DNA from: Candidatus Giovannonibacteria bacterium | GTDB taxonomy: Bacteria; Patescibacteriota; Minisyncoccia; JACPKW01; UBA11713 | Direction of reading: 5' to 3' | NCBI GenBank assembly: GCA_023266875.1 | Contig: JAHFOJ010000003.1 | Span: forward strand, 38,239-75,210 | DNA: 36,972 nt | Part shown: piece by piece, positions 1 to 36,972 of the stretch | Layout of the letters: each line of letters starts with the position of its first letter | Position numbering within the stretch: position 1 is the first letter of the stretch | Position numbers and translations under genes: made by a program | Notes under the pieces: generated by a model | What the model was told of the DNA's origin: nothing | The model's database searches: none | Seen by the model: the letters and a program-made list of their open reading frames with translations, nothing else

Positions 1-71
1 AGGCAAATCGGAGCCAGTTTTCTGGGTTTCATCCATGAATTCATTTTACCTCACTATAAACTCAATCAAAA

Positions 72-2276
72 TTATCGCCTCGGTCCTCTGCGGTCGTCTC
101 GCTCCCTTGAAGTCTTGTGCGGTCTTTGCTCAAAACTTGATGGACCAGAATTATTTCTTGCCTGTGGGTCTTTAAGCTTTAATTCGGTCATATCCTTTAT
201 TGAGAGATTTATGCGGCCTAATTCATCTATATCCTTTATTTTTACAGGAACGTTATCCCCAAGCGTAACGACATCAGTAACGCGGTTTACCCGAAAAGGC
301 GCAAGCTCGGAAATATGAACAAGCCCCTCAACCCCAGGGACAATTTCTACCATTGCTCCGAAATCAAAAATTCTTGAAACTATTCCTTCAAAAGATTCGC
401 CTGCTTTATATTCGTGAGTGATTTGCTTGATTTTTTCCAGGGCCTTTGTCGCGCCCTCCATAGAACCTGTCACAAAAATAGTTCCATCCTGTTCAACGTC
501 AATTTGCGCTCCAGTTTCATCGATAATGGCGTTGATCATTTTCCCGCCAGGACCTATTACGTCGCGGATCTTTTCCGGATTTATTTTCAGCGAAAGAATT
601 CTCGGCGCAAATTGCGAAAGTTCTTTTCTCGGCTGACCAATGGCGCCTAGCATCACCTCCATTATTTTTTCGCGGGCAGCTTTCGCGTCAGTGAGCGTGT
701 CGCGTAATATTTCAATTGTTACGCCGTCTACTTTAACGTCCATTTGAATCGCGGTTACTCCTTCGCTTGTCCCTGCGGCTTTAAAATCCATATCGCCATA
801 ATGATCTTCCGGCCCCTGGATATCTGTTAAAACTTTATAATTTTTTTCTCCGCCCTGGGCGGAGGCTATCATAAGCCCCATAGCGATTCCCGCGACTGGC
901 CGCTTAATTGGAACGCCCGCGTCCATTAAGGCGAGAGTAGAACCGCAGGTCGATTCCTGCGAGGTTGATCCATTTGAAGAAAGAACTTCCGAAACAACCC
1001 TTATGGTATATGGGAATTCATCGACAGTCGGAAGCACTGGTAATAATGCCCGTTCAGCAAGCGCGCCGTGGCCAATTTCTCGCCGTCCCGGATTTCCCAT
1101 GCGCCCTGTCTCGCCCGGAGCAAAAGGAGGAAAATTATAGTGGTGAATGTAGCGTTTTTTTGCCTTAATCGACATTCCATCGACTATTTGCGTGTCCTGA
1201 GGTCCGCCGAGAGTCGCAATCGAAAGCACATGAGTTTCACCGCGGTAGAATAATCCGGACCCATGGGTTCGTGGCAGAATGGAAACCCCCGCCCATATTT
1301 TGCGAAGTTCCTTAAGCCCCCTGCCGTCCGGGCGTTTCCCAGATATCAAAATATTCTTATGGACAATTTCATCTATCATCCGCTCGTAGAGCCCGTCTGC
1401 GATACCCTTAAATTCTTCCCCTACGGAAGCTTTCACGGCTTCATCCCAAGCAGTTTTCAGTTCATGCAATTTTTCTCTTCGCGAAAATTTATCTTTAATA
1501 TAAATTGCTTCTTCTAACCCTTTTCGAAATTTTTCTTCAAACAAAGGAGCGAGAGTATCCGGCTCTAGTTTGATTTTCGGCATTATTTTTTCTTTACCCA
1601 TTTCTTTGATGATTTTCTTCTGAAAATTTTCAATCTTATCAATTTCTTTCTGGGCATAGCTAAGCGCTTCAAGCATAATATTTTCCGGAATTTCTTTGGC
1701 GCCTGCTTCTATCATGTTAATTTTTCCTCCCTTGCCAGAAACAACCATATCGAGATCGGATTTTTCAATTTCTTCTCGGGTCGGGTTCAAGATAAATTTT
1801 CCGTCGATTCTTCCAATGCGTATTGTTCCTACGGGGCCGTCCCAAGGAATTGAAGATGTCCCGAGCGCCAAAGATGCGGCAAGGCAAGCAATGATATCTG
1901 GTTCTGTCTCGCCGTCGAAAGAAAGAGTAAGCGCAACAACATGAACTTCGTTTCTGATTTTATGCGAAAAAAGCGGGCGAAGTCCGCGGTCGATTAACCG
2001 AGATACCAATATTGCTTCTTCCGACGGCCGACCTTCCCTTCTTACAAACCTTGAGCCGCCTATCATGCCCGCGGCATAAAACCGTTCTTCATAATCGACT
2101 GTGAGCGGGAAATAATCTATTCCTTCGCGCGCGTGCTGGGAAATTACCGCGGTTGCGAGAATTACAGTATCACCAATCCGAACCAAAGCTGAACCGTGCG
2201 CTTGTTCCGCTAAATTAGTAAATTCAACGGCAACAGCTTTACCGCCGAAATCGGTCGCGAATTTTTTTGTATTCAT
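72..2276 (-). CDS. pnp: Polyribonucleotide nucleotidyltransferase (PNPase)
   Basis: 734 aa ORF; two RNase PH-like domains, KH motif (IRDVIGPGGKMINAI) and C-terminal S1 domain (GESFEGIVSRIFDFGAMVEI). Confidence 0.97.
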   Translation of the reverse strand: MNTKKFATDFGGKAVAVEFTNLAEQAHGSALVRIGDTVILATAVISQHAREGIDYFPLTVDYEERFYAAGMIGGSRFVRREGRPSEEAILVSRLIDRGLRPLFSHKIRNEVHVVALTLSFDGETEPDIIACLAASLALGTSSIPWDGPVGTIRIGRIDGKFILNPTREEIEKSDLDMVVSGKGGKINMIEAGAKEIPENIMLEALSYAQKEIDKIENFQKKIIKEMGKEKIMPKIKLEPDTLAPLFEEKFRKGLEEAIYIKDKFSRREKLHELKTAWDEAVKASVGEEFKGIADGLYERMIDEIVHKNILISGKRPDGRGLKELRKIWAGVSILPRTHGSGLFYRGETHVLSIATLGGPQDTQIVDGMSIKAKKRYIHHYNFPPFAPGETGRMGNPGRREIGHGALAERALLPVLPTVDEFPYTIRVVSEVLSSNGSTSQESTCGSTLALMDAGVPIKRPVAGIAMGLMIASAQGGEKNYKVLTDIQGPEDHYGDMDFKAAGTSEGVTAIQMDVKVDGVTIEILRDTLTDAKAAREKIMEVMLGAIGQPRKELSQFAPRILSLKINPEKIRDVIGPGGKMINAIIDETGAQIDVEQDGTIFVTGSMEGATKALEKIKQITHEYKAGESFEGIVSRIFDFGAMVEIVPGVEGLVHISELAPFRVNRVTDVVTLGDNVPVKIKDIDELGRINLSIKDMTELKLKDPQARNNSGPSSFEQRPHKTSRERDDRRGPRR

Positions 2277-2469
2277 CTTTTATTCGATGACTCCCAGATG
2301 CTAGGCCACAATTTTTACAGCCTATTTATCTGAGAGCCATTTTTGTTAACTTATAATTGCTTTATAATAGCGACTAATTTTCTATTTGTCTAATCCTAAG
2401 AAAAATAAAACCATTTAGAGCCCACATATTATTTTTCTCGACACCCGCTCCGCAAAGAATATAAGAACT

Positions 2470-2988
2470 CTATCTTTGTTTTAAAATATATTTTTGTGGT
2501 TCTTCCGCAAGATCAACAAATTCATCAGCGGCTTCTCGGAGTTTGCCCGAAGCAGATGGTCCGAAAGCCATTACTTCCACCCGGCGTCCTTGATTTTTTA
2601 GATATTCAACAAGCGGAATAAAATCGCCGTCGCCTGATGCGATAACGATTACATCGACAATTTCCGCTGTGCGAATGGCGTCAACGGCCATGCCGACATC
2701 CCAATCCCCCTTTTTTGATCCGCCGAAAAATTCCTGCAGGTCTTTAGCGCGGGTTTCAATTCCTAATTTTAAAAGCGCCTCGAAAAACGGTTTTTCTTCA
2801 CCTGTTTTCGTGCTTATAACATATCCAAAAGCGCGGATAAGTTGCCTGCCAGAAACTGCGGTTAGCAGAAGAGATTTGAAATTTACCCGCGCGCCAAAAA
2901 TGCTTCGCGCGGAGTGATACATATTTTGCGCGTCAATGAAAACAGCTACCCGCTGATTTTTATGCCTCATTATTATATTTGCTGGCAT
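2470..2988 (-). CDS. NYN domain (LabA/DUF88-like) putative RNase
   Basis: VAVFIDAQNMYHSAR...IVIASGDGDFIPLVEYLKNQGRRVEVMAFG motifs typical of NYN/PIN-like proteins. Confidence 0.9.
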   Translation of the reverse strand: MPANIIMRHKNQRVAVFIDAQNMYHSARSIFGARVNFKSLLLTAVSGRQLIRAFGYVISTKTGEEKPFFEALLKLGIETRAKDLQEFFGGSKKGDWDVGMAVDAIRTAEIVDVIVIASGDGDFIPLVEYLKNQGRRVEVMAFGPSASGKLREAADEFVDLAEEPQKYILKQR

Positions 2989-3263
2989 TATGATGTTTTG
3001 GCTTTGAGCCCAAGTTTTTTTGCGACAGCAACATATCGTTTGGGATCGTAGCGCATTAAATAATCAAGAAGAGATTTCCGTTTGGAAACCATTTTCAAAA
3101 GCCCTCTTCTCGAATGGTTGTCTTTTTTGTGCTCATTTAAATGCTCTGCCAGTTGCTTTATTTCTTCAGTCAAAATGGCTATTTGTACCTCGGAAGACCC
3201 GGTATCGGTTTCGTGAGAGCGGAATTTCTCTATTATTTTAGCCTTGCTTTTGGTTTGCAGCAT
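2988..3263 (-). CDS. rpsO: 30S ribosomal protein S15
   Basis: 91 aa; [25 protein letters not shown]...[20 protein letters not shown] is the S15 signature. Confidence 0.97.
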
Positions 3264-3332
3264 TTCAGAAGTGTATCATATTTCCCTATATATTTCAAGT
3301 TTTACGTCGCAAAATATTATATAATCTAAGAT

Positions 3333-4244
3333 ATGCTATCTATAAAGGATCTGCATCAACAATATTTAGAAAATCTGGAAATTGAAAAAGGGCGTTCTAA
3401 AAAAACGGTCGAGAATTATGACCATTATTTGAAAAATTTCTTTGAATTCGCGAAAGTTGTATCCGTATCATCGATAGACGATGAAGTAGTCAGGCGTTAC
3501 AGACTCTATCTGAATAAAGGGAGCCTTAAGAAAAAAACACAGAATTATTATTTAATAGCGCTTAGAAATTTTTTGAAATTTTTGGCTTGGCGAAAAATTG
3601 AAAGTTTATCTGCCGAGCGAATCGCTTTGGCCAAGGTTGCCGAGCGAGATCTGGATTTGATTTCATCTGAAGAACTTGGGCGCCTGCTCGGCGCCCCAAA
3701 AGAAGGAGACATAAAATCGCTTCGCGATAAAGCGATCTTGGAACTTTTTTTCTCGACTGGTCTTCGGGTTTCGGAATTATGTTCGTTAAATCGCGATTCG
3801 GTTGATCTGAAAAAAGATGAGTTCTCGGTTCGCGGGAAGGGCGAGAAAGTCAGAGTTGTTTTTTTGTCGCAAGACGCGAAAAAATCGCTCGCTAATTATT
3901 TATCAAAGCGAAAAGATATCTCGGAAGCCCTTTTTGTGAATTTACGCGAAGGGAATCCGCTAGCTGGCGGAGAAAAAAAAGACGTGGAGGCGAGGCTCAC
4001 TCCCCGATCGATCGAGCGGATCATAAAATCATACGCCATAAAATCCGGAATTTCAAAGAAAGTCACGCCGCACGTTTTGCGGCATACTTTTGCCACGGAT
4101 CTTCTCCAAAATGGAGCTGATTTGCGGTCGGTTCAGGCAATGCTTGGCCACTCGAGCATAACAACCACTCAAATATATACCCATGTAACCGACCGGCAGC
4201 TAAAAGAGGTTCACAAAGCTTTCCATGCAAGGCACCGCCGATAA
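3333..4244 (+). CDS. Tyrosine recombinase, XerC/XerD-like
   Basis: N-terminal SAM-like domain plus catalytic R..HxxR..H/W..Y pattern (TGLRVSEL, HVLRHTFATDLL, LGHSSITTTQIYTH). Confidence 0.93.
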   Translation: MLSIKDLHQQYLENLEIEKGRSKKTVENYDHYLKNFFEFAKVVSVSSIDDEVVRRYRLYLNKGSLKKKTQNYYLIALRNFLKFLAWRKIESLSAERIALAKVAERDLDLISSEELGRLLGAPKEGDIKSLRDKAILELFFSTGLRVSELCSLNRDSVDLKKDEFSVRGKGEKVRVVFLSQDAKKSLANYLSKRKDISEALFVNLREGNPLAGGEKKDVEARLTPRSIERIIKSYAIKSGISKKVTPHVLRHTFATDLLQNGADLRSVQAMLGHSSITTTQIYTHVTDRQLKEVHKAFHARHRR

Positions 4245-4249
4245 AATCT

Positions 4250-4268
4250 GTCGAGATCGTATCTCTAC
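4250..4268 (-). repeat. REP-like palindrome 1 (GTAGAGATACGATCTCGAC on the minus strand)
   Basis: Imperfect hairpin with GTAG foot; supplies the TAG stop codon of the adjacent RAYT ORF; inverted relative to the copies at 4939 and 4987. Confidence 0.85.
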
Positions 4269-4936
4269 ACATCTTCGAGTAATAGACCTTTCTCGCTTTG
4301 TAAATCCCGATACGACCAATCAATTGCCGAAGTTAGTACATCTTTCGAATTTGGAAATAATTCAGCAATTAATTCTTTATCCAAGATCGGGTCTTTTTCG
4401 CTTGATAAAATTTTTCCAAGGCTGGACCATGGATATTCTGTTATGATTTTTCGCGCGGCATCAATATCATGCATGCTATTTGTTCTCCAATCTGACTGGG
4501 AGTAATCAAGATGATTCAGGTGAATGTAATTAAAAAGATGCGATAGGTAAACTTGTTTGTCGATATGTTTTGATCTGGATCTACCTTGAAATAGAACCCC
4601 GCTGTGATTGTATTTTGCATTGAAATACATGGTATAACCGATAAAAATTTTCTGTAGCAGCTTCGAAAGCTTTACTTCCTCATTACATCGAACAAGTAGG
4701 TGTATGTGATTTTTCATTAATACATAACATATTATTGAAGCCAGCGTGCTTGGTCTTTTATACGCGATTTCGATATCGACTTTAACTCGATTCAAAATAA
4801 GTTTTTTATCTAAATCAAGATTAAAAATGCTAAGACCTTTCAAAAAACGCTGATAGTCGTTTTCATCCAAGAAAATATCTCGTTTTTCAACTCCACGATT
4901 GTAAATATGATAGTATTCACCGCTCGCAAACCTCAT
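4265..4936 (-). mobile_element. REP-associated tyrosine transposase (RAYT / Y1_Tnp family)
   Basis: MRFASGEYYHIYNRGVEKRDIFLDENDYQRFL...YVLMKNHIHLLVR (HxH motif) and a downstream Tyr-containing segment; flanked by REP palindromes. Confidence 0.93.
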
Positions 4937-4938
4937 AT

Positions 4939-4957
4939 GTAGAGATCGTATCTCGAC
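4939..4957 (+). repeat. REP-like palindrome 2 (GTAGAGATCGTATCTCGAC)
   Basis: Same hairpin family as 4250-4268, with one internal mismatch near the foot. Confidence 0.85.
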
Positions 4958-4986
4958 AAAACATTAAAAACAAGGGAAAAACATGT

Positions 4987-5005
4987 GTAGAGATGCGATC
5001 TCGAC
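4987..5005 (+). repeat. REP-like palindrome 3 (GTAGAGATGCGATCTCGAC)
   Basis: Same family, GCG loop; one base different from REP1. Confidence 0.85.
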
Positions 5006-5176
5006 ATGTGCGTGATTATCGTTGTGCGAATTTGACTTTTAGCTTATTTCAATATATAATGCATTGATCTTTTAGCTATGTTGCTAGGAGGCTCCGTTTA
5101 ACGCGGAATGGATAGTTTTTTGACAAAAAAAATAGGAAAAAATAAAAAGAAAAAAACCCAAAAGGAGGGCGTGTTT

Positions 5177-6064
5177 ATGGCAGATGTATTCTACAGAGTA
5201 AGAGCGGAGCGCCTTGGAAAAGAAGGCGCGAAGATTACGGTTAAGATTACAGACGGGCCAAGGGGTGAGCCAATCCGAAATGGGTTGGTCTATCTCGTAC
5301 ACGCCCAAAATAAACTTGAGGGAAAAGAAAAGTTTGGTCAATGGAAGGCGGATGATAAAGGCAAGATCGTGCTTGAGCTCGCGGATTTCCGAGAAGGAGA
5401 TCTGTTTGCAGTTCACAGTCATGGATCTCGCCGGATGGGAAAGCGTCTGTTTTTTCCAGATGTCGTGAAAAAAGTCGGCGGAGCGGTTTTGGAAACCGAT
5501 CCATTCCTCAACATTACTGCGCTTCCGCTGAACGGAAAAGAGTTTGCCCGAGTTGTTGCTTGGGCAACGCAAAAGAAAAACGGCGGCGGAGTGATCAAAA
5601 ATTATCGTTTCCATCTTGAAAAAAATGGGACGATGATAGTTGGTGAGGATGATTGGGACGAGGAGAAAGGTTTCCTTGTCGATAAAACTGGACGAGTGAC
5701 AGTTAAGCTGTCGCTAAATCCAGGCGACAACGTTTTCGGTGTCTACGATGCGGTAACCGGCGTGCGAGTTCAAGCTCCTACGATTGCGGTGCCGATTAAA
5801 GAGCCGGAAGTTCCTGTTGTAACTAGTGTTGATCTCAAGGAAAGCGGCGATCCGGGAAATTTTCGGGTTGATGTGAGAGTTTTAGCAAACATCGTTCCAG
5901 GTAAGCGGTCTTTGCTTATTGTGCACGGTTCCAAAAAAGAAAGAAAGAAAACAGACGAGCGAGGATATATTTCTTTTCGGGCAAAGTTTAAAGAGCCCGA
6001 GATGAGATATCGTGTGGTGGATGAGGATTCCGGAAAAGAAGCCGAAATTTGGCTTTATAACTAA
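5177..6064 (+). CDS. Hypothetical protein, probable repeated beta-sandwich (Ig-like) domains
   Basis: ORF 5108-6064; ATG at 5177 is preceded by AAAGGAGG, so it is the likely start. Confidence 0.75.
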   Translation: MADVFYRVRAERLGKEGAKITVKITDGPRGEPIRNGLVYLVHAQNKLEGKEKFGQWKADDKGKIVLELADFREGDLFAVHSHGSRRMGKRLFFPDVVKKVGGAVLETDPFLNITALPLNGKEFARVVAWATQKKNGGGVIKNYRFHLEKNGTMIVGEDDWDEEKGFLVDKTGRVTVKLSLNPGDNVFGVYDAVTGVRVQAPTIAVPIKEPEVPVVTSVDLKESGDPGNFRVDVRVLANIVPGKRSLLIVHGSKKERKKTDERGYISFRAKFKEPEMRYRVVDEDSGKEAEIWLYN

Positions 6065-6091
6065 CCCATAACCAAAGAAAGGAATGTAGTC

Positions 6092-6715
6092 ATGGAAAGT
6101 TTTAGCTCGGAATTCGGTCCAGCTTTGCTGGCAGATATTATATCGCGCTTTGGGATAGGTTGGGTTTGGCAACTCGTACGCCAGTTTACTGGTAGAGGTA
6201 ACGCTCAAGGTCAAGTGCAGCTTTCTGAGGTGGCTTTAAAACAAGCCGCCGAAGCAAAGGAGAATCGGGAAACCATTGAAAATTTGCGCAGCGACCTGCG
6301 CGGATATTTCTTCAGGATGAAAGAGCCTTGGCGGTCGCGCCTCAATAAAATGTACCAGATGGCGCGTGGAGGAGATTTTGAGTTTTCTGAAGATGTTTTT
6401 GTCAGGCTACTGTCTAAAGCTTTGGAGCACGAGGAAACATGGGAGAAGAAAGAAAGGTATCTTATGTTCTTCTCACTTCTCAAAAAGAAGCCCCAGACAA
6501 TTAAGCGTGGCAGAGGCAAGGAGCCAATGTTCCTTCCTTCGATTGAGGAGGAGCTCGACAAAGTCCACGAAGGATCATTCATTGACCTTCGAGAGGAAAA
6601 GGATCGGACGCAGGAGATAGTAAAAAAGGCTATCAATGCGCTTAAAAGAGACGAAAAGAAACTCGATAATGTGAAGCTAAAGTATAGCTTCCCATGCGGG
6701 TTTTACTACAAATAA
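6092..6715 (+). CDS. Hypothetical protein, charged/helical, hydrophobic N-terminal segment
   Basis: 207 aa ORF, collinear with its neighbours, GAAAGGAATG ribosome-binding region. Confidence 0.75.
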   Translation: MESFSSEFGPALLADIISRFGIGWVWQLVRQFTGRGNAQGQVQLSEVALKQAAEAKENRETIENLRSDLRGYFFRMKEPWRSRLNKMYQMARGGDFEFSEDVFVRLLSKALEHEETWEKKERYLMFFSLLKKKPQTIKRGRGKEPMFLPSIEEELDKVHEGSFIDLREEKDRTQEIVKKAINALKRDEKKLDNVKLKYSFPCGFYYK

Positions 6716-6725
6716 GGAGGATACC

Positions 6726-7799
6726 GTGAATACTAACATAAAAATTTCTGATCTATTTTTGGGAAACGCGGAGCTGGTTAAACGGCTCGCGCGTGTTTCA
6801 CAAAAGAAGGCGAATATCATGATCCGTGGTCTTTGGAAGACTTTTTGGATTATGGGGCTTGCTTGGGCAGTTCTTACCGTTTTCGGGGCGTATGCTGAGC
6901 ACAAGTCTGTTTGGAAAGATTTGCTCATTATCGCCGGTCTTCTCTTTGCGGCTCCGCACACGATCGGGATTACCTATAAAATTTTGCCGGCATATGCGAT
7001 TCTGTCCGCACTGTTTCGCGGAGCGCCGAAGGGCGATCAGGATATCGTCGCCGGAGTCCCGGGCGATTTTAAAGTCGCGATGAAGGATTTGGCATGGCTC
7101 CTGATGTCGGAGTTTGGAATTGCCGTACTCGTATGGATACTTCCTTTCTCGTTTTTTCCCCGATATGCGCATTGGGTTCTCATAACCGCGCTTGGCGCCA
7201 TGTTCTATTCCATTTCCGAAGGGACCGGGAAGTGGTGGCGGTTCACAATGAAGTATGCCACGGTAGGCGTCCTTCTGGTCTTGATAGGCCTTACTGTTAT
7301 CTCAACGAGCCCTTGGCTTAGTGCCAAGGTAGATGGTTGGGGGTTACTATGGACGGCTAAGCCCAGTGAAGTAAGTGGTGGAAACATAAACGGCGGGGAA
7401 GGCGGCAATAAGGGTTCTATGGCTACAAAGTCAGAAGATCCTTGCTCTTCTCGAACCAATCTTTGTCCCGGTCAGCAAGCCAGTCTAGATGCTGGATTGG
7501 AGATCCCATATATTCTTGAGCCGACGGGTATAATCTTTGACGAGGGAGAATTTATGGTCTTATGTTCTCCCGAATGTATCTGGAAAGGTAAACGAGTCAA
7601 GGAAATACCTTTCTCGGTTAAGGATTATCAGGCAGAGACAGGGAAAAAGCCGTGTTTCCGCATGGCAACACCAGAGGAGGATCCAGCCTCGGCGAAGGAA
7701 ACTTATATGAGGTTGAAGGTTAAAGCGGTGAGTAAGACATATCTTCGCGGCCGGACAGCCGAAGAAGACAAGTCAAACTCAGATAAATGCACCGCATAA
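6726..7799 (+). CDS. Hypothetical multi-pass membrane protein with Cys-containing C-terminal region
   Basis: 357 aa; several hydrophobic segments then a soluble tail; AAGGAGG upstream of the start. Confidence 0.8.
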   Translation: MNTNIKISDLFLGNAELVKRLARVSQKKANIMIRGLWKTFWIMGLAWAVLTVFGAYAEHKSVWKDLLIIAGLLFAAPHTIGITYKILPAYAILSALFRGAPKGDQDIVAGVPGDFKVAMKDLAWLLMSEFGIAVLVWILPFSFFPRYAHWVLITALGAMFYSISEGTGKWWRFTMKYATVGVLLVLIGLTVISTSPWLSAKVDGWGLLWTAKPSEVSGGNINGGEGGNKGSMATKSEDPCSSRTNLCPGQQASLDAGLEIPYILEPTGIIFDEGEFMVLCSPECIWKGKRVKEIPFSVKDYQAETGKKPCFRMATPEEDPASAKETYMRLKVKAVSKTYLRGRTAEEDKSNSDKCTA

Positions 7800-7865
7800 C
7801 CGCCCCCGATCTTTTCCTTAAAGTTTGCAGTTTAGTAGTATAGTTGCACCTTGGTTAATTCATCG

Positions 7866-7894
7866 GGGGCGTGTGTTTGCACATGCCCCTTTTT
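7866..7894 (+). terminator. Rho-independent terminator upstream of the pilin gene
   Basis: GGGGCGTGTG-TTTG-CACATGCCCC followed by TTTTT. Confidence 0.85.
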
Positions 7895-7936
7895 GTTTTC
7901 CATTTATTTTTTAGCCAGATTTGATAATCTTTAAAT

Positions 7937-8434
7937 ATGAAATATTTAGCTTGGATTTCAATCGTAATGTTTAGTTTTATAATAATTTCGCCCTATGTTT
8001 TAGCACAGGCTTGCGATGCACCTTTCATTGATTGTAATGGCTTATGCACGCTTCCAAGTGAATGCCAAAGTGGTGGCACGCCCGTGGGAGGCAGCGCTGG
8101 GAGCGGAGGAACTCCTGTCGGGGGTGGCGCAGGCGGGGGCGGAACACCGGTTGGTGGCGGTGCTGGCGGAGGGTTCACGCTCACAAATCCTATACAATCG
8201 AGTACTTTTGCTGGTGTGATGCAGAAAGTTGCTGAAGTTGCAGCTAAAATTGGTCTTCCGTTAGTTGTTGTCTTTATGATCTACGCCGGATTTCTTTTTG
8301 TCTCCGCGCGCGGGAATGAAGAAAAACTCACATCTGCAAAAAATACTTTTTTCTGGGCTGTTGTCGGGGCATTGCTTGTTGTGGGCGCGTACGCTATAGC
8401 AACCGCAATCCAACAATTTGCGAAACAGCTTTAA
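7937..8434 (+). CDS. VirB2/TrbC-like (T4SS pilin-like) secreted membrane protein with Gly-rich repeats
   Basis: Signal peptide; GGTPVGGxAGx repeats; two TM helices with FMIYAGFLFVSARGNEEKLTSAKNTFFWAVVGALLVVGAYAIA, typical of CPR pilin-like proteins. Confidence 0.8.
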   Translation: MKYLAWISIVMFSFIIISPYVLAQACDAPFIDCNGLCTLPSECQSGGTPVGGSAGSGGTPVGGGAGGGGTPVGGGAGGGFTLTNPIQSSTFAGVMQKVAEVAAKIGLPLVVVFMIYAGFLFVSARGNEEKLTSAKNTFFWAVVGALLVVGAYAIATAIQQFAKQL

Positions 8435-8493
8435 CTAAAAGCTTTTATTAAATATCAATTTATGCTAAATTTAGCTCTGATTATTTTTTAATT

Positions 8494-8565
8494 GCCCTCG
8501 TGGTGAAACGGATATCACGACTGGCTTCGGACCAGTTATTGGGGGTTCGAATCCCTCCGAGGGCG
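8494..8565 (+). tRNA. tRNA-Arg(TCG)
   Basis: Acceptor GCCCTCG/CGAGGGC; anticodon arm ACTGG-CTTCGGA-CCAGT; T loop TTCGAAT; no encoded CCA. Confidence 0.95.
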
Positions 8566-8575
8566 CACTAGATAG

Positions 8576-10072
8576 ATGAAAGCGATTCCAAAAGAAATTC
8601 TCGAAGTAATATCCAAGCTTTGCAAAAATAATTTTGAAGCCTACTTAGTTGGTGGGTGTGTTCGTGATTTGCTTTTGGGAAATCCGCCAGCTGGCGGACC
8701 AAAAGATTGGGATATAACTACTAACGCGACGCCCGAAAAAATCCAAGAAATCTTTCCGGATAGTTTTTATGAAAATGAATATGGCACTGTCGGCGTTAAA
8801 ACAGGTTCAGAGGACGAAACGCTTGCTGTCGTGGAGGTTACCCCTTATCGAATTGAGGCAAAATATTCAGACAAGCGCCATCCAGACAAGGTGGAATTTT
8901 CAAAAAAACTGGAAGATGATTTAGGTCGCCGCGATTTTACTATAAATGCGCTTGCTATGGACTTAGGGAAGTCCGACTTCAAAGATGCTATGAGGTCGGA
9001 TTTCCGGATCGTAGATTTGTTTGGCGGCGAGGAAGATCTAAAGAAAAAAATAATCCGCGCGGTTGGCGATCCTGAAGAGCGGTTTCGGGAAGACGCGCTC
9101 CGTTTGATGAGGGCTGTTCGTTTCTCGGCGGAGCTCGATTTTGCAATTGAAGAGAAAACTATCAAAGCCATAAAAAACAACGCAGGCCTTTTGAAATTTA
9201 TCTCCAAAGAACGCGTCCGCGATGAATTCGTGAAAATTATAGAATCAGACTCCCCTGTTTTGGGGCTTGAGAAGCTCCGCGAGCTCGGTTTGCTTAAGGA
9301 ATTCATGCCGGAATTGCTTGAAGGATATGGCATTGGGCAGAATTTGCATCATATTTATACTGTCTGGGAACATAATTTGAAATCACTTGAGCACGCGGTT
9401 AGCGAAGGGTGGTCGCTTGATGTGAGAATGGCGGCTCTGTTACACGACGTCGGGAAACCTCGCGCGAAGCGGGGTGAGGGGAAATTTTCCACTTTCTACG
9501 GGCACGATATTGTTGGCGCGAAGATGGCGTATCAGATTTTAGAACGCCTGCGTTTTCCAAAAGAATTTATTGAAAAAGTGTCCAAATTAATCAGATATCA
9601 CCTTTTCTATTACAACGTGGACGAGGTTACGGAATCTTCAGTCAGGCGGCTTATCGCGAAAGTTGGCATAGAAGATATGGACGATCTGATAAAAGTGAGG
9701 ATTTGCGATAGGATTGGATCCGGAGTTCCCAAGGCAGAACCATATAAATTAAGGCACTTTCGCTTTATGGTTGAAAAACTCCAACGCGACCCGATTTCCG
9801 TCGGCATGTTAAAGGCGCGCGGCGAGGATGTGATGAGGGTTTGCAAAATTAGTCCGGGGCCGAGGATTGGGCGGATTTTATCCATTCTGCTCGACGAAGT
9901 CCTGGATGACCCGAAGAAAAACACTAAAAAATATCTTGATGAAAAAATTGCCAAACTCTGTCCCCTATCCGACCGCGAGCTTGCCGATTTAGCCAGGAAA
10001 GCGGAAGAGAAAAAAGTCTCACTGGAATCCGAAGAGATTGAAGAAATCAAGAAAAAGCATTACGTTAAATAA
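8576..10072 (+). CDS. cca: CCA tRNA nucleotidyltransferase with HD domain
   Basis: LVGGCVRDLLLG...DWDITTNATP, RRDFTINALAMD, EDALRLMRAVRF, HDVGKP HD motif. Confidence 0.95.
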   Translation: MKAIPKEILEVISKLCKNNFEAYLVGGCVRDLLLGNPPAGGPKDWDITTNATPEKIQEIFPDSFYENEYGTVGVKTGSEDETLAVVEVTPYRIEAKYSDKRHPDKVEFSKKLEDDLGRRDFTINALAMDLGKSDFKDAMRSDFRIVDLFGGEEDLKKKIIRAVGDPEERFREDALRLMRAVRFSAELDFAIEEKTIKAIKNNAGLLKFISKERVRDEFVKIIESDSPVLGLEKLRELGLLKEFMPELLEGYGIGQNLHHIYTVWEHNLKSLEHAVSEGWSLDVRMAALLHDVGKPRAKRGEGKFSTFYGHDIVGAKMAYQILERLRFPKEFIEKVSKLIRYHLFYYNVDEVTESSVRRLIAKVGIEDMDDLIKVRICDRIGSGVPKAEPYKLRHFRFMVEKLQRDPISVGMLKARGEDVMRVCKISPGPRIGRILSILLDEVLDDPKKNTKKYLDEKIAKLCPLSDRELADLARKAEEKKVSLESEEIEEIKKKHYVK

Positions 10073-10075
10073 GTT

Positions 10076-10146
10076 CGGGCTGTAGTATACCGGCAGTACG
10101 CACCCTTCGGGAGGGTGAAGACTGGGTTCAATTCCCAGCAGCCCGA
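10076..10146 (+). tRNA. tRNA-Pro(CGG)
   Basis: CGGGCTG/CAGCCCG acceptor with C1-G72; anticodon loop TTCGGGA; A73. Confidence 0.93.
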
Positions 10147-10170
10147 CAGGACTGATTAATTAAAAATTTA

Positions 10171-10241
10171 GGGCCTGTAGTTCAGTGGCAGAACACGGCA
10201 TTCGCATTGCCGGGACGGGGATTCGATTTCCCCCAGGTCCA
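10171..10241 (+). tRNA. tRNA-Ala(CGC)
   Basis: Acceptor GGGCCTG/CAGGTCC has the G3-U70 alanine identity pair; loop TTCGCAT. Confidence 0.93.
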
Positions 10242-10337
10242 CAATTCAAAACTTTTTAAAAAACTTGCGCTATATTTTAATTTTTGCTTTAGTTACACTA
10301 AAGTTTCTTGTGTTCATGCCAATTTTGAGGAGGAACA

Positions 10338-11081
10338 ATGGAATCACTTATTCATTTCGGTAAGCGTCACAAAATTTTTACGGCCATGTCTTTGAGAAAG
10401 CATGGTCCCATGGGGAAAATAACTGACTTGCAGACTTCGGGCATCCAGAGATTAAGGCGTTTTTTGTGGGGTTATGACATTTCACATTATCGAGTCGTCG
10501 TTCCAAAAGAGATGCAAACCGCCAATGTTTGCGCCGTTACTTATAGGGAGGGCGGATCAATAGTCAGCTTTGACGGCAAAAAAAGTGAGTCTGGTGTTGA
10601 CGGATTAATAACGTCAGATTGCGGACTTTTTCTTACCACTTATGCCCGTGATTGTTTGGTTCTTTTGGGAGTTGATTTAAAAAGAGGTGTTATTTTCAAT
10701 GCCCATGCCGGCTGGCTCGGCCTTAAGAATAGATTGCCAACGGCGCTTGTGAGTTCTCTACTTAATTACGGCTCAAGCCTTGCCGATATTCATTTATGGA
10801 TAGGCCCGACAGTGCACTGGCAATGCTACGAATTCTTAAGGAAGGATGCCGAGAAACTTTTTCCTGGTTATGGAGAATTTGTAAAGCCGCACGAAAGCGA
10901 TGAAGAAAAAATTTTTCTGGATCTCCGTGGGATATGCATTCGGCAACTTTTAACTGCCGGACTCCCAATGGGGAACATTAGTTACAGCACTTGTTGCACT
11001 ATGCATAATCAGAAACTTTTCTCGCATCGTGGTGGCGATGGATCTGGCTACAATATGGCTTTTGTCGTAGGGCGGCCATAA
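10338..11081 (+). CDS. Laccase-domain (YfiH/PgeF-like) purine nucleoside phosphorylase/polyphenol oxidase family
   Basis: TYARDCLVLLGVD, NAHAGWLGLKN, IGPTVHWQCYEF, CTMHNQKLFSHRGG; GAGGAGGAACA ribosome-binding site. Confidence 0.88.
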   Translation: MESLIHFGKRHKIFTAMSLRKHGPMGKITDLQTSGIQRLRRFLWGYDISHYRVVVPKEMQTANVCAVTYREGGSIVSFDGKKSESGVDGLITSDCGLFLTTYARDCLVLLGVDLKRGVIFNAHAGWLGLKNRLPTALVSSLLNYGSSLADIHLWIGPTVHWQCYEFLRKDAEKLFPGYGEFVKPHESDEEKIFLDLRGICIRQLLTAGLPMGNISYSTCCTMHNQKLFSHRGGDGSGYNMAFVVGRP

Positions 11082-11098
11082 TTAGGCGAAAAGAGAAC

Positions 11099-11136
11099 AA
11101 AAGGTTCGGGACTTTACCCTTCCGGACCTTTTTTGT
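11099..11136 (+). terminator. Rho-independent terminator
   Basis: AAAAGGTTCGGG...CTTCCGGACCTTTTTTG stem plus T-tract. Confidence 0.85.
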
Positions 11137-11165
11137 TTCAAATTTTTGTGCGAGAATGAGAAACT

Positions 11166-11714
11166 ATGAAATTGCTGGATTTTGATACAAGAGAAGCTCC
11201 GATATCATTTATTGATCTTGAAATGACGGGACTTGAGAGCGCTAAGCATGAAATAATCGAAATAGGCCTTGTTAAAGCATCACAGCCGGATCTGGAAATA
11301 ATAGAAAAGTGGGAGATAAGAGTTAAGCCGGAGCAGCTGGAAACATCTGACCCGGAAGCATTAAAAGTTGCGCAATACGATAAAGAAAAATGGCAAAACG
11401 CTGTTTCCCTATTTGAAGCCATGAACATTCTCGCTCTAAAAATTGACAGAACTATATTGGCAGGGTGGAATGTAGCTACCGACTATTCATTTCTCGACCA
11501 AGCATTTAGCAAAACAGGTATACAGCTAAATTTCTTTAAACACATACTGGACATAAATTCATATACCAAAGCAAGACTCAATATGAGTTGGGGATCTGGT
11601 GGGTTAAGCAATACATGCAAGAAACTTGGTGTTACACGTGAAAACGAGCATACTGCTCTGTCAGACGCACTTGCTACTTATGAAATTTATCGTATTTGCG
11701 TCAACAATGGCTAG
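11166..11714 (+). CDS. DEDDh 3'-5' exonuclease (DnaQ/RNase T superfamily)
   Basis: ISFIDLEMTGLESAKHEIIEIGLV ... GWNVATDYSFLDQAF ... NEHTALSDALATYEIY. Confidence 0.9.
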   Translation: MKLLDFDTREAPISFIDLEMTGLESAKHEIIEIGLVKASQPDLEIIEKWEIRVKPEQLETSDPEALKVAQYDKEKWQNAVSLFEAMNILALKIDRTILAGWNVATDYSFLDQAFSKTGIQLNFFKHILDINSYTKARLNMSWGSGGLSNTCKKLGVTRENEHTALSDALATYEIYRICVNNG

Positions 11715-11967
11715 AATTATAAGTTTCACGTGTAACTTACTTATTAATCAACTGTTTCACAATAGTTTCACGGCTATTAATTACGGATCTATATGTTGCA
11801 CGTGAAACACATGAACCATGCCTTCTGAAAAAAGAAAACTTGGAGACATCTGTGAAACTATTGCTGTGAAACATCTCGTGAAACACACCTACACGATTAT
11901 TGGTCGTAATTATCAAAAAAAATGGGGCGAGATAGATATAATAGCCACAAGTGTTTCACGTGACACT
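11630..11967. promoter_or_regulatory. Cluster of parS-like sites (11630-11645, 11722-11737, 11794-11809, 11952-11967) plus half-sites
   Basis: TGTTGCACGTGAAACA at 11794 matches TGTTNCACGTGAAACA exactly; the three others share the CACGTG core and GTT/AAC-type arms. Confidence 0.7.
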
Positions 11968-12207
11968 AATAAATTGCACTTTATTGAAGTTAAAGGTGCA
12001 AAGGTACGGCTTGATATAAATGTTAGGCCGGAGGTAAATATGAGTGATTTTAAGAAGAAAAGGTTATGGCGGGCTATACAATCATGGTTTATCGATAATC
12101 CGACTTATAACGAAATCGATTGGCAAATTGATGTAGCGGCGGTATTATTGTTTCCTGAAAGAAAAACAGTAAGGATTAGATGGATTAGAAATATAATTAT
12201 AGAATAA
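11818..12207 (+). CDS. YraN/UPF0102-like endonuclease-fold protein
   Basis: KRKLGDICETIAVKHL...GRNYQKKWGEIDIIA...LHFIEVKGAK. Confidence 0.88.
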   Translation: MPSEKRKLGDICETIAVKHLVKHTYTIIGRNYQKKWGEIDIIATSVSRDTNKLHFIEVKGAKVRLDINVRPEVNMSDFKKKRLWRAIQSWFIDNPTYNEIDWQIDVAAVLLFPERKTVRIRWIRNIIIE

Positions 12208-12254
12208 ATCGATATTTCGGGCTGGAGTATGTTGGTAGTACACCTGCTTCTTGC

Positions 12255-12361
12255 CCAGCCGTATTTTTAACGGAGAGTAGTATAGTGGCAGTACACGTGC
12301 TTTGGGAGCACGTAGTCCGGGTTCGATTCCCGGCTCTCCGACAGAGGGAAAATACAGCTGG
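12255..12361. repeat. Inverted-repeat-bounded segment (CCAGCCGTATTTT / AAAATACAGCTGG) enclosing tRNA-Pro(TGG)
   Basis: Arms 12255-12267 and 12349-12361 pair at 12 of 13 positions; arm shared with 17227-17327. Confidence 0.75.
12271..12341 (+). tRNA. tRNA-Pro(TGG), nested
   Basis: CGGAGAG/CTCTCCG acceptor; anticodon arm CGTGC-TTTGGGA-GCACG; T arm CCGGG-TTCGATT-CCCGG; A73. Confidence 0.95.
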
Positions 12362-12404
12362 ATGAAGGAGCAGGTAGACTGGGTTCGATCCCCAGCAGCC
12401 CGAC

Positions 12405-13145
12405 ATGCAAAATCTGGCTCTTGAAGTCCAAAATTTAGTTAAAAGATACGGCGACAAAACCGCCGTTGATGGAATCTCTTTTGAAATTAAAAAAGGGGAT
12501 TTTTTTGGTTTTCTGGGACCGAATGGGGCGGGGAAGACATCGACTATTAGCTGTATTACCGGAACGGCAACCATAACCTCAGGGGAAATTAAAGTTTTTG
12601 GGTTTGATGTTGTTCGGGATTATCGCGAAGCACGAAAGAAAATCGGAATTTCCCCGCAGGAGTTTAATGTTGATATTTTTGCGAAACCGAAAGATATTTT
12701 ATATTTTGTCGGTGGATATTTCGGGCTTCCCAAAAGAGAAAGATTAAAAAGAATTGACGAAGTAGCAGAAGAGCTTGGCCTGAAAGATTATATGGATACC
12801 ACTTTTCGCGCTCTCTCCGGAGGATATAAAAGGCGGATTATGCTCGCGCGCGCTTTGATCCATAACCCGGATTTGTTGATTTTGGACGAACCGACAGCCG
12901 GAGTCGATGTCGAGTTGAGGCACGACTTATGGCGGATTTTGACCGACCTGAACAAGAAAGGCAAAACTATTTTGCTAACAACGCATTATCTCGAAGAAGC
13001 CCAGCGTCTCTGCGACCGGATTGGGATTATATTTGGCGGGAAAATTGTCTCGCTCGAATCCAAGGACGAGCTGATTAAAGACGGCAAATCCATTGAGGAT
13101 CATTATTTAGCGCAAGTTGGAGCGAAAAACGGAGCGGCATTTTGA
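12405..13145 (+). CDS. ABC transporter ATP-binding protein (ABC-2 exporter type)
   Basis: GPNGAGKTS Walker A, LSGGYKRR signature, LLILDEPTAGVD Walker B. Confidence 0.95.
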   Translation: MQNLALEVQNLVKRYGDKTAVDGISFEIKKGDFFGFLGPNGAGKTSTISCITGTATITSGEIKVFGFDVVRDYREARKKIGISPQEFNVDIFAKPKDILYFVGGYFGLPKRERLKRIDEVAEELGLKDYMDTTFRALSGGYKRRIMLARALIHNPDLLILDEPTAGVDVELRHDLWRILTDLNKKGKTILLTTHYLEEAQRLCDRIGIIFGGKIVSLESKDELIKDGKSIEDHYLAQVGAKNGAAF

Positions 13146-13180
13146 CTTTTATTCTCCAAGCGCGTAAACTTTAGATAATT

Positions 13181-13435
13181 ATGAAGAACTACACGTATCG
13201 CATAATCATAGAGCCGGATGAAGGAAAAACTTTCCATGCTTATGTTCCCGCGCTTCCTGGTTGTCACACTTGGGGAGAAAATTTTGAAGAAGCCCGCGAG
13301 AATATCCGCGATGCAATTGATGCTTATATAAGAAGTCTTGCAAAAGACGGCGAGAATATTCCTTTGGATCGCGGAGTGGAAATAGTGGAAACCATATCTG
13401 CCTCACGGCCCAGAAAATCTCTTTCTCATGCCTAA
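13181..13435 (+). CDS. HicB-like antitoxin
   Basis: YRIIIEPDEGKTFHAYVPALPGCHTWGENFEEARENIRDAIDAYI HicB fold motif; overlaps the HicA ORF. Confidence 0.88.
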   Translation: MKNYTYRIIIEPDEGKTFHAYVPALPGCHTWGENFEEARENIRDAIDAYIRSLAKDGENIPLDRGVEIVETISASRPRKSLSHA

Positions 13436-13661
13436 AATTCCTCAGATTAAAGATCGGGAACTAATCCGAGTTTTAAAGAAACTCGGATTTTTTGAGCACC
13501 CGGAGCGCGGCACATCTCATCTTGTTTTCGCTCATCAGGACGGAAGGCGCACCACTGTATCTCGCCATCCCGGCAAGAATATTCCGAAAGGGACGCTACG
13601 CGCCATTATTCGTGATATTAATATATCTCCTGAAGAATTTATTAAACTTTTAAAACTGTAA
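13428..13661 (+). CDS. HicA-like mRNA interferase toxin
   Basis: RELIRVLKKLGFFEHPERGTSHLVFAHQDGRRTTVSRHPGKNIPKGTLRAIIRDINIS. Confidence 0.9.
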   Translation: MPKIPQIKDRELIRVLKKLGFFEHPERGTSHLVFAHQDGRRTTVSRHPGKNIPKGTLRAIIRDINISPEEFIKLLKL

Positions 13662-13682
13662 CTTTTTCAAGAAAGTTTTTTT

Positions 13683-13952
13683 GTGTTTGATAATATATCA
13701 AAACGACTCAAAAAGAAATGCTCTGTTTGTTCAAGAAAGATAAATGTAATTATCTATAAAAATTTTACCTACCGTGGCGGCCATTATTTCGGCAAAATTC
13801 CCTTACATACCAAGAAAGAACTTGGTCTATCACTAAAAGCCGGTGTAAAAGAAGTTAAGGTCGCTGGTAAGATAATCCGTGTGTTGAAAAATGATCCCAA
13901 ACCTTACTCATATGCCGAATATTGGGAGTGTCCCAAGTGCTATTGGAAGTAA
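13683..13952 (+). CDS. Small zinc-ribbon-like protein (CSVC ... CPKC)
   Basis: 89 aa with CxxC pairs at both ends; GTG start; terminator immediately downstream. Confidence 0.6.
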   Translation: MFDNISKRLKKKCSVCSRKINVIIYKNFTYRGGHYFGKIPLHTKKELGLSLKAGVKEVKVAGKIIRVLKNDPKPYSYAEYWECPKCYWK

Positions 13953-13961
13953 AAACAAAAA

Positions 13962-13996
13962 AGCCCGTTGATGTTTCCATCGCGGGGTTTTTTGTT
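13962..13996. terminator. Bidirectional rho-independent terminator
   Basis: AAAAAAGCCCGTTGATG-TTTC-CATCGCGGGGTTTTTTG; T-tract on both strands. Confidence 0.85.
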
Positions 13997-14195
13997 GTTG
14001 CACCTTGTTCCATCATTCGATAGAACCTTCGCATTTCGCGAAGCTCGGGAGGATTTTCCCGAGAGCGCCGTTTTAATCTTTCGATTCTGCCCAACGCCGA
14101 GGCAGTTTGCCTAGTTTTACGACATAGGCTTGTCGTTCCCCGGGGTTTTGGCCTCTGGGGTGACGGCCTTGCGCTGCGGTCTCGCCCGGGCTTAT
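13962..14195 (-). ncRNA. Candidate structured RNA downstream of the 135-aa ORF
   Basis: Contiguous perfect-stem hairpins 14007-14026, 14027-14043, 14044-14063; further stems 14100-14112 and 14119-14136; ends at the terminator. Confidence 0.5.
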
Positions 14196-14603
14196 TTATT
14201 CACCCGGATCCCCGCTCACGTTTGCGCTGACGTCATCACAGAATTTTGAAAATTCCGTGAGGCACATCATTCGGTGGAAGACGAGTTCTCCATTTACCGA
14301 AAACTCTCGCATCCCTTCATAGCGCCTCCAATAATACGAATCGTATACAAGGAAGCGACAAGGAACTGAACGAAGAGTCTCAATAAATAATGAACTCAGC
14401 TTTGTTTTCACCTCTTCGGTGAAAATTCCACTTGTTCCTCCGAGATCGCGGTTTAGAGTGAAAGGGTCAAATATTACAATTTCGACTCCCCCCTTCTTTA
14501 TTCTCTTTACCGTATCCTCGATGGAATCCGAATACTTTGCACCCAGCTTTTTGAACTGTCGATCGATACCGAGTAAGCCAGTGCCTGATTCTATAATATT
14601 CAT
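14196..14603 (-). CDS. Hypothetical protein, 135 aa
   Basis: AGGAGGACTTATG start context plus consensus promoter upstream at 14661-14689. Confidence 0.75.
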   Translation of the reverse strand: MNIIESGTGLLGIDRQFKKLGAKYSDSIEDTVKRIKKGGVEIVIFDPFTLNRDLGGTSGIFTEEVKTKLSSLFIETLRSVPCRFLVYDSYYWRRYEGMREFSVNGELVFHRMMCLTEFSKFCDDVSANVSGDPGE

Positions 14604-14660
14604 AAGTCCTCCTGTTGAGTTTGAAATTTAGTAAGAACTGTTTTTTGACTTTCTATGGAC

Positions 14661-14689
14661 AGTATAGCATAGTGAATATTATATGTCAA
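14661..14689 (-). promoter_or_regulatory. Sigma70-type promoter for the 135-aa gene
   Basis: TTGACA - 17 nt - TATACT on the minus strand. Confidence 0.8.
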
Positions 14690-14748
14690 GCATTTAAAAC
14701 AAAATAAGCATTATATAACAAGGTTATATTAAATTCTGTGGAATAGAG

Positions 14749-14777
14749 TTGACACAATCTAAAAACTCGCCTAATAT
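14749..14777 (+). promoter_or_regulatory. Sigma70-type promoter for the TrmB-like gene, probably giving leaderless mRNA
   Basis: TTGACA - 17 nt - TAATAT, with the ATG starting 9 nt after the -10. Confidence 0.8.
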
Positions 14778-14785
14778 AAAGGTAT

Positions 14786-15553
14786 ATGGAGGAAACACTA
14801 ATTGGCGCAGGTTTATCCGAAAACGAAGCTAAAATTTACTTGGCGCTTTTAGAATTAGGGAAGGGAACTGTTTCAGAGATAACCCGGAAAGCGAATTTGA
14901 ACCGCACGACGGGATATGATGTATTGGATGGATTGGTTAATAAAGGACTTGCAAGTGTTTCTGGGAAAGAGCCGAAGCAGGAATACGTTGCGGAATCACC
15001 GGACAAGCTTGAAATATTGCTAAAACAGACGGCGAGCAAAGCAGAGAAAAATTTGGAGGAAGTAAAAGCGGCTATCCCAGAATTAAAATCCATGCATAAT
15101 GTCGCAGGGCGGCCGAAGGTAAGATTTTATGAGGGGACATCGGGGCTCGTTGAAGTTTATGAAGATACACTTACTTCTCATGAACCAATTCGGGCGTATG
15201 CTACGGTTGATGATATGCATCGAGCCTTGCCGAATTATTTTCCAAAATATTATGAGAGGCGCGCAGGAAAAGGGATTGCGATTAAGGCGATAATTCCTGC
15301 CACCGAAATCGGGAAGGAGCGCGCGGCTTTGGACAAAGAAGAAATGCGCGAGACGGCATTGATTCCGCCTGATAAATATTATTTTTCGCCGGAGATCAAC
15401 ATTTATGACGATAAAGTGATGATTGCTTCTTGGCGCGAAAAACTTGGGATTATTATACAAAGTGCGGAAATCGCGGATGCTATGAAAAAAATCCATGATT
15501 TGGCGTGGGCGGAAGCGAAGCGTCTGGATAAAGACGAGCAAAATAGTTTATAA
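14786..15553 (+). CDS. TrmB-family HTH transcriptional regulator
   Basis: GLSENEAKIYLALLELGKGTVSEITRKANLNRTTGYDVLDGLVNKGL. Confidence 0.9.
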   Translation: MEETLIGAGLSENEAKIYLALLELGKGTVSEITRKANLNRTTGYDVLDGLVNKGLASVSGKEPKQEYVAESPDKLEILLKQTASKAEKNLEEVKAAIPELKSMHNVAGRPKVRFYEGTSGLVEVYEDTLTSHEPIRAYATVDDMHRALPNYFPKYYERRAGKGIAIKAIIPATEIGKERAALDKEEMRETALIPPDKYYFSPEINIYDDKVMIASWREKLGIIIQSAEIADAMKKIHDLAWAEAKRLDKDEQNSL

Positions 15554-15562
15554 TCAATATTC

Positions 15563-16324
15563 ATGAACTTTATCGGGCTACAAACATTTATACTTGAGGA
15601 GTTGGGGAGAGTGAGGCGGGTCTGGATTCAGACTTTAATCGCGCCTTGGATTTCCGCGCTTTTGTATATTTTGGTTTTTGGGCAGATTGTCGGGCGGAGA
15701 ATCGGAATTATAAGCGGAGTTTCGTATATTGATTTCGTCGTGCCGGGACTTTTAATGTTAAACGTGATGCAATCAGCTTTCGGGCAGACATCGAGCTCTC
15801 TTTATTTCCAGCGCTTCGCGAAACACATCGAAGAAATTCTTGTGGCGCCGCTTTCATATATAGAAATGATTTCGGGATATATAGTTGGGGGAATTGTTCG
15901 GGGGCTTTTGGTCGCGGCGGGTGTTTATGGTATTGCGCTCATTTTTACAGTCACGAGCATCACGCACTTAGCCCTTTTCATTTTTTATGCTATCGCGGTG
16001 GCGCTGATTTTTTCGCTCGCCGGGCTCCTGATTGGGCTCTGGTCAGAAAGCTTTGAACAACTTATGATCCCGCAAACATTCGTTATTATGCCGCTGACTT
16101 TTTTGGGTGGGCTTTTTTCATCGATCCACATGCTTCCCGAGCGGTTTCAATTTTTAGTGCGCTTGAATCCTATTTTCTATTTCGTCGATGGGCTTCGATA
16201 TTCGATGGTCGGGATTTCGGAATCAAACCGTATGTATGGAATAGCTTTAATTTTTGCGCTTATCATCGGACTTGGCTTTTGGGTCTGGTATTTGTTTAAG
16301 AGGGGATATAAAATAAGAACTTGA
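15563..16324 (+). CDS. ABC-2 type transporter permease
   Basis: Six hydrophobic segments; FVVPGLLMLNVMQSAFGQTSSSLYFQRF ... FLGGLFSSIHMLPERFQFLVRLNPIFYFVDGLRYSMVG. Confidence 0.92.
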   Translation: MNFIGLQTFILEELGRVRRVWIQTLIAPWISALLYILVFGQIVGRRIGIISGVSYIDFVVPGLLMLNVMQSAFGQTSSSLYFQRFAKHIEEILVAPLSYIEMISGYIVGGIVRGLLVAAGVYGIALIFTVTSITHLALFIFYAIAVALIFSLAGLLIGLWSESFEQLMIPQTFVIMPLTFLGGLFSSIHMLPERFQFLVRLNPIFYFVDGLRYSMVGISESNRMYGIALIFALIIGLGFWVWYLFKRGYKIRT

Positions 16325-16388
16325 TCAACTATAAGTTGGTGTGGGGGTAAAGGTCGGATTTAGAATTTTAATTTTAAAATATAAAAAT

Positions 16389-16577
16389 ATGGCACAACGA
16401 AAAGCGGCAGATTGCCGAACAATGCCAAGTGAGAAGAATTGCTCACTTTATATTTCTGGCACCGCAGAGGAAGTTTTAGACGCGGCAACTCAGCATGCAG
16501 TGGCTTCGCACGGTCACAAAAATACTCCGGAGCTTCGCGAAGAAATTCGCAAAGGTTTAGTAGACGCGAACGATTAA
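16389..16577 (+). CDS. DUF1059-like small protein
   Basis: MAQRKAADCRTMPSEKNCSLYISGTAEEVLDAATQHAVASHGHKNTPELREEIRKGL; internal ATG of ORF 16341-16577. Confidence 0.8.
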   Translation: MAQRKAADCRTMPSEKNCSLYISGTAEEVLDAATQHAVASHGHKNTPELREEIRKGLVDAND

Positions 16578-16609
16578 TTATCTTCTCCCGACCGTAGTCG
16601 GGGGAGATC

Positions 16610-16680
16610 GCGGGCATAGTATAGTGATAGTACGACTGCCTTCCAAGCAGTAGACGCGAGTTTGATTCTCGCTGCCCGCA
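16610..16680 (+). tRNA. tRNA-Gly(TCC)
   Basis: GCGGGCA/TGCCCGC acceptor; anticodon arm ACTGC-CTTCCAA-GCAGT. Confidence 0.95.
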
Positions 16681-16684
16681 CATG

Positions 16685-16719
16685 AAATCAAAAACCACGC
16701 TCTCGCGTGGTTTTTGATC
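16685..16719. terminator. Hairpin terminator between tRNA-Gly and HU
   Basis: ATCAAAAACCACGC-TCTC-GCGTGGTTTTTGAT. Confidence 0.85.
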
Positions 16720-16743
16720 AATTCGAAAAAAAAATATTGCGAA

Positions 16744-17031
16744 TTATTTAACCGCGTCTTTTAACCCTTTACCTGCTTTGAATTTCGGGACTTTCATTGC
16801 TGGGACGTTTACCTTTGCGCCGGTGCGCGGGTTTCTTGCTTGGCGCGCTTTGCGCTGACGCGCAACGAAGGTGCCGAAGCCTGCTATTGAAACCTCATCG
16901 CCTTTCTTCATTGTCTCCGCGATGGTGTCGAATATAAAATCGACGACTTCCTCAGCATGCTTTTTGGATACTTCGACGCCCTTTTTGGAGTGAAGCTCCC
17001 AAACCTTTGCCGCTAGTTCTGCTTTGTTCAT
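16744..17031 (-). CDS. hup: DNA-binding protein HU
   Basis: MNKAELAAKVWELHSKKGVEVSKKHAEEVVDFIFDTI...VSIAGFGTFVARQRKARQARNPRTGAKVNVPAMKVPKFKAGKGLKDAVK. Confidence 0.95.
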   Translation of the reverse strand: MNKAELAAKVWELHSKKGVEVSKKHAEEVVDFIFDTIAETMKKGDEVSIAGFGTFVARQRKARQARNPRTGAKVNVPAMKVPKFKAGKGLKDAVK

Positions 17032-17075
17032 ATTATTTTGAAATTATTTGAAAAACGACCTTTTTGCTTATTTCG

Positions 17076-17144
17076 CCACGTTAGAAGCAAACTGCTCCTA
17101 GACGGCTGCCACTGCGCTTTCGGCAGGGTGGGCTTCTAACGTGG
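17076..17144 (-). promoter_or_regulatory. Structured 5' leader element of HU mRNA
   Basis: Perfect 13-bp inverted repeat CCACGTTAGAAGC/GCTTCTAACGTGG around an internal hairpin region, downstream of the TTGTAA-17-TATAAT promoter. Confidence 0.65.
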
Positions 17145-17164
17145 TTTCATTTATCTAGTTTCTG

Positions 17165-17193
17165 ATTATACAGCGTTTCAAAAACCCTTACAA
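17165..17193 (-). promoter_or_regulatory. Promoter of HU gene
   Basis: Minus strand TTGTAA - 17 nt - TATAAT. Confidence 0.75.
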
Positions 17194-17226
17194 ATCGGGC
17201 AAACTTGCCCTGTGGATGAGTTTCAC

Positions 17227-17327
17227 CCAGCCGTACTTTTCTGTTTTTTTACAACCTTTAGTATCTGATTCTCTATGTATTGGGGACGGAATAATCGCAA
17301 ATGATATTATAGCAAAAGTACGGCTGG
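17227..17327. repeat. 101-bp inverted-repeat-bounded element (CCAGCCGTACTTTT ... AAAAGTACGGCTGG)
   Basis: Perfect 14-bp arms 17227-17240 / 17314-17327; arm shared with 12255-12361. Confidence 0.75.
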
Positions 17328-17343
17328 CTTTCGCCCGTGAGAT

Positions 17344-18870
17344 TTAGCGGGCATAATCCACCGTTCTTGTTTCTCTAATTACGTGAACCTTGATTTCGCC
17401 AGGATATTTTAATTCTTGTTCCACGCGGTTTGCGATGTCACGGGCGAGTTTTTTCATTTCCAGATCTGAAATTTTATCCGGCGTGACGAATACGCGAATT
17501 TCACGGCCTGCCTGTATGGCATACGTTTTCTCGACTCCCGGGAATGACGCCGCGATCCGTTCAAGGTCTTCGAGCCGCTTTAAATAGTTTTCAACCGAAT
17601 CCCTTCTTGCTCCCGGGCGGGACGCTGAAATCGCATCAGCAGTTTGCACGATTATAGATTCGAGCGTTTCATATGGATACTCTTCGTGATGCGATTGCAT
17701 CGCTTGTATTACGCGCACATCTACATTAAATTTTTGAAGTATTCTTCTGCCGATCTCAACATGCGTTCCCTGGATTTCATGGTCAACCGCTTTCCCAATA
17801 TCATGGAGAAGCGCGCCCTTTCTTGCAATCGCGACATCTCCGCCGAGTTCAGATGCAAGCATCCCCGATATGTGGGACATTTCAATTGAATGCTGAAGAA
17901 CGTTTTGTCCGTACGAAGTTCTGAATTTAAGGCGTCCGAGAAGCATCAAAAGCCGCGGGTCAATGTCGAAAGCGCCGATTTCGAAAGCGGCTTTTTCGCC
18001 CGCGTCTTTAATTATCTTTTCTATTTCATTCTTAGATTTATCAACCATTTCTTCGATCCGCGCGGGCTGAATGCGTCCGTCGACTATCAGATTTTCAAGC
18101 GCCATTTTGGCTATATGGCGCCGAACCGGATCGAAACTTGAAATGATTACCGTGCCCGGGGTATCATCAACGACGACCTCAACCCCGGCGGCGCGTTCAA
18201 GAGCGCGGATGTTACGCCCTTCTTTCCCGATTATTTTTCCTTTCAAGTCTTCCGAAGGGATTGTCACGGCGGTCGTGGTTACTTCTGATGCTGTGGAAGA
18301 AGCCAGCCGCTGGATTATGGTTGCGAGCGTATCGCGCGCTCTTTGCTCGAGCCGCTCGGTCCCGAAAAGTTCGAGTTTTTGTATTCGCGCGAGAATGTCA
18401 GCCTCGTGTTTCTTTTCGATCGAGCCTATAAGGTCGTGTTTGGCCTCTTCTTCGGTTAGTCCGGCTATCTTTTGTAGCTCGACTCGTTTAGCTTCCTCAA
18501 TTTTTTCGGCCTCTTCGCGGATTTTTTTGATTTCTTCCGCTTTTTCCTTGAGCGATTCTATCTCGCGCTCAAGATCGTTTCGCCTTTTTTCCAATACATC
18601 TTCGCGCTCGAGGATTTTTTCCTCGAGCTTATGGATTTGACTTTCGCGTTCTTTGATTTCCAGCTTGGCCTCCGATAGCAGGCCTTCGGCCTTGCTTTTC
18701 GCTTCGTCTAAAGTTTTAGTCGCTTGGTTTTTAGCTTCGAGTAAGGTTTCTCTTACCCTTAGCTCAGCCGAGTTTTTTCTCGATTGCGATATTAGTTGAT
18801 GGGCGACATAGCCCAGAATTCCCCCAAACGCTAATAAGCCTATCGCAACGAATGGCAATGATATTGACAT
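17344..18870 (-). CDS. rny: Ribonuclease Y
   Basis: N-terminal TM, coiled coil, KH (IIGKEGRNIRALERAAGVEVVVDDTPGTVIISSFDPVRR), HD domain (GALLHDIGKAVDHE). Confidence 0.97.
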   Translation of the reverse strand: MSISLPFVAIGLLAFGGILGYVAHQLISQSRKNSAELRVRETLLEAKNQATKTLDEAKSKAEGLLSEAKLEIKERESQIHKLEEKILEREDVLEKRRNDLEREIESLKEKAEEIKKIREEAEKIEEAKRVELQKIAGLTEEEAKHDLIGSIEKKHEADILARIQKLELFGTERLEQRARDTLATIIQRLASSTASEVTTTAVTIPSEDLKGKIIGKEGRNIRALERAAGVEVVVDDTPGTVIISSFDPVRRHIAKMALENLIVDGRIQPARIEEMVDKSKNEIEKIIKDAGEKAAFEIGAFDIDPRLLMLLGRLKFRTSYGQNVLQHSIEMSHISGMLASELGGDVAIARKGALLHDIGKAVDHEIQGTHVEIGRRILQKFNVDVRVIQAMQSHHEEYPYETLESIIVQTADAISASRPGARRDSVENYLKRLEDLERIAASFPGVEKTYAIQAGREIRVFVTPDKISDLEMKKLARDIANRVEQELKYPGEIKVHVIRETRTVDYAR

Positions 18871-19027
18871 AATCCATATTTCCTTGAAAAACGCTTTCCA
18901 GTTTTATTGTTGAAACCACGGTAACGTTTTGATTACAAATAAATAATACATATCTTAGCAGATGAGTTCTTCGAGGGCAAGAGAAAATGTCTAGAAGGCA
19001 AGAGGCATAATGATGTAACATGAATTA

Positions 19028-20665
19028 ATGCAAAGAGAAATGCGCAAGAGGTATAGGCCAGTAGTGTTGGCGTTGCTTGACGGCCTTGGCGTTCCGCAAA
19101 ATGGCTCGTCCACTGTTTTTAGAGCCCATAGGCCCAATTTCGAACTTTTAGAAAAATATTTCCCAATGGCCACCCTGCAGGCATCCGGCATTGCAGTCGG
19201 TCTCCCGTGGGGAGAGGAGGGTAATTCAGAAGTAGGGCACATTACTATTGGGGCGGGTCGTCCGATTTTTCACTACCTGCCGAGAATTATGCTTGCAATT
19301 CAGGACGGCTCTTTTTTTAGAAATGAGGCAATCCTGGAAGGAATAAATCATGTGAGGAAGAATAATTCCCGGCTACATCTTTTGGGGCTTTTTTCTTCTG
19401 GATCAGTCCATTCTTATGCGGAACATCTTTACGCGCTTTTGGACTTAGCCAAGAAAGAGGGCATAAGAAAAGTTTATCTGCATTTATTTACCGACGGGCG
19501 CGATGCGTCAGCTACTGAAGGCGCTAAATTTCTAGAAGATTTGGAGTTCAGAATCCACGAAAATTATCCATTCGCGAAAATAGCTTCAATATCCGGCAGA
19601 TATTTTTCAATGGATAGGGACGAACACTGGGATAGGATCGAAAGAGTCTATAATCTTTTAGCCAACGGGAAGGGTAAACAATTCAAGCTCGCGAGCTCAT
19701 ATGTATCTTCAGAATACGCGGCCGGAAGAACTGATGAGTTTGTGGAGCCGGGCTTTTATGCATTAGATGGTAGTGATATAGCTTCAGGGCGGATTGAGAA
19801 GGGGGATTCGGTTATTTTTTTTAATTTCCGGGAAGATTCGGTACGCGAGCTCACGCGCGCTTTTACGGAAGAAAGTTTTGACAAATTCCCGAGAGAAAAA
19901 ATTCTCGATTTTGTTTTTGTTACTATGACTGAATATGAAAAAGGCCTGCCGGTTCGAGTCGCGTTTACTCCGCTTGATATTTCGTGGCCTATCGCGCGAG
20001 TAATTTCAGAAGCTGGGCTTAAGCAATTGCATATCGCCGAAACCGAAAAATACGCCCATGTAACTTATTTTTTCAACGGGGGATATGAAAAACCGTTTTC
20101 GGGCGAGTCGAGGATTCTAGTACAGTCTCTTTCGGGCGCGCATTTTGACGAGCACCCTGAAATGTCGTCCCGAGAAATTACCAACGACGTCTTAAAAAAA
20201 CTTGGAGAGTATGATTTCATTTTATTCAATCTCGCCAACGCGGACATGGTAGGACACTCCGGGAATTTTGATGCCACAGTGAGAGCTATTGAAGTTTTAG
20301 ACGAATCGATTGGCAGAATTTTTAAGGCTGTTTTAGAAATCGGAGGTGTTATGCTTGTGACTGGAGATCATGGAAACGCTGAAGAAAAACTATATATGGT
20401 GACGGGTGAAAAAAAGACCAAACATTCGATAAACCCAGTGCCACTCTATCTTGTCGCCGAAGATTTCAGGGGCACTCGGGCGAGATCAAATGAAGAGATA
20501 GTCGAGCTATATAACAAATCTTCGGGCATTTTGACGGATATCGCGCCGACAATTCTTGAACTCATGGGGCTTCCGAAGCCGGCTGAGATGACGGGTGTAA
20601 GTTTGTTGCCAAAATTGGTCGGAAAGATCGTGCCTCGCGCGCGAAAATGGTATGATATTTTTTAA
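19028..20665 (+). CDS. gpmI: 2,3-bisphosphoglycerate-independent phosphoglycerate mutase
   Basis: VVLALLDGLGVPQNG, GNSEVGHITIGAGR, LFTDGRDASAT, NLANADMVGHSGN, VTGDHGNAEE. Confidence 0.95.
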   Translation: MQREMRKRYRPVVLALLDGLGVPQNGSSTVFRAHRPNFELLEKYFPMATLQASGIAVGLPWGEEGNSEVGHITIGAGRPIFHYLPRIMLAIQDGSFFRNEAILEGINHVRKNNSRLHLLGLFSSGSVHSYAEHLYALLDLAKKEGIRKVYLHLFTDGRDASATEGAKFLEDLEFRIHENYPFAKIASISGRYFSMDRDEHWDRIERVYNLLANGKGKQFKLASSYVSSEYAAGRTDEFVEPGFYALDGSDIASGRIEKGDSVIFFNFREDSVRELTRAFTEESFDKFPREKILDFVFVTMTEYEKGLPVRVAFTPLDISWPIARVISEAGLKQLHIAETEKYAHVTYFFNGGYEKPFSGESRILVQSLSGAHFDEHPEMSSREITNDVLKKLGEYDFILFNLANADMVGHSGNFDATVRAIEVLDESIGRIFKAVLEIGGVMLVTGDHGNAEEKLYMVTGEKKTKHSINPVPLYLVAEDFRGTRARSNEEIVELYNKSSGILTDIAPTILELMGLPKPAEMTGVSLLPKLVGKIVPRARKWYDIF

Positions 20666-20680
20666 CTCTGCTTTGCCGCG

Positions 20681-20708
20681 TTGACACAGTAATAGCGATT
20701 GCTAGAAT
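20681..20708 (+). promoter_or_regulatory. Promoter for the candidate sRNA
   Basis: TTGACA - 16 nt - TAGAAT, directly upstream of the structured element. Confidence 0.7.
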
Positions 20709-20713
20709 GGGAA

Positions 20714-20824
20714 AATTAAAAACCGGAAAGTAGGAGACGCCTCCTCGATTCCTCCTTTTGAGGATCCCCGCAAGGGGGATAATGGCCTTGTGCCGAAGCG
20801 CTTCTCTTACTTTCCGGTTTTTAT
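20714..20824 (+). ncRNA. Candidate ~110-nt structured sRNA (or elaborate bidirectional terminator)
   Basis: 20-bp closing helix AAAAACCGGAAAGTAGGAGA / TCTCTTACTTTCCGGTTTTT (one G-U) enclosing several short hairpins including one with a GCAA tetraloop; own promoter and T-tract. Confidence 0.6.
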
Positions 20825-21465
20825 TTGCCGGAGTTTGTTTTCTCTTTAGATTCTTTCGCGGCTTTTGATAGAAAATCCGCGCCATTTTTGGATTTTATGA
20901 TTTGGTCTATGATGCCGTAATTTTTGGCTTCCTCCGAGTCCATGTAGAAATCACGGTCGGCGTCTTTTTCAACTTTTGGTATTGCTTGCCCAGTGTGTTT
21001 CGCCAAAATTTTATTTATTCTGTCTTTGATGCGGATTATGTGATCGGCCGTGATCTTAATGTCGGTGGCTTGGCCTTCTGCGGCGCCGAGTACTTGGTGG
21101 ATCATAATTTCTGAATTGGGGAGCGCGAATCTTTTACCCTTTGTTCCCGAGGCGAGCAAGATTGCTGCGGCTGATGCGGCGAATCCGACGCAAATTGTGG
21201 CGATATCAGATTTAACGTATTGCATCGTATCGTAAATCGCAAGCGCGGCCGAAACCGAACCTCCGGGAGAATTTATGTAAAGCTGGATGTCTTTTTTGTC
21301 CTGTAATTCCAAAAATAAAATCTGTGCGATAACCGCGTTTGCAATATCATCGTTTATCGGGCCACCCAAGAAAATAATCCGGTCTTTTAAGAGACGTGAA
21401 TAGATGTCATAAGCGCGCTCACCGAATTGCGATTTTTCTATAACTGTTGGAATTAAATATGTCAT
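20821..21465 (-). CDS. clpP: ATP-dependent Clp protease proteolytic subunit
   Basis: [65 protein letters not shown]. Confidence 0.96.
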
Positions 21466-21466
21466 G

Positions 21467-22489
21467 TTATTCTTTTTGCTCTAATATCTTAAAAACTTTT
21501 TCGTTTCTTATAATACCATAAGCGTAGTCTTTCAATTTCTGCGGGTCAAGAGATTTAGCTTCTTCTTTTGGAACTTTGGAAAGTATGAGCATGGTCTCGT
21601 TTTGAAGCTCATCTTCGGAGACGGTTACGTTTTCTGCTTTGGCAATTTCTCTTAGCGTAAGTCCGTAGCGCACACGCTTTTCTGCTTCCAGCGCCCATTC
21701 TTTTTTCAGGTCTTCCTCTGTCTTTTTTATGTGGTCGAGATAGTGTTCCCAAGCTATTCCTATTCCAGACAGATTTTCCTTGAGCTCACCAACCATTTTT
21801 TGTTTTTCAAATTCAACCAGAATCGGCGGTACTTCAATATTACACGCACCGGCAATTGAATCTAGCGTTTCCATACGCTTTTTTTCCCCGTTCTTTATTA
21901 TTTTCTCCGCCTTTATGTTTTCTGCGAGATTCGCTTTCAGTGCTTCAAGGTTCTGAAAATCTCCCAAATTTTTTGCAAAATCGTCGTTAATTTCGGCGGA
22001 TCCGCCGGCTGGCAGATCGTCTTTCGCGCGCGCTTTTTGAAGGTATTCAAGCGCACTATCGATTTCTGAATTTTCCACCTTGATTTCCGGCTCCGTTCTC
22101 CAATAGACCGAGGCCGCGATATCTTTATAGTTCGGCAATTTTATTTCTGGAAGGGTAACGGATTTGATTTTAAACCCAAGAGGATTTCCGCGAGCAAGCT
22201 TGGTTATCACTATTTCGGGTTTTCCAATGGGCTCTATATTTTTCTCCTTTATTATTTTTGGCCAAAGATCCTCAAGCGCCATTTCCGCCGCTTCTTCAAG
22301 AATCTCCGCTTCGCCCACATTAGATATCAGAACATTTTCTGGAATTTTCCCCTGCCTGTATCCGTCGATTTTTGTCCGCGCGGAAACTTTCAGTACCGCT
22401 TCTTGCCAATATTGCCCGAAGGCCGGGGCCTCGAGCTCTCCTGAAATTTCAATATCGGTTCCAGATAAGTTTTTTAGCTCTAGATTCAT
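21467..22489 (-). CDS. tig: Trigger factor
   Basis: Trigger factor N-domain (GFxKGKIP-like [13 protein letters not shown]) and C-domain; probable start at [14 protein letters not shown] rather than the longer ORF start. Confidence 0.85.
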
Positions 22490-22655
22490 CCAGTTAGAAA
22501 ATTTACCAATAAATAAGAATTGATTAATAATAGCGAAGAAGCCATTTTTTTTCAAGCATACGAATAGCCTCACGAAAAATCACACCCAGCGAGGCATCGT
22601 GACCTCACGAAAAATCTAACCGAACGGTAACTTTGCTAGCTCACGGCCTTGTGGC

Positions 22656-22697
22656 GGCTAATCAAGAAAACTCCCTTTGGGGAGTTTTCTTGATTTA
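22656..22697. terminator. Strong hairpin terminator
   Basis: TAATCAAGAAAACTCC-CTTTG-GGGAGTTTTCTTGATTTA. Confidence 0.75.
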
Positions 22698-22748
22698 TAC
22701 ACCTACTTTTCTTTCCAGTTTTGAGACGCGCTTTTCCAGATTTCTTGT

Positions 22749-22955
22749 TTAGGCAATGCTTTTCACTATTTCTTCTGTTTCATGAACATTTCCGCCGATT
22801 TTTCGCAAATCCACTTCTAATTCTTTCAAAACTGAGACTAATTCGCTGTGCTCTTCTTCATTTTTTGCAAAACCACGATTTATGTTTTTGCCTAAATCGG
22901 TAAAACCTCTTTGCGCCATTCCCACAAGTTTTTCTGTTTTCATCTTCTTTTCCAT
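22749..22955 (-). CDS. Small helical hypothetical protein
   Basis: 68 aa, coiled-coil-like composition. Confidence 0.55.
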   Translation of the reverse strand: MEKKMKTEKLVGMAQRGFTDLGKNINRGFAKNEEEHSELVSVLKELEVDLRKIGGNVHETEEIVKSIA

Positions 22956-22994
22956 TTTAAAACAGTATATCCGACTACTTACCAGTCAATTAAT

Positions 22995-25040
22995 TTAAAG
23001 TAACAATCCTACAAGCAGAAGTGCCACGATATTTACCACTTTTATCATCGGGTTGATCGCCGGGCCGGCGGTGTCTTTGTAAGGATCGCCTACAGTATCG
23101 CCGGTGACCGCTGCTTGATGCGCGAATGATTTTTTACCACCGTAGTTCCCTTCTTCGATATATTTTTTCGCGTTGTCCCATGCGGCACCACCAGAAGTCA
23201 TCGCAAGCGCTTGGAAAAGTCCAGTTACAATAACTCCGATTAAAAGTCCGCCGAGCGTTTTGAGTCCAAATATAAGCGCGACCAGAATTGTGATCGCGAT
23301 TGGCAATATTGCTGGCAGAATCATTTCTCTGAGCGCGGCTTTGGTTACAATGTCTACGGCTGCCGCGTAATCCGGCCTGTCTTTCCCGGACATTATATCT
23401 TTCTCGCGAAATTGCCTTCGAACCTCTTCCACAATTGACCCGGCAGCTTTGCCTACGGCGAGCATTGAAAGCGAAGCAAATATATAAGGAAGCATGCCGC
23501 CCAAAAATAAGCCGACTAAGACTAGAGGATCAGAAATTTCGAATGTGATTGATTTGCCATGTGCAGATATTTCGGAGACAAATGAACCAAACAGAACAAG
23601 CGCGGCAAGCCCTGCGGAAGCGATTGCGTAACCCTTGGTCACGGCTTTCGTGGTGTTGCCGACTGCGTCAAGCGGATCGGTCACCGCGCGCACATTTTCC
23701 GGGAGGCCCGCCATCTCGGCAATTCCTCCGGCGTTGTCGGTTATAGGACCGAATGAATCAATCGCGACTATTATTCCGGCAAGCGAAAGCATAGCGGTAG
23801 CCGCGATCGCAATTCCGTAAAGTCCGAAGAGCGAATAAGAAAAATATGTTGCAAGCGCGATGGATAAAATTGGCAACGTTGTCGCCTCCATTCCCATCGC
23901 GAGACCCATAATAACGTTTGTGCCGTGTCCGGTGTTGGAAGCTTTGGCGATATTCCTGACTGGGCGGAATTTTTTCGACGTGTAGTATTCGGTAAAAATA
24001 ACCATGAGTAGTGTTAATGCAAGTCCGGTTAGTGCGGATAGAAACATTTTGAACGGATCGCCGAAGAATTGTGGGATAGGATTATCGATAAGGAACTCCA
24101 GAGTATGTTGTACGGTAATAATATCCGGAATGATAAAGATGTTTGTGATTTGCCAAAAAAGCAGAATTGAAATAATACCGGTAGCAATTAGGCCCTTATA
24201 CAGGCCAGCCATTATGTTTTCTTTGAATTTTGCAGAAACGAAGAGTGACCCGATTAGCGATGCGATAAGACCCGCTGCGCCCAAAGCTAATGGATATAAA
24301 ATAGCTCCATTTACATTTGGATATAAAATTGATCCTAAAAACATTGAAGCTATTAGAGTTACGGCATAGGTTTCAAAAAGATCCGCAGCCATGCCGGCAC
24401 AATCGCCCACGTTATCACCAACGAGATCCGCGATCACAGCGGGATTTCGAGGATCATCTTCCGGGATACCGGCCTCAACTTTTCCCACCAAGTCAGCGCC
24501 GACATCCGCGCCTTTTGTGAAAATTCCTCCTCCAAGTCTGGAAAACACCGAAATTAACGAACCTCCAAATCCTAGAGATACGAGCGCGGATATATCTTTT
24601 GTAATTAAATAGAAACCCGTGACAACCAAGAGACCGAGACCGACAACAAGAAAACCTGTTACCGATCCTCCAATAAAAGCGAGGCGGAAGGCCGGCTTAA
24701 TGCCAGATTTAGCGACTTCGGTAACCCGCACATTTGCCACGACAGCCGTCATCATTCCAAAATAGCCGGCAAGAGCTGAAGCGAAAGCGCCCAGAATGAA
24801 GCCTGCGGCGGAAGCGCGGCCGATTAAAACAAAAAGCATAATGGCGATAATGAGCGCGACAATCGCTACTATTTTATATTGCCGCTTGAGATATGCCCGC
24901 GAGCCCTCTTCAATAGCTTCTGCGATCTCGCGCATTTTGTCGGAACCCGAAGGGTATTTGCTAACCATGCGTCTTGCCCAAAGCGAGTAGAGGATTCCCA
25001 AAACTGCTGAACCAATAATTAAATATATTAAGTTATTCAT
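22995..25040 (-). CDS. hppA: Membrane-bound H+-translocating pyrophosphatase
   Basis: Polytopic; [56 protein letters not shown] and [28 protein letters not shown]. Confidence 0.97.
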
Positions 25041-25161
25041 CCCGATTTAGAAAATTTTTAGACAACTCATCGGATGAAGACGAGTCTAATTGCTCATTAA
25101 ACTTTACATTACTTATTTTATACTTTGTAGATTTTCTAACGGGATTCATATTTATTAATTA

Positions 25162-26403
25162 TTATTTTTTTTCTAAATTTGAATCTTCGGATTTTTCTGG
25201 GGCAGTTTCCGCAACATCTTCTTCTGATGCTGAAGCTACCACCTCTCCGGTTCGGGAATGGATATCAATTTTGTATCCTGTAAGTTTTGCGGCAAGGCGC
25301 ACGTTTTGACCGGCCCGGCCAATCGCAAGCGACAGCTGGTCCTCGGCTACCATTACTCTCGCCTCTTTTTTTAATTCATCGATTTCAACTGCAAGAACTT
25401 TTGCTGGGGATAGCGATTTTGCTATAAATTCTTCCGGATCTTCTCTCCATTCTATAATGTCTATTTTTTCACCGCCGAGCTCCGCGATCACCGTACTCAC
25501 CCGTATTCCTTTTTGCCCCACGCAGGATCCTACCGGGTCAACGCTTTCTTCGTGCGACAAGACCGCGATTTTTGATCGCGATCCCGCCTCTCGCGCGACA
25601 TTTTTAATCTCCACTATTTTTGAAGCAATCTCGGGCACTTCCATTTCGAATAGTTTTGCAACGAACATAGGATGCGAGCGCGAAAGATATAGGCCGGGTC
25701 CCCGCGGATTTTTTTCAACAAGAGCAAGATACGCTTTTATTCGCTCGCCAATCCTGTAGCGCTCTCCCCGCACCTGCTCTTCTCTCGGCAAAATCGCGGT
25801 AGCGCGGCCAAGATCCAAAAACACATTACGGCCTTCCACGCGCTGAACAATTCCGGAGATTACCTCTCCCTGCTTGGTTTCAAATTCGGAGAAAATAGAC
25901 TCGCGTTCCGCTTCGCGCAGGCGCTGCATGATCACTTGTTTCGCTGTCTGCGCGGCAATTCTGCCGAAATCCTCTTTAGTTTCAAATGGGAATACAATTT
26001 CATCTCCTGGTTTTGCGTTTTTGTCGGTTTTGATGGTGTCGTCAAGCATGATATGGCGCTCCGGATTAAATCGCACTTTTTTGGTATGTTCCGGAGATTC
26101 ATCTTCCTCTAAATTTTGACGCCGCCCCGATTCCGGGGGCGCCTCTGATATTTTTTCTTCTGCCTCGATTTCCTGTTCGGATTTAAGCATTGAATCGTCG
26201 ACTACAATTTTTATTTGAAAAAATTCAGTCTTCCCGGTTTTGGGTTCGAATTTTGCCCGCACAATCTGACCGCGCTTGCCGTATTCTTTTTTGTAAGCGG
26301 CGGCGAGGGCCATTTCTATTGTTTCAAGAATTTTTTCTTTAGGAATCCCGCGCTCCACAAATAGCTCGTCAAGCGCTGATTGGAGATTTTTTAGGTCAAA
26401 CAT
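25162..26403 (-). CDS. nusA: Transcription termination/antitermination protein NusA
   Basis: S1 and KH domains, DPVGSCVGQKGIRVSTVIAELGGEKIDIIEW, LSLAIGRAGQNVRLAAKLTGYKIDI; start set at MFDLKNLQSALDEL. Confidence 0.95.
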   Translation of the reverse strand: MFDLKNLQSALDELFVERGIPKEKILETIEMALAAAYKKEYGKRGQIVRAKFEPKTGKTEFFQIKIVVDDSMLKSEQEIEAEEKISEAPPESGRRQNLEEDESPEHTKKVRFNPERHIMLDDTIKTDKNAKPGDEIVFPFETKEDFGRIAAQTAKQVIMQRLREAERESIFSEFETKQGEVISGIVQRVEGRNVFLDLGRATAILPREEQVRGERYRIGERIKAYLALVEKNPRGPGLYLSRSHPMFVAKLFEMEVPEIASKIVEIKNVAREAGSRSKIAVLSHEESVDPVGSCVGQKGIRVSTVIAELGGEKIDIIEWREDPEEFIAKSLSPAKVLAVEIDELKKEARVMVAEDQLSLAIGRAGQNVRLAAKLTGYKIDIHSRTGEVVASASEEDVAETAPEKSEDSNLEKK

Positions 26404-26537
26404 GCCAATTTTTATTAAAATTAAAAGCCCATTTTGAGAATGGACTATATTCAGGATAGCAGTTTTTAGCGCTGTGTCAATATGCGCTGATTTTTTCCAC
26501 CGCAGGCGCACTTATTTTCCCATATAATAAAGGTATT

Positions 26538-27479
26538 ATGTTAAAACAATTTTTTGCATCTCTAAACGTCGCAAAGCGCTGTCGAGCTTATCGTATCGGT
26601 CTTTGGCAATGCCCGCATTTTCTGTTTATATTAATGGGTTTTTTCATAATAGTATCTATACTCATGACTCATTTTGTAGCCGAGCGTTATACGTCGCCAG
26701 AAGTGGAAATCTCGATAGTCTGTATTGTGACCATCGTTCTCTTGGTTATAAGCCACGCCGTTATCAATTCATTCGAAAGGGTTGCCCGTACCTCACAGCT
26801 CAAATCTGAATTTATTAGCATAATTTCTCACGAATTGCGCAATCCTTTGTCTTCCATAAAATGGCAGGTTGATCTTTTAAACGGCGCAAAGCAGGGGATC
26901 GGCGACGCCGAGAGAAAATCTATAACAATAATCGCAGAGCAGAACGAACGCATGATAAGGATGATCAATGACCTCCTTGACGTCTCAAGAATTGAAGACC
27001 GCGCTTTCGGCCTTTCGCCGGAGGTATTCTCTCTAAGCGATCTTACAACCCAAGTGCTTGGAAAATATGAAGGATTTGCGAAAGCTTCTAATCTCAAATT
27101 AATTTTTAACCGTCCCAAAAGCGATTTTAAAGTTAAAGCGGACGAAATTCAGTTCCGAGCCGTCATCTCCAGATTTGTGGATAATGCGATTCGCTATTCC
27201 GCCGCTTCAGGAGAAATTATCTTGACTATAGAAGATTTGGGCGAGCGTGTTCGCTGGTCCATTGCCGACCAAGGCGTAGGTATTCCAGCCCAAGATGTTC
27301 AACATATTTTCTCTAAATTTTTCCGTGCTTCGAATGCTCTTCGCTATCAAACTGAAGGGCTTGGCATAGGGCTTTATGTGACAAAAAACATCATTGAATT
27401 ATCTGGCGGTTCAATTGGCTTCAATACCATCGAAGGGCGCGGCTCAACTTTTTATTTTATTTTGCCCAAACAAAAATAA
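26538..27479 (+). CDS. Membrane sensor histidine kinase
   Basis: Two TM segments, HisKA IISHELRNPLSSIKWQ, HATPase_c DNAIRY...GVGIPAQDVQHIFSKFFR...GLGIGLYVTK. Confidence 0.95.
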   Translation: MLKQFFASLNVAKRCRAYRIGLWQCPHFLFILMGFFIIVSILMTHFVAERYTSPEVEISIVCIVTIVLLVISHAVINSFERVARTSQLKSEFISIISHELRNPLSSIKWQVDLLNGAKQGIGDAERKSITIIAEQNERMIRMINDLLDVSRIEDRAFGLSPEVFSLSDLTTQVLGKYEGFAKASNLKLIFNRPKSDFKVKADEIQFRAVISRFVDNAIRYSAASGEIILTIEDLGERVRWSIADQGVGIPAQDVQHIFSKFFRASNALRYQTEGLGIGLYVTKNIIELSGGSIGFNTIEGRGSTFYFILPKQK

Positions 27480-27483
27480 ATAA

Positions 27484-27873
27484 ATGGCCGACGCACCAAG
27501 CGAAAAAAAAAGAATTCTGGTTGTTGAAGACGATGCCGCGTTATCAATGGCCTTGTCCGTAAAATTAAAGGAGGCTGGTTTTGAAGTTTTCATAGCATCA
27601 GACGGGGAAACTGGGTTTCGAATGGCTGAAGAAAAAAGGCCGGATTTGATCCTGCTCGATTTAATTCTGCCTCGCAAGAATGGATTTAAATTTATGGAAG
27701 AAGCAAGGAGCAAAATTGATTTGAAAAATTTACCGGTAGTGGTATTAACCAATCTTGAATCCAGCTATGATATTGAGCGCGCGTTAACGTTAGGGGCCAC
27801 GGCGTATTTAGTTAAGGCCAACTATTCTTTGTCAGAGGTTGCGAAAAAAATTATCCAGATTTTTGCTAAGTAA
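27484..27873 (+). CDS. Stand-alone receiver-domain response regulator
   Basis: ILVVEDDAALS, DLILLDLILPRKNG, VVLTNLE, AYLVKANY. Confidence 0.95.
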   Translation: MADAPSEKKRILVVEDDAALSMALSVKLKEAGFEVFIASDGETGFRMAEEKRPDLILLDLILPRKNGFKFMEEARSKIDLKNLPVVVLTNLESSYDIERALTLGATAYLVKANYSLSEVAKKIIQIFAK

Positions 27874-27992
27874 TTTTAAATGGATCAAATTAGAAGTTTC
27901 CCAAAATATATTCTCCCATTCTTAGTTGAAGCCTTGGGCGGGTTAGCAAGTAAAGCCGCTCTTTTTGATTATTCAGCTGAACTTCTAACGAG

Positions 27993-29750
27993 ATGAAAAT
28001 CGACAACGAACGTCTAAAAAGCTTCATAATTGATTCGGAGCTTATAGGGAAGAAAGAACTTGATGAGGCCGACAAAAAAGCGGCCAAGACCGGGAAATCA
28101 ATCGGGCAGGTTTTAGTTGCTGAAGGAAAAATCAGCGAAGCAGATTTTGCAAAGCTTCAGGCGTACGTATTGGGGATCCCGTTTGTGAACTTAGAACAGG
28201 AGAAAATTCCAAACGACGTGCTCGCCATAATTCCCGAACCGATCGCGCGCACTCATAACATTATTTCATATAAAAAATCCGGGAATACGTTGGAAGTTGC
28301 GATGCTTGATCCGGAAGATCTGGAGACCATTGAATTCATACGCAAGAAGGCAAATTTGAAAATTGTGCCGCGCCTGACCGATCGGGCTTCAATAAAGCAT
28401 ATTCTTGAGCAATACCGCAAATCTTTGGAAGCGGAATTCGGGGACATTATAAAAAAAGAATCAAGTTCCGCGCTTAAAATTCTCTCTGGCGATGAGGAAG
28501 CATCGGAGCTCGCGGAAGAAGATTTGAAAAAAGCTGCCGAAGATTTGCCTATAGTGAAAATAGTCGATACGCTTTTGCGCCACGCAATAGTGGCGCGAGC
28601 GTCGGACATTCATATCGAGCCTGGTGAGAAGGAAGTAGTCGTTCGATATAGAATTGATGGGATTTTGCATGATGCCATGATTCTTCCGCGCCAAGTCGCT
28701 GCCGGGATTATAGCCAGGATTAAAGTCCTTTCGAATTTAAAGCTTGACGAGCACCGATTGCCGCAGGATGGCAGATTTAAAATTGAAACCGAAATGGAAA
28801 AAGTATCGTTTCGCGTTTCAGTTTTACCGATCTATGAAGGCGAGAAAGCCGTGATGCGCCTTCTGCCGGAAAACTCCAAAGGGTTCACATTAGAATCACT
28901 AGGGCTCCACGGAGAACAACTCGAATTGTTGCACCGCGCGATCAAGCGGCCGGTGGGCATGATTTTGATCACCGGTCCCACAGGTTCCGGAAAAACCACC
29001 ACTCTTTACACCATTCTGGATATTGTAAATACACCGGAAGTAAATATATCTACGATAGAAGATCCGATAGAATATAGAATACCTCGCGTCAACCAGACGC
29101 AGGTTAAGCCGGAAATTGGTTTCAGCTTTGGCACCGGCCTCCGGTCGCTCGTGCGTCAAGATCCGGACATAATAATGGTGGGAGAAATCAGGGACAATGA
29201 AACCGCATCGCTTGCGGTCAACGCCGCGCTGACCGGACATTTGGTTCTCTCGACCTTGCACACAAATTCCGCGGCAGGAACGCTCCCGCGCCTAAGAGAA
29301 ATGGAAGTTGAGCCGTTTTTAATTTCTTCAACGGTGAATATAATTGTAGCTCAGCGTCTTGTCCGCATGCTTTTTAAATCAAAGACTCCATACAAGTTAA
29401 GCAAAGAAGAGATAAAAGAACTTTCGCGCGAGGTTGATGTGGCGCGCATGACAAAATTTTTGCGCGAGGAAAAAGTGATAAAAGCAAGTGAAGATTTTAC
29501 GGACGCTACTTTCTACAAACCAACGCCGACATCCGAATCACCAGACGGTTATCAAGATCGTATCGGGATCCACGAAGTTTTGCCGGTTAATGAATCAATC
29601 AAGCACTTGATAATTTCGAACGCCACCTCTGATGACATCGAAAAGCAGGCAAAATCGGAAGGAATGATGACTATGATGGAAGACGGCTTAATGAAAGCGG
29701 CGCAAGGCATCACAACTATCGAGGAAATCTTGAGAGTGACGAGGGAATAA
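27993..29750 (+). CDS. pilB: Type IV pilus assembly ATPase PilB/GspE
   Basis: GPTGSGKTTTLYTIL Walker A, Asp box, VGEIRDNETASLAVNAALTGHLVLSTLHTN. Confidence 0.96.
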   Translation: MKIDNERLKSFIIDSELIGKKELDEADKKAAKTGKSIGQVLVAEGKISEADFAKLQAYVLGIPFVNLEQEKIPNDVLAIIPEPIARTHNIISYKKSGNTLEVAMLDPEDLETIEFIRKKANLKIVPRLTDRASIKHILEQYRKSLEAEFGDIIKKESSSALKILSGDEEASELAEEDLKKAAEDLPIVKIVDTLLRHAIVARASDIHIEPGEKEVVVRYRIDGILHDAMILPRQVAAGIIARIKVLSNLKLDEHRLPQDGRFKIETEMEKVSFRVSVLPIYEGEKAVMRLLPENSKGFTLESLGLHGEQLELLHRAIKRPVGMILITGPTGSGKTTTLYTILDIVNTPEVNISTIEDPIEYRIPRVNQTQVKPEIGFSFGTGLRSLVRQDPDIIMVGEIRDNETASLAVNAALTGHLVLSTLHTNSAAGTLPRLREMEVEPFLISSTVNIIVAQRLVRMLFKSKTPYKLSKEEIKELSREVDVARMTKFLREEKVIKASEDFTDATFYKPTPTSESPDGYQDRIGIHEVLPVNESIKHLIISNATSDDIEKQAKSEGMMTMMEDGLMKAAQGITTIEEILRVTRE

Positions 29751-29785
29751 GCATAAAATTGAGTAAACTTTGTTAATATAAAGTC

Positions 29786-31006
29786 ATGCCCACGTTTACA
29801 TTTGAAGCCAAGAGTATGGCGGGCGAGGAGCTTAAAGCCACGAGAGAAGCGAAGGATAAATATGATCTTTCGCAGTCGCTTCGCCGTGAGGGGTATGTTT
29901 TGATTAAGGCAGAAGAAGGAAAACAAAATGCGCTTGCGAACATGAACATCAAATTGCCTTCATTTCTTTCTCGCGTGTCTGTGGCTGAAAAAATGCTTTT
30001 CGCGAGAAATCTTGCGGTTATAATCGCGTCAGGGCTCGCGCTCGCCCGAGGGCTTGAGATATTAGCGGAGCAGACGGGGAGCGAAAAATTCAAAGAAGTT
30101 TTGAATGATGTTGTAGCGTCAATTCGAAAGGGAGAGAATTTTGCCGACGCGCTCGCGCGCCACCCAAAAGTTTTCTCCGACCTTTTTCGAGCTATGGTGG
30201 CCTCAGGCGAAAAAACCGGAAAACTTGATGAATCGCTTAAGATTGTGGCGTTCCAGCTGAAGCGAGATTATGATTTGAGGCGAAAGATCCGCGGGGCTAT
30301 GATGTATCCCGCGATAATAATTTTTGCCATGGTGACAATAGGAATACTCATGATGATCTTTGTCGTTCCACAGCTTGTCACCACTTTCGCGGAATTCAAA
30401 ACGGAATTGCCCACGAGCACAAAAATTGTAATAGGCTTTTCTAATATATTATCAAACCATCTTCTTTTGTTTCTCGCCTCGCTCGTAGCCGCGATCTTTG
30501 GGGCAATTGCAATTTTACGAACGCGCCAAGGCAAGAATTTTATGGATTTTGCGGTTCTTCATATACCGGTAATTGGGAAGATCGCTATCAAAGCCAATTC
30601 CGCAAGGACTTGCCGGACTCTGGGGTCGCTTTTGGGTTCTGGGGTTGACGTGCTTGAGTCTTTTTCCATTACTGAAGGCGTTTTGACAAACCATTACTAT
30701 AAAGAGGTCATAGTGGAAGCAAAAATTCTTGTGGAAAAAGGCTCGTCGATTTCAAAAGTTTTCATTGAGCACAGAAAACTTTACCCGATTTTAGTTGGGG
30801 AAATGATGGCGGTTGGCGAAGAGACGGGAAAACTTTCTGAAATGCTTTTCCGGCTTGCGGCTTTTTATGAAAGCGAAGTCTCGCAGGCGACAAAAGATTT
30901 GTCCACCATAATTGAGCCAGTATTAATGATTATTATCGGAATATTTGTCGGCTTCTTCGCGCTTTCAATGATTACGCCTCTCTATGATCTAGCCGGGTCA
31001 ATTTAA
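29786..31006 (+). CDS. pilC: Type IV pilus inner membrane protein PilC/GspF
   Basis: T2SSF repeats; MFARNLAVIIASGLALARGLEIL, MVASGEKTGKLDESL, MMAVGEETGKLSEML. Confidence 0.95.
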   Translation: MPTFTFEAKSMAGEELKATREAKDKYDLSQSLRREGYVLIKAEEGKQNALANMNIKLPSFLSRVSVAEKMLFARNLAVIIASGLALARGLEILAEQTGSEKFKEVLNDVVASIRKGENFADALARHPKVFSDLFRAMVASGEKTGKLDESLKIVAFQLKRDYDLRRKIRGAMMYPAIIIFAMVTIGILMMIFVVPQLVTTFAEFKTELPTSTKIVIGFSNILSNHLLLFLASLVAAIFGAIAILRTRQGKNFMDFAVLHIPVIGKIAIKANSARTCRTLGSLLGSGVDVLESFSITEGVLTNHYYKEVIVEAKILVEKGSSISKVFIEHRKLYPILVGEMMAVGEETGKLSEMLFRLAAFYESEVSQATKDLSTIIEPVLMIIIGIFVGFFALSMITPLYDLAGSI

Positions 31007-31452
31007 TGATGAAAGGAGCTTCTCTTTTTGAAATATTGGTATCGCTCGGCATAGTTCTTTTGTTAGTTGCGATCTTAAGCATGGCGCTCGCCGCTTTCAG
31101 GGAAAATTCACGCTTAACCGAGGCCCAGTCCGGACTTCTTGGGTTAATAAAGGACGCGCGGAGCCGCACGCTTGCGTCTGTGGGCAACACTAATTATGGC
31201 ATCCATTTTGAGGCGTCTCAAGCGGTATTATTTTCCGGTGGCGCTTACGATTCATTAACTTCTTCGAATGAACCTTACATTTTGCCGGCAAATATCGAGA
31301 TAAGTTCTATTAATTTAGGCGGGCCTTCAGAGGTTATTTTCGCGCGTTTGACCGGAGCGGCTTCAAACGCAGGGACAATTGTTATATCGCCGATAACAGA
31401 TTCGGCCAAGACGCGGACTATAACGGTGCTTCCAAGCGGCAATATCCAGTAG
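31006..31452 (+). CDS. Type IV pilin-like (pseudopilin) protein
   Basis: MMKGASLFEILVSLGIVLLLVAILSMAL N-methylation-type N-terminus. Confidence 0.85.
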   Translation: MMKGASLFEILVSLGIVLLLVAILSMALAAFRENSRLTEAQSGLLGLIKDARSRTLASVGNTNYGIHFEASQAVLFSGGAYDSLTSSNEPYILPANIEISSINLGGPSEVIFARLTGAASNAGTIVISPITDSAKTRTITVLPSGNIQ

Positions 31453-31511
31453 CCAAATCCACCACAATTTAAGGTTTGTCTCGCCTCGTTATGTTAAAAT
31501 TGAATTAAGTA

Positions 31512-32006
31512 ATGAAGAGACAAAACTATAAAAAGGGATTTGGCTTGATCGAAATTATTGTTGCGTCGGCAGTTATTGGCCTTGTTTTTTTCTCGCTGAC
31601 TTTCGTTTTTATTTTGGCAAGCAGGTTGGTCCACTCATCTTCCGATCGGGTGCGGGCAAATTTTTTGGCCGAAGAAGGCATTGAAGCAATGCATTTTTTG
31701 CGCGACAAAAGCTGGTCTGGAAATCTTGCGGGACTTTCTTCTGGTATTAATTATTATCTTACGTTTAATTCCGGCACGTCGATTTGGACAATTGGCACTA
31801 CAAATCCCGGAACGATCGACGGACTTTTCACGAGAAAAATTCAAGTTGCGGCGGTGTCGCGTGATAGCTCTGACGATATCGTATCGTCAGGCGGCACAAA
31901 TGATGCTGACTCAAAACTCGTAAAATCAATTGTGACTTGGCTCGGGCGCGGAACAACACAAACAGTTGAAGTGGATACTTATCTCTCTAATATATTTAAC
32001 AATTAA
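31512..32006 (+). CDS. Prepilin-type protein
   Basis: KKGFGLIEIIVASAVIGLVFFSLTFVFILA. Confidence 0.88.
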   Translation: MKRQNYKKGFGLIEIIVASAVIGLVFFSLTFVFILASRLVHSSSDRVRANFLAEEGIEAMHFLRDKSWSGNLAGLSSGINYYLTFNSGTSIWTIGTTNPGTIDGLFTRKIQVAAVSRDSSDDIVSSGGTNDADSKLVKSIVTWLGRGTTQTVEVDTYLSNIFNN

Positions 32007-32007
32007 C

Positions 32008-32484
32008 ATGCGAATGCGAGGATTTACACTATTGGAAATTGTAGTTTATGTGGCGATACTTTCCATTATCACCATCATCACGGTCAGCTCATTTTTATCA
32101 ATGTATCAATCTTTCCTGAAAATAAGAGTGGAGCGCCAGATGACTTCCAATGGCGAATTTGTTCTCGAGCGTATGGCGCGCTCTATCCGTGCAAGTTCCA
32201 ATGTGGACGGCGCTACTTCTGTTTTCGGGATAAGTCCCGGGACACTCAAAGTTGGCACGAATAAGTTTTATTTGTCTGGTGGGACGCTAAAGCTCGATGA
32301 TGGATCAACTATTCAGGATCTATCGTCGGATGCGAGCGTAACTAGCTTGAAATTTTACGACAGCGCATCCGGAAGCACCGGCTCGCATCTGATAAAAATA
32401 GAATTAACTCTTCAAACTGGGTCAGGAAAATTTTTGGAATCCAAAAACTTTTTTGCAAGCGCTGTTATCAGGGGGGCTTATTAA
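32008..32484 (+). CDS. Prepilin-type protein
   Basis: MRMRGFTLLEIVVYVAILSIITIITVSSFLS; start moved to the ATG at 32008. Confidence 0.9.
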   Translation: MRMRGFTLLEIVVYVAILSIITIITVSSFLSMYQSFLKIRVERQMTSNGEFVLERMARSIRASSNVDGATSVFGISPGTLKVGTNKFYLSGGTLKLDDGSTIQDLSSDASVTSLKFYDSASGSTGSHLIKIELTLQTGSGKFLESKNFFASAVIRGAY

Positions 32485-32494
32485 AGAATAAATC

Positions 32495-34252
32495 ATGAAA
32501 CTTGAAACTCAAAAAATAAAACATAACAGCCGTGGCCAGGCAGCGCTATTTGCTATTGTGATAGTCATGGTTTTGATGCTCTCCGCTGTTTCTGGAGCAA
32601 CGGCGCTTGCGCTAAAAGAGACAAACGCGGCATCTCAAAATCTCAAATCACGCTTTGCTTACTTCACTGCCGAAGCTGGGATTGACGATGCGGTCTATCG
32701 CCTTTATCGCGGGAAAAAATTAGGCACTTCATTCGGTCTTAATCTTAATGGAGCAACGTCGAATATAGACATAGGCCAGCCAAGCCAGTCTGAACGTGAA
32801 ATAACTGCAGTCGGCGATATATCCGGAATTGAACGAGCCCTAAAAACAAATATGTCTATAAATTCTGTTGGAGCGAGTTTTTTTTACGGAGTCCAAGTTG
32901 GGCAAGGCGGTCTTTCGATGTCAAACAACGCGACGATTAACGGTAGTGTTTTTTCCGACGGTTCGATAACGGGCGCGAATGGCGCGTCTATTACAGGAGA
33001 TGTTGTAGTCGCCGGGGGCCTTTCATCAGACCCGACAATAGAATGGACAACAAATAATTCTGATCAGAATTTCGCAACAGTTTCAACAAATCGGGATATT
33101 GCGCAATCATTCACAGCAACTGCTTCTGGCGCTTTAAATCAAGTGTCGGTTAATGTCGCAAAAATCGGAGCGCCCGCTTCGAGCCTGACTGTCCGGATTG
33201 CCGCAGACAATGGAGGGAAGCCGTCAACTTCGAGTCTCGCATCGGCTAATATATCCCCATCGAGCGTTGGAACGACAGCATCGTGGATTAATATTTCTTT
33301 TTCGACGGCGCCCAATCTTACAAACGGGGCCGAATATTGGATAATTCTTGATTATGGTTCAAATTCAGCCACGAATTATTGGAATTGGCGAAAGGATTCA
33401 TCTGACGCATATGCTTCAAATACAGGGCGAACTACTTCGGACTGGAGTTCAGGGAGCGCTATTTGGACAAATGTTGGCGGAGATCTTGCATTCCAAATCT
33501 GGATAGGAGGCACGATAACAAAAATTGACACCATGACCATAGGGTCCGTGACCACATCGTCCGCCCATGCGAATTTGTTTGTTAACACAACTGTCCACGG
33601 GTCTAATTGTCCAAATGAATATTGTGTTGTAGACAATCAATCACAAGTTCCATTACCGTTTTCTGACGGGGCTATTCAAGATTTGAAAGATGGCGGTGCT
33701 GCTGGCGGTGTATGCGCTCCTCCGGATTGCGATGCTTCGGGCAACTTGCAAATAACAGGCACAAAAACATATGGACCTAAAAAGATAACCGGAACTTTAA
33801 CAGTCACTAATAATGGAAACCTGACTTTGTCAGGGACTCTATGGGTTGTTGGTGATGTAAACCTCTCGAATAATTGCAAAGTTCATTTGGCATCAGGTTA
33901 TGGAGGTATGTCTGGCGTAATTGTTTCAAATGGAAAAATAACAGTTTCTAACAATTGTATATTTTCTGGTTCCGGAACGGCGGGGAGTTATATTATGCTT
34001 CTCGCGGATAAGAACACGCCTTCGTTAACAACTTTAGAGGTCAGCAATAATTCTTTAGGAGTTGTTTATTATGCGTCACATGGAAAAATAGAATTGGAGA
34101 ATAACGCGGCGGCGAAGGAGGCAACTGGATATGGAATTGAGATGGACAACAATGCGACAGTCACATACGAATCAGGGCTGGCAAACATAAATTTTTCGTC
34201 TGGGCCTTCCGGCGGATGGAGTATTAATTCTTGGGATGAGATCGTGCCATGA
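32495..34252 (+). CDS. Large PilX-like pilus-associated protein with internal beta-sandwich and beta-helix-like regions
   Basis: Hydrophobic N-terminus RGQAALFAIVIVMVLMLSAVSGATALALKE; repetitive GSITGANGASITGDVVVAGG; ~150-aa internal domain (SDQNFATVSTNRDIAQSFTATASG...AFQIWIGG). Confidence 0.75.
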   Translation: MKLETQKIKHNSRGQAALFAIVIVMVLMLSAVSGATALALKETNAASQNLKSRFAYFTAEAGIDDAVYRLYRGKKLGTSFGLNLNGATSNIDIGQPSQSEREITAVGDISGIERALKTNMSINSVGASFFYGVQVGQGGLSMSNNATINGSVFSDGSITGANGASITGDVVVAGGLSSDPTIEWTTNNSDQNFATVSTNRDIAQSFTATASGALNQVSVNVAKIGAPASSLTVRIAADNGGKPSTSSLASANISPSSVGTTASWINISFSTAPNLTNGAEYWIILDYGSNSATNYWNWRKDSSDAYASNTGRTTSDWSSGSAIWTNVGGDLAFQIWIGGTITKIDTMTIGSVTTSSAHANLFVNTTVHGSNCPNEYCVVDNQSQVPLPFSDGAIQDLKDGGAAGGVCAPPDCDASGNLQITGTKTYGPKKITGTLTVTNNGNLTLSGTLWVVGDVNLSNNCKVHLASGYGGMSGVIVSNGKITVSNNCIFSGSGTAGSYIMLLADKNTPSLTTLEVSNNSLGVVYYASHGKIELENNAAAKEATGYGIEMDNNATVTYESGLANINFSSGPSGGWSINSWDEIVP

Positions 34253-35346
34253 GATTTTTAAGCCCCGCGACATTTTTTCCTCCTCCGAAATATTTACTAA
34301 TGCCCGCGGTAGGCATAGATATTTCAGACCGCTCGTTTAAATTTGTCGAATTGCTCGATGATTTGGATCATTTGCGGCTTGGCCGATATGGCGGGCAGAT
34401 AATTCCGGATGGGCTGATAAAATCCGGGGAGATAATAAATAAAGACGGACTCGCTAATTTTTTAAGAGCAAGTCTCTCGGGGTTCAATATCGGTTCGGTC
34501 GCCATTTCTCTGCCGGAAGAGAAAGCTTTTGTGGGGCTTGTAACCATGCCTAAAATGGCCGATTCTGATGTGCGCGGCGCCCTTGAGCTCCAGATAGACG
34601 AGCATGTGCCGCTCGCCGCCGCAGACGTCATATTCGATTATGAAATTATTCCTTCAAAAAATGATTTGGATCATTTGGACTTGGTGCTGATCGCTTTCCC
34701 AAAAAATGTGGTCGAGGCCTATAACGAGGTGGCTAAATTGGCTGGATTTCGTCCGTTGATTTTTGAAATGGAAGCGCAGGCGCTAGCCCGCGCTATTATC
34801 CCGCCGGAAGAAAATGATACGGTTATGATTATCGATTTCGGGCGCACACGTTCCAGCTTTGTGATCGTCTCCGAGAAAATCGTTCGCTTTACTTCTACTG
34901 TGAATGTGGCTGGAAGCGCTTTAGACGAAGCTATTGCCAAAGCATTTAAAGTGGACGTATTCGAGGCGGAGCGAATTAAGAAGGAGAGAGGGCTTGTTCG
35001 GACCAAGGAAAATGAAAGTGTTTTTAACGCTCTTCTCCCCACAGTCTCCGTTATCGAAGATGAAATCGCCAGATATTTGTCATTCTGGAAAAATCATTCG
35101 CAGCACATGCACCGCTCTGAAAGTGATAACGATGTCAAGCGCATTTATCTTACTGGCGGCGACGTTAACCTGGTAGGTTTTCCAGAATATCTTTCATACC
35201 AATTGAATCTTCCAATCACTCGCGCGAATCCGTGGATCAATATAACAGAATTCAACCACTATATTCCCACTATTTCTTACAAGGAATCATTGTCGTACGC
35301 GACAGCTCTCGGGGTGGCGCTTCGAGGTGTTTCATTCGAATCATGA
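34249..35346 (+). CDS. pilM: Type IV pilus assembly protein PilM
   Basis: Actin-like AVGIDISDRSFKFVEL, VMIIDFGRTRSSFVIV, IYLTGGDVNLVGFPEYLS; ATGA overlap with the preceding CDS. Confidence 0.92.
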   Translation: MRFLSPATFFPPPKYLLMPAVGIDISDRSFKFVELLDDLDHLRLGRYGGQIIPDGLIKSGEIINKDGLANFLRASLSGFNIGSVAISLPEEKAFVGLVTMPKMADSDVRGALELQIDEHVPLAAADVIFDYEIIPSKNDLDHLDLVLIAFPKNVVEAYNEVAKLAGFRPLIFEMEAQALARAIIPPEENDTVMIIDFGRTRSSFVIVSEKIVRFTSTVNVAGSALDEAIAKAFKVDVFEAERIKKERGLVRTKENESVFNALLPTVSVIEDEIARYLSFWKNHSQHMHRSESDNDVKRIYLTGGDVNLVGFPEYLSYQLNLPITRANPWINITEFNHYIPTISYKESLSYATALGVALRGVSFES

Positions 35347-35885
35347 TAAATTTATTGCCTTATGATGAAAAAGAGAAAGCCCTAAAAGAACGCTTGCGCC
35401 GCGCCATTGTAGTTTTTTCTTTGGCGCTGGCATCAATATTGCTGATAGGAATAATTTTAATGCTGCCCGCTTATTTTTATTTATTCTTTCAAAAACAGGG
35501 AGTGGAACGACAGTTGCAGGGAGCGGAGCAAGAAGCGGACAAGAGCGAAACAGAAGCTTTAAAAAAGGAAGTCGCCGGCATAAACTCCAAATTGTCTATT
35601 CTTGATAATGCCGGGAAAAGTTCCAAGCCGGTTGCGGGGCTGTTCTCCAAGGTTTTAAGGGCCATGCCCGAAGGTGTAAGCGTTAAATCAATTTCTTATA
35701 GCGCATCCAAAGGGCAGGCGCCAGGATCTATGGCGCTTGACGGCAAAGCTGATACGCGCGACGCGTTTATTCTTTTTAAGAAAAATATTGAAGAATCAGG
35801 CGATTTTTCTAAAATTGAATCTCCAGTTTCAAATCTGCTTTCCGAAAAGGATGTGGATTTCAGCTTAACTCTAACCATTAAATAG
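35343..35885 (+). CDS. pilN: PilN-like protein
   Basis: MINLLPYDEKEKALKERLRRAIVVFSLALASILLIGIIL; ATG at 35343 overlaps the pilM stop. Confidence 0.85.
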   Translation: MINLLPYDEKEKALKERLRRAIVVFSLALASILLIGIILMLPAYFYLFFQKQGVERQLQGAEQEADKSETEALKKEVAGINSKLSILDNAGKSSKPVAGLFSKVLRAMPEGVSVKSISYSASKGQAPGSMALDGKADTRDAFILFKKNIEESGDFSKIESPVSNLLSEKDVDFSLTLTIK

Positions 35886-35887
35886 CC

Positions 35888-36421
35888 ATGTCCGGACTCA
35901 AAAAATATTACTCATTAATCGCGGCGCTTGCGCTTGTATTGGCGCTCGCTATTTTCGGCGCTCTTTTATATTCTAAAATTTCTTCGCTTTATCGAAGTTT
36001 GGTTCTGGTAAAAACTGAAGTTGCGGCGGTAGTTAATCGCGGACAAGGAGAACATGAAGCGGAAGCGATTTTAAAATCGCGGGCAGATGATCTGAAAGCT
36101 ATAGATTATACTTTTGTTAGCGAGTCCTCCATAATAAATTTTATAGAAAAGTTGGAGCAAATTGCCAAAAATAGCAACGTCTCGCTGAAAGTAAGTGCGG
36201 GGAATCCTGTGTCATTAAAGGATAAAATTGGGCCTACATTTTCTCTTGAAGCGTCTGGAGATTTTCAGAACATATTTAGATATCTCTTGCTGCTTGAAAA
36301 CATGCCCTATGAAATTTCGTTTGAAAATGCGAGTATTGTCCCCAAGGTTCCTATTTCAAAAGACTTAAGAGTTGGCGCAGAGGCAAGCTACCAAATCCGG
36401 ATTAAAAGTTATATTTTTTGA
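35888..36421 (+). CDS. pilO: PilO-like protein
   Basis: N-terminal TM and ferredoxin-like region, position after pilN. Confidence 0.75.
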   Translation: MSGLKKYYSLIAALALVLALAIFGALLYSKISSLYRSLVLVKTEVAAVVNRGQGEHEAEAILKSRADDLKAIDYTFVSESSIINFIEKLEQIAKNSNVSLKVSAGNPVSLKDKIGPTFSLEASGDFQNIFRYLLLLENMPYEISFENASIVPKVPISKDLRVGAEASYQIRIKSYIF

Positions 36422-36726
36422 ATATGAAAATTCCCAGTATAAAAATAAATTTTGGAATTAAACAACTGTTGGCCTCTTCCCCAACGCGGTATTGGAATAT
36501 ATTTCTTCTAATTTTTTCGGTTTTGCTGGTGTTGTTTCTAATATTTGACGCGTGGATATTTTTAAAATTTTCTTCCCCTTCGGCTGACGAGAGTGTTATT
36601 GAATCCGGGAGCCAGACTGCAATTATTAAGAAAGGATTATTTGAAGAAGTTTTGCAGAGAATCAAAGAAAAAGAGAAAAAATTTAACAATATCGAGAGCA
36701 ACGCTTCGCTTGAAATACTTCCATAA
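36418..36726 (+). CDS. Hypothetical membrane protein at the end of the pilus operon
   Basis: Single TM; overlaps the previous stop. Confidence 0.65.
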   Translation: MNMKIPSIKINFGIKQLLASSPTRYWNIFLLIFSVLLVLFLIFDAWIFLKFSSPSADESVIESGSQTAIIKKGLFEEVLQRIKEKEKKFNNIESNASLEILP

Positions 36727-36855
36727 ATCTAGTAATATAGCTAAAATTTCCCCTCGTAGTCCCGACGCACCTTTAATTTTTTATAATAATGAAGTCGAGG
36801 ATCCACGATTTTGTAAACAAAATCGGGATTCAACTTCCCCGCCTGCCTACGTTAT

Positions 36856-36927
36856 GCCCCTGTAGTTCAACGGACAGAATAGCTCCCTTCTAAGGAGTAG
36901 ATCCAAGTTCAATTCTTGGCAGGGGCG
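36856..36927 (+). tRNA. tRNA-Arg(TCT)
   Basis: GCCCCTG/CAGGGGC acceptor; anticodon arm GCTCC-CTTCTAA-GGAGT; G73. Confidence 0.93.
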
Positions 36928-36937
36928 CAAAAAATGG

Positions 36938-36972
36938 GGACGGTTAGCTCAATAGGCAGAGCGTCTCGTTTA
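36938..36972 (+). tRNA. 5' part of a tRNA, cut by the window end; anticodon begins TA, possibly Val(TAC)
   Basis: GGACGGT-TA-GCTCAATAGGCAGAGC-G-TCTCG-TTTA fits positions 1-35. Confidence 0.6.

Follow-up and report, generated by a model that had tools for sequence, protein, structure and literature searches.

Rickettsia palindromic elements (RPE) are repeats of 105-146 bp with terminal inverted repeats of about 12 bp; they are inserted in frame in conserved protein genes as well as in RNA genes, including that of RNase P RNA, and in the tested case the element is still translated (PMC2229807). REP elements are 20-40 bp long, tagged and mostly extragenic, with known intragenic cases, and are possibly moved by HUH/Y1 transposases (PMC3733652). 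Further, the short dispersed repeats of cyanobacteria (SDR, or 'very small mobile repeated elements') are 20-odd bp long, reside in genes and have no known enzyme.

The window analysed here is a stretch of 36,972 nucleotides, positions 38239-75210 of contig C9 in the home genome (G000; 683,660 bp, 25 contigs) of a Candidatus Giovannonibacteria bacterium. An earlier, sequence-only reading had claimed a perfect in-frame 16-bp palindrome within a gene for a CCA-adding enzyme, and this claim held: TCCGCCAGCTGGCGGA occupies positions 8683-8698, and the open reading frame 8576-10072 matches the PolyA_pol, PolyA_pol_RNAbd and HD domains, which identify its product as a CCA-adding enzyme. The insert stands in the protein context G-N-PPAGG-P-KDWDI. 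The palindrome, its relatives in the window and their host genes are as follows.

8576-10072, plus strand: CCA-adding enzyme (tRNA nucleotidyltransferase, PolyA_pol + HD), host gene, 498 aa, from ORF and domain matches
8683-8698, plus strand: perfect 16-bp palindrome, hairpin TCCGCC-AGCT-GGCGGA, encoding PPAGG; without counterpart in 6 family relatives and net +4 codons against all 15 insert-free homologues
3333-4244, plus strand: XerC/D-like tyrosine recombinase, host gene, from ORF and domain match
3956-3971, plus strand: one-mismatch copy TCCGCTAGCTGGCGGA, encoding PLAGG, in the tyrosine recombinase gene, in a loop of variable length
21467-22573, minus strand: trigger factor (tig), host gene, from ORF and domain match
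22001-22016, minus strand: two-mismatch copy in tig, minus-strand reading TCTGCCAGCCGGCGGA, encoding LPAGG
21994-22007: further palindrome CGGCGGATCCGCCG, overlapping the tig copy at 22001-22016
72-2276, minus strand: polynucleotide phosphorylase (pnp), host gene, assigned by visual reading of the sequence
849-863, minus strand: 15-bp cousin TCCGCCCTGGGCGGA, TCCGCC-CTG-GGCGGA, in pnp, reading SAQGG; loop length varies in relatives

The related same-frame palindromes claimed for the recombinase and tig genes were likewise confirmed, with one and two mismatches, respectively, and all three window copies (8683, 3956 and 22001) share the same reading phase. Matches with at most three mismatches number three in the window against 0.13 expected, and three were reached in 0 of 100 shuffles. 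GC-rich hairpins in general are also enriched in the window relative to shuffles.

The palindrome resembles RPE in being a hairpin repeat that lies in frame in otherwise conserved protein genes and also in RNase P RNA. It differs in its length of 16 bp (about 7-9 times shorter), its 6-bp stem, its occurrence across Patescibacteria and its apparent replacement of 4 bp. RPE were described from Rickettsia, and their length criterion of 105-146 bp is not met. The earlier suggestion of a Rickettsia-type palindromic element of much shorter length therefore held for behaviour and not for membership, which, without a sequence alignment to RPEs, is not shown. With REP elements and CGTC-tagged palindromes it shares the character of a short, GC-rich hairpin present in many copies and sometimes intragenic; unlike REP elements, it has no GTAG or CGTC tag, falls below 20-40 bp, is frequent in genes and has no REPtron among the loci seen. 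The cyanobacterial SDR differ from it in sequence, host phylum and palindromy.

We interpret the palindrome as an ultrashort, non-autonomous, hairpin-forming mobile element dispersed through Patescibacteria. This reading is likely (probability about 0.72) rather than established, as no enzyme, intermediate or strain-level new insertion has been seen. If the palindrome is mobile, at 16 bp it would rank with the smallest mobile DNA units on record, with room for a hairpin and nothing more.

The dispersal itself is shown. The home genome holds 6 exact copies; the count rises to 10 if one mismatch is allowed and to 15 if two are, compared with 0 for a reversed-word control, and most copies sit in long ORFs. 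At no more than one mismatch, 32 of 60 same-class genomes carry the palindrome, with up to 26 copies each and a reversed control of 0 in all; the other 28 hold no copy at this threshold. On the complete chromosome of G019, 27 sites are evenly spread (Kuiper p 0.72). Of 105 sampled copies, 57 lie inside long ORFs. At least 118 stretches of GTDB genomes contain a 20-mer core, AATCCGCCAGCTGGCGGACC, against a chance expectation estimated at about 0.5 in 264 Gb. Most carriers of this core are from the Parcubacteria, Microgenomates and Saccharibacteria groups; Bacteroidota, Marinimicrobia and Elusimicrobia contribute a few, and many of the matches fall within long ORFs of conserved genes (groEL, tkt, tpi, rnhB, thrS, argS and recJ, named by eye).

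Comparison with homologues shows that the palindrome is present in genes as an insertion. Homologues without it reveal true insertions in miaA, cca, ligA, uvrB, trmH, metG, yebC, ruvB, recG, thrS, argS, ksgA and leuS. In cca, six same-family relatives read GKKPKDWD or similar where the window enzyme reads GNPPAGGPKDWD, and a solved Planococcus-type CCA-adding enzyme has four residues missing at the PPAGG site, and in the PDB alignment the insert falls into a gap flanked by conserved segments. In the leuS products of G058 and G041 the insert parts two cysteines that form a C-x2-C motif in relatives, and in ileS of G019 it likewise lies between two cysteines. An automatic comparison with homologues gave +4 aa as the modal net gain (18 of 30 genic copies), and this value was unanimous in nine genes (cca, miaA, ligA, trmH, metG, yebC, ruvB, recG2 and recJ). 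Other net lengths were found in some variable-loop genes (pnp 0, tkt +6, rnhB +8, tig2 +3).

Because a complete 16-bp palindrome is accompanied by a net gain of 12 bp, 4 bp of the target have been replaced. Codon alignments give the replaced 4-mers as AAAA in cca, ACAA/GTTG in recG, GGAA/TGAT in thrS, TGAC in ruvB and TAAA in trxB; their dissimilarity to the palindrome speaks against a half-site having simply been completed, the exception being miaA, whose relatives have GGCGGA. Phase 0 and phase 1 copies alike yield +12 bp (uvrB and recG1 compared with the other genes). Frame selection alone would also permit +9, +15 and +18, and the consistency of +12 points to a defined event, as far as coding sites can tell. 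In the congeners G011 and G045 the terminator stems have diverged and offer no clean non-coding empty site, so the 16-for-4 rule rests on coding sites. No target-site duplication was found, since a net gain of 12 bp for a 16-bp insert means target loss; some transposons make no such duplication. Hence the entry of the palindrome as a 16-for-4 replacement is shown as regards net length, while the union of insertion and 4-bp loss in one event is inferred. The exchange is a precise and testable mechanistic clue.

Recurrence at the same sites is also shown. At least 7 of 392 class genomes have the cca insertion, the search pattern being restricted by some fixed codons, and their families include members without it. 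A tree of 24 CCA enzymes with the insert masked requires 6 changes, at least 5 of which are forced by well-supported branches, and 5 changes are needed when the insert columns are kept; a single clade of carriers is rejected (p-AU 1.5e-48). These changes may be gains or losses, but losses exact enough to restore both frame and loop are less likely, and the same cca insertion thus probably arose at least five times. Repeat insertions in one loop were also seen in tsaD, ligA, leuS, groEL and recG, the last by two different palindromes. Within one genus, ligA carries the palindrome in G006 and not in G002 or G005 (congeners with one genome per species, without strain pairs). Its recurrence at identical positions in essential genes over much of bacterial diversity amounts to a natural mutagenesis record of insertion-tolerant protein loops.

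The sequence behaves as a hairpin, with a 6-bp stem (TCCGCC/GGCGGA), an AGCT loop and an RNAfold energy of -10.2 kcal/mol. The mismatch falls within the four central bases, 25% of the positions, in 33 of 50 single-mismatch copies (p 1e-9); this concentration shows that the stem is conserved and the loop free, as is expected for a hairpin. Frame use in genic copies is 44:7:6, the PPAGG phase being favoured over the rarer SASWR and RQLAD frames. Genic flanks are asymmetric in the coding orientation (AA on the left, CC on the right) although the element is symmetric, which indicates selection for the peptide N-PPAGG-P rather than choice of a DNA target.

These results bear on the remaining claims of the sequence-only reading. 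It had described PPAGG as the inserted segment, which is corrected to a net gain of 4 residues (NPPAGGP against xxP) rather than 5. It would have been refuted had PPAGG been ancestral in the homologues or the palindrome not over-represented; neither is so, as six family members and the Planococcus-type enzyme are without the segment, and the over-representation is strong in the window, the genome and the relatives. The frame bias that it had proposed as a check supports a gene-inserting element, with all three frames used and PPAGG dominant, and so does the recurrence. The 16-for-4 swap, the hairpin tips of terminators and RNase P RNA described below, and the Patescibacteria-wide span extend beyond what it had claimed.

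A second palindrome, CTGCCTGCCGGCAGGCAG, which encodes LPAGRQ, occurs in 33 of 60 same-class genomes (control 0). Its insertions in recG, atpD and fmt add 5 to 6 aa; another lies in gltX, where the net length is unresolved. Gains of +5 or +6 aa leave room for the loss of 4 bp to be a peculiarity of the TCCGCCAGCTGGCGGA palindrome; the similar dispersal and mode of insertion of CTGCCTGCCGGCAGGCAG suggest that mobility extends to a wider set of hairpins. Our search of the open-access literature found neither TCCGCCAGCTGGCGGA nor CTGCCTGCCGGCAGGCAG as a word, and no paper on such elements in Patescibacteria. For annotation, the PPAGG, SASWR and LPAGRQ segments of these proteins should be treated as DNA-driven rather than protein-driven.

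Outside genes, copies often cap longer terminator-like hairpins that adjoin T runs, and the complementarity of their flanks is about 0.45-0.5, compared with about 0.25 for genic copies. In the RNase P RNA (RF00010) of G045 (L028, C16, about 1485-1530), the palindrome lies at a hairpin tip. In our own reading, which remains tentative, loop sites in proteins and hairpin tips in non-coding DNA both reflect the survival of low-harm insertions.

Other features were observed in the same genomes. The RNase P RNA gene of G045 holds another hairpin, TCCGCCTCGGCGGA. On contig C56 of G011 (L083, about 780-830), a tRNA-like fragment lies beside an intact tRNA, with the palindrome in the would-be D-loop. 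In G011 and G045 (L079, L081, L085, L087, L091, L098), the word TTTAAACGGCTCAA occurs singly and also in inverted pairs, which enclose the palindrome in terminator-like stems; it may be a DNA-uptake word of this genus.

Under the mobile-element reading, a copying event by an unidentified enzyme would place the 16-bp hairpin at a new site, and its arrival would swap out about 4 bp of the target, so that the net change is 12 bp and the reading frame survives. Selection would then filter the insertions. Proteins would keep them where a loop tolerates a proline-glycine turn (PPAGG, rarely SASWR or RQLAD), and in non-coding DNA they would survive chiefly at the tips of hairpins, as in terminators and RNase P RNA. 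That copies derive from copies in a transposition-like manner is inferred. A bolder reading, which we raise only as a possibility, is that a dedicated, hitherto unrecognised activity of Patescibacteria places ultrashort hairpins (16-18 bp, several families) and swaps out a fixed small number of target bases. If true, loops of essential enzymes have been remodelled across the whole radiation, among them a loop beside the active site of the CCA-adding enzyme and the C-x2-C motifs of tRNA synthetases.

The first alternative is a classical REP element moved by a RAYT (REP-associated Y1 tyrosine transposase). The window holds a candidate for such an enzyme.

4265-4936, minus strand: Y1_Tnp (IS200-like/RAYT-like) transposase gene, from a domain match; only a candidate for mobilising hairpins

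In favour of this alternative, 34 of 60 relatives possess Y1_Tnp genes, and the one in the window lies 3.7 kb upstream of the palindrome; palindrome copy number correlates weakly with Y1 number (Spearman 0.39, p 0.002); and REPs inside genes are known (PMC3733652). Against it, the window Y1_Tnp gene is bounded by a terminal inverted repeat of its own, TGTAGAGATCGTATCTCGACA (4249-4269 and 4938-4958, with a third, diverged copy at 4986-5006), and no TCCGCC palindrome flanks it; the locus, 4249-5006, resembles the TIR-flanked Y1 genes ('TIRtrons') reported in PMC3733652. Ten inspected Y1 loci, a set that leaves out most Y1 genes, showed no flanking palindrome copy and no REPtron, and 10 of 32 palindrome carriers are without any Y1_Tnp. 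Within 12 nt, the GTAG foot tag was found in 0 of 39 genic copies and CGTC in 1 of 39; in the other copies the counts were 1 of 33 and 4 of 33, respectively. The extragenic location typical of REP is not met either, given the share of sampled copies in long ORFs. The RAYT reading is thus unlikely, although a Y1/HUH transposase acting in trans remains the most concrete enzyme candidate, a weakly supported possibility as no enzyme has been identified. A viral vector was also considered and rejected: 49 exact matches in 2.9 million viral contigs are near the chance level estimated for such a collection.

A second alternative concerns cca only and holds that its insertion had a single origin, after which recombination carried a short piece of the gene from lineage to lineage. 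Most insert-bearing CCA enzymes do share the identical 20-bp core AATCCGCCAGCTGGCGGACC. However, the DNA flanking this core differs, several carriers group with empty members of their own families, AA-left and CC-right flanks are expected from selection for N-PPAGG-P, and independent insertions exist in many other genes. We regard this explanation, too, as improbable.

Third, the palindrome could be the binding site of a chromosome-organising protein, selected and not mobile. The sites of parS, matS and Noc are palindromes of 13-16 bp scattered over the chromosome, and a 16-bp palindrome with roughly 1-26 copies per genome, broad taxonomic conservation and both genic and intergenic positions would fit such a role. 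Unlike these sites, it arrives by a 12-bp net insertion and not by substitution, it keeps its stem but varies in loop length and in the central four bases, and the unrelated CTGCCTGCCGGCAGGCAG palindrome behaves alike. In addition, 28 of 60 relatives have no copy at one mismatch or fewer, and the even spread on the G019 chromosome reveals no domain clustering, although dispersed Noc-like sites are not excluded thereby. On balance this reading is very unlikely.

Equally hard to sustain is formation of the palindromes de novo, with a half-site already in place (such as GGCGGA) extended by fold-back or template-switch replication and no mobile element involved. Several miaA relatives have GGCGGA or GGCGGG at the site, where 12 bp could complete the palindrome, and the general enrichment of GC-rich hairpins in the window over shuffles agrees with it. 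Yet this process predicts arbitrary stems, whereas two exact sequences recur throughout the class and outside it, the AGCT loop of the first included, and no half-site is found at the empty sites of cca, recG, thrS, ksgA, ruvB and leuS.

Finally, DNA-uptake sequences for natural competence (DUS/USS) are short repeated words of coding DNA and terminator-like hairpins, and are far more numerous in Neisseria or Haemophilus. This explanation matches the palindrome in both locations but is all but excluded by entry through insertion, by the few copies per genome and by the half-site CTGGCGGA, which in the window (the only sequence counted) occurs 4 times against 1.0 expected, 3 of these within palindrome copies.

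In Olivibacter domesticus, a Bacteroidota isolate (L171, L186), two palindrome copies lie within a longer similar repeat (>60 bp). Looser hairpins of the form TCCGCC-N3/4-GGCGGA are also present in the home genome, some of them as double hairpins. Double hairpins of two 15-bp units, such as TCCGCCAAAGGCGGA followed by TCCGCCTCGGGCGGA (SAKGGSASGG), occur in grpE, alaS and uvrB, and folD holds TCCGCCAGAGGCGGA followed by CCAGCCTTTGGCTGG. The double-hairpin loci are as follows.

G000, contig C6, 12446-12475 (L020/L021)
G000, contig C6, 2315 (L019)
G001, uvrB (L281)
G000, contig C3, 12527 (L018)

Follow-up and report, generated by a model that had tools for sequence, protein, structure and literature searches.

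The window (the whole stretch of 36,972 nucleotides that we analysed) belongs to a bacterial assembly of 684 kb in 25 contigs and contains an intact tRNA-Pro(TGG) gene nested in the anticodon loop of another tRNA, itself of proline type. The nest lies behind yraN, and its parts, all on the forward strand, are as follows.

11818..12207, + strand: yraN (UPF0102; Pfam PF02021), the upstream gene, which marks a conserved tRNA-Pro(TGG) locus
12218..12249, + strand: 5′ half of the outer tRNA-Pro (acceptor, D arm, 5′ strand of the anticodon stem, TT of the loop); it agrees at 30 of 32 positions with its intact counterpart, the tRNA-Pro(TGG) behind yraN in relative G006
12250..12366, + strand: inserted cassette of 117 nt, CTTG[CCC...GGA]TGAA, in place of the TG (positions 34-35) of the outer anticodon loop, by comparison with G006
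12254..12267, + strand: left arm of the cassette palindrome (CCCAGCCGTATTTT), paired with the right arm in the minimum free energy (MFE) fold
12271..12341, + strand: inner intact tRNA-Pro(TGG), called by ARAGORN (Rfam tRNA model RF00005, 65.8 bits); the sole TGG proline tRNA found in the assembly
12349..12361, + strand: right arm of the cassette palindrome (AAAATACAGCTGG), from the MFE fold
12367..12403, + strand: 3′ half of the outer tRNA-Pro (GGA of the loop, 3′ strand of the anticodon stem, T arm, acceptor, A73); 36 of 37 positions identical to the G006 gene

The ARAGORN and Rfam results bear out the intact inner gene that a first-pass annotation of this DNA had proposed, and the outer acceptor (CGGGCTG/CAGCCCG), anticodon stem (CCTGC/GCAGG) and T arm that it had described are all present in the sequence. 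It had also placed an insert of about 115 bp in the anticodon loop; the location stands, and the size is refined to 117 nt against the uninterrupted G006 ortholog. The MFE fold of 12218-12404 leads from the outer tRNA body through a helix of 11 + 5 + 8 bp to the inner tRNA, reproducing the pairing suggested earlier for the flanks of the inner gene, with a free energy of -83.5 kcal/mol (z = -5.8) that none of 200 shuffled sequences equalled. These helices are near-continuous, with small internal loops only, in agreement with the earlier remark that no archaeal-type bulge-helix-bulge is present, and the doubt expressed about a group I intron was justified as well, an Rfam scan of the window returning tRNAs only and 71 of the 117 inserted nucleotides being tRNA. 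In intron mode ARAGORN calls the outer gene tRNA-Lys(CTT) with a 115-nt intron, although its body is that of a tRNA-Pro, an example of how tRNA finders run in this mode can report false intron-containing tRNAs.

Both nest partners occur singly at the same locus

The outer body is assigned to proline by C1-G72 and A73, which match the other tRNA-Pro genes of the genome. Aligned with the uninterrupted tRNA-Pro(TGG) that G006 carries in the same place behind yraN, it is identical at 66 of 69 positions; all three differences lie in loops, and the two outer halves (32 + 37 nt) lack only the TG of the TGG anticodon. In a second relative, G003, the tRNA-Pro(TGG) in this place stands alone and shows 4 differences from the inner tRNA of the window. 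Thus the outer tRNA alone (G006) and an inner-like tRNA alone (G003) are both found at the same locus within the same family. The guanines at positions 8 and 14, previously taken as a sign of decay, are not one, since the intact G006 gene also has G at both. According to the first-pass annotation, uninterrupted functional genes in relatives together with decayed outer halves here would mark an insertion-inactivated pseudogene; the uninterrupted genes exist, in G006 and G003 and at this very locus, and decayed outer halves occur in relatives, the window's own having changed little.

In several relatives a yraN-like gene likewise ends directly upstream of tRNA-Pro(TGG) (for example L005, L008, L012 and L020). 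At the yraN locus of G000 (the window's genome), G003, G005 and G006, which represent closely related genera, the acceptor stems of tRNA-Pro(TGG) differ (CGGGCTG, CGGAGAG, CGGGGAG), as might be expected if alleles were replaced at a fixed locus.

Nests recur across Patescibacteria

Similarity searches of relatives recovered Pro-in-Pro nests in several other families, in which the junction TTCTTGCC...TGAAGGA is constant and the arms and outer stems differ; the junction CTTGCC...TGAAGGA of these Pro(TGG) nests is that of the window's cassette. Isotype-free patterns extended the set to nests for Ala, Val, Glu, Leu, Ile, Thr, Gly, Pro, Met and Arg. Among 323 genomes of the class, TTCACCC..tRNA..GGGCAAG was present in 26 and the arm pattern CGTTAGA..tRNA..TCTAACG in 33. 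A phylum-wide search of 365 genomes recovered the former from 5, four of which do not belong to the class, again with tRNAs nested in their own isotype (Ala, Val and Met). Reversed control patterns gave zero matches in every genome listed in both class searches and the phylum search, which, together with the presence of the same nest in many other genomes, excludes a chance origin. Together with the Pro(TGG) set, the pattern searches yield about 70 nests in Patescibacteria genomes, covering at least ten tRNA isotypes. One bearer from the same class, G141 (contig L108), is Candidatus Sungbacteria RIFCSPLOWO2_01_FULL_47_32, of the Parcubacteria group of Patescibacteria.

A GTDB-wide scan with CTTGCC..TTTGGGA..TGAAGGA gave mostly chance matches, and among the matches listed those holding a tRNA-Pro were all from Patescibacteria (L108, L158, L185). 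The covariance model R1 recovered mostly ordinary tRNA-Pro across the phylum, its top matches showing no nest of the window's type in ARAGORN intron mode, and scans of IMG/VR with the nest patterns gave no nest, the sole tRNA-containing match being a chance hit in an ordinary phage tRNA array.

The window's own genome holds a second nest (L060; G000:C14:49500-49900), where the only tRNA-Thr(TGT) found in the genome sits flush between CCCCGTTAGA and TCTAACGGGG inside a tRNA-Thr body without a T arm; G003 shares a Thr nest, in which the outer T arm is still present. Nests also lie within nests, double or triple nests of one isotype being found at L007 and L372 (Ala), L374 (Val) and L043 (Pro). 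At L007, positions 1660-1970 (G093:C1), a tRNA-Ala(CGC) is enclosed by an Ala-type tRNA that is itself enclosed by another, with identical arms at both levels and the G3-U70 pair of alanine tRNA in both outer bodies. On the minus strand of L043 (G089:C43) lies a double proline nest in which the 5′ half of the innermost tRNA is almost the same as that of the outermost one and looks like a recent copy.

Inner and outer tRNAs are usually of the same isotype

We examined 54 distinct nests, 48 of which retain at least one recognisable outer half. In 42 of these 48 the inner isotype is the closest match for at least one outer half (for both halves in 22), against 13% expected from random pairing; in the other 6 the match is absent. 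Outer tRNAs are often nearer to the inner tRNAs of other genomes than to their own. The inner anticodons often begin with C (Ala CGC, Leu CAG, Pro CGG, Val CAC, Glu CTC, Gly CCC) and thus belong to isoacceptors that are often dispensable.

The cassette stands in place of two anticodon-loop bases

In most tRNAs the insert has the frame TTCA[CCC...GGG]CAAG or its reverse complement CTTG[CCC...GGG]TGAA, with the Thr nests and a few others differing. Joining the outer halves through CA, or through TG in the other orientation, restores a 7-nt loop identical to the cognate one in 19 nests (Val(TAC) regains TTTACAC, Glu(CTC) TTCTCAT and Pro(TGG) TTTGGGA, among others), and in these nests the cassette therefore stands for a dinucleotide of the anticodon loop. 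The CCA-adding enzyme was rejected as a source of the missing CA, since proline nests need TG. The TTCA/CAAG flanks are not a clean target-site duplication, two target bases being gone, and so lend classical transposition no support.

A direct join of the outer halves gives a different result. Only 7 of the 50 nests with a recognisable outer anticodon stem allow a contiguous 7-nt loop with the cognate anticodon, and the window is not among them: its possible joins place AAG, CAG, CTG or CTT, and no proline anticodon, in a proline tRNA body. This bears on the proposal that the nest encodes a split or intron-containing tRNA, from which the inner gene would be excised and the helix-held outer halves ligated into a second working tRNA. 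The long stable helix that joins the halves, acceptor and T arms that are intact in 24 of 61 outer tRNAs, and a distant RtcB-family protein (156 bits) in the window's genome would all suit such a molecule. Against it, besides the rarity of cognate joins, stand the broken acceptors of G141, G047 and G023, the hairpins in D or T loops of several outer tRNAs, and the failure to find RtcB in the nest-bearing genomes G141, G047, G370, G215, G100, G121 and G036, so that the ligase sought at the suggestion of the first-pass annotation has family members in some genomes with nests, a distant one here included, and was not found in many others. Tested with PF01974, the tRNA splicing endonuclease of archaea was found in none of seven genomes, six with nests, and was present in four archaeal controls. 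The first-pass annotation had also proposed to check whether the outer anticodon is otherwise missing; Lys CTT, Gln CTG and Leu CAG are all served elsewhere in the genome, AAG being the exception. Rescue of a missing anticodon was rejected on the same count, the genome having Pro GGG, CGG and TGG besides all the candidate anticodons except AAG. A spliced outer tRNA is accordingly very unlikely, and the earlier idea of halves joined after release of the inner tRNA by RNase P and RNase Z finds no support, there being no proline-anticodon join in the window and the outer tRNAs of relatives often being decayed or carrying inserts.

Outer tRNAs are preserved to different degrees

Acceptor and T arm are fully paired in 24 of 61 nests, including the window's, compared with 1.6% of cross-isotype pairings; in the remaining outer tRNAs stems are broken, arms have disappeared or the D and T loops contain inserted hairpins. 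Such a spread, from intact to ruined, is consistent with relics of unequal age. The window's outer tRNA, whose three substitutions all lie in loops, would be among the youngest. Full pairing could also reflect retained function and not only youth, and some outer halves might still be processed into functional RNA. With no cognate join in the window and damage to most outer tRNAs in relatives, the alternative offered in the first-pass annotation, an insertion-inactivated pseudogene, describes the outer tRNA best. Most hairpins inserted into outer tRNAs (L003, L033, L342, L375, L380, L391 and others) sit in D loops or, behind TTC or TTCG, in T loops, a placement that suggests a TTCR target preference of small palindromes.

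The arms and a multicopy palindrome

The palindrome CCCCGTTAGA..TCTAACGGGG is multicopy in the window's genome (40 half-sites against 4 in the control) and abundant in most of the related genomes examined. Its free copies measure about 35-130 bp and commonly have 4-nt direct flank repeats (for example TTCA/TTCA), in the manner of MITEs. Many nests, including the Thr nest of this genome, use these arms; others use different ones, among them the window's nest, whose arms (CAGCCGTATTTT) differ from the genome's abundant palindrome. Arm sequence varies among genomes and pairing is kept. For part of the nest set the link between arms and a mobile element is strong; for the window's own arms we infer it. 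At 4265-4936 of the window, on the minus strand, a Y1 (IS200-like) transposase gene (PF01797) is framed by TGTAGAGATCGTATCTCGAC palindromes (flanks 4250-4275 and 4937-5010), a repeat family unlike the nest arms. An origin from RAYT/REPIN elements was rejected, the repeats of the Y1 gene being unrelated and the flank repeats of the free palindromes direct, not inverted.

Arm pairing maintained with different sequences is also what one would see if the nest were an ancient, conserved RNA architecture, whose outer halves and arms are kept to aid transcription or maturation of the inner tRNA, and the persistence of the junction motif TTCTTGCC/TGAAGGA where the outer body decays speaks for the same idea. 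However, any given nest type occurs in only a few percent of the genomes of the class, G003 and G006 manage with a lone tRNA at the same locus, and remnants such as L006 and those like L017 have lost one half, which makes conservation for such a role improbable.

Origin and spread of the nests

We consider it likely that the resident gene was disrupted by a cassette with palindromic arms whose cargo, a cognate tRNA, took over the function of that gene, and that the outer tRNA is the relic. On this model the cassette, an intact tRNA-Pro(TGG) between the inverted-repeat arms of a MITE-like palindrome, would have arrived as a unit and entered the anticodon loop of the yraN-linked tRNA-Pro(TGG), where it would have replaced two anticodon bases and so inactivated the resident tRNA, the cargo tRNA assuming its role. 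Transcription of the locus presumably includes the inner tRNA, which RNase P and 3′ processing would then free. An insertion would be tolerated when the cargo supplies the same function, which would favour isotype matches; afterwards the inner tRNA would be the working gene while the outer one decays, so that the allele at the locus is in effect replaced. Patescibacteria would have undergone many comparable events, in almost all of which cargo and target shared an isotype, and repeated rounds would produce Russian-doll nests and replace tRNA alleles in place. The arms would be those of a mobile element, and the cassette may acquire its cognate tRNA and spread either by transposition or by homologous recombination through the outer halves.

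The second of these routes is the core of a variant that differs from the cassette model in the mode of spread only: each isotype gave rise to nests on one or a few occasions, and these were then passed on by homologous recombination of the outer halves with the cognate tRNA gene of the recipient. Isotype match and identical junctions would in that case follow from homology, and not from transposition or selection. The junctions of intact Pro(TGG) nests are indeed all identical across families, the resemblance of many outer tRNAs to inner tRNAs of other genomes is as such exchange would leave it, and the distribution among families is patchy. Yet the arms vary by genome and often match the resident palindrome family, a single flank frame is common to Ala, Val, Glu and Pro despite their different tRNAs, and 70 nt is a short stretch of homology; we regard this mode of spread as a possibility of somewhat less than even standing.

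That the arrangement recurs so often indicates a process, acting repeatedly, in which the break in a tRNA gene and the supply of a substitute are a single event. A bolder reading, which we put forward tentatively, is that the nests represent a new class of minimal homing-like element, in which a palindrome-armed cassette with a cognate tRNA enters the anticodon arm of that same tRNA and drives stepwise allele replacement across Patescibacteria, the outer halves perhaps sometimes yielding functional RNA.

Comparison with known systems

Point mutation, duplication and loss are the usual ways in which tRNA genes are held to change. In the nests, an essential single-copy tRNA gene appears to have been broken and replaced in place by an allele of the same isotype, repeatedly, in many lineages and in very small genomes; if the process is active, it would add a new route to tRNA turnover, and the cassettes might be selfish elements of a new kind, with a cargo that makes good the damage.

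Our literature search for a tRNA inside a tRNA returned a single case, the tRNA-Thr(TGT) of Lak megaphages, whose predicted intron may itself encode a tRNA (Devoto et al. 2019, PMC6784885). As in the window, a complete tRNA lies within the anticodon region of another, and versions with and without the inner tRNA exist; the Lak case is confined to a single phage lineage and is read as an intron, and the account of it in that report, as far as it goes, describes no isotype rule, palindromic arms or recurrence across families (PMC6784885). The same search, whose coverage is incomplete so that novelty is unproven, yielded no description of isotype-matched, palindrome-armed tRNA cassettes.

Some integrative elements enter tRNA genes and restore the end of their target; they are large and integrase-driven, and bring an integrase and further genes. 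As in the nests, the element's own sequence compensates for the damage to the tRNA, but the nest cassettes consist of a complete second tRNA and short arms only. Archaeal split tRNAs and transposing tRNA introns (Fujishima et al., cited in PMC10714607) are, according to that citing account, likewise interrupted tRNAs held by helices, with inserts that move between tRNAs, and need a bulge-helix-bulge and a splicing endonuclease. Here, in contrast, neither was found, and the outer anticodon of the window's nest is not restorable. MITEs and REPINs (for REPINs, PMC3116915) share with the nests the inverted-repeat arms and, for many nests though not for the window's own arms, a multicopy palindrome family in the genome, some copies of which have 4-nt direct flank repeats; unlike them, the nest cassettes have an intact tRNA as cargo, lie within cognate tRNA genes and are flanked by a fixed TTCA/CAAG frame in place of a duplication.

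Follow-up and report, generated by a model that had tools for sequence, protein, structure and literature searches.

The gap between the genes for RNase Y and an HU-like DNA-binding protein in a Candidatus Giovannonibacteria genome (hereafter G000; 0.68 Mb, 25 contigs, 92% complete) contains a 101-bp segment that begins and ends with inverted repeats of 14 bp, and a second segment of the same window (i.e., the 36,972-nucleotide stretch of contig JAHFOJ010000003.1 analysed here) encloses a tRNA-Pro gene between almost the same arms. What kind of unit combines fixed ends with such different contents, and how it came to occupy these places, is the question raised by this locus. The two segments and the genes beside the first are as follows:

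17227..17327, no strand assigned: hairpin element copy of 101 bp, between rny and the HU gene, missing in relatives
17227..17240, no strand assigned: left arm, CCAGCCGTACTTTT
17314..17327, no strand assigned: right arm, AAAAGTACGGCTGG, which matches the left arm as a perfect inverted repeat
17344..18870, minus strand: RNase Y gene (rny; Pfam RNase_Y_N, HD and KH), upstream neighbour of the 101-bp copy
16744..17031, minus strand: gene for an HU-like DNA-binding protein (PF00216, E=1.1e-29), downstream neighbour of the 101-bp copy
12255..12361, plus strand: hairpin element copy of 107 bp, with arms at 12255-12267 and 12349-12361 and a tRNA-Pro(TGG) as cargo

Both pairs of arms had been reported in an initial annotation made from the letters alone and were verified at these coordinates; the arms of the 107-bp copy equal the 17227 arm with one mismatch, and the interiors of the two segments, described there as unrelated, showed no relation on comparison. 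Perfect 14-mer inverted pairs with a span of 60-200 bp gave 4 seed matches in the window, whereas 300 dinucleotide shuffles gave a mean of 0.04. Counted singly and with up to 3 mismatches allowed, the 14-mer was not in excess in the window (10 observed, 8 expected), and the signal thus lies in the pairing of the arms and in the further copies found genome-wide. An intrinsic terminator was considered and rejected, as no T tail follows the stem and the segment is absent from the terminator scan; no convincing Rfam family was found within the element. The rny-HU gap also holds a second perfect palindrome, of 13 bp (CCACGTTAGAAGC / GCTTCTAACGTGG; 69 bp, window 17076-17144), which relatives do not have and of which no further copy was found among the fetched loci.

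If the segments are mobile, as the initial annotation had supposed, relatives should include unoccupied sites, and these were found for both copies. The unaligned part of the rny-HU gap measures 30-138 bp in five relatives and about 305 bp in G000, the second palindrome included, and the empty counterpart of the tRNA copy is an intact tRNA gene in the relative G006. At the latter locus, the following features are arranged one inside the other:

12271..12342, plus strand: inner tRNA-Pro(TGG), intact, the sole tRNA-Pro(TGG) found in the 92%-complete assembly
12218..12254, plus strand: 5' half of an outer, interrupted tRNA-Pro, whose orthologue is an intact tRNA-Pro(TGG) (G006:C19:42270-42340)
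12364..12403, plus strand: 3' half of the outer tRNA-Pro, assigned on the basis of the G006 orthologue
11818..12207, plus strand: UPF0102 (YraN-like) gene (PF02021, E=1.5e-15), which anchors the synteny of the tRNA locus as the same neighbour in G003 and G006

The tRNA cassette of the initial annotation thus stands as far as the arms around the tRNA-Pro(TGG) are concerned, but what had been missed is that the cassette itself lies in the anticodon loop of a second, ruined tRNA-Pro(UGG). G006 has the intact outer-type tRNA-Pro(UGG) alone, behind the UPF0102 gene, and G003 has the inner-type tRNA-Pro(UGG) alone at the same locus, so that relatives hold either version singly and G000 holds one inside the other. 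On a plain reading of these sequences, the element brought or captured the inner tRNA gene and so may have permitted the loss of the outer one; the insert would have destroyed the outer tRNA-Pro(UGG), and survival would depend on the tRNA-Pro(UGG) carried inside. The state of G003 could then follow if the outer remnant were lost, though the order may have been the reverse.

The anticodon loop is the classical place for bulge-helix-bulge introns, and conserved, stem-forming sequence lies exactly at the borders of the element, which could point to a new enzymatic kind of spliced intron in which cleavage at the border stem is followed by exon ligation, in the manner of the archaeal bulge-helix-bulge introns. 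The four single-cut splice products of the outer tRNA that have a 7-nt anticodon loop carry the anticodons CTT, CTG, CAG and AAG, none of them for proline, though the orthologue reads TGG; bulge-helix-bulge excision would accordingly not restore a functional RNA from the outer tRNA, and no group I or group II intron core was found in the element. With sites that are mostly tolerant helix tips rather than functional cores, and with some copies lying between genes where there is nothing to splice, we regard this reading as very unlikely. A separate candidate, in which the outer halves belong to a tRNA-Lys(CUU) split by an archaeal-like intron, was rejected because the syntenic orthologue is a tRNA-Pro(UGG) and a tRNA-Lys(CTT) is present elsewhere.

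The initial annotation had suggested a genome-wide search for paired arms, and this search revealed further copies in G000 and in eight other patescibacterial genomes. Six inverted pairs were found in G000 by pattern searches, which would miss diverged copies:

C9:55465-55565: the copy at 17227-17327 of the window, intergenic
C9:50493-50599: the tRNA-Pro copy
C11:19082-19180: inside an insert that interrupts 16S rRNA (Rfam)
C5:155-256: intergenic
C10:7071-7278: in 23S rRNA (Rfam)
C19:12515-12586: in RNase P RNA (Rfam)

The insert in the 16S rRNA gene of G000 is about 1.2 kb long (G000:C11:18043-19242, L105) and splits the gene between GGATTA and GATACCC, with the element copy lying within it. 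A search for the two ends as a pair in 85,488 GTDB species genomes matched 12 loci, 11 of them patescibacterial and spread over the Parcubacteria group, Moranbacteria, Taylorbacteria, Kaiserbacteria and Campbellbacteria. An arm search of the matched genomes, all of them fragmented draft metagenome assemblies, yielded additional inverted pairs, and several carriers were multi-copy; 40 element pairs were catalogued over all carrier genomes, where the counts for G435-G442 rest on a single pattern (CCAGCCGTANNTT) that misses diverged ends. Three kinds of match were set aside, namely one in Anabaena (L113), whose arms differ and are unpaired beyond position 9 and which was judged to be due to chance; a single copy in G145 that lacks the TTT part; and sparse, partnerless single arms in relatives, judged mostly due to chance. 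A viral origin was rejected after viral contigs (IMG/VR) gave no match to the element; the only phage match to the tRNA segment was a phage tRNA-Pro.

Among 389 genomes sampled evenly over the phylum, two matched, G000 and one doubtful case. The hairpin family is hence rare and sporadic in the phylum, though multi-copy in several carriers. This distribution also bears on the proposal that the segments are host hairpins with a conserved local function (e.g., a terminator, a processing site or a protein-binding site) that are kept in place, for which it can be said that several copies in G435 lie directly upstream of ribosomal protein genes. A stem with no following T tail, sites that are empty in relatives and a presence in 2 of 389 sampled genomes, G000 included, leave this proposal virtually no chance of being correct.

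Alignment of the 40 pairs gave the consensus ends YCCAGCCGTA-N-TTT / AAA-N-TACGGCTGGR. Stem positions 1-9 read CCAGCCGTA, with positions 1-5 and 7-9 invariant and position 6 either C or T, and positions 11-13 are almost always TTT. Position 10 varies among copies (GC 22, CG 8, AT 8, TA 2) and is complementary in 40/40. The covariation score was 0.282, compared to 0.095 in shuffles (reached by 0/500) and about 0.07 or less in slid controls, which supports a real covarying stem. The pair directly outside the stem (-1/+1) is complementary in 35 of the 40 copies, with 14 expected; beyond two positions, the flanks of the 40 copies showed no systematic pairing, and on the inner side the stem is extended by copy-specific sequence that tends to pair. 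Copies fall into length classes of 23-58 bp, 72-107 bp (many of 97-102 bp) and 208-324 bp, with interiors of 5 to about 300 nt. Some interiors are common to unrelated sites, such as that of a G435 copy in a group I intron and a G442 copy in 23S rRNA (88% over 49 nt), and interiors of the G437 copies are 85-92% identical. One 277-bp copy (G441 L169:1487-1763) contains another palindromic repeat in its interior, suggesting a nested insertion of unrelated elements.

Conserved ends, a uniform class of about 100 bp and the dispersed copies, those between genes in G435 and G437 included, would all fit a DNA transposon family with MITEs, in which an unseen transposase reads the terminal inverted repeats. 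If this enzyme preferred palindromic targets, as hairpin-recognising transposases do, the bias to RNA hairpins would follow. The initial annotation had left the choice between a MITE-like element and a mobile RNA-stem cassette, and had named target duplications as a check. Direct repeats of 3-9 bp flanked none of the 40 copies (2-bp repeats: 8/40, with 4.5 expected, P=0.07), so the element is not a classical MITE; the RNA-stem cassette fits better, as many copies lie in helix tips of structured RNAs. The element resembles MITEs and Correia-type repeats in being short, in its terminal inverted repeats and in its non-autonomous majority, but differs from them by the lack of target-site duplication, by ends that covary per copy and by a nuclease in place of a DDE transposase. 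The varying position 10 agrees between both ends in every copy, as would not be expected of independent terminal repeats; moreover, the sole gene found in copies encodes a GIY-YIG nuclease, and no transposase, and hence no transposase-bearing autonomous partner, was found inside any copy in these draft assemblies. We therefore consider a transposon and MITE family rather unlikely.

Seventeen of the 40 copies, and two truncated copies in addition, lie within structured RNAs identified by Rfam. Under binomial tests that assumed a generous target of 14 kb of RNA genes, this location was far from random in G436 (Moranbacteria), where it holds for 8/8 copies (P ~1e-15; 23S rRNA has four of these, RNase P RNA three and a group I intron one), and in G000, where it holds for 4/6 (P ~3e-6). 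The three RNase P copies of G436 (L167:1527-1897) share a single gene, each in a different helix. Among other carriers, copies were found in 16S rRNA (G440), 23S rRNA (G442, G438) and RNase P RNA (G438). In G435, one copy occupies a group I intron, and 16S and 23S rRNA contain two that are truncated or one-armed; most G435 copies lie between protein genes, including those just upstream of ribosomal protein genes, and intergenic copies occur in G437 too. None of the 40 catalogued copies is inside a recognised protein gene, and the element itself gave no Rfam intron match, some copies being located within group I introns. In the Parcubacteria loci L110, L112, L117 and L119, a composite intercistronic repeat consists of a hairpin starting TAATGGCTT, the element, and then GGCGATTTGTATAG...TTACAAATCAGCC(ATG), and lies directly 5' of the start codons of rplQ, rpsM and others.

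In E. coli numbering, the 23S sites are ~1704-1742 (three genomes), ~1528-1543, 539-554 and 144-176, the 16S site is 68-100 and the RNase P RNA site follows 253; CCAGCCGTA copies occupy 23S sites in four genomes and 16S 68-100 in one. We take the rRNA sites to be the tips of variable helices. At rnpB and at 23S ~1704-1742, relatives have short, mutually different native hairpins, which the element replaces. Two origins can be considered for this bias to hairpin tips: the element may target extruded hairpins, or insertion may be less biased and selection then act on its products. For 8/8 copies in about 1% of the genome, selection alone seems insufficient, because intergenic DNA should be at least equally tolerant.

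Intervening sequences (IVS) of 23S rRNA in Salmonella, Leptospira, Coxiella and others are likewise stem-loop inserts with complementary ends in 23S helix tips, which are sporadic, have probably moved horizontally, include a site at helix 25 and in some cases carry a gene (PMC4990558). The copies described here could accordingly be ordinary rRNA IVS, immobile hairpins that RNase III removes or clips and that are inherited passively or spread through recombination, with ends that serve as a signal for RNase III or a binding protein. The stem-loop architecture in peripheral rRNA helices and the sporadic distribution are alike, one of the element sites is the known helix 25 site (PMC4990558), and the main text of Tsurumaki et al. 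places short patescibacterial rRNA inserts at two sites among IVS (PMC11270868). The element is not confined to rRNA genes, however, as it also occurs between protein genes and in a tRNA, RNase P RNA and group I introns, and these copies, together with near-identical interiors at unrelated sites, call for active dispersal. A fixed 9-bp sequence is not required by RNase III. The element has one and the same end sequence over genomes and sites; its gene encodes a GIY-YIG nuclease, where that of IVS encodes S23p. An ordinary, immobile IVS is thus quite unlikely.

The initial annotation had described a family with conserved ends and variable cargo, and this description holds, since copies with the same ends may be empty, enclose a tRNA or a gene, or contain about 70 bp of unrelated sequence; what it missed is the nuclease gene of the long forms. 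The 23S copies of G436 (308 bp) and G438 (324 bp) are filled by ORFs of 87 and 90 aa, each with a complete single GIY-YIG domain of the homing type (PF01541; E=6.6e-17 and 4e-19), for which the closest solved structures are the structure-specific nuclease SLX1 and UPF0213 proteins (weak, E 0.01). At this 23S site, the 208-bp copy of G000 has the first and last parts of the GIY-YIG ORF but not its middle, and is a deleted remnant of the GIY-YIG-coding form. The 23S ~1704-1742 site therefore has a GIY-YIG gene or its remnant in three genomes; most element copies are at unrelated sites. The shorter forms have no GIY-YIG gene, and among CCAGCCGTA copies an intact nuclease was detected in G436 and G438 only, with the remnant in G000 and none detected in most short-copy genomes, whose assemblies are fragmented.

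GIY-YIG genes enclosed by stems were also found with other ends, i.e., TCCCGCACC (16S, G006), CCCAGCACCTAAC (23S, G436, with a disrupted gene) and CCCAGCACTTAT (16S, G263). The first of these (G006 L181, G006:C28:2004-2249), in a genome of the same family as G000, has its GIY-YIG gene in an 18-bp stem. We predicted that other GIY-YIG ends would also have short forms, and a search returned a 94-bp copy with CCAGCACTTA in G263, whose ends match those of the GIY-YIG copy in 16S rRNA of that genome, as well as copies of 80 and 101 bp in G338. These make up a sister family with the ends CCAGCACNTA...TANGTGCTGG, which combines long, nuclease-coding forms with short forms of about 100 bp, at the following loci:

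L240 and L243 (G263), L244 and L245 (G338), L236:6933-7225 (G436): GIY-YIG copies in 16S and 23S rRNA, and short copies of 80-101 bp

The family thus has conserved ends, a paired stem, dispersal to non-homologous places in unrelated Patescibacteria, a bias to RNA loops and a nuclease in its long forms. The explanation that we favour, with moderate confidence, is a dispersed and horizontally moving hairpin element, i.e., an IVS of the rRNA type that is probably mobilised by the GIY-YIG nuclease. Long forms would be autonomous; the nuclease would cleave DNA hairpins that are extruded, or the flanks of these, and the element would be copied in during repair, often in place of the hairpin tip. The short forms (~100 bp and 23-58 bp) would be non-autonomous derivatives moved in trans. 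In RNA, the insert would not be spliced out but would either lengthen the helix or undergo the RNase III clipping of a classical IVS, so that only tolerant helix tips retain the element. Several points weigh against this explanation: the evidence consists of sequence comparisons; most short-copy genomes lack a detected nuclease-coding CCAGCCGTA copy, in assemblies that are fragmented; the G435 copies are mostly between protein genes rather than in RNA genes; ordinary homing does not explain how a GIY-YIG nuclease places an element at new, non-homologous sites; and GIY-YIG genes are common in these genomes, so that their inclusion in a stem could be secondary.

A bolder form of this explanation, which we put forward only tentatively, is that of a new class of mobile element, a "hairpin transposon", in which a terminal stem and a structure-specific GIY-YIG nuclease of about 90 residues would suffice. 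Such an element would insert into the loops of extruded hairpins and so favour structured RNA genes, would represent the missing mobile form of the rRNA IVS, and, with a tRNA as cargo, would have supplanted an essential tRNA gene from within.

No earlier description of the hairpin family was found in the open-licence literature searched. In the same bacteria, the main text of a survey of rRNA inserts in CPR genomes (Tsurumaki et al. 2024; PMC11270868) reports many short unclassified inserts and, as a separate and unexplained group, GIY-YIG inserts, with GIY-YIG genes confined to inserts unlike both group I and group II introns; its authors argue there that GIY-YIG lies outside homing. Terminal sequences shared among inserts and a connection of GIY-YIG with the short inserts are absent from this main text, which stays within rRNA and mentions neither inverted repeats, palindromes, tRNA nor RNase P (PMC11270868). 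The shared ends identified here unite the GIY-YIG inserts and the short inserts and extend both beyond rRNA. A further likeness is to the Rickettsia palindromic elements, which are also small, palindromic, dispersed in reduced genomes and able to occupy genes. The Rickettsia elements are best known for inserting in frame into protein genes, whereas catalogued copies of the hairpin element are never within a recognised protein gene.

The origin and movement of rRNA IVS have been open since 1990 and are stated to be unclear (PMC4990558). Because the hairpin family combines fixed ends with empty sites and with both nuclease-coding long forms and short forms, the question of IVS movement becomes testable. 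Annotation tools that assume uninterrupted RNA genes will miss or mis-size genes that bear the element. For the reduced genomes of these bacteria, our findings mean that a single type of element reshapes 23S rRNA, 16S rRNA, RNase P RNA and tRNA, to the point where a tRNA gene is nested inside the very tRNA that it appears to replace.
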